From positions 1,066,779 to 1,130,778 of the forward strand of contig NC_030383.2 of the NCBI RefSeq assembly GCF_001625215.2: 64,000 nt of DNA, read 5' to 3'. Under the pieces are notes generated by a model, which saw only the letters and a list, made by a program, of their open reading frames with translations, was not told the DNA's origin and ran no database searches. Source of the DNA: Daucus carota subsp. sativus (lineage: Eukaryota; Streptophyta; Magnoliopsida; Apiales; Apiaceae). Positions within the stretch are counted from its first letter, which is position 1, and every line of letters starts with the position of its first letter. Positions 1 through 64,000 of this stretch are shown piece by piece. Position numbers and translations under genes: made by a program.

Positions 1-557
1 AACCCAAAAAACTCCTCAAAGTAGCTTTTTCAAAATTAGATTTTTGGGTCTAAACCTCTATTTCAATCCGCTAAGAGCAAGTCCAACAATGTCATAACAA
101 TTGCCTTATAAATATAATAAAAAATAGTGTCCTAGTGATTTAGGACATCATTTTAATATACCAACTCCAACAACATGCCTTATTAATGTGCCTTATAATT
201 AAAATAGTAATATATTTGAATTATTGTTGGAGGGAAATGAAAAAGAGAGAGGAGAGAGATGTGTTAAAATGAGTGAAAGCTAATTTTTTATTGGTACAAA
301 TGATTTAGGACATGCATACTTGTGCCTCAAAAATAAGGCATTTGAGAGATGTCCTAGTGTTTTAAGGCACCACTAGGACATTGTTGGAGCACTCATTTGC
401 TTCAAATGCCTTAAATTTTGATTTAGGACATCAATTTGAGGCACTCTTGGACTTGCTCTAACTACCAAACACTTATATTAGCGGATTCTAGTGGTCAAAC
501 CTCTAAATCACTTAAACCTCTAATTTTGCCTCAAACCTCTAACTTCCAAACATGACC
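1..557 (-). mobile_element. Outer MITE, partial, interrupted by a second MITE
   Basis: Positions 1-71 and 459-557 together are the reverse complement of the element at 7759-8094. They share the blocks CTCCTCAAAGTAGC and CTACCAAACAC and a terminal CCAAACATGACC, which resembles CCAAACAGGGCC. The left end lies outside the window. The copy is split by the element at 75-458. It has no coding capacity. Confidence 0.75.
75..458. mobile_element. Tourist-like MITE, TIR GAGCAAGTCCAA, TSD TAA
   Basis: A 384-bp element with terminal inverted repeats GAGCAAGTCCAA (75-) and TTGGACTTGCTC (-458). TAA target duplications lie at 72-74 and 459-461. A 3-bp TAA/TTA target site is typical of PIF/Harbinger (Tourist) MITEs. 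The interior repeats TTTAGGACAT and AGGCAC and has no ORF. It sits inside the outer MITE. A fragment of the same family (CACTAGGACATTGTTGGA) occurs near 22100. Confidence 0.85.
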
Positions 558-2880
558 ATTATATAATTTAAATTAATTGATATAATTATCTAATTTCTAC
601 TATACTCTTTTGCGATAATTTAAAAGAGATCAAAATCCTTCCAAACAAGAACGAAATTCTAATACATTTTCAGATACAAATCTCCATCTCATTTTTACTA
701 TTATAAAAGTATTTTGAAATCTCGTGATCCAAACGATAGATCCATCAGACCGCTTGAAACCACAAGCTCTCGCAGCTTCGGTGGGGATAGCCGGAAGGAT
801 ATGAACAAAGAAAAGGTACAGTAGAGGGATCAAAATCACCCCTCAAGTCATTGTCCAAGAAGCACAAATGAATAATTGTGACAAATCCATTGGCGTATGA
901 ACAAGATGGGTTTTATTCATCAGTTGAATGGTCACTTTCAGCTAGAATTTGCAGAGGAGTTGTAAAGCACAAAAATAGTGAAAGAGCAGTTCCACTAAAC
1001 AACAGTGGTTGGTTTAGTACAAATTGATGGACTGGGAATGAGATTATTGGGAATTAATGCATGTGGTTTTTTTGACGTTTGATATAACGTGACAGTGACG
1101 CCATTCTACTTTTTCAGACAAGTCAATTGCTGTAGAACAAAATGTAAAAAAGGTGAAAAATAAGAGGAAATGTGGCTGGAGAATTCCATATGATTTATGA
1201 AATAAAATGGCCTTGTGACAGGCTTTTTTGCAGATCTAACTTGGCTGAGTTTGGGCTTGGAGGCCCGTATCGTAGTTTTGATTTTTAGTCCAACTTATCA
1301 AGACTTACGATCTACGAATACGGTGAAACCTCTAAATTCTAATATTATTTTATCGTGAATCCTTAATTAGTAAGTGGCGAGATTGTATTGAGATCAGGGG
1401 AGAGCCGGTACGGCGAATAAAATCGGAATAACGTGGGTTTTAATAATTGAAAATGTCAATCGCAATTTTATAATTTGGTTTCGGTTTCGACTTCAAAACT
1501 TCAGATGGATTTTATTTGTTCGGTTTTGGATAAAAAATTGTATAAACAGAAGAAAGAATTATTATACATGAATAATCAAAACTTGCGGAAGGGTATGAAA
1601 TTTCAGGCCTTTAGATGAAGAAGACAACAGTTAATATTAGTTTATATTACAAGAATAGCTCATGACAGAAACACGTCTCACAAATAAAAGCACATCTCTC
1701 ATGAATCTGCAAAATGCAAAACAAGATGGAAATGTTACAAATGTTACATGCATTATGAAAGGCAAACAAAGAGAGAATTTTTAAATGCTAAACTATGCAG
1801 AGAACGCTTATCTTGCATCTAAATAAGCGATCAAAAAAGGAACATTTATACACAGATACACGTGCAAATTCTTAATTTAAAAATTAACCTTTCATATAAA
1901 TTCGAAATAATATATAATATTTATTTTATAAATTGGTCAGTTTTTTTTGGATCGATTCCTATTTTCTAAATATAACATGAACCGAATAATCGATTCAAGT
2001 TTGATTTCTAAATTTTCAGTTTTGATTTCAGTTGGACGTCATATACTATTTCAGATTTTAGCAGTTTAGCAATTTTTAGTTTCAGTTTTATTCAATTTTT
2101 TTTTCATTTTCAAGCAGGTTGTTAAGGGTTAATTTTACATTCAGAATTATAGATTATACATTTTCCGAATGGCAGAGTTTAAACAAACAAAATTTGAATT
2201 TCTTTATTTAATCTAAATTTTTATTCTCATAATTTTCTAAAACTTGCTTCATTTTCTTTTACAGATGTAAATTACCAGTTAGTCAGCTAGTCTACGATTG
2301 TATTACTTCATTTAAATTCCGGCTAATAATATTCAATTTCATTCTATTTAATCTGTAATAAGATTTCCAAAAAAAAAAAATCTGTAATAATTTTAAAGTC
2401 TCTGCATTCCCTTAAAACATCGGCTAATCATGTATTATGCTTTTAATTAACTGTTATTTAAATCCCTTTTAATCTCACATTAACACTGCTCAATGCTCAT
2501 AACCAAATTAGAATAACACAATCTCCTATACCGTCAATATACAACAATATAAAGATAATTTCTTAATTTAGCCAGCACCATAAAATCCATAGGATATAGC
2601 TGCTTCAACTTGAATTTTAGACCTCAACACGAGTACAAACTGATCTGATCATATCCGATTCATCAGCACATTGCTGTGTAAATCATATCGCAAACTAAAA
2701 CCGAAAATATTTATTGGAATACCACTTTTTATTTTCGCAAAACCAACCTATCCCAGATCAATACTCACAAGAATAAAAATAGAAAAACAATCATCAAATA
2801 AATAAAACCAACATATCCACATCGCGGACAAAAAACAATTATTTAAATAAATAATAGAAAACGAATTCACACAATACTTG
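558..2880. other. Intergenic DNA; downstream part may be snoRNA transcript
   Basis: No supported gene. A 69-codon minus-strand ORF at 630-839 has a plausible composition but no start context, splice sites or recognisable domain, so it could be a decayed exon. About 2500-2880 lies downstream of the snoRNA genes on the minus strand and has TGATGA motifs near 2671 and 2791 without a convincing paired CTGA. The rest is AT-rich, with C-G-G-T-T-T repeats near 1430-1510 and 1970-2100. Confidence 0.5.
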
Positions 2881-2961
2881 TGAAGCATTCAGAATGAGTA
2901 GGAGGTGTTGATCATCACTTTAAAAATCGGAATATTTATAGTTCATCATCACTATGCTCAC
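2881..2961 (-). ncRNA. U24: Box C/D snoRNA, U24-like, guide to 25S AUGAGUAGGAG
   Basis: On the minus strand a terminal stem (GTGAGCAT, 2954-2961, with ATGCTTCAC, 2880-2888) encloses a C box (TGATGA in 2943-2952) and a D box CTGA at 2889-2892. The guide next to the D box is complementary to AATGAGTAGGAG (2893-2904). Plant 25S rRNA, recalled from memory, contains ATGAGTAGGAGG, which corresponds to the yeast A1449/G1450 region methylated under U24. A second box-C-like TGATGA lies internally at about 2912. The U24 name rests on guide identity alone. Confidence 0.75.
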
Positions 2962-3049
2962 AGTTGCTCCATAACAAGCAATATACTATTTATAAAAAAT
3001 AACAAGAACTGAAAATCGCTGAAGATAAAATCATCAGAAAGGATATAAA

Positions 3050-3128
3050 TCTCAATCAGCAGACACTACAAAAGTGCCTCTTCAGACGACCGTCGTGAGA
3101 ATTTGACATCCATATCATCAACTGAATC
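3050..3128 (-). ncRNA. snoR69Y: Box C/D snoRNA, snoR69-like, guide to 25S GACCGUCGUGAGA
   Basis: Minus strand. The C box TGATGA is at 3115-3120, a D or D' box CTGA at 3082-3085, and a second CTGA at 3056-3059. The guide just before the first CTGA is a 13-nt perfect complement of GACCGTCGTGAGA (3088-3100). That is a highly conserved 25S/28S segment whose C is methylated under yeast snR69 (C2948). The fifth base upstream of CTGA pairs with that C, as the box-D+5 rule requires. The 3' boundary is uncertain because another CTGA occurs at 3034-3037. Confidence 0.8.
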
Positions 3129-3221
3129 ATGTCACACACTCTCCGCTCCGTCTCATTCATTTATATTTTATTCGGAAACTAATTTCGACATCAATATATC
3201 AAATTTTACAAACTAAAGATA

Positions 3222-3305
3222 CAAGCTCAGATAATTGCACCAGCATTTCACTGACAAAGTCTCATAAGTCCAGACATAAATTAAGAGCAAAATCATCATC
3301 GCTAA
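3222..3305 (-). ncRNA. Box C/D snoRNA candidate, guide to 18S GUCCAGACAUA
   Basis: Minus strand. The C box ATGATGA is at about 3293-3299 and the D box CTGA at 3227-3230, with a weak terminal stem (AGC/GCT). The segment 3268-3278 has the sense sequence GTCCAGACATA, an 11-nt match to a conserved plant 18S rRNA segment (GGTCCAGACATAG, from memory). It precedes a degenerate D' (ATGA). The guide next to the main D box has no rRNA match that I recognise. This is less certain than its neighbours. Confidence 0.6.
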
Positions 3306-3344
3306 TCACAACTTAATCCTTAATTAACACCAAGCAATCAAATT

Positions 3345-3440
3345 AATCTCAGATAAGCTCCACATTGTGGATTTTATACAGACAATCAACATGGCATCAG
3401 TTCAGACCGCCCGTCTGCTTTTTATCCTCATCGAAATAAT
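3345..3440 (-). ncRNA. U43: Box C/D snoRNA, U43/snR70-like, guide to 18S ACCGCCCGUC
   Basis: Minus strand. A C-box-like TCGATGA is at 3428-3434, CTGA (D') at 3402-3405 and a second CTGA at 3349-3352. The guide GACGGGCGGT directly abuts the first CTGA and is complementary to ACCGCCCGTC (3406-3415). That is the universally conserved segment near the 3' end of 18S rRNA. The fifth base from the box pairs with the C methylated under yeast snR70 and animal U43. The C box is imperfect and the ends are not fixed by a strong terminal stem. Confidence 0.72.
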
Positions 3441-3480
3441 CAACAAATACACAAAATTAAATCAATAAATAAATTATTAA

Positions 3481-3572
3481 CGGGAAAGCATCAGATAATA
3501 AGCGGAGTTTTGTTCCACATAATATTTCAGTGGTTAAGCATAAAAACAATTTTAACATCACTTGCTTTCCCC
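3481..3572 (-). ncRNA. Box C/D snoRNA with double guide to the 25S 5' end
   Basis: Minus strand. A 10-bp terminal stem (GGGGAAAGCA, about 3563-3572, with TGCTTTCCCG, 3481-3490) encloses C box GTGATGT (3555-3561), D' CTGA (3527-3530) and D CTGA (3491-3494). The D guide is complementary to AATAAGCGGAG (3497-3507). The D' guide is complementary to TTAAGCATA (within 3531-3545). Both targets lie next to each other near the 5' end of plant 25S rRNA (TTTAAGCATATCAATAAGCGGAGG region, split here as two motifs). This is one of the best-formed snoRNAs in the cluster. Confidence 0.82.
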
Positions 3573-3611
3573 TTAAGAAAATAATTCAAAAATTGAAAAT
3601 TATTAAAATGA

Positions 3612-3692
3612 ATAGGCATCAGAGAATAATTTGAGAATAGTTATCAACACAAACAATCAGTGTGTAGGATAAGATTAAACATCATATGCCAT
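3612..3692 (-). ncRNA. Box C/D snoRNA, D' guide to 25S GUGUAGGAUAAG
   Basis: Minus strand. The C box ATGATGT is at 3679-3685, D' CTGA at 3657-3660, a C'-like TTGATAA at about 3641-3647 and D CTGA at 3619-3622. The terminal stem is GGCA/TGCC. The D' guide is complementary to GTGTAGGATAAG (3662-3673), a 12-nt match to a conserved 25S segment (GGTGTAGGATAAGTGGGAG, from memory). The D guide has no target that I recognise. Confidence 0.78.
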
Positions 3693-4040
3693 AAAAAAAT
3701 ATAATAATTAAACACGCTCACGCACCCAAACAATTTAAACCACCCGAACTCTCGACTTCCGATAAGCGGAGAGAATATATGTTATGCATATATAGGAAGG
3801 TCCATTTGACTCCAGTGCTAAACTAATAGAAGCAAAGGGTTGGTAAGCCATCCTGAAGATCGATATATGCACCAGTTATATCTCCTTGTGTATACATACA
3901 GATTTTTCACAAAGAGAGGGTAAACCAGATGCAAATACATAACAATATATGTTATTCATTTTAGAAAAAATAAGGCTGATTTCTAATAATCATATTCATA
4001 CCTCAGAGGCGGAGGGATGAATAAGAAAAGGCAAGGGAAG
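3693..4040 (-). other. Leader of the snoRNA transcript, possible further ncRNA
   Basis: Minus strand, between the promoter and the first clear C/D gene. A consensus-like donor (CTCTGAG then GTATGA) occurs near 4002. TCTCTTTGTG and CACAAGGAGA (about 3862-3920) can form a 10-bp stem, followed by other helices and an ACA. This could be an H/ACA RNA, but the pocket and H box are not clear enough to call. Confidence 0.35.
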
Positions 4041-4155
4041 GTGATATATATAGGGATTGATTTGGAGCTAGCCAACTAGGGTTTAGTAAGCCCATGGATT
4101 GGGTTTTGGGCTTGGCATATAAATCTGTTCATGAGCCCACTTCACAGGCCCACGG
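4041..4155 (-). promoter_or_regulatory. Promoter of the snoRNA cluster: TATA, telo-box, site II
   Basis: Read on the minus strand, a TATA stretch (4043-4052) lies just upstream of the cluster. Above it is a telo-box AAACCCTA (4077-4084), then three site II elements TGGGCY (4089-4094, 4134-4139, 4147-4152). Telo-box plus site II is the usual promoter combination of plant ribosomal-protein and snoRNA genes. It supports transcription of the cluster as one minus-strand precursor. Confidence 0.75.
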
Positions 4156-4461
4156 TTCTACAACCCAACACTAGCACTCTATCATTACACTATTATTAAA
4201 ATTAAAATATTAAAAAAATTATTATTAAGCGGAAACATTAAAAATTTAAGTCGTTTAGCTGGTATTTGGTCTACAACCAAATTTCAGAAAGAGTAAAGAA
4301 AATTGAAAGATAAAATTTTTTGAAATTGTATATTTATTATTAATTAATTAATTAAAAAAGATGTTATGCACATAAAATCTAATTAGACCCAATACAAATT
4401 AATTTTAAAATTCTAGTCAAGTATCAGACATATTTTAGGATAACTTAAAACCACAGTCTAA
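4156..4461. other. Intergenic spacer
   Basis: AT-rich DNA with no ORF, repeat or RNA motif that I can support. Confidence 0.5.
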
Positions 4462-4813
4462 GAGCATCTTCAACGGTGTTGGCTATAATAGTTGGCTAAA
4501 TTGGACCTGTGAGACATTATGTAAAATTTGCTGAACCTGTAAAACATTTTGCTACAATGGTACTGGCTATATTGGTTGGTTATAATTTAAAAATAGTATG
4601 TTATTAATATTTTAAATTGTAAAAATAGAATATATCAGTTCAATATGGTAATAAATGATGTACAATCTTCCTACAGATTTTCTTACAGACCTGTAGAGGT
4701 TCGATAAATTTAGCCATCCATAGGAGGTTGGCTCATGGTTGGAGTTGAAATCTTTTTATTTTAAGTATGCCAACTCATCTTTAGCCAAGTGCTTTAGATG
4801 GTTGAAGATGCTC
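4462..4813. mobile_element. Tourist-like MITE, TIR GAGCATCTTCAAC, TSD TAA
   Basis: A 352-bp element with TIRs GAGCATCTTCAAC (4462-) and GTTGAAGATGCTC (4801-4813), and TAA duplications at 4459-4461 and 4814-4816. Its interior (GGTGTTGGCTATAAT, GTTGGCTAAATTGGACC) is nearly the same as the element at 16894-17287, so two members of one family sit upstream of two genes of the same F-box array. The ORF starting at 4798 begins inside its terminal repeat and is not a gene. Confidence 0.88.
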
Positions 4814-5170
4814 TAAATAGTCTAAAATTTCAATACATTTTTCATATATCTGGATTTAAGGAAAGGAAAGTATTAGCTATGCAAAAACCTTTCTCAAAAT
4901 TTTCCCAAATTACATATTATATTTTATTATCGGATATATTATCAATTAACAGACATACACATACTCCCTGCATAGTGCATACCATATTAACATTACCTAT
5001 TTGGAAAAAAAAAAATGGGAAAAATTGGATACCTTTCCCGAAAGAAAAAAAAAAAAGAGATCCTTAAAAGAAACAACTGAATACACCCACAAATTCTTAA
5101 CCCTACGTGACAAAAAAAATAATTCTTAACCCTACGAAACTCCTGCCCAGAAGATCTTAAAGTTTTTTCG
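4814..5170 (+). promoter_or_regulatory. 5' flank of F-box gene 1
   Basis: It contains a short direct repeat AATTCTTAACCCTACG at about 5092 and 5121. The block CCCTACGAAACTCCTGCC is shared with the other array members just upstream of their start codons. No clear TATA box was seen. Confidence 0.45.
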
Positions 5171-6382
5171 ATGAAGAATGTGAACTTTTACATACCAGAT
5201 GAAGTATGGGAACAGATTTTTTTACGCGAGCCAGTGGAGACACTTATACGATGGAAGTGTGTTTGTAAAAAATGGAACCGAATCATCAGCGACAAGTCCT
5301 TCATCAAAGACTATGGTCTCCATCAAAAAACATCCCAAAACACACGTAAATATTTACTCCTCAACTACTGTGATCGCAAAATAGATTCAGCCCTTCCGAG
5401 CCCTTTTAATTATCGGGATCATCCACGACTCCATCGACTTAGGATCGGGCACTATGATTCCTGCTACTCAGCAGGCCTCATCGATAGAAATTCATCATAT
5501 AATGTTCTCGAATATTACAATGACATATTTTGCAGAGATCTCACTAGATGTTGTCTAGAGGTTTACGGTATTTGTGATGGTTTATTATGTTTGGCTGTTC
5601 ATGCCAATTATTTACGCGATGATTTTCCTATATTTTTATATAATCCGTTCATCAGAAAGGGGAAGAAACTAATTCCTCCTAGGCGTGCAGGTGCAGATAA
5701 CTTCACATTGTTTGTTTCGTTGTGTTTCGGGTTTCACGATGATGATTACAAAGTACTCAGGGTTCTTGCATTTCAGAATAGGTACGAGATTTATGTTTAT
5801 AGTCTGAACACCGATAGTTGGAAGTTTGTGAAAGCTGAGGTTAATATTGAAGATGGAGGGAGCTTGGAAAAATTTAATGTTCTGCCGTACCCTAAGGCCA
5901 GATTAGTAAAAGGTGTCGCGTATTTCATACAAGGTAACAGAATTATATCATATGATCTCGATGATGAGAAAATCAGGAAAATACAATTGCCGGGAGATAT
6001 GAGTTCTGCTACCCATGTTATCATGGAAGAATACGGAGAATCAATAGCTCTAATCGGATCTAATGCTCAATTTTACAATACCTATAATGTCTGGGCTATT
6101 GGCTATGGTGTGGTGATGTGGGTACTGAAACAGAGTGACAACTCTAATATATGGGAAAAAAAGTTCGATATCAGAGGGGGAGGAATTAATAAGCATCGGT
6201 GGATCCTTTATCCTGTTGTGCAAGCTATGGGAGGCTTCGTTAATAACAATGAACTTGTGATGAGGAAGTGGAAGATTTACGGTGATAAATATCTGCATCG
6301 TGAGTATTTTCTGTTCAACGTAGAAACTGGATTTCAAAAACAAATTTCAAGACCACGCGAACAAGCAAGAGGAGAATTTTAA
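5171..6382 (+). CDS. F-box/FBA protein, CPR1-like (array copy 1), C-terminally truncated
   Basis: A single-exon protein of 403 aa. The F-box is at residues 7-50 (YIPDEVWEQI, then RWKCVCKKWNRIISD) and should bind SKP1 in an SCF ubiquitin ligase. The rest is an F-box-associated type 1 domain with the usual landmarks VYGICDGLLCL, LYNPFIRKGKKL, LCFGFHDDDYKVLRV and YSLNTDSWK, which recruits the target. CPR1 in Arabidopsis limits NLR immune receptors, but the substrate here is unknown. A TAA at 6380-6382 replaces the TTA found in copies 3 and 5. The paralogous reading continues open to a stop at 6494-6496, so about 37 C-terminal residues (including NILTESLVLLTE) are lost. It may still work, because the loss lies beyond the core FBA domain. 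Confidence 0.85.
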   Translation: MKNVNFYIPDEVWEQIFLREPVETLIRWKCVCKKWNRIISDKSFIKDYGLHQKTSQNTRKYLLLNYCDRKIDSALPSPFNYRDHPRLHRLRIGHYDSCYSAGLIDRNSSYNVLEYYNDIFCRDLTRCCLEVYGICDGLLCLAVHANYLRDDFPIFLYNPFIRKGKKLIPPRRAGADNFTLFVSLCFGFHDDDYKVLRVLAFQNRYEIYVYSLNTDSWKFVKAEVNIEDGGSLEKFNVLPYPKARLVKGVAYFIQGNRIISYDLDDEKIRKIQLPGDMSSATHVIMEEYGESIALIGSNAQFYNTYNVWAIGYGVVMWVLKQSDNSNIWEKKFDIRGGGINKHRWILYPVVQAMGGFVNNNELVMRKWKIYGDKYLHREYFLFNVETGFQKQISRPREQARGEF

Positions 6383-7758
6383 CAGAGAATAAATATTTTG
6401 ACGGAAAGCCTGGTTCTACTCACTGAAACTACCATGCCTCCTTTTCCGTCCCTTGAAGTTGCAGCGACGCTGCTGGGCTGTAACAACAGCAGATGAATGC
6501 ATATCAGTTAACACAAGCTGTGTGATTCATATGAATTTTATTTCAATCTGCATAGATATGCTTCTTATATAATTTTTTTCGGATCTTGTTAGAGATCGTA
6601 TATTTACATAAGTAGTTTACATCTTCCTGCACAACTTTAGAATCTCGTCATAAAACTTGTTTAATTTCTTCTCTCTTTTTCTTGGAATCCAAAAATGGTC
6701 AGCTCTATTTCTGCCTCAAAACGAAGGTGAGATTTCGCTCCATTAGTGCTGCAAAAACTTTGAAAATTTGTACAACACATTAGCTTTTATCTATCATTTT
6801 CTCATCTGCTCTGCACTTAAACAAGTTTGCTTTAAGACTTCTTCTACAAACAGCTAATCCTGAACTAGGATTAGAAAACAACTGAAATTAATTATGGATA
6901 TCACTAACGATTATATTAATCGGGCCTTAGATATTTTCTTACTCATTCTTAACTAAAAGTTAGGATTTGAAATAAATTCTTTTTCTATTAATTGAATTCA
7001 GTCGCGACCAGGACCTTGGCTAGTCAGTCTTGGTTCCGCCACCGTTTAGAGAACATAATTGCTTAAAAAGACCTACTTAAAATCAACAGGCTCGCGCTTG
7101 ACTTCGGCAAAAATTGGTTCACGAGAACAATCAGATTCGTTTTTAAAGTAATTTTGCTGCTGGGTTTAGAAGCGACTGTCGCATGGCCTGTTAAGTTCAG
7201 AAAGTTATAACAAAATAAAATTTGAGAAGTAGCAGAATACAATAACCTGTAACATTTGGTTCCATCAAGTTGCATGTGAGTCTGTGACGGCAGGGACGGA
7301 ATTCCCGCGGAGAGGGGGGGGAGGGTCCTCCACAAACTAGGGTGGCGGGGGATGGTCCTCCACAAACTAATGATTTTGATGGTCCTTTCAAATATATATA
7401 GAAATCTCATGTAAATTTAAATTTTGTACATACAAATTCATGCATTGTCAATAAAATCTAGATTGTCCAAATATATTTTTTGCATAGAAATTTCCACCCC
7501 TCTAATTTTATTTTTTTGTGGTTTCGTCTATGTGTGATGGATTGAGCAATTTCTCCCCTTTTCAATTGTCATGAACATGAGTGGTGATCAGCACTGTAGC
7601 TTCTCTACAGCTCATTCACTGGAATTTAAAAGAGATCATGAAGAGGGTAATTAGTGTCGTCATAGTTAGATAATTAAGTACTACGTCACCTAGACGTCTT
7701 CCCTATTTTTCTCGGGAGATACTTCCGTCTTTCGTATTACAAATTGTATTGAAATATA
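6383..7758. other. 3' flank of F-box copy 1, with old duplicated segments
   Basis: 6383-6496 is the orphaned C-terminal coding tail. 6690-6790 resembles 22385-22470 and 24450-24540 (AAAATGGTC then GCTCTA/GGCACT). 7000-7140 resembles 19255-19420 (GACCTTGGCTAG, AAATTGGTTCAC). 7284-7400 holds a GC-rich duplicated phrase GGTCCTCCACAAACTA. None of it is coding. Confidence 0.55.
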
Positions 7759-8094
7759 GGCCCTGTTTGGAAAATTGAGCTTTGAAGCAAAATTAGTGGT
7801 TTGAGATGTTTTAGAAGTTTGATCACTAAAATAAGCTAATATTAGTGTTTGGTAGTTAGTAGATTGAAATAGAATTTTGGATCCAAAAAGCTAATTTTGG
7901 AAAAGCTACTTTGAGGAGTTTTTTGGATTAGCGGTTTTGGTTTGTGTCAGAAAAAACTAATCAATCAGCTATTTACCAAACAGTTTTACGAAAAACAGCT
8001 AATTCGATCCGCTAGTCAAAACATTTAATTCAATCAGCTAGTCAAAAGTTAACTTGATCCGCTAACAACTAACCGCTAATTCCCAAACAGGGCC
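7759..8094. mobile_element. MITE with TIR GGCCCTGTTTGG
   Basis: A 336-bp element with terminal inverted repeats GGCCCTGTTTGG (7759-) and CCAAACAGGGCC (-8094), flanked by ATA on both sides (7756-7758, 8095-8097). It is non-coding. The outer element at the left edge of the window is a diverged copy in reverse orientation. Confidence 0.85.
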
Positions 8095-8569
8095 ATAATA
8101 TTTTCGTGTATTTATAATCTAAATTATTAACACATCCTCAACTCCCCTCCCCCACACAAATATATTATAGGATGGACATCTGGGTGTTGACCACATAACA
8201 AAAACTAATATTTTTATAATTTATTAAATTAAAATGTAGCATAAATATTTTTATTTCGATTTTTTTTTTAAAAAGTAACTATTTTAGATATGTGGTCAAA
8301 TCTCCTAAAAATGCGTGTAAAAAGTCAAATGACTTATATAGCGGATGAGAAAAAATATTTGTTAAGGAAGTAGAAAAGAATTGATTAACATATAATTATG
8401 CCTAAAATTTGTTCGATTTAAATAGAAACTAACACTATTATTTGAGTCCCGAATATACACGACCAGGGCATGCTTATAAGACAATATCCTGATAAAACCC
8501 TACCAGAAGTTTTTGAGGTGTACTTAAACCCTAGGAAACTCCTGCCAAGAAAATCTTTGAATCTTTTCA
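8095..8569 (+). promoter_or_regulatory. Promoter region of F-box copy 2; undisturbed MITE target site
   Basis: The last 130 bp are shared with copies 3 and 4: ATTATTTGAGTCCCGA, CAGGGCATGCTTATAAGAC and CCTGATAAAACCCTACC. Two telo-box-like AAACCCTA motifs lie at about 8496 and 8527. At about 8470 the string GCTTATAAG has a single TTA, which is the empty target site for the MITE found in front of copy 4. 8240-8350 resembles part of a Stowaway-type element. Confidence 0.5.
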
Positions 8570-9744
8570 ATGACGAATGCGAATTATTACATACCAGATG
8601 AATTGTGGGAAAAGATTTTGTTACGGCAGCCAGTGGAGTCACTTATACGATGGAAGTGTGTTTGTAAATCATGGAATCGAATTGTAAATCATGGAATCGA
8701 ATCATCAGCGACAAGTCCTTCATCAAATACTATGGTCTCTATCAAAAAACATCCGAAAACACGCGTAAATATTTACTACTCGACTACGATTATTCCTACT
8801 ACTTAGCAGCCCTAATTGATAGAAAATCATATAATGTTCTCAGATATTACAATGACATATGTGGCAGAGATCGCAGTAGATATTGTTTAGAGGTTTATGG
8901 TATTTGTGATGGTTTATTATGTTTGGCTCGTCGTCTCTATAATTTATGCAGTAATTTTCCTATATTTTTATATAATCCGTTCATCAGAAAAGGGAAGAAA
9001 CTGATTCCTCCTTGGTATGCAGATTACTCCACATTGTCTGTTTCTTTGTGTTTCGGGTTTCACGATGATGATTACAAACTACTCAGGGTTCAATCTTTTC
9101 AGAATATGTACGAGATTTATATTTATAGTTTGAATACCGATAGTTGGAAGTCTGTGAAAGTTGAGGTTAATATTGAAGATAGAGGGAACTTGGGTTATTC
9201 TGATGTTTTGCCGTACCCTAAGGCCAAATTAGTAAACGGTGTCGCGTATTTCATACAAGGTAACAGAATTATATCATATGATCTGGATAATGAGAAAATC
9301 CGAGAAATGCAATTGCCTACAGATATTGGTTTCGTTCCCAATGTTATCATGGAAGAATACGGAGAATCAATAGCTCTAATCGGATCTTCTCCACAAAATA
9401 TCAATAATGGCGTGGCTATTACCTATGGTGTGGCGATGTGGGTACTGAAACAGAGTAACAACTCTTATTTATGGGAAAAGAAGTTTGATATGAAAGTTGA
9501 AGGAAATGTTGAGGCTCGGCGGATTTTTAATCCTGCTGTGAAAGCTATAGGAGGCTTCTTTAATAACAATGAACTTGTGATGAGGAAGTGGAAGATTGAC
9601 TGTTATCAAAAACGACATCACGAGTATTTTCTGTTCAACATAGAAACTGGATTACAAAAACAATTTCCAGGACCACGCGGACAAGCAGCAGGATTTATAC
9701 GGAGAATAAATATTTTGACAGAAAGCCTGGTTCTACTCACTTAA
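8570..9744 (+). pseudogene. F-box/FBA gene, array copy 2, frameshifted by a 20-bp duplication
   Basis: Homologous to copies 3 and 4. The reading from ATG 8570 encodes the F-box start (YIPDELWEKILLRQ) up to WNRI. A perfect-but-one tandem repeat GTAAATCATGGAATCGAAT(T/C) at 8664-8683 and 8684-8703 then adds 20 nt and shifts the frame. The FBA part stays open in the other frame to 9744, with an in-frame ATG at 8671 giving a 357-aa product that lacks most of the F-box. The end is also early: the paralogues' GAA codon is TAA here (9742-9744). It is probably a pseudogene, although an F-box-less FBA protein could be made. Confidence 0.8.
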
Positions 9745-10094
9745 TCTACCATGCCTCATTTTCCATCCCTTGAAGTTGGCGGCACTGCTTGGCTGTAATA
9801 ACAGCAGATGAATGCATATCGTTAATACAAGCTGTGATTCATATAGATGTTATTTCAATATTCATAGATATGCTTCTTTTATAATAATTTTTTCGGATCT
9901 TGTTAAACGTCTTGCATTTACCATGCTTCGTTTTCCTTTCCTTGAATTCGCAGCGGCGTTGTTGGGCTGTAATCTAAGTGGCGATTCATATAAATGTTAC
10001 TTCAATCTGCATAAGCATCGTATTTAATTGTTTCGGATCTTGCTGGACAACATGGTACATTTATTAGAGTAATTTATCTTCCTGCACAACTCTA
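9745..10094 (+). repeat. Tandem duplication of the gene tail in the 3' flank
   Basis: Two diverged units of about 150-170 bp, at about 9749-9918 and 9919-10062. Each starts ACCATGC(C/T)TC(A/G)TTTTCC, passes through GGCTGTAAT and CATATA, and ends in TTTCGGATCTTG. The first unit is the ancestral end of the reading frame. The second makes spurious ORFs such as 9812-10027. The same double unit follows copy 4 and in part copy 3, whereas copies 1 and 5 have a single unit. Confidence 0.7.
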
Positions 10095-10358
10095 CTCCCT
10101 CCATCCAGCCAATAAGCCAATAGTATACATTGAGGACGGGGAATACGGCACGGATGTTATATATTACTTCAATATAATATAATTCTACAACTTATTTTTA
10201 AAAAAAAATTCTGTATAAAAATATTATGTTTATATTTTCACCAAAAAGGAAAATTTTAAAGATAAGTTATGAAATCATATTTTATAAGTGTTTTAAAAAA
10301 CGTGTCGAGCAGCGAAAAACAAACGTATAGTATAGAATTGAACCGAACGGAGGGAGTG
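10095..10358. mobile_element. Stowaway-like MITE, TIR CTCCCTCC, TSD TA
   Basis: It begins CTCCCTCCATCC after TA (10093-10094) and ends GAACGGAGGGAGTG before TA (10359-10360). The terminal CTCCCTCCGT type and TA target mark Tc1/mariner Stowaway MITEs. The orthologous spot after copy 3 holds a 77-bp remnant (16229-16305) and after copy 5 is empty (about 21690). Confidence 0.8.
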
Positions 10359-10599
10359 TATGATTTGATAATTGACTTGCACAAAAGTTGGTTCACAACA
10401 TAAATATTCTGGGATTTCATCTCTGAGTGCAGTGGAAGTTTTGTGCCTTATGCTTTCGAGCTGACTCTGCGCAAATGTGAAGAGCTACAAGTCTAGATAG
10501 ATTTTTAAAATTTGAACAAGAAATTTATATTTGAATGTTGAAGATCAGTCGGAACTTAAATAAAAAGAATTATAAAATCAAGAATAAAATCTGATAATT

Positions 10600-13500
10600 A
10601 TTAAAAAAATAATATTATTATATTTTTATATATATGTAGCCCGTGTTAATGGTAGAACATCCGTTTTTTTAGTTAGAATACATTAAAAAGATAATGTATT
10701 TTAGTTAAAAAAGTAATTACTATCTTCCTCGATGTTATTTTAAATAATGGAGTTTTTTTAGTTAGAAAGTTTAAAAAATGATAACATATTTTAGTTAAAA
10801 AGAATAATTGGTAAACCAATAGCCGTATTTTGGCCCAGGTACCGACCGACCAAAATTTCAATGTTTCGGTTTTAATAGTATAAATGTGTATATATTTTTC
10901 AAGGTTTGATTTTAGTTTTTGGTATAATCAAATAGGCCTTATATCTGTTTTATGTTTTGATCTTATATTTGTTTTATATATTGATTTGTTTATATTATGT
11001 TTGAAACTCACTAATTTTTTTTGAAGCCCACTGATTATAAAAGTTCGTATAAAAGCCCGCATACCGACCGACCAAACTTTTAATGTTTCGGCTTTAATAG
11101 TATAGTATAGTATTTTTTTTAAGGTTTGACTTTAGTTTTGGTATAGCCAAACAGGTCTTATATTTGTTTTATATTTTGATCGTATATTTGTTTGATGTCT
11201 TGATTTGTTTATATATTATTTGAAACCCACTAATTTTGTTTGAAGTCCGCTAATTTGAAAAATCCGTCTAAAAGCCCGCGTACCGACCGACCAAATTTTT
11301 AATATTTCGGCCTTTGTTTGAAGCCCGGTAATTTGAAAAGTCCGTCCAAAAGCCCGCGTACCGACCGACCTAACTTTTAATGCCTTTGTTTGGAGCCCGG
11401 TAATTTGAAAAGTCCGTCCAAAAGCCCGCGTACCGACCGACCTAACTTTTAATGTTTCGGCTTTAATAGTACTAGCTTATAACCCGTGCAACGCACGGGC
11501 GGTTATAATATTTGTTTTTTTACTGTATATATTTTAAAATTTAACTAATTTTATTTTGAAAATAAAATTATGATTGAATAGTATGATTAAATCAATTTTT
11601 TATGTAACAGTTGAATAAATTCTTAGTAGTTAAGTTTGTCAAATAGCTAATTAAAAAATTACGTCGAACATATATATTTTAATGAGTATGTTAACTTTTT
11701 TTTTGTATGTTATAATTTAAGAAGACCTGTAAACCCAGATATATATCAATCAATCAATCAATATTACGTTATTAATGATTAATAATATCATATAAAATAT
11801 ATTATAAGTTAAACAGACGCGTAAATCCAAATATCGACCCATCATACTGATCTAATTTATAATATTTTAGTCTAATTGGAAAATAAAAAATAAATTATAA
11901 TATGTTATAAATTAAAAAGGTCCGGGGGTCGAATACCAACAACCTCGCCAAACTCGACCTACCGACCAACAACTTTTCCTATTTCGGCTTTAGTGATATA
12001 ATGATATAAGTATAATATAGATTTATAATATTACTTTTAAATTGAGATCATTAGAGTATTTAAATATAATGTTAATGTATTTTAATTGAAAAATATCACC
12101 GGTTATTTATTAATAATTATATATAATAATATTATAGTTTTATGTATGTGTCGCCCGTGTTAATCGTAAAGCATCTGTCTTTTTAAGTTAGAAAATCTAA
12201 ATAAAACAATGTGTTTTAGTTAGAAAGGAAATTACTATGTTGCTCTATGTTATTTTAGAAGATTAAGTTATTTTAGTTAGAAAATATAAAGAAGATAATC
12301 TTTATTAATTAAAAAGAATAATTGATTAAATAAATAGGTCGTATTTCGGGCCATGTATCGACTAATGTTTTACCTTTAATAATACGGTTTTTCTAGTTGG
12401 CCCATGGGCACATGCTAAGCACCAACTCTCATGAAAATGGCTTAATTTGATTGGTGGAATTGGTGTGAATGCAGGGGGGCCATCAACATTTATTATTCAT
12501 CCACCAATCAAAAGTTAGTATTCTCATGGGAGTTAGTGACTATTGTGTGCCCATGGGCACACCATAGAAAATTCGTTAATAATATAGTGTGGATATATAA
12601 TAATAATGTATTTTTTATACGTATGTTCCATGTGTTATGTTTAGAAAAAACCGTTTTTAGTTAGGATTGTGAAAAAGATAATGTATTTTAGTTAGAAAGG
12701 GTAATTGCCATGTTGAACAATATTATTTTTAAAAAATTGAGTTTTTTTAGTTAGAAAATATAAAAAAGATAATAGTTTTAGTTAAAAAGGATGCTTGATT
12801 ATATGAATAGGCCCATAACTCGGCACAAGTACCGACCGATCAAATTTTTAATGTTTCAGTTTTAATAATACTAGCTTATAGCCTGTGCAAGGCACGGGAG
12901 CTTTTTAATTATTTATAAATTTTTTAAATATATTTTAAATGGTGTGAAAAAATTTAATTTATAGATAATAAATTAAAATTGTATGTATCATGTCAATGTA
13001 TTAAATTCTTTCTATCAAATTTTAAATTATTTTAAGTAGAATATGTGACGCCAACTCCTATTAGATTATATTTATAAATTTATTTTATATTAGAATTATT
13101 ATAATGTGATTTAGATAATTTTCTAAAAAATTTTATGGTTCGAGATTAAAATTGATAAATACAATTTGTTTTGAATTAAGAAGATGAATCATAAACATGC
13201 AATAAGATGGTAGAATTTGCTTTGGATTAAGAAAAAGTTTTTGTATTCGTTCCTCACATAAATCGGGCTTATTAATTTTGAAATATATTAGATAAAAATA
13301 ATTTTGTGACGGTGCGATTTATATGATTCTACAAATAAAATTGGTAGAAATTATTTATTTTGGATTAAAAAAAATCATAAACACGTGAAGTACAAAATTT
13401 GTTTTGGATTTAGAAAAGGAATTATAAACATGTAAGTAGATATCAGTTGTCTTATGGAACAGAAGTTAATTTTGTTATAATCTACCGGTGCTTATTTGTT

Positions 13501-13840
13501 CAATATAGGATCCGATGGATAAAAATAATTTTTTGACGGTGTGATTTATACGATTCTATAATTAAAATTTGTAGGAAATATTTATTTTGGATTAAAAAAA
13601 CCAAAAACACATCATAATTTGTTTTGGATTCGGAAAAAGAATTATAAACATGCAAATAGATGTCAGTTTCCTTATATAACAGAATTTAATTTTGTTCTAA
13701 TCTAACGGTGTTTATTTGTTCAATATACGATCCACCGAATGATAAGCTTTTGGACCATAGGACCATGCGACCAAATTATCTCCCTTACGCTTATTATATA
13801 TAAGTATATAATATAATATAATAGTATAGATAGATAGTAT
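10600..13840. repeat. About 3.2-kb repeat-rich insertion between F-box copies 2 and 3
   Basis: The duplicated F-box unit stops near 10600 and resumes near 13840, so this block is extra to the basic unit. It holds two diverged repeats of about 210 bp (10835-11045, 11047-11285), built on TACCGACCGACCAAA and TTAATGTTTCGG. It also holds short tandem units of about 75 bp at 11312-11455 (TTTGAAAAGTCCGTCC), two ACTAGCTTATA(A/G)CC palindrome-headed segments (11472, 12871), and paired GTTAGAAA-type segments. No protein was recognised; it is probably several nested non-autonomous elements. Confidence 0.6.
11472..11501. repeat. CCCGTGCAACGCACGGG palindrome at a repeat boundary
   Basis: ACTAGCTTATAACCCGTG followed by CAACGCACGGGC forms a hairpin (CCCGTGC/GCACGGG). 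Diverged copies occur at 12871-12901 and 33519-33546, and possibly at 25630-25660 and 44020-44050. The recurring ACTAGCTT lead suggests the terminus of one dispersed repeat family. Confidence 0.6.
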
Positions 13841-14054
13841 AGATAGATAAGTATAGATTAATATAATTATGAGTTAATTTGCTCAATTTAAATAAAAACT
13901 AACAGTATTATTTGAGTCCCGAGTATACACGATCAGGGAATGCTTAGAAGACGGTATCCTGATAAAACCCTACCACTAACTCGGAATTTTTTGAGAGAAG
14001 AAAATACTTAAACCCCACGAAACTCCTGCCAAGAAATTTTTCTGAATCTTTTCG
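13841..14054 (+). promoter_or_regulatory. Promoter of F-box copy 3
   Basis: It shares the array promoter block: ATTATTTGAGTCCCGAG, CAGGGAATGCTTAGAAGACG, CCTGATAAAACCCTACC with a telo-box, and CTCCTGCCAAGAAA just before ATG. It lacks the MITE present in copy 4. Confidence 0.5.
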
Positions 14055-15586
14055 ATGAAGACTGCGAACTATTACATACCAGATGAATTGTGGGAACAGA
14101 TCCTTTTACGGCAGCCAGTGGAGACACTTATACGATGGAAGTGTGTTTGTAAATCATGGAATCGAATCATTAGCGACAAGTCCTTCGTCAAAGCCTATGG
14201 TCTCCATCAAAAAACATCCGAAAACACGCGTAAGTATTTACTACTCGACTACGATTATTCCTACTACTCAGCAGGCCTCATTGATAGAAAATCATATAAT
14301 GTTCTCGGATATTACAATGACATATGTTGCAGAGATCGCAGTAGATATGGTTTAGAGGTTTACGGTATTTGTGATGGTTTATTATGTTTGGCTGGTCGTT
14401 TCTATGATATATGCAATGATTTTCCTATTTTTTTATATAATCCGTTCATCAGAAAAGGGAAGAAACTGGTTCCTCCTAGGCGTGCAGCTAACTACTTATG
14501 TCCTGTTTCTTTGTGTTTCGGGTTTCACGATGATGATTACAAACTAGTCAGGGTTCAATCATTTTGGAATCTGTGCGAAATTTGTATTTACAGTTTGAAT
14601 ACCGATAGTTGGAAGTCTGTGAAAATTGAGGTTAATATTGAAGATGAAGGTAACTTCAGATGTATTGGTATTTTGCCGTACCCCAAGGCCAGATTAGTAA
14701 ACGGTGTCGCGTATTTCATACAACATGACATACAAGGTGACAGAATTATATCATATGATCTTGATAATGAGAAAACCCGAAAAATGCAATTGCCTACAGA
14801 TATTGGTTCCGTTGCCCATGTTATCATGGAAGAATACGGAGAATCAATAGCTCTAATCGGATCTACTTCTCAAAATATCAATAATGGCGTGGATATTGGA
14901 TATGACGTGGCTATTGACTATGGTGTGGCGATGTGGGTACTGAAACAGAGTGACAACTCTAATGTTGTGTTTGGTTGGGGTGAATGATTCCGGAAGGAAT
15001 GGAATGAAAAATGAACTATATTATGAACTATTTTTAAGAAATTTCATTCCTTCCTCCATTCCATTCTCTACCTCATGTGCTAGATATCACTCCTTCAATT
15101 TGAGATGGAATGCTCCATTCTCTCCTATCCTCAATTTCTTCTCAATTTCATCATAACAATTTTGCACTCTATCAAATTTTTTCCAAAACTTTCTTCTTAT
15201 CTCTATTAGTTTCAAGTATTTTTACTCATTTCATTCCATTCCATTCCAATCTCCCCTACCAAACACAACATAATTTATGGGAAAAAAAGTTCGATGTGAA
15301 AGTGGGAGGAATTAATGAGCATCGGGGGATCCTTTATCCTACTGTGCCATTTATGGGAGGCTTCGTTAATAACAATGAACTTGTGATGAGGAAGTGGATC
15401 AAGATTAACTGTGATCAAAAACTACATCCTGAGTATTTTCTGTTCAACATAGAAACTGGATTTCAAAAACAATTTCCAAGACCACGCGAACAAGCAAGAG
15501 GAGGATTTTTACAGAGAATACATATTTTGACGGAAAGCCTGGTTCTACTCACTGAATCTACCATGCCTCCTTTTCCCGTCCCTTGA
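14055..15586 (+). pseudogene. F-box/FBA gene, array copy 3, interrupted by a MITE
   Basis: The reading from ATG 14055 covers the F-box (residues 6-50) and most of the FBA domain up to Q-S-D-N-S-N. It then enters the MITE at 14963-15270 and stops at 14985-14987. After the element the same frame of the ancestral gene resumes at 15271 (LWEKKFDV to NILTESLVLLTE). The single-TAA empty site would read through in frame, as copy 2 does at the same place. One extra C near 15577 (TTTTCCCGTCCC against the paralogues' TTTTCAGTCCC) shortens the tail to a stop at 15584-15586. Unless the element is removed by splicing, this is a null allele or pseudogene. Confidence 0.87.
14963..15270. mobile_element. MITE with TIR TGTTGTGTTTGG, TSD TAA, inside copy 3
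   Basis: A 308-bp element. TIR TGTTGTGTTTGG starts at 14963, CCAAACACAACA ends at 15270, and TAA duplications lie at 14960-14962 and 15271-15273. The subterminal GGAATGGAATG and CATTCCATTCCA extend the inverted repeat. The terminal repeats are perfect. A second family member lies at 44507-44750. Confidence 0.92.
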
Positions 15587-16228
15587 ATTTGAAGCAGCAC
15601 CGCTTGGCTGTAATAACAGCAGATGAATGCATATCGGTTAACACAAGCTGTGATTCATATAGATGTTATTTCAATCTTCATAGATATGCTTCTTTTATAA
15701 TTTGTTTCGGATCTTGTTAAACATCTTACACTTACCATGCTTCATTTTCCTTTCAATTTGCAAATAACAGCATACGATATATTTCTTCTAATCTAAGTTG
15801 CGATTCATATAAATGTTACTTCAATCTGCATAGATAGATTATCTGTAAGCATCTGATGTAATTTTTTCGGATCTTGTTGGACATCATGGTACATTTAGAT
15901 AAGTAATTTATCTTCCTTCACTCCTCAGGATTTCGTTCCAAAAATTTGTTTAATTTGTTTGCTCTGTAAAAAGTGCAATGACACAGTACATACGAAAAGT
16001 TCATAGGGCGTTTGGTTCGCGCAAAAGAAACAGAATAGAAAGCGACCTGAATTGATTTGCAGTCTGGTGTCTGCCCCGACTGGCAGCGGCTGGGTCTCGC
16101 CATCTCTCCTGTTTGTTTCGAATCTTGTTGGGAAAATGGTACATCTAGATAAGTTGTAGTTTATATTTTGATGCACGACCTTGTGACTGTTTGGTCCAAT
16201 CAAACTAGAGAATCAACTTACAACTCTA
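15587..16228. other. 3' flank of F-box copy 3
   Basis: Paralogous to the 3' flanks of copies 2 and 4 (GCTGTAATAACAGCAGATG, TTTCGGATCTTGTT, GGCGTTTGGTTCGCGC). The ORFs at 15918-16203 and 16218-16427 are not shared as reading frames with paralogues and are not called. Confidence 0.5.
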
Positions 16229-16305
16229 CTCCCTCCGTCCCTGCCAATAGTATACGTGTCGAGCAGTGAAAAATAAACATATAGAATTGAATGGGACGGA
16301 GGGAG
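16229..16305. mobile_element. Internally deleted Stowaway-like MITE (77 bp)
   Basis: It starts CTCCCTCCGTCCC after TA and ends GGGACGGAGGGAG before TA (16306-16307), with both termini kept. It shares CGTGTCGAGCAG and the TATAGAATTGAA block with the full copy at 10095-10358, at the same place relative to the gene. It is therefore a deletion derivative of the same insertion. Confidence 0.8.
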
Positions 16306-16893
16306 TATATGATTTGATAATTGACTTGCACAAAAGTTGGTTCACAACATAAATATTCTGGGATTATCTCTGAATGTGAGAGTGCAGTGGAAGTTTTGTG
16401 CCTTATGTTTGAGCTGACTCTGCGCAAATGTGAAGAGCTACAAGTTTAGATATATTTTTAAATTTTGAACAAGAAATTTATATTTGAATGTTCAAGATCA
16501 GTGGGAACTTAAATATATAAAAGAATTATAAAATCTGATTATTATTAAGAAAATAATTAAATTTTTAACTTAACAAGGGTTTAGTTTTAATTAGTTTTTT
16601 CCTACATCTGCGAATTCATAGAAAATAATGAATTTTGGAAACAAAATTATTTGATCTGCGTAAAGATTTCTTTGTGAGCAATTTACATATTTAATCTGCG
16701 TAAGGATGTAGTATATATATAAGTAGGCTCATAATTCGGTCTAAGTACCAACCGACCAAACTTTTAATATTTCGGTTTTAATCAACACGACAGTAAGTAT
16801 AGACAAATATAATTATGAGTAAAATTTGGTGAATTTAAATAAAAACTAACACTATTATTTGAGTCCCGAGTATACACGATCAGGGCATGCTTA
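16306..16893. other. Spacer between F-box copies 3 and 4
   Basis: The 3' flank of the copy-3 unit runs to about 16560, followed by a short ACCAACCGACCAAAC repeat remnant (about 16745) and then the shared array promoter block from about 16795. No gene. Confidence 0.5.
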
Positions 16894-17287
16894 GAGCATC
16901 TCCAACGGTGTTGGCTATAATCGTTGGCTAAATTGGACCTGTAAGAAATTATGTAAAATTTGCTGAACCTGTAAGATATTTTGCTTCAATGGTATTAGCT
17001 ATACTGGTTGGCTATAATTTAAAAATAGTATGTTATTAATATTTTAGATTGTTAAAATAGAATATATCAGTTTAATACGGTAATAAATGATGTGTAATCT
17101 TCCTACAGATTTCTTACAGACCTGTAGAGGTTCGACAAATATAGTCATCCATAGGAGGTTGGCTAAAATTATAGACAACAGATTAGTGTGGTTGGAGTGC
17201 TATTTTTTCAGGACGTTGGCTATATTTTTTAAATTTGGAATGCCAACTCATTTTTTAGCCAAAGGTTTTGCATGGTTGGAGATGCTC
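16894..17287. mobile_element. Tourist-like MITE in the copy-4 promoter, TSD TTA
   Basis: TIR GAGCATCTCCAAC starts at 16894, GTTGGAGATGCTC ends at 17287, and TTA duplications lie at 16891-16893 and 17288-17290. Copies 2 and 3 carry the undisturbed target (GCTTATAAGAC at about 8470, GCTTAGAAGACG at about 13945). The insertion therefore came after the duplications. Its right end is 111 bp upstream of the copy-4 start codon. Confidence 0.92.
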
Positions 17288-17398
17288 TTATAAGACGGTA
17301 TCCTGATAAAACCCTACCAATAACTAAGAATTTTTTGAGAGAAGAAAATACTTAAACCCTACGAAGCTCCTGCCAAGAAATTTTTCTGAATCTTTTCA

Positions 17399-18625
17399 AT
17401 GAAGACTGCGAACTATTACATACCAGATGAATTGTGGGAACAGATCCTTTTACGGCAGCCAGTGGAGACACTTATACGATGCAAGTGTGTTTGCAAATCA
17501 TGGAATCGAATCATCAGCAACAAGTCCTTCATCAAAGCCTATGGTCTCCATCAAAAAACATCCCAAAACACACGTAAATATTTACTACTCGACTACGATT
17601 ATTCCTACTACTCAGCAGCCCTAATTGATAGAAAATCATATAATGTTCTCAGATATTACAATGACATATGTGGCAGAGATCGCAGTACATATGGTTTAGA
17701 GGTTTACGGTATTTGTGATGGTTTATTATGTTTGGCTGTTCGTCCCAATAATTTATGCTATGATTTTCCTGTTTTTTTATATAATCCGTTCATCAGAAAA
17801 GGGAAGAAACTGATTCCTCCTTGGTGTGCAGATTACTCCACATTGTCTGTTTCTTTGTGTTTCGGGTTTCACGATGATGATTACAAACTACTCAGGGTTC
17901 AATCTTTTTGGAATATGTACGACATTTATATTTATAGTTTGAATACCGATAGTTGGAAGTCTGTGAAAGCTGAGATTAATATTGAAGATAGAGGGAACTT
18001 CAGATGTTTTGATATTTTGCCGTACCCTAAGGCCAGATTAGTAAAGGGGGTCGCGTATTTCATAGAAGGTGACAGAATTATATCATATGATCTGGATAAT
18101 GAGAAAATCCGAAAAATGCAATTCCCTGCAGATATTTTTGTCACCCGTGTTATCATGGAAGAATACGGATCAGAATCACTAGCTCTAATCGGATATACTT
18201 CTCAAAATATCAATAATGGTGTGGCTAATGGATATAATGTGGCTATTTACCATGGTGTGGCAATGTGGGTACTGAAACAGAGTGACAACTCTAATATATG
18301 GGAAAAGAAGTTCGATATCAAAGGGGGAGGGAATATTGAGGATTGGCGGTTTTCTAATTCTGCTGTTCAAGCTGTGGGAGGCTTCGTTAATAACAATGAA
18401 CTTGTGATGAGGAAGTGGAAGATTAACTGTGATAAAAAACGACATCATGAGTATTTTCTGTTAAACATAGAAACTGGATTACAAAAACAATTTCCAAGAC
18501 CACGCGAACAGGCAGGAGGAGAATTTTTAAAGAGAATAAATATTTTGACGGAAAGCCTGGTTCTACTCACTGAATCTACCATGCCTCATTTTCAGTCCCT
18601 TGAATTTGAAACTGTTAGGCTGTAA
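17399..18625 (+). CDS. F-box/FBA protein, CPR1-like (array copy 4), intact
   Basis: A single-exon protein of 408 aa. The F-box is at residues 6-50 (YIPDELWEQILLRQPVETLI, then CVCKSWNRIISNKSF). The FBA type 1 landmarks VYGICDGLLCL, LYNPFIRKGKKLIPP, LCFGFHDDDYKLL and YSLNTDSWKS are all present. It lacks the segment of about 28 residues found after L-L-N-(Y/H)-C-D in copies 1 and 5, as do copies 2 and 3. The predicted role is the substrate-recognition subunit of an SCF ubiquitin ligase; the substrate is unknown. It is the most complete member of the copy 2-4 group. Its promoter contains a recent MITE that moves the distal conserved block about 390 bp away. Confidence 0.9.
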   Translation: MKTANYYIPDELWEQILLRQPVETLIRCKCVCKSWNRIISNKSFIKAYGLHQKTSQNTRKYLLLDYDYSYYSAALIDRKSYNVLRYYNDICGRDRSTYGLEVYGICDGLLCLAVRPNNLCYDFPVFLYNPFIRKGKKLIPPWCADYSTLSVSLCFGFHDDDYKLLRVQSFWNMYDIYIYSLNTDSWKSVKAEINIEDRGNFRCFDILPYPKARLVKGVAYFIEGDRIISYDLDNEKIRKMQFPADIFVTRVIMEEYGSESLALIGYTSQNINNGVANGYNVAIYHGVAMWVLKQSDNSNIWEKKFDIKGGGNIEDWRFSNSAVQAVGGFVNNNELVMRKWKINCDKKRHHEYFLLNIETGLQKQFPRPREQAGGEFLKRINILTESLVLLTESTMPHFQSLEFETVRL

Positions 18626-19910
18626 TAACAGCAGGTGAATGCATATTGGTTAACACAAGCTGTGATTCATATAGATGTTATTTTAACCTTCATAGATATG
18701 CTTCTTTTATAATTTTTTCGGATCTTGTTAAACGTCTTACATTTACCAAGCTTCGTTTTCCTTTCCTTGAATTTGCAGCGGCGTTGTTGGGCTGTAATAA
18801 CAGCATACGACATATTTCTTCTAATCTAAGTTGCGAAGTTACTTCAATCTGCATAGATATCTATTTGTAAGCATTTGATGTAATTTTTTCGGATCTTGTT
18901 GGACATCATGGTACATTTAGATAATTAATTTATCTTCCTGCACAAACTGTAGAATTTTGTTCCAAAAATTCGTTTAATTTGTTTGCTCTGTAAGAAGTGC
19001 AATGACACAGTACATACAACTCAGGAGGTTCATACTTCTCACTCCTAATACATAGCGATGTCAATATGTGATGACACGGTACATACATTACAACTCAGAA
19101 GTTCATAGGGCGTTTGGTTCGCGCAAAAGAAACAGAATAAAGAGCAAAATGAGCAGAGAGGAAATGAATGACTCTGAATGATTTACCTGTTTGGTTTTGT
19201 TTCAGAAATGTGTTGAACACGAACAATTGTGTGATCCTTTTTGACTGTGTAGTTTGAATTCAGCCGGGACCATGACCTTGGCTAGCTGGTCTTGGTTCCC
19301 CCTTTACAAAAGGTAATTTTTTTCTAAAGACCTGCTTAAATCAACAGGCCCTTTAGTTTGACAAAGAGCACTCGACTTTGACAAAAATTGGTTCACAGGA
19401 ACATAAAAATCCTGCTTTCTTCCTGAATATGAATGTGCAGCAGTGATAAAGAAACGCCATACTGCCATACATGATCGGGGGCGGATCTAAAAATGTTTTT
19501 TTAGGAGGGTACCAAGCAAATTTTTGAAAAATATCTATATATTTTCAAATATTTAGAGAGGCATTTATATAAATTTGTAAAATTTAGAATGATGAAAAAA
19601 TGTTAAAAAGATAATTCTCTCATATATTTGTAATTTAATATTTTCTCATAAACTTATCTTAAAATAAAACATAACTTCTAATGAGTGCATTAGTCTACAA
19701 GTTTTAATTTTCTTTTTCCCTTCTAATATATTGATGAATTAATAAATTATAAATATACGAGTTAGATGAAAAACGAACATGACTATTCATGTCATCATCT
19801 ATCTAGGTCTCTCAATAATTAAAAAAATATTATAATTATAATACATGTAATTATAGAATATAAATGTGGATCAAAATTTGGTTAATTGGGCCGAGTAAAA
19901 TAAAAATATT
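18626..19910. other. 3' flank of copy 4 and spacer before copy 5
   Basis: It begins with the duplicated gene tail (units at about 18580-18750 and 18751-18915). 19255-19420 resembles the copy-1 3' flank. 19475-19560 (GGGGGCGGATCTAAAAATG) starts an AT-rich, repeat-like segment. No coding gene; the 74-codon ORF at 18646 is a by-product of the tail duplication. Confidence 0.5.
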
Positions 19911-20016
19911 AGGCTCATGTTTATATAAGACAATATCCTGGTAAAACCCTACCATACACCATCAGGCTCATGCTTATATAAGACGATGTCCCGGTAAAAC
20001 CCTACCAAGAACCCCA
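19911..20016 (+). promoter_or_regulatory. Duplicated core promoter of F-box copy 5
   Basis: Two 53-bp tandem units (19911-19963, 19964-20016) share AGGCTCATG(T/C)TTATATAAG and (T/C)C(C/T)(T/C)GGTAAAACCCTACCA. Each unit has a TATATAAG TATA box (19923-19930, 19974-19981) and a telo-box AAACCCTA. The start codon is at 20028. Two alternative core promoters are therefore likely. Confidence 0.7.
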
Positions 20017-20027
20017 CAATTTGATCA

Positions 20028-21383
20028 ATGACAGGTAGAAGTTATTTGATACCAGATGAATTGTGGGAGAAGGTTTTTTTACCGCAACCAGTCAAGTCAC
20101 TGATCCAATGGAAGTCTGTTTGTAAATCATGGAATCGAATCATTACCAGCAAGTCCTTCATCAAAGCCTACGGTGCCCATCAAAAAATATCCGAAAACAC
20201 GCGCAGATATCTTCTACTCAATCACTGTGATCACTATTTAGATTTAGGCCGTTCGAACCCATTTAATTATAAAAATTTCTTTCAATGCCATGACTTTGGA
20301 ATGGGGCACTATGATTCCTACTATTCAGTAGGTCTCATTGATAGAAATTCATATAATGTTCTCGAATATTACGATGACATATGTTGCAGAGATCGGAATG
20401 GATGTTGTTTAGAGGTTTACGGTATCTGTGATGGTTTACTATGTCTCTCAGTTCATGACGATTTTTTATATTTAAATTATCCGGTATTTTTATATAATCC
20501 GTTTATCAGAAAAGGGAAGAAGCTGACTTCTCCTAGGCTTGGATACGAGAACGATTATGGTAAACGGTGTGTTTCTTTGTGTTTCGGGTATCACGATGAT
20601 GATTATAAAGTAATTAAGGTTCGTGCTTTTCCCGATTTCTATGAGATTTATATTTATAGTTTGAGCACCGATACTTGGAAGTTTATAAAAGTTGAGCCTA
20701 CTTTTGAAGGTACGAGTACTGAAAGTTTTAATATTTGGCCGTACCCTAAGGCCAGATTAGTTAACGGTGTGGCATATTTCATTCAACGTAATGAAATGAT
20801 ATTGTTTGATTTGGGCCGTGAGAAATTCCAAAAAAAGCAATTGCCTGAAGATATGAGTTCAGCTGCCCATGTCATCATGGAAGAATACGAAGAATCAATA
20901 GCTCTAATCGGATCCACTTCTCACAGTGTCAGGACTGTCTATAATGGTGTGGCTATCGGATGTGGTGTGGCGATGTGGGTACTGAGACAGAGTGACAAGT
21001 CTTATATTTGGGAAAAAAAGTTCGATGTGAAAAGGGAGGAAAATGATGAGATGATCACGTATTTGCCCCCGGTCGTTTATCCTTCTGTGCAAGCTATGGG
21101 AGGCTTCGTTAAAAAAAATGAAATTGTGATGAGGAGGTGGAACACTTTCAAGCTGGGTAATTTTATAGATCGTGATTATTTTCTGTACAACATAGAAACT
21201 GGAATTGAAAAACAATTTCAAAGACCACATGAACGCGCAAGAGGAGGGTTTTTACAGAGAATAAATATTTTGACGGAAAGCCTGGTTCTCCTCACTGAAA
21301 CTACCATGCCTCCTTTTCAGTCCCTTGAAGCTCCAGTGGCGCTGATGGGCTGTAATAACAACGTACGAATGCATATCAGTTAA
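20028..21383 (+). CDS. F-box/FBA protein, CPR1-like (array copy 5), intact
   Basis: A single-exon protein of 451 aa and the longest member. The F-box is at residues 5-48 (YLIPDELWEKVFLPQPVKSL, then WKSVCKSWNRI). The FBA type 1 domain has VYGICDGLLCL, LYNPFIRKGKKL, LCFGYHDDDYKVIKV and YSLSTDTWK. It keeps the segment of about 28 residues after L-L-N-H-C-D that copies 2-4 have lost, and the full C-terminus NILTESLVLLTETTMPP. It and copy 1 therefore look closest to the ancestral form. The predicted role is an SCF substrate adaptor. Confidence 0.9.
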   Translation: MTGRSYLIPDELWEKVFLPQPVKSLIQWKSVCKSWNRIITSKSFIKAYGAHQKISENTRRYLLLNHCDHYLDLGRSNPFNYKNFFQCHDFGMGHYDSYYSVGLIDRNSYNVLEYYDDICCRDRNGCCLEVYGICDGLLCLSVHDDFLYLNYPVFLYNPFIRKGKKLTSPRLGYENDYGKRCVSLCFGYHDDDYKVIKVRAFPDFYEIYIYSLSTDTWKFIKVEPTFEGTSTESFNIWPYPKARLVNGVAYFIQRNEMILFDLGREKFQKKQLPEDMSSAAHVIMEEYEESIALIGSTSHSVRTVYNGVAIGCGVAMWVLRQSDKSYIWEKKFDVKREENDEMITYLPPVVYPSVQAMGGFVKKNEIVMRRWNTFKLGNFIDRDYFLYNIETGIEKQFQRPHERARGGFLQRINILTESLVLLTETTMPPFQSLEAPVALMGCNNNVRMHIS

Positions 21384-22330
21384 TCCAAGCTGCGATTCAT
21401 ATAAAGGTTATTTCAGTCTGCATAAATCTCTCTCTGAAAGCATCTTATATAATTTTAGAACATTGTTCCTAATAAAGCTTGTTTAGTTTGTTCCTCTCTT
21501 GTTTGTTTCAAATCTTGTTTGATGCACGAACTTAGAATCTGTTTTCTAAAACTTGTTTAGTTTGTTTGCTCTGGACAAGTGAATTGATTTTCATGTTTGG
21601 CTTTGTTCCAGAAACATAATGAACAGTTGTGATTACCTTTGTGACTGCTTAGTTCGATCAAACGAGAGAATCAACTTACTACTCTATGATTTGATGCTTG
21701 ATTTGTTCAAATATTGGTTCACAACAGCATAAAAATTCTGGGATTTTATCACTGATGAATATGAAAGTGCAGTTAAAGTATGTGATTTTGTGCATTACAC
21801 TTTCGAGCTGACACTACGCAAATGTGAAGAGATACAAGTTTGAATAAATTTTTAAAATTTGAATTTATATTTGAATGTTCAGGATCAGTTGGGACTTAAA
21901 TAAAAAAAGTTATTAATTCAGGATTAAAATCTGATTAAAACTAAAAAAGTCACTAATATTTTTGACTTAACCATATTTCCGTTTGGATTAGTTTCCTCCT
22001 AGTTTCGCCGATTCATTGAAACAATGTCATTAAAGGACAACATAAACTATATTAAAAAAAAAACTTAAATAGATTGTGACGGCGATACATGAAATCACTA
22101 GGACATTGTTGGATAACTCTGTTTATTAGATATCTAGTATACACATCATATAAGACATATTTTGGATTTGCACTAATAATATAGACAATTAGGAATAGTA
22201 AAATTTTCTCATAATTTCTAAAAATATCGTTTAAATATCAGACAAATGCCATTTTGATAATTTTAGTTAAAGATGACTACATGATGCTAAGAGTGCATTA
22301 TCACAAGTATTTAACACGATTTTGATACCC
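21384..22330. other. 3' flank of F-box copy 5
   Basis: A single gene-tail unit, then sequence paralogous to the copy-2 and copy-3 flanks. At about 21683-21692 (ACTACTCTATGATTTGAT) a single TA marks the empty Stowaway site. A small fragment of the 75-458 MITE family lies at about 22095-22120. No gene. Confidence 0.55.
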
Positions 22331-22795
22331 TGCAGGAAATGCTCTTGCTTCTGGATTTTCTCAGCAACTTAAGCATCATTCAACGAATTAAAATCCAAAA
22401 AATGGTCGGCACTAATTTTACCTCAAAAACAAAGGAGAGATTTTGCCTCACTGGTACTGCAAAACTGAACAATTTGTACTTCGGTGGTATATGAAGGATG
22501 TCTACTTCTTTGTATTGTTGAGTTCGTCTTTTTACGTAAAAAAAGAATCTGTAATTTTCATGAAAAATACAAATATTAACGAACAACAAGAACCTTCAGG
22601 ATTTTCAGATTTTGGCCATGAAAGCAGTCGTTTGATAAACTTGTAATAATTAATATTTCATAAAAATATTTTTTTAAGATTAATTAGACCTTTGGTTAGA
22701 ATTTAAAAACAAGCCGACAAATGATTGTTAGAATTTAGAAGAGTTTAGAGATTGTAATTGACATTTGATTATTAAGACTGGGTTGCTTATATATT
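22331..22795. repeat. Non-coding segmental duplicate, unit 1
   Basis: It matches 24405-24935: GCATCATTCAA(C/A)GAAT, TTGAGTTCGTCTTTTTACG, CAACAAGAACCTTCAGG and AAACAAGCCGACAAAT. Its first part also resembles 6690-6790. ORFs in it are not conserved between units. Confidence 0.75.
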
Positions 22796-22828
22796 CAGTC
22801 TGTCGTCTGTACACAGGCTAGTCATATA

Positions 22829-23073
22829 CTCCCTCTGTCCCGGTCAATTCCATATGTTTCTTTTTCACTGCTCGACACGCACTTTAAGGTTCTTATAAAA
22901 CATAGTTCTGTAATTTATTTTTTTAATTTTTTTCTGTATAAAATTATAAATGTTGTATTTTTATAAAAAAAAAAATCTTAAAAATAAGTTGTAGAACTAT
23001 GTTTTATTAAAACATTAAAGTTCGTGCCGCGACCCCGTCCCCCAATGTATATTTTTGACCGGGACGGAGGGAG
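22829..23073. mobile_element. Stowaway MITE, TIR CTCCCTCTGTCCCGGTCAA, TSD TA
   Basis: A 245-bp element from CTCCCTCTGTCCCGGTCAA to TTGACCGGGACGGAGGGAG, flanked by TA (22827-22828, 23074-23075). It contains an inner inverted pair around GTTCTATAAAACATAG-type sequence. It is non-coding. Confidence 0.88.
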
Positions 23074-23075
23074 TA

Positions 23076-23298
23076 CTCCGTTTTAAAACGGTGATTGTTT
23101 GACTTTTTGGCACAATCTTCAAAGTTTTTTGACCGTATAACTAAAATTTTTATTTTTAAATTTTTATTTTGAATTCTAATATTAATCATATATTTTTGTC
23201 TAATTTTTTTTTAAAAATAATGATTTTAACTACGCCGTCAAAATATTTAGAAGTGTGTGCCAAAAGGTCAAACGATTTATATTTCAAAATAGACAGAG
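23076..23298. mobile_element. Second Stowaway-like MITE abutting the first
   Basis: It begins CTCCGTTTTAAAACGG and ends AAAATAGACAGAG, with TTGACTTTTTGGCACA and TGTGCCAAAAGGTCAA as subterminal inverted repeats and TA at 23299-23300. The left TA (23074-23075) is shared with the preceding element, so one inserted at the end of the other. Confidence 0.75.
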
Positions 23299-23300
23299 TA

Positions 23301-24404
23301 TGAAAGACTTCGGGCTCACCAAAAATTAAAAGAGCATTTATTTTCAAAAAAAAAATTTTAACAGAGCATTTAATTAATTTACTGAGTCATAAATTTTTTA
23401 TTGAAAAAATAAAAAAATTATTTTAAAACTCGTTTAACTTCCGAAATTCAACCGTCTGTTATTTTAGTCCAAATTTGTAAATTCTAATTATTTCTCTGCA
23501 TAATAGATAATGCAATTACCTACGTGGATCAGAAAAGTGATCATACTCCATGTATCCGTGATGAGTTATATATATACATTTGAGATAGAGAATTTGATAC
23601 ATAGTCTTAAATTTCTTTTTCCTCTGAATGAAAATTTTTAATGTTCAAAATTTTAAAATTTTAAAAAAAATTATTATAAAGTTGTATTTTATACAATTTT
23701 TATAATACAAGCTAAATAATGAAATAAATTATATAAAATAGATGGGAGGAAGAGAATAAGATATATAATATCCTGGTCAAAAGCTCGGCAGCATTTTTGT
23801 CATGTAATACATGGTTCTAGTGCAAGTGTATAGCAGATTGGGATTTTGCATGTCAATTCTCAAATTCTGCTGAGACTGGGCAGAATCAACTGTAGAGAGA
23901 CTAGGGGAGTATAATATAGTCCTAATTATGCGTGTTAAATGGATGAATGTGTATAAATATATGAGCAAGATAGTTGGCAAAGAAAATAAAATGAAGAAAG
24001 AAAACGAGTTAAAATTTAAAAACCAGTCCAGTGAGAATATTTCAGCGTACGGCAGAATTTCACACACATTACTTGATATTATTATGTTTAATTTTGTTGA
24101 CGGGAATGAGATTTCTATTCGAAGGTTACCGGTATTCATATAATCATGTCGTCGTATAATGGGTCACAATTCATTTATGAGAAAATATTATGCGAAATTA
24201 TGTAAGGTTTTCATACATTACTATTTACATTGGTAACTGTAGAAGAATTATTATTAGCTTTAATTTTATACAAAATTTAATTTTTCTTCTAGATTTGACA
24301 GATTTCAAACATCACACAAATATAAATTCAAATATTATTATTTATAAACCTTACATATATAGCTTCCACAAAGAGTTGGCAAATTCTTTGACATAATTTG
24401 ATCA
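23301..24404. other. Intergenic AT-rich DNA
   Basis: No supported gene. The overlapping ORFs at 23777-24139 and 23928-24143 lie on opposite strands and show no domain. Confidence 0.5.
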
Positions 24405-24935
24405 ATATGCTTTGCTCCTCGTTCTCTGAGCAACCTAAGCATCATTCAAAGAATCAAAATCCATAAAATGGTCGGCTCTAGACTCTAGTTCTACCTAAAA
24501 ACAAAGAAGAGATTTTGCTCACTAGTGCTGCAAAAACTGAGTTTCTAGTTTCTAACTATAATATATAATTATTAAGCTACTTGTACTTTGTAGTATATGA
24601 TTATATGAAGGATGCTTACTCCTTTGTACTGTTGAGTTCGTCTTTTTACGTAAAAAAAAGAATCCGTAATTTTCATGAAAAATACAAATATTAACGAACA
24701 ACAAGAACCTTCAGGATTTTCCAAATTTTGGCCATGAAAGCAGTTTTTTCATTAAACTGACATAATTTAATATTTCAGAACTCCTCCCAGGAGTCAATAT
24801 ATTCATAAAATGATATGCTTTTTTTAGATTAATTAGACCTTCGGTTAGAATTTGAAAACAAGCCGACAAATAATTACTATTTGGAAGAGTTTAGAAATGG
24901 TACTAATAGACATGTGATGACTAAGACTGGGTTAA
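24405..24935. repeat. Non-coding segmental duplicate, unit 2
   Basis: A direct copy of 22331-22795, about 2.1 kb downstream, with small indels. The best-conserved stretch is 24625-24735, including the poly-A-flanked TTTTTACGTAAAAAAA palindrome. The two tandem Stowaway elements lie between the units. Confidence 0.75.
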
Positions 24936-27045
24936 TTATCTTTCATCCTCTTAACAGTGAAAATTGACTGTTGTTTTTTTATTACATGCACAAGGTTATG
25001 AGAAATGATAAGAGGAAAAATGTTGGAGACTATCGGCCTATTGGGTATAAATTTTGTATTTTAAATTTAATATATATATATATATATATATATAATAAAT
25101 TAAATCGCATCATTTAATATTAAAATGAATTTAAAAATCACTTCAAAAACTTCCATAAACTTTTTTAGGAAAAAACCTTACAATAAACTTGAAATGTAGT
25201 ATATAAACTTTTTTATAGTGGATTAAGATATTAACTTTAATACATATATTGGGCCTGTTTGTATCGAAGAAGCTTCTGCTTTTCTGCTTCTTTTTCAAAC
25301 AATTTATTAACTTATTTATTTCTCACTTCTAACCCACTTCTATACTTTAAGCAAATAATCATTTTTTAAAATTTGCCCAAACGGCCCCATTGTAACAGCC
25401 CGAGATTGGTTCAGTTTATAAGTATAAATATTATTATCAATTGCACCAACAAATCATAATTTTCTGGGACTGTTGTTGTTTTTGAGCTAGTGTATTTCAG
25501 CTTATTTTCGGATTGGGAGTTCGGATATTGACCCAGTTTTCAAAAAAAATTGAAATTTGACCCGAAATATCACATATATATATCGATAAAAATATATGTA
25601 ATATAATATTATAGAGTACATAATTAGTCCTAAACCCGTGGACAACACGGTCACGGATGACGAGATTATAATTCAAAATTTCATGTTTATGATTCAAATT
25701 TTAACGTTGTTCATGTTCATATTTTTAATATGAGGAATTCTATATTAATATGTTGAATTTTAATTAAATATTATTTATCAAATAATTATATTTTTAAAAA
25801 AAATATATTTTATAATAATTCTTATATGATATGAATGGATATTAAAAATAAATTATATATTTTTTACACATATCAATAAATATTTTTAATATTAGTATAT
25901 ATTATTGATAATATACAAGTTGAATTGGGTCAGCTAATAGAAATATTAGTTTGACATATTCATTTGTCAAAAATTAACAGAAAATATGTGACTTAAATTT
26001 CAAACTATATATCTAAACATCAATCCATCCATTATATATTGTCACTTTCTTTTAATATATCGAAACCGAACGTTTCGCACAGATTTAAATATTTTCAGGG
26101 TATATTCCAAGTCTCTCACTCTCAGGTTGCGCCAGCTTATAGCTGAATTAGTAGGCTGCAGAACTAAGAGATTTCTAGAGACACAAGGAATGTGACTATT
26201 TCTTATAATCGAGTCAAATGAATTATTTGATTAATCAAAATTTCATATTCTCGTTTTGGATTCTTCCCATTAATTTAACACAGGCGCCAACTGTGTTTAA
26301 AAATATACTGTACGATATACCATTCTACACACTTGCTCAACTCAACTGCCGGCTTCATTCTCCTTCCATGCACCTCCCTCTCTTCTCTTCTCTGTGTACG
26401 TTGAATTGTCGTGACAATTTTCGAGTTCCGTATAGTATTTTATAAATATTTTTATTTTTTACGTTATATAAAAATTATGATGAAATGTGATATATTAACA
26501 CAAAGGGACAATTTAATCGTTAATAAGTTTAAGTTTTATTTCACTGTCATAAATAAAATTATGATAAAAGAATACATAAACATAAAATAAAAAGATGGGT
26601 TTTGACCCTATTATCACAATACCAATCATTAATGCTTAGAATATCATAATCCGAAAAACTGATCCCAAAATACCAATTATTAACATTACATCGTCTTGCG
26701 TTTTGGATATTATTAAGGGTTAAAGAACAGAAAACTATTTCGTGTAGCATTTTGTTGGAGTTAAAAAGAACAATACAATACATGGTATGAGGTTTTGTTG
26801 AGGTAAAAGAACAAAACAGTACACCTAATGTTTTTTTCCAAAATTGAAAATACTAGATTATTCGACGTGAATAAATGATATTTAGGATTTTTTTTCAAAT
26901 CTTATTACTTTGGACATTATTTATGTAGATCTTGGACCTTTTCTCGATAAATTTAACTTCTACAATATATTTGAATTTTAACAGCGTAAAATAACACCGT
27001 AGATTGGATTCAAATTGTAGGGTCGTTGTCAGCCATAAGGCAGGA
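24936..27045. other. Intergenic DNA with microsatellite and small MITE
   Basis: (TA)n at 25071-25095. A MITE-like unit at 25251-25388, with GGGCCTGTTTG and CAAACGGCCCC ends and ATT on each side. A diverged CCCGTGGACAACACGG palindrome at about 25637. The rest is AT-rich with no gene. Confidence 0.5.
25251..25388. mobile_element. Short MITE, TIR GGGCCTGTTTG
   Basis: A 138-bp element with imperfect ends GGGCCTGTTTG and CAAACGGCCCC, flanked by ATT (25248-25250, 25389-25391). The interior is rich in CTTCTGCTTTTCTGCTTC, as in common plant hAT-type MITEs. Confidence 0.6.
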
Positions 27046-27115
27046 GTGTGTTATATATACTTTCATTGCTGGCTAGAGAAGCTACAAGCATATTACAGTC
27101 TGGACTTGAAACTTC
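27046..27115 (+). promoter_or_regulatory. TATA box of the OVATE gene
   Basis: TTATATATAC at about 27050-27059 lies about 60 bp upstream of the ATG, a short but normal plant leader distance. Confidence 0.5.
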
Positions 27116-27934
27116 ATGGCTACAAGCAAACGTTTCAGACTCAAATTATCTCTTCCAACATTTCAATTCTGTCGCACCAAAGTAACCCCTTCTCTCCCAA
27201 AGCTACCTTCAGAGTCCACTACATTATTCTCTCCGATAAATCCTAAATCGTTAGAAATATCTTATCCCTCCTTCTCCAATCCATCCAATCCCCCTCCAAC
27301 CCCGGCTCATCCGCTCAAGATCATGCCGGTTAGCTTTAACACTCAGCATTGTCCATCACCATCACAGAAGATTTATAACTCGCCAGTGGCATTTGGTTCC
27401 GATGACAGCTTTGCATGGCCAATTACACCACCTCCAAAAGGTGGAAACAGTAAGCCACAGAGGATAAACAACAAGAATAAATCAAAAGTTAGCAGTGTTT
27501 CATCAGGAGAGAGTGGCTGGTTTAGCAGCGATGAAGATGGGAAGGAGAGCTTGGTTTCGTCGTCTGAGAATTTTGACACGTCTTGTGATTTTGGCAATGT
27601 TTCTATTTCTAGTAAATTTGGCACAAGCAAGAAAAAGAATAATGACAGAAATGGTGGTAATGAGTCTGTAGTGAAGAAGTCTTCGACATCAGTGTTCAAG
27701 AGGTTGATGACTAGTTGTGCAGTGAATGATGAGAGTTTTGCAGTGGTGAAGAATTCTCAGAACCCATACGAAGATTTCAAGAGCTCGATGATGGAGATGA
27801 TAATGGAGAAACAGATGTATGAGGCTAAGGATTTGGAGCAGCTGTTGCAGTGTTTTCTGTCACTTAATTCTAGGCACCACCATGGAGCCATTATTCAGGC
27901 CTTTTCTGAGATTTGGCACCTCTTGTTTATGTAA
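27116..27934 (+). CDS. OVATE family protein (transcriptional repressor)
   Basis: A single-exon protein of 272 aa. The basic N-terminus (KRFRLKLSLPTFQFCRTK) resembles the OFP6/7/8 group. The middle is serine/asparagine-rich with low-complexity stretches. The C-terminal OVATE domain (about residues 215-271) reads PYEDFKSSMMEMIMEKQ, then LEQLLQCFLSLNSRHHHGAI and FSEIWHLLF. These proteins bind TALE homeodomain and TRM partners and shape organ growth and secondary wall formation. The ATG at 27116 is preferred because it yields the conserved N-terminal basic motif. An upstream overlapping ORF (27004-27246) is in another frame and is not called. The gene converges on the minus-strand gene ending at 28606. 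Confidence 0.92.
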   Translation: MATSKRFRLKLSLPTFQFCRTKVTPSLPKLPSESTTLFSPINPKSLEISYPSFSNPSNPPPTPAHPLKIMPVSFNTQHCPSPSQKIYNSPVAFGSDDSFAWPITPPPKGGNSKPQRINNKNKSKVSSVSSGESGWFSSDEDGKESLVSSSENFDTSCDFGNVSISSKFGTSKKKNNDRNGGNESVVKKSSTSVFKRLMTSCAVNDESFAVVKNSQNPYEDFKSSMMEMIMEKQMYEAKDLEQLLQCFLSLNSRHHHGAIIQAFSEIWHLLFM

Positions 27935-28605
27935 ATCTTATGCCGGCAGATAGAATTACACAGATTCTGTCTCTAAAATACTCTATGTGTTCATTCCTTT
28001 GTTTATGTCCATAAAAATTGTTATAAATATTATTGATCCTGAACCCCTTACTAAATATTCCCAAACTTTCATCCTATTTCTACCCTCTTCCACCTCTTCT
28101 GCACCGAATGAACATTAAGGTACCGCATTCATCAAGCCTTCTATGATGTCCTAGAAGCAATAGTTCTTGTTTAAGCACTAATATTTACAGTATCAACTAA
28201 ACAACACTAAATACAGGACAAACAATGTTAACTTAATGAAAAGGGGTGAAACCGGAATTTCAAAGAAATTAAATCCAACAAAGTTATACATAAAGAAAAC
28301 TGATTATTTGTATAATTTATGAAGAGAACCAGCTTATCAGGACAAAGGATGCAATCATAGTCCAAACTGACTAATCTACTGGGGTACAAACTAAATCTTC
28401 ATGACATTACCGCAATGAAATGAACTTTAGTACAACATTCACCGGACAACAGCAGATTGAAAAATTATTGTAACAATAATTTATCACCTTCTAAACCATA
28501 CGGGAGATTCCTATGAAGAGCATACCTTCTTTATCATCCTCATCAGCTTAAAATTGCAAATAATGAATTGTACAAGAAGCAAGTGCTTCAGAGTTCAGCA
28601 TTCCT
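27935..28605. other. Convergent 3' intergenic region
   Basis: It holds the 3' UTRs of the OVATE gene (+) and of the 28606-32204 gene (-). No further gene was seen. Confidence 0.5.
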
Positions 28606-31600
28606 TTAGCTTGCGAGATTTGTATTGTTTTCACCATATTCAAAATATTTCACATGGCATAGCACCCCACCAGCTTCATCTGCAAATGATATTTTCTTTT
28701 TCTCCCTATGCATCATGGTTTCTTTAGCAGCAGAGGCATCCAGGGTCGATTTCTGTGGTTGAGACTTCAGAGATTGAAAACAAAACAAAGTAGGAAGTGA
28801 GGAAAATACTACAATCTTCTCAACAGTATTTATAACTTGCTAAATTGTTATTACTTTAGTTCAGATATATATTTACTATATAGAAAAGTTAAAGACTGAG
28901 ACGCAAACCATAATTTTACAGAAACGGTTGCAATCTCTTGCCATCATAGACAGCCACTTTTTTGTTGTTTCCTCGACTTTAGTTGCACTCTTGATAGCTG
29001 ATTTCACCTGTTAAGAGAGATTTCAACAGGTTAAGAAAATAAATCATTGCACGTGAACAAACACCATATACGTCTGAGCACAAACACATATGAGAAGCTG
29101 TGAGAATATATTGATGACATAAAAATTACAGTGTGTACTACTAATGACATCCGCATAACACACAAGAGTTGACAGAAAGGAGGGGACAGTAAGAACCTCA
29201 TAATACAGGCTATGGGCTATTAAATCACTATAGAGTCATCATGACAGCCCAAAATAAGTACAAGGTTCATTGACTAGAGCATAGCACAATCATGTTCACA
29301 GATAACTATTAAAAGAAGCATCCAGCAGGCAGAAATCATTTAGATGAAACAGCTAAAGATTACTAAGCAGCAGAGATGTTTCTAGCCTTATATACCTCAT
29401 CAGCATCATTTTTCATAGATGTACTGCGGTATGCTTCATAGAGCAATTTTTCTTCTACCATGTCTTTCATTGACTTCAACTCTGTCATAAGCTTCGCCGC
29501 TACAGACTCTATGTCCTGCATCTGTCGCTGGGAAAATGAAATTGCCCTTTCATGACAAGCTTCAATAGAGCTTCTTCCTTTGTACATACCAGGAAGCAAA
29601 CGAGTAGGTTGTGAACCTACAAGACGGCCTATAGGTGAACATTTTTCAGGCAAGGAACCTTTCTTATTGTGCTTTGATTTCTTGAGGATTTTCTTGGGGG
29701 ATAAAATTGCTTTTCTGAGAATCCTCTGTTCAGTCAATTCACCTTTCGCGCATGATTCTACACCTGTAGTGTCGGATACCTCTGATAAAGCATTGTCCTC
29801 AGTTTGGTTACCAACGAAACGCTTTCCCTTGCATTCTAAAACGCAAATAGAAAGGAGAAGTCAATTACAGAAAGAAAAGGCCTCTTGACATTTCTTCAAC
29901 CTATAAAATAATAAAATGAATCTACTAATACTTATAAGGGATGCAATAAAAATTTCAAATTCACCCTTTTGCAGTATATCGTATGTGTGTGTGCAGGGTA
30001 AGTGAGAGAGCGATGCAGAAGCATATCAGTATATGCCTAAACCATTTATACAGTAGTAAAGACACAATTGAATCTGCAACAATTCCAGGACTTTACTCAG
30101 CCATCTCAAATTGCTGTAAAGGTTTATGCAGAACAATCTAAATGAAGATGGCCTGATTACTATTAAAAGTTTTTGAGAGAATGTTACATTATATCTTGTT
30201 TACATTCTTCTAAACAGGTTATGTGTTGCAAAGGATTTAGTATCTGAATCCTTGTAAAATATCTGCTATAAACAACTTACTATGATCCCCAATGTCGTCG
30301 GTCAGCTCCCTGTAGTTCGTTGTCAGACACACCTTCTCCTGGAAAGTTGGAGAAATAACCTGAGAGTATATAAAATGACAATCAGCAACTTTCAAGAATC
30401 GAAAGGAAAAAAGTCTGGCTTGTAATTTTTAAGACAAAAAGTAAAGTCAACTTCATATGACATAGAATACCTTTTTCGTCGAGGGAAATCTCTCAGGAGG
30501 TTGCCACAGCACTATATCACCCTGATTGCAAGTCTCTGGACTTGAAAGCTCGTTATCATCACAGCCGGAGAGACTAATTTCGGCATCAGTGTTTATAGGT
30601 AATAGCAACTGTTTCTCATTTGCAAAGGCAGCATCCTCCAAGTCAGTAGGATAAATATTAGGCTCTACACAATATCCTGATGTGTTTGAATTGTAGGTTG
30701 TCAAAGACCAGTCATTCTCAATTGTCCGTGAGTATATTTCCTCGGCGACCAAATCACTGTCGGAAGCTGAGCATGGATAAAAATTCCAAGGTGAAATATA
30801 ATAAGAGAATGGACTTCTCGGGGAAACATTTGGCAGGTGATGTGGCAAATTAGTTTCATTGACATCATCAAAAATTGATAATGTAATACCTCGACCACTT
30901 TTAATGAGACAAAGACCATCACTGGTTGCCACATTAGAATCTCTATATTCAGACTCATTCCAAAGAATCTCTGGCATATTCAAACAACTCTGGGGAGCAC
31001 TTAACATATCTAACCGATTCCTGGCATCATCCTCAAAAACGCACAACTCACTGCCATTTACAAAATTGGTAGAAGAAATACCGTTATCAAGAGGCATCTC
31101 AGAAACTTCATCTTTAGTTTTGTGGATAACTAAACTTTTATCATTGATGTTTTTATCTGTCAGCAGAAAGCTTTGACTAGATGGCGACTGCAAAATATCA
31201 GACTCTTTGTGCAATTCTGATGCACGGGAAGCAGGATGTCGACACGACTCCTGAGTACCTGATCCCACAGTCTTCTCACTAGGTGGAGGAATAAAAGACA
31301 GAGGCATATAATCAACCTCTGGTTGACTGAGAGAAAATGTGTTAACACGTGCTTCACATTGTCCTGCTGATGATATGGTTTCCTTGTTTTCTAGGAAACC
31401 AGATATGTTAACACATGTTTCCTGTTGTCCTGCTAATGATATGGTTTCCTTGTTCTCTAGGATAGTATCAGAAGTCTGGAGGATCTGAGAGGAGTCCATG
31501 TCATATACGCTAACTTGCTCACCAGAACTGGAGGGACCATCAGTTGTTTCAGCAGCAAAATTCAGAGCCTGGAGTTCAGAGAGGCAAAATGTAGAAGCCT

Positions 31601-32204
31601 CAATTTTTATGGTCATAGGCACAAAATTAGCATTGCTTGATTGTTGAGGATATGTACAATCATGAGCTAAAATTGCAGAGGCACTTCTCCTGGCATGCTT
31701 CTTTGTGGACTTTGCAATTTTTGAAAGTGTTGTATTCCAACTGCTGAGTGGTATCATGAGATCACAATCATCTCCATCTTCCTGAAATTCAGGACTTGAA
31801 CAAACAGAATCTGACATCTTCCTTTTCTTTAATTTGCACGTCTTCCTTAGTTCCTTCAACGTCATTTCCCCGAATGAAAGATCGTCTGATTCACTTGCCA
31901 TTTCTTCATAGTCACTGCATTCAAAATCAGTGGATACTTGATCTCTTTCCATTGTTATTCTTTCTGCCTTCGGCAGGCATAAATTCTTAGTTATATCCTT
32001 AACTTCCCCATTTTCACAACCATTTTGTGATTCAGCTTCTGATGGCTCATTAAGATGTCTCGGATGTTTATCCTCATAAATTTCTTCCAAACTCTTAAAC
32101 ACGAGAGCTGGTTTTCGACGAGAATTTACATTTAAAACCTTACTTACTGAATCACCCTTGATAGCATTAATGTAATGCAAAGCACTACAATGTTGCAACC
32201 TCAT
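28606..32204 (-). CDS. Conserved plant protein of unknown function, five coding exons
   Basis: The spliced model on the minus strand is 32204-30471, 30359-30281, 29835-29396, 29007-28909 and 28764-28606. All junctions are GT-AG and the phases agree, giving 836 aa. Exon 1 is acidic and serine-rich with several low-complexity regions and a basic patch (KKHARRSASA). The C-terminal 200 residues look most conserved: KAILSPKKILKKSKHNKKGS, then a predicted helix AISFSQRQMQDIESVAAKLM with MKDMVEEKLLYEAYRSTS, then KWLSMMARDCNRFCKIM and KKISFADEAGG. I recognise this C-terminal signature as shared by uncharacterised plant proteins but know no assigned function. The coiled-coil-like helix suggests a structural or complex-forming role. 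The promoter has an E2F site, suggesting cell-cycle expression. Confidence 0.82.
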
Positions 32205-33265
32205 TATCTTGATTTGAACTTGTATACCTCTGTGTATATCTCCAGCGGCTTACTGTGACAAAAGAAGTGCACCACATATGTCAAGGTTATTTCTTTTAGA
32301 ATATAGTTAGCTAAGTATACAATTAATTTTAGCATAATGTTACTAAACTGCAGCATAAACCAATATCATCGAGTACAGCAAATAGACTATAAGCACAAAA
32401 TAAATCTGTCATCTTCTACCGTTTAATATTTGTTATAAACATAGCATTATGCATTATTGACTTCTGCTTTTGTAAAACCAACTAATACAGGATAGAATAC
32501 CAACGAACAGCATAACGAAATGCTTGCTACCCTTAGCTTACTGGAGCGAGAAAACATCTCCCAACTATGTATGCATAAAAAAGCCTTCAAGGCAGGTAAG
32601 CTTAATTGGGGGAGAAAACAGAAACTAATCTAGACCATGATTCTGACTCCGACAAGCATAATCCACTTCAGGGGAGTTTCAAAGCAATCTAATCAAATCA
32701 AATTTTGCTCAAGTTTCTAGCTACAACTCCACAATTGATACTAATTTACTAACAATCAATACATTCACCAAGATAATTTGTGCTTAAGATTGCCATTACA
32801 TTTCCACCCCAGATACAGTAACTAAATAAGCTTCTCCATAGCACGCCCTCGAAATTATAAATCAACAAAAACCCGAGCCACATCAACCACAACAAAACCA
32901 AATGCAAGCTCCAAACCCCAATCAATATAATCAGAACTACAATTAATGTCTATAAACTTTCCATCCATTCACACTCTCAAACACACAAATTAAAATTAAC
33001 AAAAAAAAAAAACTCGATGAAATCCCCCAAAATCATGAACAACAAAACCCAAACCGCAACCCCCAAATCGAATAATAAACAACCAAATCCCCCCTCCAAC
33101 CCCAAATTAACACAATCAGAGCTACATTTAACTGAATTTCAAAACATACATACTCGCATAGAAGCAATTCAGATGTACAACACTTACCCTAAACCCTAAA
33201 TCCAGCTAATCTGATACATCAATTGCTTCAATTTCAAAACAACAATTACATACATACACGTGTGT

Positions 33266-33311
<46 letters not shown>

Positions 33312-33400
33312 GTTGAATTGAAATAGTACTAACCTCTTGTGAAGCTCTGGATCTGCTTGCTAGAAAGTACAGAGAAGAAATGTATAGTATATGAGAGTGT
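32205..33400 (-). other. 5' UTR with an intron of about 1.1 kb, containing (GT)n
   Basis: On the minus strand a UTR exon of about 33400-33334 ends in a donor (AAGAG then GTTAGTAC). An acceptor (TTTGTCACAG) lies before 32252, leaving a 48-nt second UTR exon. The intron contains a (GT)n microsatellite. The ORF at 33017-33199 is low complexity and not a gene. Confidence 0.6.
33260..33309. repeat. (GT)n microsatellite
   Basis: About 25 GT repeats with one interruption, near the 5' end of the UTR intron. It is likely to vary in length. Confidence 0.95.
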
Positions 33401-33418
33401 GTGTATAAAAAGCTAAAT

Positions 33419-33463
33419 TTTCGCGGCTCGCGCGCAATTCAGGTTGGCGGGAACTAGGGTTTA
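33419..33463 (-). promoter_or_regulatory. E2F site and telo-box upstream of the unknown-function gene
   Basis: TTGGCGGGAA at 33444-33453 matches the E2F consensus (TTCCCGCCAA on the minus strand). Beside it lies TAGGGTTT (33455-33462), the telo-box AAACCCTA on the minus strand. TTCGCGGC and CGCGCG strings occur at 33420-33435. E2F plus telo-box is common in plant S-phase genes. Confidence 0.65.
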
Positions 33464-36400
33464 GTATTTTAATATTTCGTGCGACGAAATTATGAGTTTT
33501 TTCTTTTTAAAAGTAACTAGCTTCTTAACCCGTGCAAAGCACGGGTTGCTTTAAATCACTTTCTTCAATATATGTTATATCTCGTTATTTATCTTTTTTT
33601 TTATATTTATTTGTATTTTAAATCATAATATGTTGATGTCTGTATATACACATATCCTCACTTTTATGATATTTATTAAAAATATAAATACAAAAAATAT
33701 ATTAAAATTCGGTTAAATCGATGACTAATTGGTCGAAAATTGGATTAATAGGGTCGAAAATCGGGTAGAATATTAAAAATTTACAAAAATTTTGGGGAAA
33801 ATTTAAAATTTTAAAAATGATTATATATATATATATATATATATTATTTTTACATATATAATATTAAATTAATTCTGAATAATGATCCTATTAATCATTC
33901 TGATTAATCGTTGATTTTCTGATTCCCGCTTTTTACAACACTAAATATTTATTTATTTATTATTAAATCATAATTTTATATGTTATATCCAAAAAATTAT
34001 AAAATATACATTTTTATAAAAACAAATAAACATTAAGGCTTAACTTTCGTAGCCAAACATAGCCCCATAGATACTTAATTCCTACATTATACATCAAGCC
34101 AGTCCATTGACTGCAATATCAAAATACATATTTTTATATATAGAGAGGTCATTATTGACTTTTAAAACTAACGTATTTTATTAGACATTAATGTCCAATC
34201 ATTAATATACATTAATTATAACATGATTTTGGAATTAATTTAATATTATACATATAAATAATATATATCTAATCATTTTTAAAATTTTTTATTTTCCCAA
34301 TCTTTTCTTTTTTTAATAGACGTACGTTCAAATTTTGTGAATGAAAAATATCTTCTTTTTTTTTAAACAAAAGTGTTAATCTAATAATAGAAAGCCATAC
34401 GGCATCTACACCAATGATCGAGTCGAACAAACTGAATGTATTTTGAGTAAAGGATAGTTTAGTCATTTTGGATTAAATTGATCAAGATTCGATTTTAGTG
34501 CTACAAGTATGTGTCAGATACTTAGATATATAGAATAAAAAAAAATAGTTACTGGCTAATTATTGTTTCAGACTTCTGGTCATTAGCCTCTGTACCGGGA
34601 TGCTTGGCCAAACTGCTTCTTTTATCATCAACTACGGTATATATTACATGATGTTTAAACACAATTAGAAATATAACATCTCATTATGTCAGCAGCCAAA
34701 CTGCTTCTTTTATCATCAACTACAGTATATATACATGATGTTTAAACACAATTGGAAATATAACATCTCATTATGTAGCAGCCAAACTGCTTCTTTTATC
34801 ATCAACTACAGTATATATTACATGATGTTTAAACACAATTGGAAATATAACATCTCATTATGTCAGCAGCCGCGCAGCAATCGTCAGCTTAGAGTTTTGA
34901 CTATGACAAAAGAGTATACCTTCATCTACGATCGAACATTAAACTGCTCAGAAAGAATACCATCATTTTGATTGTTTTACATGATTTAAGGGTCTATTTT
35001 ATGTAACTTTTCGCAAGTATTTCAAATATACAATTTGTTTTAAGTTTGTAATCAATAGAGCGTAAATAAAAAGTACACGAGTGTACCATAGAGAGTAAAT
35101 TAAAAGTACGAACATACCATCGGTAGAAGTCAAAAATGCGATGGTACCATTGAAAAAAACCACTTCTACGAGGGTACCATCAAGAATTTCCCTGTATATA
35201 ATTTAAATTTATATTTACTTGTATTTTAATTCTTATTATCTTGATGTCTAAATGTACATATATCCTTACTATGATGATATTTATTAAAATGTAAATATAA
35301 AAAATATACACTATTTAAAATTTTATTTTATAATTAAATTATCATTCACCTAAAATTATTGAAAATTTGATAAAAACAAATAAGATTCTTGTCGAATCAG
35401 AGTCTTTGTCGTATAGTTAAAAAATCATATATATGATTTTATTAAATCATATATATAATTTTATTAAATCACAATAATTAAATATTCTAAAAATCGGCCG
35501 ATTAACCGAATAATCGATAACAGACGAATTTTTAATACGATTTGGTAAAATTCGATTAAATCGATGATTAATTGGTCAAAATTGGATTAATCAGTCAAAA
35601 ATCAGGTAGAATATTAAAATTTACAAAATTTGTGGAGAAAATTTAAAATTTTAAAAATAATTAGATATATATTATTTATATGTATAATATTAAAATAATT
35701 TCAAATAATGATCATGTTATAATTAATGTGTATAATAAATACATTGCTTAGACATTAATGTATAATAAATGCGTTAGAATTAAAAGTCAATAATAACTTT
35801 TATATATATTAAAATATGTGTATTAAGAGAAGAGTATATTAGTCATATCGAATTAATTTACAATGATTAGACATTAATATCTAATAAATACATTAGTGTT
35901 AAAAGTCAATAATAACCTTTATATATATAAATATTGTATAATGAGCAAAGGGTAAATTGGTCGTTTTGAATTAAATTAATGTATCTCATATTTTTTTTTG
36001 TTCATCTTTTTTAAGTTGAGATTATTTGTAAATTTAATTTCTATTTAATATTTATTTGTATTTTAAGTCATATTATGTGTATATCTGTCCTTGCTTCTGG
36101 CTTTTTTTTCTAAAATAGTCGCATATGTTTTTTTTGACCTGTTTGTGTAAAAAGTCACAAGCACGCATAGGAACTTGAAATTCTAACTTTTTTTTAGGAC
36201 TTCAATTTTTTTTCAAACACTTTAATCACTTATAAGTATTGACCCACTTCTCACAAATAGTCCACTTTTTTTATTTTAAGAAGGAAGTCACTTTTCATAA
36301 GATTTACCCAAATACACTCTATATTGATGTATATATGTACACATATCCTCACTATTATGATATTTATTAAAATATAAATACAAAAAATATAGTACACTAT

Positions 36401-38260
36401 ATAAAATTATATAATTAAATTACCACTCACCTAAAATTATTGAAAATTTAATACGAAAACTGAGATTCTTGCCGAATTAGAGTTTTGTCATATAGTTATA
36501 TATATTATTTATAGTTATTCTAATACATATGTATATATTTTTATTAAATAATAACAATTAAACATTCTAAAAATTGGCCGAGTTAACCTATTAATCAATA
36601 GTCGGAAGGATTTTAATCTGATTTGGTAAAATCCGTTTAATCGATGTCTAATTGGTCAGAAATTTGAATAATGGGTCGAAAATCATGCAAAATATAAAAA
36701 TTTACAAAATTTGTGAAGAGAAATTAAAATTTTAAAAATGATTATATATATTATTTTTACATATATAATATTAAATTAATCAAATAATGACCATGTTAAC
36801 CATTTCGATTAATCGTCGATATTTTTATTCTCGCTTTTTATAATACTGGATATTTATTTATTTATTAAATCATAACTATAAATGTTATATACTTATATGT
36901 ATTAGAGTTTTAATTATAAAGTAATTAATGCATATTAATGAAGAGACATTAATGTCTAATAAATAGGTTGGTATTAAAAGTAAATATTAATAGTGAGTAA
37001 GGGTAGTCTGGTCTTTTTGAATTAAATTATGTATAATGAGCAAGGGTAGTTTAGTCATTTTGATTTAAATTACTCATAGTTGGTCTATTAGATATATAAT
37101 AGATGTGAGGGTATTTTTAGAGGAAAAGCGGTGTTTGAATGATTTTTTATATATATTTAAATGAATTAAGACAAATGATGATATGTTTTTATTCTTATTT
37201 TTATTAATTATAAATATAAGAGGGTACATATTATAAAATATTATAAATATATGTGGATTATTTATTTATACCCAAATGTTGATCAGATTTTTGAAAAAAT
37301 GTAAACATTGGAAAAATCTATAATCTTTTTACGAGAATCTCGAACACATTTATTTTCAAAAACTTCATTGATGATATTCTAATAGTTGATAGAAGCATAA
37401 ATTTTCAAAAATTTCATTTATTTTGAGCAAAAACCAAAAATATAAGATAAATATAAAAAAATAAAGTCGAAGTTAAGGTTATACTGATCTAAAATGTTTC
37501 ATTTTCTCGTAATAAAGTCACTTAAAGTCAGTGTTCTAAAAATCGGCAATTAATTGAGATTAATTGATGTTCGGTCAGCCACCGTCTTAATTAAGCGTTA
37601 ATTGGTGGAAAAAGCGTTTTTCCTCGAAAATCGGTCAAAGACGGGATTAATCGGGTTTAATCGATCAAAAGATGGTATAATCGGCAAAAATCTAGTAAAT
37701 TTAAAAAAATTAAAAATCATGATAAAAAAATTTAAAATTTAAAATTTAATTCTAAGACACATTGTACTATGGCCGTATGGGATGAATTGACCTAAATATC
37801 TAGAAAATAGATATTTTGTGAACAAAATCATTAATTTTTTAATTTATAAAATTATATGATTATAAATCTATCGTAAATATAAATATATTTATACTTATAT
37901 TTATCTAGTTTAAAAATAATATTAAATTGATTCCGATTAATGATCCGATTAATCCCCGATTATTCGATTAATCGCTGGACGATGCCTTTACCGATTGAGT
38001 CCGATTCCCGCTTTTTACAATATTGACTAAAATACGTAATAGATTGACAAAAGCACCTGTTACGTATTATATGCACCTAAACAGATTTATAAAATATGGA
38101 ATTTTGATAATTCAAATTTTATGATTACTTTTCGTGAATCGATAGGTCTGAAATCATAACTATAACACAATTACTTCAAAAAAAAAAAACTATAACACAA
38201 TTAATATATGAATTACATAGTATAAAATCACACACCCATATATTTGTCGAATAAATTTGT
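33464..38260. repeat. AT-rich field of diverged repeats, no genes
   Basis: Four related segments recur, at about 33530-33970, 35200-35720, 36322-36890 and 37530-38020. Shared phrases are GATATTTATTAAAA, ATTGAAAATTT, CCGATTAA-type strings, TTTAAAATTTTAAAAATGA and CCGCTTTTTA(C/T)AA. The first is headed by the ACCCGTGCAAAGCACGGG palindrome (about 33529-33546). ORFs are short and not conserved. 36090-36320 resembles a hAT-type MITE. The pattern suggests repeated insertion of one non-autonomous family. Confidence 0.6.
34607..34868. repeat. Three tandem units of about 87 bp
   Basis: Units start at 34607, 34695 and 34781 with GCCAAACTGCTTCTTTTATC and end in CATCTCATTATGT(C). They are 86-88 bp long with very few differences, so the array is young. 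Confidence 0.92.
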
Positions 38261-38262
38261 TA

Positions 38263-38400
38263 TTTTTTTTTTTTTTTTTTTTTTGACGAAAAGCTAAGAA
38301 TTTAATAAATAACTAAAAACCAGCCGAGACAAATCCTCGAACTGTCAATTACAACCTGATTAAGAAACAAAAAACGAGTCCAAAACCCAATTACAAGATT
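38263..38400 (-). mobile_element. Non-LTR retrotransposon 3' end with poly(A) tail
   Basis: A run of 22 T (38263-38284) followed by GACGAAAAGCTAAGAATT is, on the minus strand, a 3' terminus ...TTAGCTTTTCGTC-poly(A), as seen at the ends of plant LINEs and SINEs. The 5' extent and target duplication are not resolved. It ends less than 200 bp upstream of the Claspin-like gene. Confidence 0.5.
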
Positions 38401-38409
38401 TCAGACGGA

Positions 38410-38500
38410 TCACACTTCCGAGCCCAAGGCCCGGAGAAATTCGCGGCCGTCACCAAAACCCAAAATCTCTCCCGCCCAAACTCCCCGCGCTCCATCTAAA
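38410..38500 (+). promoter_or_regulatory. E2F-like site in the Claspin-like promoter
   Basis: TCTCCCGCCCAAA (38467-38479) contains the E2F core CCCGCC. A second GC-rich string (CCCCGCGC) follows, and a site II-like GAGCCCA is at about 38420. The start codon is at 38570. Confidence 0.5.
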
Positions 38501-38569
38501 TCAAAAACACACATACATAACCCCAGATCTCATCCCCTCATTTCCCTAACCAATCCCCCAATCTCACCA

Positions 38570-41500
38570 ATGGAAAGCGACGACGATTATCAATCATTTT
38601 CACCCCCCTCTAATTCCCCCTCACACATCCCCAAATTCAAACGCCTCAAAAAGAAATCACTCGCTTCCTCACCTAACTCGAAACCGAAACCGACTCGTTC
38701 GCGTAACGAGTCGGTTTCGGTTAGTAGTAAACAGGTTCTGTTTACGAATGTCGATTTCGCGGAAATAGAAGCCCTGGAGGCTTCTGAACGCGTCGAGTTA
38801 GGTGAGGAGGCGAAACCGATTGCAGAATCGGTTTTGTTTACGAATGTTGATTTTGCGGAAATAGAAGCGCTGGAAGGATCTAGAAGCGTGGGGTTAGATG
38901 AGAAGGCGAAGGCGAAGGTGAAACCGATTAGGAATGTTGATTTTGTGGAAATAGAAGGTTTAGAGGGTTTTAGAAAAAGAGAGGTAGATGAGAGGGCGAA
39001 ATTTTCGGAGAAGGATGAAGTGGATTTGTTTAATTCGGTTGATTTTAAGAGATTAGAAGATTTAGAGGATTCGAGAAGTGAGGAGTTAGATGATTCGGAG
39101 GATGTGTTGGTTCGAGATCCGCTTACTTCGGTTGATTTTAAGAAATTAGAGGCTTTGGAAGGTTCTCAGAGTGTTGATTTCGATGATTCGGAGGATTTGT
39201 CAGTGTCACAGTCTTCGTATCGGGATGAGAAGGATGGTGAGGATTTGGGGGCAAAGATTGCGGAGTTTAAGAGTGAGGTGAGGAGGAAGAAGCGGAGTGC
39301 TAGAGGTGGATCGAGGGAGAAGAAGAGGAAAATTGATAGTGTTTTGTCGTTGCCTCGTGTTGATTTTGCGAAATTGGAGGAGTTGGAAGCTTCGAAAGGT
39401 GTATCTTCTGATGATAAGTCGCGTGAGAGTTTTGATAGTATAGAGGAAAGGAGTAATGTGGATGGAGAAGTGAGGAAAGTGACCAAAAGAATTTTAGATT
39501 TTGATGAAATTGGGGGAGATGCAGAGAAGAGAGATGGAAAGGAGGAGAAGATGAAGGTTAGGAAGGCGGAGAAGAAGCGGACTAGTGAAGGAGAAGGTAG
39601 TGAGAAGAAAGAGAAGAAGAAGAGAGTTAAGGGTACTTCCGAGGAAATGAAGTTAAAGGAAAAGGCTTCAAACAAGCGGAAGGAAGAGAAGGTATTATTT
39701 GATGTCGATTTGTTTAGTTATTAGTTAAATTGACTGATCTGGTTTAGTTTGTTGATTATTACTGTTTTTAATTGTAGGAGAGGAAAGCTCATCTAGAGCA
39801 ACTCCATGCTGAATCTCAAAGACTCCTGCGAGGTTCTTATTTATTCAGTGTACTTGACAATATTGTGTGTGTTTCGGTAGGTTGCATAACATGTACTGAT
39901 AATTTGAGTATGAAAAGAGGCTAATGTAGTTTTGAATTCCTGATCTCTGTTCATGAGGGTATACAGAAGGGGTGGTAAGTCAGTGACATTGTCATAATAA
40001 TGTCATTAGGCTATCAGCTAAAGCTTGATATTTTATGTTTGGTAAATAATAGTTGATGTCTTGCTATCAGAGTATTGTCATTTTGGGTACATGTCTTAAA
40101 CTGGCGAAGTCTATACATAATTTTGTATGATTACTGTGTTTCAGCATATTAGATATTTATGTTAACTGGGACGGATAAAGGAGCCTTGTCACTAATATTA
40201 GTGTATCTTTGATTGGTTATGACAGAAACCAGTGGGGCTGGATTTAAACCTGTTCCTGTTGTGCAAAAACCCATATCTTCACTTTTAGAGAAGATTAGAC
40301 AAAGGAAGCTTGAGGTTTCAAAGAAGTAAGTTCTGTTTTTCTGCTGTTTATCTTTGTATACTGGCTTGGGATTGTTGTATGATTGTTATATTGTTCTGGG
40401 ATGCAGAATGTCTCTTTTAAACAATAGTGGTTATGCTACTGAAAATGTTGATTCCTTAGTGGAGACTGTGGATGTTGCTGATATGGATACGGTTTCTACT
40501 AGAGGTGGAGGGGAAGATAACTTATCAGCCAAGGTCGAAGTGGAGGCCAAAATAGATGCAACTTCTGGAAATATAAAGAGTAGTTTAGACACTTCTTTAA
40601 CGGATGATATTAACAGATTAAGGACAAACTCGAGTCCTGAAAATGAGAAGTCGCCAGTGGTAAATAAATTTTAATATCTGGTCTTTAATACGTGGATATA
40701 CAATCCCTTGGATGCATTTTGGAAATCTTATATACTTATTGTTAAATTTGTGTTTATATAGAATGTTAGTTATAACTTTATTTTCTATGCAATTATATAG
40801 AAATGTTACTTGAGTATTTTAATTTTCATATTGTCACTTGAACTTGATGTCTTTAGTCAGCATGAAGTGATTTTCAATCTTAATGTAGGCTGTAGCGGAA
40901 GAGCCTACCCCTACATTTCGAGCTCCAGTTGATGATACCCAGGTTACTTTTTAAATTTGCAGGAAGACGGTTGGTATTTACATTTTGTTCTATTGCTACA
41001 AGTTCTCATACTTAAATGCAAATGATAGGATCTTTTTGGCGATTCTGAAACTAGTGGCAATAAAGATGATCAGCTAGACAATCAGCAAAGTAGTCCAATA
41101 GAAGAAGTTCTAGCTCCATCGTTACTTACAATGAATTTAAAGATTGACTCTGTGCCTCTTGATGATGACATGTAAGTCCATTATAAAGAATCTTGATTCG
41201 TCTCCAAAACATGAGTTCTTTAGGTGGAGAAGTTGAGTTCATGTCTCATAATATATCTCTTATGTTTGTTCGGAATATCTATGAAAGTGTTGACAACTAA
41301 AGTTGTAGCTGTAGTGCTTAATACTGCCAGAAATTATCCCATATTAAAGAGTGTCATACAATTAGTTGCTGTTTTGTTTATGTAGTTCTTCTGATGAAGA
41401 GGATGATGATAAGGAGAATCTTGAACCAATTATCTTCAAACCTGGTAATGCATGCTCTTCTCCTAAAGGAGATCCAGTAAAGGCTTTTGTTGATGATGAA

Positions 41501-43566
41501 GCTGAGGAAGAGGATGACAGTGACCATGACATCCGCTTCCAAGAAAATGATGAAGATGATGCTAATGAAGATTTTGGTGAACTAAATGATCTTATAGTCA
41601 CTGGGTACGAAGAAAAGTCAATTGATAAAGAAAGGCGCAATGAACTTCATCAAAAGTGGCTTGAGCAACAAGATGCTGCTGGAACAGACAATCTTATGCA
41701 GAGGCTGGGATGTGGTCCAAAAGTGAAGGAGAACACACTTTTTGATGTTGAAGTAGAAAGTGATGAGGATGATGAAGGGTCTAGCGATGAGGAAGAGGAC
41801 ATTGGACCAGCTAAAACTGCTCGAATAAATGCAAGAAAAGCAAAACAAATGATCCCGCAGATGTTTGCTGATAAAGAAGATCCTTTTGTATCATCTGATG
41901 ATGAGGAGACTGAAAAGATGCTTGTCAAACAGCGAGTGCTTGAAAAAGTTGTGAGTTTGCTTCTTCATACTGGATCTGTTCTAATTTCTGGTTATCTGTT
42001 ATGCTTAGTTAGAAAGTGCTACTGTATTTGTATAAGTTGATCTGCACTTGTCTCCACAATTTAAATCTTCTTGTCGTGATTGTCTTATTGTTGTATTCCC
42101 AGGAAGATCAGGCAACCTTAATTTCACCAGCTGAGGATGAGAATTCCAGAGAGGTTTTTGGTCTTATAAAGCAGATCAATAATGCCCCCATAGCCAAAAA
42201 GAAGCAACAAGTGCCATGTAAGACTTTTTTGACGTTCTTTAAGTCATTTTTATTCTGAAGTCATGCTTTTATCATATTTAACATTTTCATGTTTTACAGC
42301 ATTCTTTGAGACCCTCATTACTGGAGGAAGTAGCAGCAGCAGCAGCAGCTCCTCAAAGGTGAGTTATTACTTGATAATAGCCAAAAAAGTCCATTTGTTT
42401 TGCTATCTGGATCCAGTCTAAGTGTCTAATAGTCTTTGATTTTTTTTATGTATGCATGTATATCAATGGTCATAGAACCATCTGAAGTAAGCATCTTGCT
42501 TTTTCTTTAGCTGTGCAGATTTTTATTATGTTTCGCTTGTCTCCTAGAGTCATGGTAGCCTGTTCTAGTCTACCCGCAGCCCTTGCTACCATCCCGAGGC
42601 GCCTCTCCTAGTTTAGTATTAAATCTCCCACTACTGTCATCTTGGTAAAGTAACTAGTCTAAATTGCGAGCTAAGTACAAGGTCACATGCATTATCACTG
42701 TTTCTTTCTCTCAACGTAAGCTCATAAGAGGTTCTGTACCATTAATGGCCAGGAATTCCAAGCCTGGCTGTCCCACACAAATTGCCCTTTTCATTTCATT
42801 GGAAAAATAAAAAAAACTTGAGCTACAGAATACCCACCAACTTTTGCTTTAATTTTCCTTAATTTCCAATTCCCAAGTTTACATGTTAATCAATGCCATT
42901 ATACGTACAGAATTGACCTCTAATTATTGTGTGGCAACCTGCAAGTTACAGAGTCATGCTTGCATTTAGGTATTAAATTATCTAAAATTTGTCAATTTAA
43001 AATTGCAGTCATCTTTCCTTGGACGGGTATCTAGTCATTCTCTTCCATCCAAGAAAAGAAGCAGCACAGCCAAATCATTTATTTTTGGACGAGATGACAG
43101 TAATAGTCGGAGTTCCATTTTGATATTGGAAGACTCTTCTGACGCAGTAAGTTATATCAGTACTTAGTTCAGATTAAAGTGTTGCTTTCTATGTTTCCTG
43201 CTTTACAGTCTGCTGCTATCACCCTTTTACTGTGCATTGAAATTTATTGCAATTTTTTGGTTGCTGCACTATTACTAGCCAGGCTCTTATCAGTATTTAT
43301 CTCAAATGTAGGTTGCAAAAGAAATTAGACCAACACAAAAGTCTACAGCCAAATTCACTAGCTCACAAGCCAAGTCTGTTACTCGAAGTTCCCAGATTGT
43401 TGCTGAAACAAATTCCGGAACTTCACTAATTGAGATACTGAAGCGATCAACAATGCAGTCTACTTCCTGTAACCAGGATAATATGGTTGGCATGACTCAG
43501 ACTATATTTTCTGCATTCAAAATCCCTAAAAAACCAGTAAAAGTAGAAGGAAGAGCCAAATATTAG
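38570..43566 (+). CDS. Claspin/Mrc1-like replication-checkpoint protein, 11 exons
   Basis: The model is 38570-39691, 39778-39832, 40226-40325, 40407-40659, 40889-40942, 41029-41171, 41386-41950, 42103-42217, 42300-42358, 43009-43146 and 43312-43566. All introns are GT-AG with matching phases, giving 952 aa. The protein is highly charged. An N-terminal region carries six copies of a V-D-F-x-x-(I/L)-E-x-L-E motif (residues 60-273), followed by a lysine-rich region and, in exon 7, acidic D/E runs around VTGYEEKSIDKERRNELHQK and LMQRLGCGPKV. Serines form S-D-D/S-S-D-E clusters typical of CK2 or checkpoint kinase sites. Domain order and composition fit the plant homologues of Claspin/Mrc1, which link replication forks to ATR signalling. 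The assignment rests on memory of the family, not on an alignment. Confidence 0.62.
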
Positions 43567-44506
43567 TGTACCAATTAATATTGGTTGATATTGAGGTGGT
43601 ATCAATCGGCTGGACATTCAACGATGAGCTGCAACAGAGGCCACAACATCTGCAATTCTGCATGACTCCAAACTTGCAAAGATACCGAGAATTTTCTGGA
43701 AAAATCTGTAATCTTTTTCCTTTAAGCTTCTGTTCTACTTTTTAAGTTAAATAAATCTGCCAATGCTGTTAAATTTGTGTAAGTGTGCTATTGTACCATA
43801 GAAATTAAACTGCCATTGGAAAGATCAGGACTGAGGCTGATACATCTCATGTATGATGAGGCAAGCCTTCAAGTCAAAAAACTTGCCATGCAATGCCATG
43901 AAGAAAGATGGTACAAGAAAATTTCCTAATTCATGTTAGCTGGATCCTATAAGTTTGGTCCAGTCCAAATGTCCAATCCAATAAGAATGCCCAAAATAAG
44001 TTTGGGCTTTAAAAGAAACTAGTATTCTTGCCCGCTACGCTTGGCAATTTTTATTTTTATATAATAAAATGTTTGAAGACATAACATTATTGTTAAATAT
44101 TTTATGTAGGATGAAGGTGATATAAAATTATTGTTCCTTTCTTTTTCTCCCAAAATATACAAACATGGCATAATATACGTCGCTCGACTTTTTTGCATAT
44201 TAAAAAAATTTTTAATATGAGTATCTAAGATTTCATATTAAAAAAATTTTGTTTACAAAAATTGATCGGGACGGAGCTCACGCTTATCTCCCTTGGAGCA
44301 AGTCCGTGCGCGTTTCTCAATCCTGTTTGACCTATCTTAATTTTTTTTAAAAATAAATATGTCTTTTTACTGAATTTAAGATAAATAACACCCTCCTAAT
44401 ATCTATTTTCAAAAATCTATATGATAGTATGTATTTTATTTTGACCAATAAACATAAGCCTGACAAACTTATTTGGTTAAGTAAACACCCTTTTTCAGTT
44501 TTGTTA
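43567..44506. other. 3' flank of the Claspin-like gene
   Basis: The probable 3' UTR runs for some 200 bp. At about 44020-44050 (AAACTAGTATTC then GCCCGCTACGC) a diverged palindrome-headed repeat begins. No gene. Confidence 0.45.
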
Positions 44507-44750
44507 TGTTGTGTTTGGTTAGAATATAATAATTTCATTCGTTCTACTATTCCATTCTTATTGGAGCTCAAAACCTTCATTTGTGAAGAAATGGTTTATT
44601 TTTTATTATATCTATTTTCTATCCAAATTTTTTTATACAAAATTTGCTTTCATTCATCTTTTTTCAAAGTTTTCCCACTTATACTCTATTATTATCTTCT
44701 CAATATTTACTTATTTTATTCAATTTCATTCACCGCAACCAAACACAACA
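44507..44750. mobile_element. MITE with TIR TGTTGTGTTTGG (second family member)
   Basis: A 244-bp element whose ends TGTTGTGTTTGG and CCAAACACAACA are identical to those of the element inside F-box copy 3. The flanks are TTA and TTG, so the target duplication is imperfect. The ORF at 44429-44794 spans it and is not a gene. Confidence 0.85.
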
Positions 44751-45334
44751 TTGTAAAATTGAAGATCAAGAAGGTAGGCTTGAATTTGAGATGAAACCGT
44801 AAAACTGAACAATTTAAAAATGGTATACTAATCTGAATTGCAGCTCTTGACAAAAATTGTTAGTATTAAATTTACCAAATACTTTTTACTTGAGAAAAAA
44901 GCTGGTCTTTCTCTTTGCCAAATCAAACACGAATGTATATTAAATTTGTGAGTACGATGTTTGAGTAGAAAATCTCAGCAAGTCAGTTAGGTGCGTATAA
45001 AAATATGAAAGACCTGTTCTTCATGATTCATGAATATAAAATCGGACTGATTTATTAGTTCGGTTGAATATAGTTTGATTTTCAATTAAATATATTCGGT
45101 GCCTGTGTCTGGAGTCTTTGGACTGGGGAGTTGGGGGAGAGCACGAAAAGTAGAGGACAACCAGAGCAAGAGCCAAGATGCAACTTCGTAACACCTCCTG
45201 TTTTTTATTTGATGTTTTCAGTTTATTTTCAATTTTGATTTATTATAGTTAAATAGTAAATATTATTATCATGGGTAATTTTTTTTTTTTGAGAACCAAT
45301 CATGGGTTATTTTTGGAAACTAAAAAGTTACTGT
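44751..45334. other. Intergenic spacer
   Basis: AT-rich, with no gene or repeat that I can define. Confidence 0.45.
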
Positions 45335-45481
45335 GACGACCCGAATTTTCTGAAATTATTTTATTATTTTATTCCTCATTTTTCATGAAATTATTTTATT
45401 ATTTTATTCCTCATTTTTCATGAAAAATCATGAAAAATGAGGAATAAAATAATAAAATAATTTCGGAAAATTCGGATCGTC
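45335..45481. repeat. Long inverted repeat (147 bp) with 35-bp tandem unit
   Basis: The ends GACGACCCGAATTTTC and GGAAAATTCGGATCGTC pair. The left arm contains a 35-bp unit twice (45351-45385, 45386-45420) and the right arm holds one inverted copy (about 45425-45463). TGACGACCCGAATTTTC is a terminus seen in several plant foldback elements. A transcript would form a near-perfect stem of about 50 bp. Confidence 0.85.
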
Positions 45482-46215
45482 AAATTACTCTGTTTATATA
45501 TTCCTTTTCCATTTTTATAGAAAAATTATTGTGAAAACACATTATTTTTATTCTTTCCAGCGTAAAAACTGAAGGAAGGTTAAAATGAAATACTACGATC
45601 TAGATTATGGTAGTAATAAAATCATTAATTAACGTTGATAATCAAAGTGGTGATAATTATTGGCAATTCTTTTTTTTTTTTTTTATTTAAATTTTATTAT
45701 TGGCAATTCTTCTACAACTCCTCCGTATCTTTTTCTTGACATATACTGTAGTAGTACTACATCCACCTCCATCCAGCTGTCTGCCTTTTTAGCTCTACGG
45801 TCGTTTCTTGTTTGACTCTTCCGGAATAAATCATTATTCTACTTTTTATGAGTACCACTAATTACACAATTATCTATTGCACAATCATACTTTTCCATGA
45901 AAAAGTAATTATTAACATCCGTGACATTTTTCCCACTATTCAAAATTTATCTTTAATTTGATTTAGTTAAATAAATTAATAATTTCTAAGTTTACTCTTC
46001 GACAAATTATCAACTTAAATTTTAGTTAAACTTTTAGAAATATAGGAGTGACAAAATTATCAATTTATCATAGTTATCGTATTTGACATTATTATTGATT
46101 TTTTTTGGAAATGAATATAATAAGAATCAGACGGAAACTGTGCTATGGGGCCCTTTTAAAAAAAGTGCTTCTTGCTTAAAGGAGTGGATTATAAGTGAGA
46201 AGTAAATTAAGACTA
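45482..46215. other. Intergenic spacer
   Basis: AT-rich DNA with poly-T tracts (about 45670). A short hAT-like fragment near 46145-46200 (GGGGCCCTTTT, GTGCTTCTTGC) is the only recognisable piece. Confidence 0.4.
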
Positions 46216-46217
46216 AG

Positions 46218-46615
46218 GGATTGTATTCGATTGGGATTTTAAATGATTTTTTTCACTAATGAAATTTGAGAATATTCAATTGTGATTGTTTAAAAACCAT
46301 TAAATCCTGGGTGTTCAATTGAGATTTTAAATTATGCTACAATTTTTGGTGATATTTAATTGAAATTGTTTAAAATCCATCAAAATATGATGGTACTCAA
46401 ATGATGGATTTTTTTTGGAATTTTATAAAATTATGAATTTATGGGATTTCTCAGTTTATTCTAATTTTTTTTTTGAAATCCCACCAAAATCGATGAGATT
46501 TTGAAACATTGTGTTTAAATCTGAAAGAATTATCAACTCTACGACATTTTATCAAGAATTCGCGCAAATCAAAATCACATACAATTCATTAAAATTCATA
46601 ATCGAATACAACCCC
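46218..46615. mobile_element. MITE with TIR GGATTGTATTCGAT
   Basis: About 398 bp. It starts GGATTGTATTCGATTGGG and ends ATCGAATACAACCCC, with possible AAG duplications at 46215-46217 and 46616-46618. The interior has repeated GATTTTAAAT and TTCAATTG motifs. It is non-coding. Confidence 0.75.
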
Positions 46616-46618
46616 AAG

Positions 46619-47542
46619 ATTTATGAGTGATTATACTATTTAGGAAAAAAAATAGAAGTTTTGAAACGAAATCTAATATTCCAAATTTTTTATAAATGTT
46701 TTTTGTTATTTACATAAACGGGTAAAAGAAATTGAAATAAAAATCAGAAACTCTTTTTGTCAAACAGGCGCAATATTTCACGTCGATTCCAAAACTAAAA
46801 ATTTCTGGATGTAAATAGTAAACATGTTTTTAACTTTACATCGAAAGTTTAAAAACACACATGTTTATAGTATTTTATATATTCTGTACACACATAAAAT
46901 CTAGAGTTCTCAGATCCGGAGACTTTGACTTCATATATTGGAAATTAAACACAATTTCTACACCGTCTGGCTGGTTTCAGCTGGTTCCCACGTGCTCTGA
47001 TGCGTTGTACAAGTATGTGAGTATGTGGTTTCATGGAATTATATTTATAGAGACACTGGCGTGTCGGATAGTTAAAAAAAAATTATATAAAATTAAATGA
47101 GATTAAGAGATCTCTTATCATGCAAAATATATACACAGCTCATATTTATTAATTTTTTTAGATATTTGAATTTTTATTGAATATTAATAAGTAAATTTCG
47201 TATCAAATTTGTTCATAGCTCGTTAGTGATTCAAATCTATTTAAGATAACTAAATATCAATTTTGAATAAAAAATCTATCTAAAATATTAGTAAATGTAT
47301 GCAGACTTCCGCAATTAAATATCTGAACCATGATTTTAAACTTAACAAATTATTTTATATATTTGAAAATTAAAAATATACGCAGTATATTGTTGACTTT
47401 TGACAAACCGAAATTCTCAAGTTATGTTCAACCCGTGCTTTCTAGTTTCTAATACGGTAACTTTGACGTGGCAAAAAAAATATACAGTAACTTGATTGGA
47501 ATTTATTTTCTTAATATTGGGTGCTTTCTAGTAATTTGTTTT
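46619..47542. other. Intergenic spacer
   Basis: No gene supported; the 79-codon ORF at 46861 has no recognisable feature. Confidence 0.4.
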
Positions 47543-48098
47543 AAAATTAATTTCTTAACAAAACAGGGAGCCCAACATTTTTAAGAATGTATATACTGAG
47601 AAAAGTAAAACCCTAATTTTCTCTCTGACCTTGAGATAGCCGCCGTCTCTTTTATCTGAGGGGCTTCCACCGGTGAAAATTCACCGGTGGAATCTTGTCT
47701 TCTTTTATTACTATTAGTTAATCTTTTGTTTTCTTCAACAAGTTCCCAATTTATTTGGGTTTTGTTTGGTCTCTCCTTCTGTGAGAGTTTGGTTTTTGTT
47801 TGGGTTTTGTGTGTTCATCATGTCCGGGATTACAGATGTGCGGGTTTTTGATGGTGTTGATTCAGTGATAAAGGTTTGTATGGTGATGTATTTATGGTCG
47901 ATTGCTCAAAACAATATTGGGAGTATTACAGCATGTACATATCTTTTCAAAAAATCGATTGGTTGCCTACCGAAGAAGGAAGGATTCAACGACGACATGA
48001 TTATGCGTTTGTTCAATTTCGATTATATCTGTAGATGCCGTAGGGCTTTTCATTATTGAATTATTTTCCTTTTCAAAAAAAAATTAATTTCTTAACAA
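47543..48098 (+). mobile_element. Retroposed element with poly(A) and 19-bp TSD
   Basis: An identical 19-bp direct repeat (AAAATTAATTTCTTAACAA) flanks it at 47543-47561 and 48080-48098. The inserted 518 bp (47562-48079) end in TTTTCC then TTTTC-poly(A), as expected for target-primed reverse transcription. The insert begins with leader-like sequence (AAACCCTAATTTTCTCTC) and contains a near-perfect palindrome CCACCGGTGAA-AA-TTCACCGGTGG at about 47669-47692. The 97-codon ORF at 47766-48059 has no domain that I recognise. It could be a short LINE derivative, a SINE or a processed copy. Confidence 0.8.
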
Positions 48099-48673
48099 CA
48101 TTTTTATTCCAATCCGGGTCGAGATATAAATTAATTGGGTGAAGAACCCCAACGCAAATTAATTTGTCCCAACTGATTTATTTATTTTTACCAAAATAAG
48201 AATGTGATTTACACTTCTTCAACACAACTAAAAAACGAAAGTGTGCTCAACAAGATTTGTACTCATCCAAGTAAACGCCACCAAACGACACCGCACCGCG
48301 CCTTCAGACATACCACACCCCAAAAACCAACACGTGTACGGCAGATCTTCTGTAATAACTCCCCTTATCCTCAAACCTCATCAACAGTAAATAACTAACC
48401 ATAGTTAACTCCTCTTCACTGTAATAACACAAACCATAGTTTAACTGCCGCCGCATTTCAACATTATTTTATTCATCATCAACTTCTCATCTTCAACTCC
48501 TCCTCCTCTCTCTCCTTTTTCTCGCTCCGAACAGCCCACCGTCGCTGACCCGACCCGCTTTCCGTTGTTTCAAGTTTCAACTCCCCGTTCACATTTGCTC
48601 CCTCGCAGTTTCTTATCTAAATTATAAAAATAAATATTTAAAAGTTTGATGTTGTTTATTTGATCTTAGAAAA
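48099..48673 (+). promoter_or_regulatory. Promoter and 5' UTR of the IDD gene
   Basis: It includes ACACGTGTACGG (about 48331, a G-box-like CACGTG). A pyrimidine-rich leader (TCCTCCTCCTCTCTCTCC, about 48500) is typical of plant 5' UTRs. No clear TATA box. Confidence 0.45.
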
Positions 48674-51170
48674 ATGGAGAACTCGGTTTCAGCTGAAGCT
48701 AGTGTGTGTTCTTCACCTACTCAGACGCCAGTTCCGGCCGTTAAGAAAAAACGCAATCTCCCCGGAATGCCAGGTAATATATCGTATTTTAACGAATATA
48801 TACATATTCGTTAAGATACATATTCGTTAAGATACGAGCAAGTTTTTTGTATTTGAATGAATATATAAAGTTATTATATATTCATTCAAATACAAGCTAC
48901 AAACAGTTCAGGTTTTGTGAATCGTTTGTAGCTGTTAATATAACTATTTGTAGTATGTACTAAGTGATTGAAGCTGTTAATATCACTATTTGTAGTATGT
49001 AATAAGTTATTGATAAGTTATTGAGGATATGAACTTTTTGATGTTATTGTAGATCCAGAAGCAGAAGTGATAGCGTTATCGCCGAAAACATTACAAGCGA
49101 CAAACAGATTTATTTGCGAGATTTGTAATAAAGGATTTCAGAGAGATCAAAATCTGCAGCTCCATAGGCGAGGTCATAACTTGCCATGGAAGCTAAAGCA
49201 GAGAACAAGCAAGGAGATTAAGAAGCGAGTTTATGTTTGTCCGGAGTTGAATTGTGTGCATCACGATCCGGCTCGAGCTCTAGGAGATCTTACTGGAATT
49301 AAGAAGCATTTTAGCCGAAAACACGGGGAGAAGAAATGGAAGTGTGAGAGGTGTTCGAAGAATTACGCTGTGCAGTCCGATTGGAAGGCGCATAGTAAGA
49401 CTTGTGGTACTCGGGAGTATAGATGTGATTGCGGAACTTTGTTTTCTAGGTTTGTTTTACATTTCTTATGTTTTGGTATTGTTGCGATATCAATATTGAT
49501 GCAATCATAGAACTTTAATTTTTGGAGCCTCTTTCATATTGCTACTTAATAATATGCGCTGGCTTGGAATTGTAGATTGATCAGGATTAGAATTTGATGA
49601 TTAGATCAATACGGGTATACAAGTCTGAGACTATGTTACTCTTCTGTTTGGAGGATGACTTGATAGTTATAATACATATCTTAATTGATTGTTAAATAGT
49701 ATTTGAAAAAAAAAATTGAGTTCAGTTTGCATGAATTGATTTGTAGGAGAGACAGCTTCATCACACATAGAGCATTTTGCGATGCTTTAGCTCAGGAAAC
49801 TGCAAAAGCTCAGCCATCAGTAATTGATGAAGATGCTACTGCCGTCAAAGCTGAGGAGGTTCCTCCACCACCTCCGCTGCAGTCTAGTCCTCAGCCACCT
49901 CATACTCCGTCTACCTCAGTACTATCTCCAGTTCTTTCGATTCAGAGCTCAGGTAATAAAACACGATAATCCTCTTAAGTTGTCCACATTGTAGATGTTG
50001 AACTTTTGGAAGCTATCTATGGTTTTGTTTTGTTTAGTTCAGTTGCAAGTGTTATTTTATTGTTATGATTTGTCTATATGCCATGCTAGTTTGGTTCTCA
50101 TGTGAAAAAAGATATTCATTTTAGTGGTTCTTTGTTTATTGGCAACTTTCTGAGAGGAGTAATTTACGAGTTAAATAGAGCAAAAGGAACAAAAAAGCAA
50201 TTAAGAAAGGGGGATTTTGAGTGTTGGGAGAGAGAAAAGGAAGCCATAATAGCCTGAAAGCTTTTTAACTCCAATTCAATAAGTTCAAACTTTTTAAAAG
50301 GGAACACCATATTATTTTTTCGATTTTGCTGAATCTGATCTTCAGTTCATCATTGTTTATTTACCAGAGATACATGAGAATCCAAGCGGGTTTTTGCAAC
50401 CAGCACAGTCCCCTGCCACCACAAGTGCAAGTGGTTCCTCCACCTCTAGAAGTGGCAAAGTAAGTAACAGTGTTGACAAAGTAAGTGATACCAGTGCTGT
50501 ATTTGCGAGTATATTTGCATCATCATCGGCAGCTCCACCTGTAGTCTCACAACCACCTTCTTCGTACTTGTGTGACGTGTCTTGCTCTGACCGAACTCCT
50601 ATAGAACCCATGTCATTGTCGCTCTCATCATCCTTATATTATTCAAGCACCCCCTCATCTTTATTCCCAGCTTCAGACCAGTGTCAGTACAAGGCGTCAT
50701 CACAGGCAGCACTATCAGCAACTGCGTTGCTACAAAAGGCAGCTCAAATGGGCCCAACTTCTTCGGGTTCTTTCCTCCGTGGCCTTGGCTTATCAATGTC
50801 ATCAGGTCCAACTGATCCTCGCGATGACGTGACGACCTCACCTACAATGCAATGGAAGGGAGGCAACACATCGAATAAGAGCAACAATCATCCAATGGCA
50901 GCTGACCTTGGACTCGGATTTTCTAACGATGCCAGAGGATCACACTTGACAAATCTGATGTTGAGTGGCTCACCATCTTTGTATGGAAACAGACCCACAA
51001 CTCTTGATCTACTCGGGCTTGGACTTGGAGGAGGTGGTGCAGCTTCCTCGAACAGGTACTCAGCATTTCTCGGCTCGATTGGAGGTGGGCTTGACGCTGC
51101 GTATGGTGGTGTAAACTCTACCAGAGAAACTTGGGATGATCCTGCAGAAAGAAAGCCAACACTCATGTAA
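48674..51170 (+). CDS. INDETERMINATE-domain (IDD) zinc-finger transcription factor
   Basis: The model is 48674-48773, 49053-49449, 49747-49952 and 50368-51170, with GT-AG introns and matching phases, giving 501 aa. The nuclear signal KKKRNLPG (residues 24-31) precedes the ID domain. ZF1 (residues 53-75) reads FICEICNKGFQRDQNLQLH. ZF2 (about 95-127) includes CPELNCVHHDPARALGDLTG. ZF3 (about 132-154) is CCHC, KCERCSKNYAVQSDWKAHS. ZF4 (about 159-180) is CCHC, starting RCDCGTLFSRRDSF and split by intron 2. Downstream are the conserved LSATALLQKAAQMG and a variant of the C-terminal motif (TTLDLLGLGLGG). IDD proteins bind DNA with these fingers and work with DELLA and GRAS partners in root patterning, starch and flowering control. 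The tail resembles the IDD4/5 group, but the exact orthologue is not claimed. Confidence 0.95.
48847..48895. repeat. Perfect hairpin in IDD intron 1
   Basis: Arms GTATTTGAATGAATATATAA (48849-48868) and its reverse complement (48874-48893) are separated by 5 nt, and two more flanking bases pair. A second partial repeat (CATATTCGTTAAGATAC) lies just upstream. Confidence 0.85.
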
Positions 51171-52930
51171 AATGTACAAGGACTCTACTCCTTGCTTTTC
51201 TATGCTTCCTTTTCGATGGTAAAGACATTTTCTTAGATCTTAAGCTTTTCTCTACCAGTAAATTTTTAAGCATGTGAATTATAGAATAGTTAAAAATCTA
51301 AAAATTACCGAGAATATTATTTCGACCGTTCGTTACACCTCAATTTGCCAGTATCATTATAATCTAACAGTAACAGATATGCAGTGAAAATTATTCTTCA
51401 AATGTTTGTTTGTTTGTTGTTTGGTACACAAAAATGAAATATTTAACCCAATTTTAGATACTATCTTTATCTTAATCTACAAGTTAAAAGGCAAACATGC
51501 CCTTTGGATGGTGACCATGATTTATTGATTTGATAGAAAGAGAATATGTGTGTGTGTAAAGAGGAAAATGATGGTGCTCAGGACCTTAAAACTCAGCAAT
51601 ATCTAGTTGAAGCCAAGGAAGTCTAAAGTCGACTGTTGAGGAATCATTTAGTTGCCAATTTGGTATGGACCATGTCTTGCACTTTCCACCATAGATATCA
51701 AACTACATCATTATCCCAAACAGTCACTCTTTGATGATGAAGAAGATAGAATTTTTCTCTCATTTGGTATAATATCGATTAATAAGTTTATTAGTTTCCG
51801 TCTCGAGCTAGGTTAATATATTTGATCAATTTATCGGTTGCACTTCGTTCGATTTGACAAAAATTCCTGATCTATTGAAAAAATCTTTGATAAATTCTGA
51901 ATCGGTAAATGAATCGATTAGGTCAGATTCTTGATTTTGACTATAAATTACTCATCTAAAATGATTGTCGAACTTTGGAAAATATTTAATATCAGATAAA
52001 TTATTCATCAGAAATGAATCCCGAACTTTGGGAAATATTTGTTTCAAAGTATTTCACTCACGTCTCACTAACTTGTTACAAATCGGGTTAAGAATATCCT
52101 AGAGGACACACAAATATGGGATGAATTTGTGGCGTGTGGAGTTTTATGTGTACTGCTCTTCTGCTATGTTCAGCTTGTTAGCCCACAACTAGCAATGACA
52201 ATGAATCAGTGCTACACATGTTGTCATAGAGCAGCACTAGTCAAAGTAAGTACACAAGTCCAAATCTACCTACCGCTACCAGTGTGGCAGTTTCCTCATG
52301 GCCTCATTTATTGTTGCTCTTAAATCTTACTCTAATTAAAGCCAAATTTGTTGCTTGTTTCTTTAGGATATCGTATGCTATTTGATTTAATTTATTGACT
52401 GAAATTTTTGAAATTGCTTATTTGAATATTTACGAGTCGAACTCTAAGTTGATCTAAAAATATCTTAATTATGTCACGTGTATATTATTATCTAAATAAT
52501 AGATTTCTTGTGAATGAAGTGAAAAAGTGCACTTCTGAGTTTTTGTGACAAGTTGGAACCTAATATTTCTTATGTTAATATATAATTTGAAAATTATTTG
52601 ATCGAACTCGAGCTCAAACAAAAATTTAAAATTACTTAATCAAGTTTAAACTTGAATTTGATACTATTTAACCTGAATGGTTTACATTTATAATAAACAT
52701 TTTCTATTTTGAATTTTAAATAAGAATCTCCAAGATTTAGTCGATCTGTAGTCAAGTTTATGAGTTGGATGATTTCACAGAGAACCTAATCCATTAGACA
52801 GACATGCACATTTATAAAGGAGGCAGATTGAAGTTGGCTCCTTCAAATTTCTGACCACCCACAACACATTCTTTACAAAACTAACCACCTTTTTTTTCAC
52901 TTCACAAAACTAACCACCCTAATTCGTTTA
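51171..52930. other. 3' flank of IDD and intergenic DNA
   Basis: The 3' UTR occupies the first few hundred bases. 51780-52650 is AT-rich with GAATCGATTA-type phrases. The 64-codon ORF at 52129 is not supported. Confidence 0.45.
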
Positions 52931-53034
52931 CACCAAGGGCGAACACCACAGAAAGTTAATTTGCTGCAGGCCCCCACCAGGGGCGAACAACAAAAATGAG
53001 AACATATATGTTCGCCCCCCACAGGGGCGAACAT
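52931..53034. repeat. Clustered GGGGCGAACA motifs and palindrome
   Basis: AGGGCGAACA at about 52936 and AGGGGCGAACA at about 52979, then a perfect inverted pair ATGTTCGCCCC-n-GGGGCGAACAT at 53008-53034. The same palindrome type recurs at 62095-62121, so the two sites bracket the transposase region. Confidence 0.75.
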
Positions 53035-53402
53035 AGAAGGGGAATTTGACTTCTGCAATCTTCACTTCACTTCAGTTCAATTCGAGGGAAATTGTGATAT
53101 ATTATTTATATTATTATATTTTATAATATTATATTATATATTACAAAATTATTTTATATAAAAATGTAATATTATTGTATATTGTAGTATTTTAATACTT
53201 AAGGTCATATTTAAGCTCATAAAAGATAAATAATATTATTATTGTTTTGTTTTTGTTAATCCGAAAACGTCCTGTAATATCTTGTCCCGAATGCATTTGA
53301 TCAAACACAACAATTTTATTCATAGAAGATATTAAAACAAACAACGATAACACAACTTAAATTGAAAAGCAGAAAACAAATCACGACGAAACTACAGACC
53401 AC

Positions 53403-53834
53403 TTAATCGTCCTCGGACGACATTACACTATCAGAATAATAATCCGGAGTGGTGACCAATGCAAGGTATTGTTGTTCCTTAAACCGGTCCCCTTCTTCCC
53501 GAAACATCTTAGCATCATCGTATAGACTCTGACGATGCAGTCGCAGATTCATGCGATTCTCCTCTTCTCTCGCTCTGAAGAGGGCGGCCTCCAGCTGCTG
53601 CGGCGTTTCTCGAGGCATAGTACGAGCCCTTTGTTTAGGAATCGGAATCCCAGCTAGTGCACAACGTTCCATGCACACTTCATGCCTACGCACACGCCAC
53701 TCCCACTCATTCAACATGGTGGTAATCGACTGAGGGGAGTATCGTAAATTAGGGTTTAAAGAGTAGGTAAAGTCATCATCACACCACCATTTTCTACCCA
53801 TGGCAACAAACAGATCACCTGGTGTGTAACTCAT
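53403..53834 (-). CDS. MULE accessory protein, family B
   Basis: A 143-aa protein with no known domain. Its features are G-R-K-W-W near the N-terminus, EWEWRVRRHEVCMER, a helical charged region (AREEENRMNLRLHRQSLYDD) and an acidic tail PDYYSDSVMSSEDD. The 62746-63204 protein shares the layout: R-K-W, a Y-S-(P/D) motif, E-W-x-x-R, E-E-N-x-R-M and P-x-Y-x-S-D. A TATA box TATAAATA on the minus strand (53903-53914) lies about 70 bp upstream of the ATG. The upstream spacer is an inverted relative of the spacers in front of the other genes of this domain. It is likely carried by the Mutator-like element. Confidence 0.75.
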   Translation of the reverse strand: MSYTPGDLFVAMGRKWWCDDDFTYSLNPNLRYSPQSITTMLNEWEWRVRRHEVCMERCALAGIPIPKQRARTMPRETPQQLEAALFRAREEENRMNLRLHRQSLYDDAKMFREEGDRFKEQQYLALVTTPDYYSDSVMSSEDD

Positions 53835-54650
53835 GATTTATGATGAACTATATCTTCTGTGAGGTCTATGGTTGTGTGTGCATTGTGCATATTGTATGTG
53901 AACCTATTTATAGGCACAGCATAACATTGCAACGAAATAATGCTGATATTCACATGATCAACAGTTGTATCCCATAATGCTGATATTCACATGATCAACA
54001 GTAGTATCTCATAATGCAGAGGTTCACATGATGAACAGTATGTCATAAAGTAAAGGTTCTGCAGAAAGTAAGGCTGCATTAGACTTAAAGCCAAAGGACT
54101 TGTAAAATCCAAAATTATTATCAGATCCGGAAAGATTTTTAGCCACTTGTAAATGCATTATTTTGTAGGGGAATAACTGCATCCTTCAATAACATATCAA
54201 ACTGCAAGGACTTGTCATATCAAACTTTAATTATGAGTTGTCTACTCACCCCTTTAAATTGCAGCTACTGTTCTACTGCATTACAAGTTTGACTCAAGAA
54301 GATACAAGAACTGCAGAGACTTGTCATTTCAAATATTTTAATTATTTTAATCAAATGTAATTTTATTTTCACTTTATGTAATGCTTGTGTTTCCTTTAAT
54401 TTTATGTAATGCTTGTGTTCTTTTAATTTTATGTAATGCTTTTGTTTCCTTTAAATTACACATCCCTCAGTTTATGTAATGCTTGGATTAACAATAATAA
54501 AAAATAAGCACTAAAATATGTGGTTTTTTCGGTAATATGAATAATTTTGTTTAGGTTAATATAAATAGATATTGCTCATATCATTCCGATTTGCAAAAAT
54601 AAAAACTGCAAATAAAAGTACATTTGATAAGTTCGAGGTCTTTAATATTC
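53835..54650. other. Spacer between accessory genes B and A(-)
   Basis: 53930-54330 is, in reverse complement, related to 55480-55850 and 57290-57640 (for example AACTGCAAGGACTTGTCATA, CACATGATCAACAG). 54375-54490 has four TTTATGTAATGCTTGTGTTT repeats, also found at 56990-57065. Confidence 0.6.
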
Positions 54651-55287
54651 TCAATCCTGAGTTATGTCGACATAATAGTCGGAATCATAATCTTCATCAT
54701 CATCTTCAGCATCAGCGGCCACCGAGGTATGCTTTTCATTGCAATCATAAAGAAAATTTGGCACATCTCCCCATACTTCCCAAAATTCAGCTTCTTCACG
54801 TGCATCAAGTTTCTTCTGCAGTGCATCACATTCTTTCGTAATTCCAGCCATGTATCGATTGTAGCGAGCATCAGAAAATGGGATACCCAACCGACGAAGT
54901 CTGTCAAAATAAAGTTGTTGAACTTCAGGATAACGTTCGGACTCGTCTAATACTAATGTCGGCACCCAATCTTTGCCCTTTCTGATTCTCCTAGTAGTAA
55001 ACTTCGGCAAGAGTTGTTGAATTTCATCTGGGCCAGCTCTCGAGCGTGCTCTTTTCGGCCTGGCGACGTTCTCCTGTAAGATCTCCTCTTTAAGGCTCAT
55101 TGGAGCCCCCCCTGGATGCTGATTCGTCGCCATCCGTCCCATTGGTGGGCGACGCTTTTGTTGCACGACCGTTTGTTGGTTGTTCTGGTGCTGCGCATTC
55201 CTCCAACAATAGCTCCGGTTGTCTTCTCTCTTGTTTTTTTAGGCGTTTTTCATAGCCGGGGGTCATTGGTGCCTTGCCCTTATCCAT
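54651..55287 (-). pseudogene. MULE accessory gene, family A, minus-strand copy with 1-nt frameshift
   Basis: From the ATG at 55287 the reading gives MDKGKAPMTPGYEKRLKKQ then PELLLEE, matching the N-terminus of the plus-strand copy at 56419. At about 55199-55206 one G is missing (GGAGGAATG against GGGAGGGATG in the paralogue). The rest of the homology lies in another frame, open from 55166 to 54651: a basic stretch, RKGKDWVPT, YNRYMAGITKECDALQKK and the tail YDSDYYVDITQD. It is a frameshifted pseudogene unless translation begins at 55166. A TATAAATA box on the minus strand lies at about 55381-55388. Confidence 0.78.
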
Positions 55288-56418
55288 TTTGGGGTGATTG
55301 AAGCGATTAAAAGAATAAGTGTTGCAATGACAAACAATAAAATGAGTGAAGTGTATGTGTTGAATGTATGGGGGAGAACATATTTATAGGACAGCTCCAC
55401 ATTGAATTATTGTTGTAATATTATGTATATTCAAAAGTAGTTGCAGTTATGACATAATTCAAAATTTGTATTATGGCAACTCCCTGCACTGCTCTTCTTG
55501 CATGTTTAAAATTTCGAAATGACAAGTCTCTGCTGCTTTTTTGTCTAGGGTATCTTGAAATTTTCTTCAGCTTTCTTTTGCAGGTACTTTATACAAAGCA
55601 TGCATATTACTGTAGAGTTGGAGTGTGTTGTCAAGCTATCATGTCATGCTTATTGCTGTACACATGTGAACCATGTCTTCTTGCAGAACCTCTTGTATCT
55701 TTTTCAGTAAAACTTGTAATGCATGCAGAGAAGAACAGTAACTGCAATTTAAAGGGGCGAGTAGAGTACTCATATTTAAAGTTTGATATGACAAGTCCTT
55801 GCAGTTTGATATGTTATTGAAGGATTCATTGATTCCCCTTGAAAATTTTGAAAATATTATATATTGAGTTTCACACATTTTTTATGAATGGTATTACATC
55901 CAAAATGAAAGATTCCGAGTCCTACTATTTTTGCTAATATTTTTAGATTTTTAAAATTTTATCAACTATTTATTTTTAATTTTTTGATTGTTTTATTTGA
56001 TTTAAATAAAAATAAATAGGAGAAGTTTTTATTCCGTTTATTTATCCCGTTTATTTATTGCTTTAACACCATAAGCAATAAGTTTATGTAAATGCTTCTG
56101 TTTCGTACTCTAGTGCTTGAAACCCCTTTTATCAAAGGAGCAATTATAACTCCTCCTGCTCATGCACAGTATACGTATAGTCACCTCCTATGCATTATTA
56201 CACTTGTGAAGCACCAATTATTCAACTAGTTAGCCTACTATTCATGCACAGTATGTTTCTCTTTATATGTTGCAGCTCTCCATGCACCAATTACTAAGAT
56301 TTTTTGCCTAACATTAATTCCTTGGCCAGTTGCCTTATAAATTGAACTCAATTTCAACATTTCAACTACGAAAATACATCGAAAACAATATTTCTTTCAT
56401 TACTTCAACTGCACCAAG
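55288..56418. promoter_or_regulatory. Divergent spacer between A(-) and A(+)
   Basis: 55339-55543 and 55930-56286 recur almost unchanged at 57142-57344 and 57648-58005, in front of the transposase. A TATA-like CCTTATAAATTG at about 56333 serves the A(+) gene. The ORF at 55473-55820 is inside the repeat and is not called. Confidence 0.65.
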
Positions 56419-56937
56419 ATGGAAAAGGGTAAAAGGCCAATGTCCCCCGGATACGAAAAACGCCTGCAACGGCAACAACAGAGAAGACAACAACCGGAGC
56501 TATTGTTGGGAGGGATGCGCAGCAACCTAAACAACCAACGACCTGCATTACCTCCTAAAAGCAAACCACCACAGACGTTGGAGATCAAGCGGGATCATGC
56601 GTACTATTTGCAACGTAAGTTTTCTACTAGGAGAGCTCGAAACGGCAAAGATTGGGTGCCGACAGAGCAGGAGGTTGAGGATGAGGGCAGACGTTATCCT
56701 GAAGTTGATAAACTTTTAGAAGACAGACTTCGTCCGTTGGGTGTTGCATTTTCTGATGATCGCTACAATCGATACATGGCTGGAATTGAGCAAGAATGCG
56801 ATGCATTGCAGGCTAAACTTGATGCACGTGATGAAGCTGATTATTGGGCAATTTGGGGAGATGTTGACGCTGAGGACGATGATGATGAAACCGAAGAATA
56901 TGGTTCCGACTATATTGTGGACATCACCAAGGATTGA
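56419..56937 (+). CDS. MULE accessory protein, family A, intact copy
   Basis: A 172-aa protein of unknown fold. The N-terminal third is strongly basic and glutamine-rich (PGYEKRLQRQQQRRQQ). The centre has RRARNGKDWVPTEQE and DRYNRYMAGIEQECDALQ. The C-terminus is an acidic tract DAEDDDDETEEYGSDY then VDITKD. The basic head and acidic tail would suit a protein that contacts DNA or chromatin, but that is inference. Homologues are the frameshifted copy at 54651-55287 and the shorter 62273-62668 gene. Its promoter region is a duplicate of that of the neighbouring transposase gene, so co-expression is likely. Confidence 0.8.
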   Translation: MEKGKRPMSPGYEKRLQRQQQRRQQPELLLGGMRSNLNNQRPALPPKSKPPQTLEIKRDHAYYLQRKFSTRRARNGKDWVPTEQEVEDEGRRYPEVDKLLEDRLRPLGVAFSDDRYNRYMAGIEQECDALQAKLDARDEADYWAIWGDVDAEDDDDETEEYGSDYIVDITKD

Positions 56938-58096
56938 GAACTTATGTCATGTTCTCATTTGAAAACAATATGTAATTTTCTTTAAGTTTATGTAAATTTA
57001 GTTTATGTAATGCTTTTGTTTCGTTTAAGTTTATGTAATGCTTCTGTTTCCTTTAAGTTTATTTATGGGATAAATATCACGTTGGTGACTCGTTTCGTCC
57101 AAATGTATCAATTGAGTGACTCATTTCCAAATTGACTCAAATTGAGTGAAGTGTATGTGTTGAATGTATGGGGGAGAACATATTTATAGGACAGCTCCAC
57201 ATTGAATTATTGTTGTAATATTATGTATATTCAAAAGTAGTTGCAGTTATGACATAATTCAAAATTTGTATTATGGCAACTCCCTGCACTGCTCTTCTTG
57301 CATGTTTAAAATTTCGAAATGACAAGTCTCTGCTGCTTTTTTGCTGTACACATGTGAACCATGTCTTTTTGCAGAACCTCTTGTATCTTTTTCAGTCAAA
57401 CTTGTAATGCATGCACAGAAGAACAGTAACTGCATTTTAAAGGGGCGAGTAGAGTACTCATATTTAAAGTTTGATATGACAAGTCCTTGCAGTTTGATAT
57501 GTTATTGAAGGATTCATTGATTCCCCTTGAAAATAATGCATTACTAGTGAACTGCAGCTTTTCTTTTTGCAGAACCTTTAATTTATGCCCTACTGTTGAT
57601 CATGTGAACCTCTGCATTATCAGATACGACTGTTCTCATTAGAAAAATTTTTGCTACTATTTTTAGATTTTTAAAATTTTATCAACTATTTATTTTTAAT
57701 TTTTTGATTGTTTTATTTGATTTAAATAAAAATAAATAGGAGAAGTTTTTATTCCGTTTATTTATCCCGTTTATTTATTGCTTTAACACCATAAGCAATA
57801 AGTTTATGTAAATGCTTCTGTTTCGTACGAGTGCTTGAAACCCCTTTTATCAAAGGAGCAATTATAACTCCTCCTGCTCATGCACAGTATACTTATAGTC
57901 ACCTCCTATGCATTATTACACTTGTGAAGCACCAATTATTCAACTAACTAGCCTACTATTCATGCACAGTATGTTTCTCTTTATATGTTGCAGCTCTCCA
58001 TGCATATTGAATCACATCTAAACACAACAAACCCAGTTTGAAACTCTTAAAAAATTAGAGAAGCACACAAACACCCAAAAACACACAACCACAAAA
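56938..58096 (+). promoter_or_regulatory. Spacer and promoter upstream of the transposase gene
   Basis: It starts with TTTATGTAATGCTT(T/C)TGTTTC repeats (56990-57065). From 57142 it is a copy of the spacer at 55339-56286. TTATATGTTGCAGCTCTCC lies at about 57979, roughly 115 bp before the ATG. Confidence 0.65.
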
Positions 58097-60899
58097 ATGG
58101 CAAGCTACGTAAACGTGAACATCTTCTGGGGCGGTGAAATCGTGAAGCAAGATAACGATGTTATCTATACGGCTGATCCAAAAGAGATGAGGTTTATCCA
58201 ATTCGGCACTACATTGGAAGAGTTACACGATATTGTGTATGAGGTTATGAACATAAGTAGGCATCACTGGAATTTGAAACTCAGTTTCAAATATCCTAGA
58301 CTTGGTGTCGGTAACCTCGTAACAGGATATTTTGTAAAGTCCATTAGGTCGGACGACGATGTGAGGAGGATGCTAAGCATCCCCGGACGATTTTTGTATG
58401 GGATGGGAGACGTATGGATGTTTGTTGAAGCTGAGAGTGTTGCTCAGCAAAGCCAACCCTATGAAGCCCCATGGACCCAACAATCTGGGCAGTCGCATAC
58501 ATTTCTTGATAGCCAACAATATGATGGGAACTATGCAGGAAACTGTGGTGGGGGTTACGGTGGCGACTATGGAGGAAGCGAGTTGGGGTCTATGGCCGGA
58601 TGGTCAAATAGCGTATTCCAAAGTGGCTACAACTACGGGACCGTAGGGCATACAGAAGTTGCTGAGGAGGACATACAATTGTCGCAGCCTCGTCAAACGC
58701 GAGACAGAAGTGCAGCTGTGAATCTTGCACTTCACGGGGACGAAGAAGATGAAGAAAATGCCACGGAAAGAGCATTAACTACAAGTGACGATTCGGATTG
58801 GAATCTGTCAGACGAAGAGGTTGAGGAAGAATCTGAAGACTTTTCAGAAGCCGACTCGGATGAAGTCCGAGAGGGGAATACCTCGTTGCAGACGCGCGAT
58901 ATGTCTGTTTATGTACCAAGGGCTGCATGGTTTGGATCTCAGCAGTACGAGACTGAGATAGTGTCCAATGTGGACACTATCATGTCCCACGGGTTCAATC
59001 CATCCGTTGATGAGTTAGGCGTCGGAGCTATGTTTCGTAACAAAGAGGTTCTAATCTCGGCGGTTAAGGAGGCACATATTAAAATGAATCGGAACTTTGT
59101 TGTGCAAAAAAGCACTACGCAAAAATACAAAGTCAAGTGTACAGTCTATGATTGTAAGTGGAAGTTAAGGGCGGCGAAGAAAAAGCAGCACGGTATGTTT
59201 GAAATCACAGAATGTCCTGAGACACACACGTGCTTGTTGGATAGGCCGACACAGGATCATAAGAAGATTTCAGCAAAAATGATAGGGTCATTGGTTGCTC
59301 CACACGTAAGTCGCACAACCTATTGTCTCTTATTGACACTGATTTTTTGTCCTTTTGATTGTTAATACTTGTTCGTTTCAACAGATTTCACAAACCCCAA
59401 ATCTTAGGGTAACAAACATAATAACAATGGTGAACGATGAGTTCCAGCACATTGTTAGTTACAGCAAAGCGTGGAGGGGGAAGATGGCTGCAATGGAGAC
59501 CCTTTATGGCAATTGGCAGACTACCTATAATGAGTTACCACGGTTCCTCTCTGTCATGGCAAGTACAAATCCAGGGAGCGTAATGGAGATTGATGCGGTT
59601 CCACATCAAACTGAGATTGGCAAATCTGTATTTGTTCGCGCATTCTGGTGTCTGAAGGCGATCATTGATGGCTGGCAGCACGCTCGCCCAGTCATTTCAA
59701 TTGATGGTACATTCCTCAAGGGAAAGTACAATGGAAAGTTGCTGGTTGCGGTGGGAGTGGACGCTAACAACCACCAATATCCAATCTGTTTTGCCCTCGT
59801 GGATGAGGAGACTACGGAGAACTGGTCCTGGTTCCTACGTCTTCTACGAATACATGTATGCCGAGAGAGACTTGGCGTTTGTATTATATCGGACCGTGCC
59901 CCCGGGATCCTCGCTGCAGTGAATGACGAGCGCAACGGCTTCACTGAACCTTTTGGTGTTCACAGATACTGCCTCCACCATGTGAGAAGCAACTTCTCCA
60001 AACATCACCCGGGAAATGACTTGAAGATGTTCATGTGGCTAGCAGGCCGAACACCACAAATAAGAAAGCACGAGGCTTACATGAAACATATTGCCCGCAT
60101 TTCTCCCCAAGCGGCGACATATTTGCGGGAGATAAATCCTGCCTTGTGGACCATCTGTCATGACACAGGCCACGCTCGTTACGGCCAGGCCACTACCAAC
60201 GTGACGGAGAGTTTCAATGGCAACATTCGACAAGCTCGCTTCCTACCGGTCACCGCAATGATGGAATTCCTCTTTTACAAAACTGTAAGGACGGTGAACA
60301 AGGAGAGAAACGCTGCTCTAGAAAGCATGCAAGAAGGTCATGAACTCTGCCTGCGAGCTAGGAGAATGTTGGAAACCAATACTGAGAGGGCTAACGCCCA
60401 CCACGTTGAAACATTTAACCGGCAAAGTGGTTTATTCTCCGTAAAGACGCGTAGGTACAGGTTCAAAGGTGTGGAAAAGGGCGGAAACACACAAGTCGTG
60501 GACATCAGAAGGGGTACTTGCACGTGCGGGAAATGGGCCTGTCATCGCCTTCCATGTTCTCATCTGATTGCTGGGTGTAATCGTAATTCCATAAACTGGA
60601 AACAGTGGATCGGCCCTTACCACTACACTCCCGTTTTGCAAAATATGTGGGAGCCTATGATATATCCGTTACCAGCAACCGGCTATTGGGATGTGCAACT
60701 CCCATTAGCATGGCAAAGGTATGGAACCGTGGTGCCGAACGAGGCCATGCGAAAGAGAAGAGCAAAGCGAGGCCAAAGGGGGCAGTCGGTGAGAATACGG
60801 ACCGAGATGGACGGTTCCCGAACGGGACACAAATGTAGTCGGTGCAAGCAAGAAGGTCATACGAAGCGGAACAAGAAGTGCCCCATGTACAATGCATAA
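58097..60899 (+). CDS. Mutator-like (MuDR) transposase, two exons, apparently intact
   Basis: Exons 58097-59305 and 59385-60899, with donor GTAAGT, acceptor TTTCAACAG and phase 0, give 907 aa. In order: a PB1-like N-terminal region (1-100), a glycine/tyrosine-rich stretch (about 150-175), an acidic serine-rich segment (about 215-270), and a MuDR DNA-binding domain of WRKY-GCM1 type (about 305-395, KCTVYDCKWKL then CPETHTC). The MULE catalytic core follows, with D in ISIDGTF (about 510), D in IISDRAPG (about 573), the C-x-x-H motif YCLHHV, and the probable E in NVTESFNG (about 678). Next come a SWIM zinc finger CTCGKWACHRLPCSH (about 782) and a C-terminal zinc knuckle CSRCKQEGH (about 887). 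No internal stop or frameshift was seen, so the element may be autonomous. Confidence 0.93.
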
Positions 60900-61150
60900 T
60901 ACATTGTACACATATTAGATGTTACTATGTATTATTTTGCCTCAGTGACTTAGTAAGGCAAGAAAAAGTCTTGTAACATTTCTAGTTGATTTAATGAATT
61001 TTCCCGGCTTTAAACATTTAAATCGCATTATATTATAGTTCCCAATTTTCCAACCAAATATGACTTTTATTACCAGTTTATGGGTTCGAAAAATCATAAT
61101 TTGGAGTGCTTTCACCCCCAATTTTGTTGGTTAACAAAAATCAACGTAAA
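60900..61150. other. 3' flank of the transposase gene
   Basis: A short AT-rich flank that leads into the 340-bp tandem repeat. No gene. Confidence 0.5.
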
Positions 61151-62066
61151 CAAGTGTAGTTTTGTAATCATGTTTTGGAACATAATTTGATCGTTTTTTA
61201 ATAGAATAAGGGCATTTTTTGAAATTGTTGAAAATGCAAAGAACTACCATTTTCCACGAATATATTGATTTTTCAGACCACTTTCACGAGTCAAAAAAAC
61301 ATATTTTCGGATACCATTTCTTCATGAAATTTTTTCCTACCAAAGTCTTCACACCCTATTTTGATGGGAAGCAAAAAATTTCATCAAAAAATATAGGGAA
61401 GGGAGTTTTGTAAATGCGTCAAAACGCCAAAAAATAAGCTAATTTGAGTCGAAAAATGACTTTTATGACCATTTTCTGGGGTCGAAAAAACAAGTGTAGT
61501 TTTGTAATCATGTTTTGGAACATAATTTGATCGTTTTTTAATAGAATAAGGGCATTTTTTGAAATTGTTGAAAATGCCCTTATTCTACCATTTTCCACGA
61601 ATATATTGATTTTTCAGACCACTTTCACGAGTCAAAAAAACATATTTTCGGATACCATTTCTTCATGAAATTTTTTCCTACCAAAGTCTTCACACCCTAT
61701 TTTGATGGGAAGCAAAAAATTTCATCAAAAAATATAGGGAAGGGAGTTTTGTAAATGCGTCAAAACGCCAAAAACTAAGCTAATTTGAGTCGAAAAATGA
61801 CTTTTATGACCATTTTCTGGGGTCGAAAAAACAAGTGTAGTTTTGTAATCATGTTTTGGAACATAATTTGATCGTTTTTTAATAGAATAAGGGCATTTTT
61901 TGAAATTGTTGAAAATGCCCTTATTCTACCATTTTCCACGAATATATTGATTTTTCAGACCACTTTCACGAGTCAAAAAAACATATTTTCGGATACCATT
62001 TCTTCATGAAATTTTTTCCTACCAAAGTCTTCACACCCTATTTTGATGGGAAGCAAAAAATTTCAT
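61151..62066. repeat. 340-bp tandem repeat, about 2.7 units, with internal hairpin
   Basis: Units start at 61151, 61491 and 61832 with CAAGTGTAGTTTTGTAATCA; the third stops at about 62066. Units 2 and 3 contain a perfect 16-bp inverted repeat AGAATAAGGGCATTTT/AAAATGCCCTTATTCT (unit 2: 61543-61558 and 61571-61586). In unit 1 the right arm is changed to ATGCAAAGAACT. The ORF at 61219-61413 exists only through that change and is not called. Confidence 0.93.
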
Positions 62067-62094
62067 CGCATAATTTGAAAGAAACTAATTAGTT

Positions 62095-62121
62095 ATGTTC
62101 GCCCGAAGAGAGGGCGAACAT
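62095..62121. repeat. TGTTCGCCC palindrome
   Basis: ATGTTCGCCC (62095-62104) and GGGCGAACAT (62112-62121) pair perfectly across 7 nt. It corresponds to the palindrome at 53008-53034. Confidence 0.8.
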
Positions 62122-62272
62122 ATAATGGGTTGTTTTGTAAATATTGAATTGATATTATTTTATTGATTAGTCATCAGTTGAAGTGATAATTGAGTAAATT
62201 TGTTTATATATAGTTAGAACTAAGGCCATACACATACTCGAACTTCTCATCTGCTCATACTAAAAACATCTC

Positions 62273-62668
62273 ATGGACAAGCAGAAACAATCTAGAAAGC
62301 TTGACGACGGGATGGAAGAATGGAGTTGTACAAAAACGAGAAGACTTGTTTCAACTGCCATGGAAAGGGATGCGGAGAAGATGAAGTTTGCTATGGAGAT
62401 GCGGTTGTTGGAGTATCGAGAAGCGAGACAGGGCAAACACTGGGTGCCGACTAAGGATGAGACCCATATTGAAGTTCTGCATGGAGTCGGTCGCCCGCTA
62501 CGTGAATATCACTACAGAAAAGACCGGGATATAAATGATGCCTTCTTGAAAGGAAAGATCACGGATGAGGAAAGGATAGGTTTGCTGAGAGAAAGCTCGG
62601 CAGAATACGCTGCAAAAGTAAAAGTCATTGAGAAATCAAATTTTGATGCTTATGCAAAGCAGTTGTAA
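62273..62668 (+). CDS. MULE accessory protein, family A, divergent short copy
   Basis: A 131-aa protein. It shares R-Q-G-K-H-W-V-P-T with the R-x-G-K-D-W-V-P-T motif of the two other family-A genes at a similar distance from a basic N-terminus. It also shares a weakly similar pattern (tyrosine-rich region, then a helical end). It lacks the acidic Y-x-S-D tail. A TATA stretch TTTATATATAG (about 62203) lies 60-70 bp upstream of the ATG. The function is unknown. Confidence 0.68.
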   Translation: MDKQKQSRKLDDGMEEWSCTKTRRLVSTAMERDAEKMKFAMEMRLLEYREARQGKHWVPTKDETHIEVLHGVGRPLREYHYRKDRDINDAFLKGKITDEERIGLLRESSAEYAAKVKVIEKSNFDAYAKQL

Positions 62669-62745
62669 TTTTGTTTTCAAAAGAAATAATAAAGATGCAT
62701 TTATTCGTACTTATATTTATTGGAATAAAATACAAATGATATTTG

Positions 62746-63204
62746 TCAATCAGAATCATTGGCACCGGTTGAGTCTTCGTCAGACATGTAGAAATCCGAG
62801 TTGTAATTTGGATTTTGAAGCAGTGCACATTCTTCTTCGAAAGACATTTCTCTTCCGCTAGCAGTTGCCGAGTCTCTGGCCAACTGATACATGTACATAC
62901 GACATCGGCGCAACAACATTCTGTTGTTCTCTTCCCTGATCTGCTCCACTCCTGCAATCACTTTCATTCGATATTCACCCCAACTACCCTGGAACCTATA
63001 TTCCGGATAAATAGCTAACGAGTCACGGGCCGGGAGTTTTGCACCTAGAGCTATAAGATCATTTCTCAACTGGTCGGATTCTTCAAGACGATGAGCCCAC
63101 TCGCGCCGAACACCAGCGAAATACTCTCTCGGATCGCTGTATTTTAAACTCTCGTAATCATCATTTCTTTCTACTAGCAACCACTTTCTACTTGATGAGT
63201 ACAT
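62746..63204 (-). CDS. MULE accessory protein, family B, second copy
   Basis: A 152-aa protein if started at M of MYSSSRKW (63204). This start aligns with the family-B protein at 53403-53834 and leaves a TATATTT box (about 63274-63281) some 70 bp upstream. An upstream in-frame ATG at 63273 would add 23 residues. Shared features are S-R-K-W, KYSDPREY, RREWAHRLEE, REENNRMLLRRCRMYMY and the acidic tail NPNYNSDFYMSDED. It ends 78 bp from the convergent gene at 62273. The function is unknown. Confidence 0.72.
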   Translation of the reverse strand: MYSSSRKWLLVERNDDYESLKYSDPREYFAGVRREWAHRLEESDQLRNDLIALGAKLPARDSLAIYPEYRFQGSWGEYRMKVIAGVEQIREENNRMLLRRCRMYMYQLARDSATASGREMSFEEECALLQNPNYNSDFYMSDEDSTGANDSD

Positions 63205-63291
63205 TGTGGGTGTAATTATAGATTGAAAGTTTGAAGCTGTCTCTATGTGTATAAGTTCAGAATGTGAAAGCAAATATAGAGTTCAAAAGCA

Positions 63292-63700
63292 CTGTAGCCA
63301 TGTGAATATTTTCGGTGCACAGAGAGATTCGTCCTCTGTAGCCTTTGACTGTAGCCATGTGAATATGTTTGGTGCACAGAGAGTAAATGACTGTAGCCAT
63401 TTGAATATGTTTTGGACTTTGCAATGATAAAATGGTGCAGAGAGATTCGTCCTCTGTAGCCATGTGAAATTATTGTGGCCTTTTGCAATGATATTGTGGC
63501 CTTTTGCACTGTAGCCATGTGAAATTGTTGTGTTCTGCCCTTTGCACTGTAGCCATGTTAAAGGTTCAGTACACCCATGTGAGTAAAGTGGTGGAGGTGT
63601 GTGAAATGCTTCCGGCCATGTGAAACTGCATAGATTCCCTTACTGTAACCATGATAAAAGTAAAGTAAATGGCATAGTGGGGGGTGCTGTAGCCATGTGA
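63292..63700. repeat. Cluster of CTGTAGCCATGTGAA motifs
   Basis: Copies with 0-3 changes lie at 63292, 63349, 63391, 63454, 63509, 63547, 63643 and 63687, plus shorter forms at 63336 and 63614. The spacing is irregular (about 35-95 bp). They lie between the divergent family-B and GRF genes, in the region expected to hold both promoters. Confidence 0.85.
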
Positions 63701-63791
63701 GGCACTACATTGGCAGAGATTCCATTATTTTGTTCAGCAATAATGCTGAGTGAACATGTGTATGAAGGGAGCCTACTTAGGAAATTGGGGT

Positions 63792-63800
63792 TATAAATAG
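63792..63800 (+). promoter_or_regulatory. TATA box of the GRF zinc-finger gene
   Basis: TATAAATAG at 63792-63800 lies 40-50 bp upstream of the ATG at 63841. The same core serves other genes of this domain. Confidence 0.55.
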
Positions 63801-63840
63801 TGGAAAACTTGTTCACACTTTTTAAACAAATCTTAATTAC

Positions 63841-64000
63841 ATGGAGCCAATAGGTGAGGTTGTTCAAGGGGATACGTGCTACTGTGAAAGGCTTGCCGTT
63901 CATAGTCATTATCGAGGGAAAGGGCCTAATGCTGGAAGAATGATGTCCCGGTGTCCACTATGGCCAAACGGGTGCGGATACATGTTCTGGATCGATGAGC
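63841..64000 (+). CDS. GRF-type zinc-finger protein, 5' part, runs off the window
   Basis: From ATG 63841 the frame is open to the window end (53 codons). It reads C-Y-C-E-R-L near residue 13, then GKGPNAGRMMSRCPLW and CGYMFWIDE. This is the GRF zinc-finger pattern C-x-C, N-x-G-R-x-(F/M), C, C-x-x-F-x-W-x-D (about residues 13-53). GRF fingers bind single-stranded nucleic acid in DNA-repair proteins. Short plant GRF proteins are often found in transposon-rich DNA. The rest of the protein and its stop lie beyond the window. Confidence 0.72.
   Translation, partial: MEPIGEVVQGDTCYCERLAVHSHYRGKGPNAGRMMSRCPLWPNGCGYMFWIDE

Follow-up and report, generated by a model that had tools for sequence, protein, structure and literature searches.

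A tandem cluster of six predicted box C/D snoRNA units containing a snoR16 pair whose guides look divided

What does the minus strand of the window (the whole 64-kb stretch of DNA analysed here) carry between positions 2881 and 3693? A sequence-only reading had placed six minus-strand box C/D snoRNA units within 812 bp in this region. Six tandem box C/D units were indeed found there, four of them assigned to Rfam families and two recognized by their boxes and guides. The four units matched at the gathering score were snoR16 twice (61.5 and 67.2 bits), snoZ161_228, that is U35 (54.0 bits), and snoZ105, that is U38 (54.5 bits), the curated cut-off being 45 bits in each case. In the search of the 64 kb, the E-values of these units ranged from 2.2e-6 to 1.1e-9. 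Along the minus strand, the order of the units is snoR16a, snoR16b, U43, a guide for 18S C1219, U35 and U38 (units 1 to 6). The U43 and C1219 units were named from boxes, guides and order, without Rfam support; unit 3 was filed by guide target and order, and unit 4 by guide target. A pattern scan detected a C-like box and a CTGA D box in 6/6 units, in agreement with the C box and CTGA boxes claimed for each, with two departures from the standard boxes: unit 3 has ATGAGGA as its C box, and unit 4 has ATGA as its D' box. The same reading had described good terminal stems for three units; such stems were recognized in units 1, 2 and 6, while those of units 3, 4 and 5 are short or weak, the flanks being judged by eye. 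An Rfam-based pipeline would recover at least four of the six units. As far as sequence can tell, a tandem C/D snoRNA gene cluster, as first proposed, is by far the best reading of the region, supported by the Rfam families, the register of the D+5 positions, the promoter and a paralogous U35-U38 cluster, each of which is described below.

The guides of the units had also been described as complementary to rRNA. A 5.8S search of the assembly returned two rDNA places, both truncated or decayed, the other pieces being short. Since no intact rDNA was found in the assembly, the comparison with rRNA was based on fragments. The own-genome pieces L006, L007, L136 and L140 are remnants of rDNA, truncated or decayed, that lie scattered over contigs C3, C4 and C7, and the LSU matches of L006 and L136 both stop at model position 358. 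Eukaryotic 18S and 25S rRNA is also carried by the IMG/VR 'viral' contigs L009 and L010, which are probably mis-binned because they carry such rRNA; the SSU rRNA of L009 is eukaryotic and comes from a eukaryote other than the window's.

With these fragments, the claim of complementarity stood for four units. The sequence AATAAGCGGAG, for unit 2, is present exactly in the own-genome 25S 5' fragment L006, and GACCGTCGTGAGA, for unit 5, in the own-genome 25S 3' fragment L140. For units 3 and 4, ACCGCCCGTC and GTCCAGACATA are present exactly in the 18S piece of L009. For units 1 and 6, the corresponding sequences GTGTAGGATAAG and ATGAGTAGGAG occurred in no rRNA fragment compared (exact matches in all, up to one mismatch in some loci). 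In IMG/VR, two 18-base patterns around GTGTAGGATAAG and ATGAGTAGGAG gave no exact match, and the same was true of a pattern around the unit 2 target. The own-genome pieces L129 and L130 carry the unit 2 target with one base different. In L137 and L138, two 18S-like pieces of the same genome, no match of up to one mismatch was found to the target of unit 3 or unit 4.

The Arabidopsis map, as given in Table 1 of PMC8053127, assigns 25S U48 to SnoR16, U2456 to SnoR16.1, A1143 to U38 and C2960 to U35, and 18S C1219 to SnoR166 and C1645 to U43. PMC8351944 gives a predicted Cm1219 under another snoRNA name. In the register test, the D+5 (or D'+5) base of a unit was fixed as the published site, and the letters at the other Arabidopsis sites were compared. 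All unit coordinates given in the following are on the minus strand.

Unit 5, U35 (snoZ161_228; Rfam RF00328), spans 3029..3128, with the C box TTGATGA at 3121-3115, the guide TCTCACGACGGTC at 3099-3087, the D' box CTGA at 3085-3082 and the D box CTGA at 3037-3034. Its target is 25S C2960. When the base was fixed as C2960 on L140, 10/11 other sites agreed, from 2816 to 2949; the single miss, G2816, is still inside the Rfam match, and the stretch 2837-2949 gives 10/10. On L010, the same register agreed at three of the five other sites. For unit 2 fixed as U48 on L006, two of the three others agreed (U44/U48/U144), and the miss, G399, lies beyond the homologous stretch.

Unit 4, the guide for 18S C1219 (the SnoR166 site), was placed at 3222..3306, its ends being approximate. 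It has the C box ATGATGA at 3299-3293, the guide at 3279-3266, the D' box ATGA at 3265-3262 and the D box CTGA at 3230-3227. With the 18S of L009 the guide forms a 14-nt duplex of 12 Watson-Crick and 2 G-U pairs. When its D'+5 base was fixed as C1219 on L009, 7/9 other sites agreed, including all of the six nearest. Unit 4 had no Rfam match at threshold; weak ones appeared at E<=10, the best being snoR1 with 23.8 bits against a cut-off of 49.

The U43-like unit 3 (3343..3437, ends approximate) was recognized from its boxes, its 18S target in L009 and its order beside snoR16. The C box ATGAGGA lies at 3431-3425, the guide GACGGGCGGT at 3415-3406, the D' box CTGA at 3405-3402 and the D box CTGA at 3352-3349. 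No Rfam match was obtained for it, even at E<=10. Its predicted target is 18S C1645, a register in which one of four other sites agreed on L009. The same guide can also pair over a longer stretch, 14 nt, with the 25S piece in L140, through 11 Watson-Crick and three G-U pairs. The 18S site was preferred over this run because it is a published site and forms Watson-Crick pairs throughout. The misses for C1645 on L009, along with those for C2960 on L010, were tentatively put down to length differences. Overall, the D+5 positions fit the Arabidopsis sites U48, C2960 and C1219, and fit C1645 less firmly.

Two units remain whose targets were not among the fragments. The U38-like unit 6 (snoZ105; Rfam RF00145) spans 2881..2962, the Rfam match covering 2889-2957, and has two GTGATGA motifs, the C box at 2952-2946 and the C' box at 2918-2912, followed by the guide CTCCTACTCAT at 2904-2894 and the D box CTGA at 2892-2889. 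We take its predicted target to be 25S A1143, going by the family, the 25S sequence and the Arabidopsis table cited above. Unit 1, snoR16 copy a, was placed at 3612..3693 by Rfam RF00296 and alignment; its C box is at 3685-3679, the guide TCTTATCCTACACA at 3674-3661, the D' box CTGA at 3660-3657 and the D box CTGA at 3622-3619. Its D' guide is presumably directed at 25S U2456 (Arabidopsis number), on the same three grounds of family, table and 25S sequence. Among 54 prokaryote LSU records, a sequence related to the unit 1 target (up to three mismatches) preceded the unit 5 target by 471-479 nt in 15, stood at another distance in 20, and was absent from 19; 26 of 80 loci, in which the upstream part was missing, were left out of this count. 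The prokaryote count is no more than an indirect fit to the spacing between U2456 and C2960.

Could such an arrangement of motifs arise by chance in AT-rich DNA that holds no RNA genes? Guide-like matches are certainly not confined to the cluster. A perfect complement of at least 10 nt to the rRNA pieces (2,623 nt) was found beside 10 of the 437 CTGA sites of the window; three of these sites lie in cluster units and seven outside the six units (two on the opposite strand, within the cluster or close to it, and five in other parts of the window). The two usable controls, the second being in effect a reverse complement, gave 3 and 5 sites; a third was identical to the original and was discarded. 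Guide matches beside CTGA are thus weak when taken alone, and the case rests on the Rfam scores, the register and the paralog. Four units with the E-values given above in 64 kb, together with conservation in a paralog and the register on published sites, argue so strongly against a chance arrangement that we give it practically no credence. At position 31102 (minus strand) of the window, a 13-nt perfect complement to the SSU of L009, as long as the best guide, lies beside a CTGA; it is of low complexity, possibly sits in an insert and is likely due to chance.

A search of the window's own genome (441 Mb, 11 contigs) with the 812-base stretch returned one other locus, C3:7875425-7875656. This paralog, examined as L003 (G000:C3:7872500-7878500), is on the same chromosome as the window. 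It contains U35, then U38, plus a snoZ162-like unit at 3223-3318 (41.5 bits, below the cut-off of 45) that was not seen in the window cluster; no snoR16, U43 or C1219 unit was seen in L003. Its upstream region carries a telo box and a TATA box along with three or more site II motifs. The identity between the two loci was 89/96 for U35, 66/82 for U38, 43/67 for the spacer and 34/48 for the 3' flank. The guides were identical (13/13 for U35 and 12/12 for U38), each C box agreed at 6/7 positions and the D boxes were unchanged. Conservation of the guides above that of the spacers fits purifying selection. One chromosome, then, carries two paralogous U35-U38 clusters. Directly 3' of the paralogous cluster, at 3363-3579 of L003, there is an inverted-repeat element, probably a MITE, with a weak MIR7533-like match on both strands that is far below threshold.

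Another reading makes the window cluster a silent or decaying copy of a working one, its snoR16 copies and units 3-4 being on the way to becoming pseudogenes. Such decay would account for the loss of one guide from each snoR16 copy (see below), for the ATGA in place of the D' box of unit 4 and for the ATGAGGA C box of unit 3; the variant boxes, poor terminal stems and missing threshold Rfam matches of units 3 and 4 also count against the explanation by a working cluster. However, no snoR16 copy was found in the genome outside the cluster (in a search that gives a lower bound), no guide or D box has changed between units 5-6 and the paralog while the spacers have diverged, and the promoter set is complete. 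We therefore consider a decayed duplicate highly improbable.

The promoter was located by pattern scans at 4045..4152 on the minus strand. It comprises four site II motifs (4152-4147, 4139-4134 and 4094-4089, with another at 4112-4107 in the opposite orientation), the telo box AAACCCTA at 4084-4077 and a TATA box at 4052-4045. No other telo box in the 64-kb window has two or more site II motifs inside 150 nt. A layout with telo box, site II and TATA upstream is given for plant snoRNA genes in PMC3022908 and PMC4660826; the same sources and PMC9175010 describe the telo box/site II layout for plant snoRNA and ribosomal protein genes. They also describe plant snoRNA polycistrons as polymerase II transcripts, from which an RNase III homologue starts the release by endonuclease cleavage, trimming coming afterwards. 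From the single promoter and this plant precedent, we infer that the six units would be made as one polycistronic transcript.

The leader before the first snoRNA, at 3694..4020 on the minus strand, contains a possible plant-like 5' splice site, CTGAG/GTATGA, recognized by eye at 4006-3996. Shortly after the likely start, such a site would suit a different arrangement, in which the six snoRNAs are real but are contained in intron 1 of a non-coding host RNA that is spliced, rather than in an unspliced polycistron. By eye, the paralog L003 has CCGACAG/GTACAAG in a similar place, and a candidate 3' splice site, TTTTGCAG, is seen at about 1707 of the window. Yet no conserved downstream exon appeared when positions 1-4400 of the window were compared with L003, the two being strongly alike only at U35-U38 and some of the 3' flank, and no ORF of at least 80 aa was found in 1-4797. 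An intronic host is for these reasons unlikely, and the unspliced polycistron is retained as the preferred reading.

The leader, which gave no Rfam match at E<=10, also has a hairpin, at about 3933-3868, reminiscent of one half of an H/ACA RNA (folds with z of -1.76 and -2.15). An extra H/ACA snoRNA or a miRNA is not proposed, as the z of -1.76 only slightly beats shuffles and neither a proper H box nor an Rfam match was seen. A 16-nt word ending in AATAACATATATT is present twice in the leader, 170 nt apart and 94% alike. A tRNA-snoRNA dicistron was ruled out because the window is without tRNA. On the plus strand, at 5171-6382, the window carries a gene for an F-box-like protein of 403 aa (named by eye), divergent from the snoRNA cluster. 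This gene, the snoRNA families of plant type and the promoter with its telo box all point to a flowering plant.

The two copies of the snoR16 pair differ in the guide that they keep. Unit 2, copy b, spans 3484..3569 and was matched by Rfam RF00296, its 25S target being exact in the own-genome piece L006. Its C box is at 3561-3555, the D' box CTGA at 3530-3527, the guide CTCCGCTTATT at 3507-3497 and the D box CTGA at 3494-3491. SNORD36 also matches this unit, barely over threshold (30.3 against 30). The RF00296 consensus has the D' guide UUAUccUAcACA and the D guide CUCCGCUUAUUAU within one RNA. In copy a, the D' guide is kept and the core of the D guide is changed from CGC to AAA; at U48, a pairing scan of this copy against rRNA found no stretch of 9 pairs. 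In copy b it is the D guide, for 25S U48, that is kept, and the D' guide no longer fits U2456. A genome search for the family returned two snoR16 loci over the cut-off, both in the cluster, and no other, a count to be read as a lower bound since 86 of 40,236 first-look candidates were scored. From their sequences, the two copies look like a division of labour after tandem duplication.

Tentatively, with a confidence a little short of even, we propose that a bifunctional guide was duplicated in tandem and that the copies lost complementary halves, leaving copy a with U2456 only and copy b with U48 only. The freed D' segment of copy b may, as part of the same proposal, have become an accessory arm pairing with 25S nt 35-43, beside the target at nt 46-56. 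This segment forms 9 Watson-Crick pairs with 25S nt 35-43, adjoining the target of copy b itself, a match equalled by 0.7% of permutations (25S nt 16-90). The accessory pairing is treated as a lead only, because six second guide segments were inspected.

The split need not have been local, for plants may generally carry a U2456 isoform and U48 isoforms of snoR16 that happen to stand side by side here. Table 1 of PMC8053127 assigns Arabidopsis U2456 to SnoR16.1 alone and U48 to SnoR16 with several variants, and in the Rfam consensus the U2456 guide is the less well conserved stretch, written partly in lower case. The consensus nevertheless has both guides in one molecule, and copy a is without the U48 guide that the consensus shows to be well conserved. 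An old split is accordingly a serious possibility, though one towards which we do not lean. Among the open-licence matches listed, no paper was found on a division of snoR16 guides between copies, nor on subfunctionalisation of snoRNA guides of this kind. If the complementary loss holds, the pair would show, on a small scale but clearly, a guide RNA with two targets being split by tandem duplication.

Beyond the units, boxes, guides, four target sequences, promoter motifs and paralog described above, the rest is what we infer. Very probably, the locus is a plant polymerase II snoRNA cluster, with one promoter, one precursor, six C/D snoRNAs and a tandem duplication of snoR16. The promoter at 4152-4045, with its site II motifs, telo box and TATA box, would drive one minus-strand precursor carrying the six box C/D snoRNAs. 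An RNase III-type enzyme would cut the precursor between the units, and the ends would be trimmed to each C/D core. Each snoRNA would then enter a C/D snoRNP core, in which fibrillarin would methylate the ribose that faces guide position 5, counted upstream from D or D'. In Arabidopsis numbers, the methylation so predicted is at U2456, U48, C2960 and A1143 of 25S and at C1645 and C1219 of 18S; all six are known rRNA methylation sites of Arabidopsis, for which the locus would supply the predicted guides. Tandem duplication of snoR16 would have left the U2456 guide in copy a and the U48 guide in copy b.

How does this locus compare with known systems? The neighbourhood of snoR16 and U43 is known from Arabidopsis (snoR16.1-U43.1) and from rice cluster 66 (U43a-snoR16), as described in PMC5122169, and the window likewise has snoR16 and U43 in one cluster. 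Compared by description with these published clusters, the window differs in that its snoR16 is tandemly doubled with the guides divided, and in that C1219, U35 and U38 units follow. The second U35-U38 cluster, L003, shares with the window the order of U35 and then U38, the guides, the telo box, site II and TATA; it differs by its snoZ162-like unit downstream, with no snoR16, U43 or C1219 units seen. Both snoR16 copies of the window pass the gathering score of Rfam RF00296, whose consensus RNA has both guides, whereas each window copy keeps one. Like the TeloSII-driven polycistronic snoRNA genes of plants described in PMC3022908 and PMC4660826, the window locus is intergenic, holds several snoRNAs and has a telo box, site II and TATA upstream; from these sources there is no difference in kind, the window locus being known from its sequence motifs. 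As a plant C/D snoRNA cluster, the locus is of an ordinary kind, and its notable detail is the snoR16 pair.
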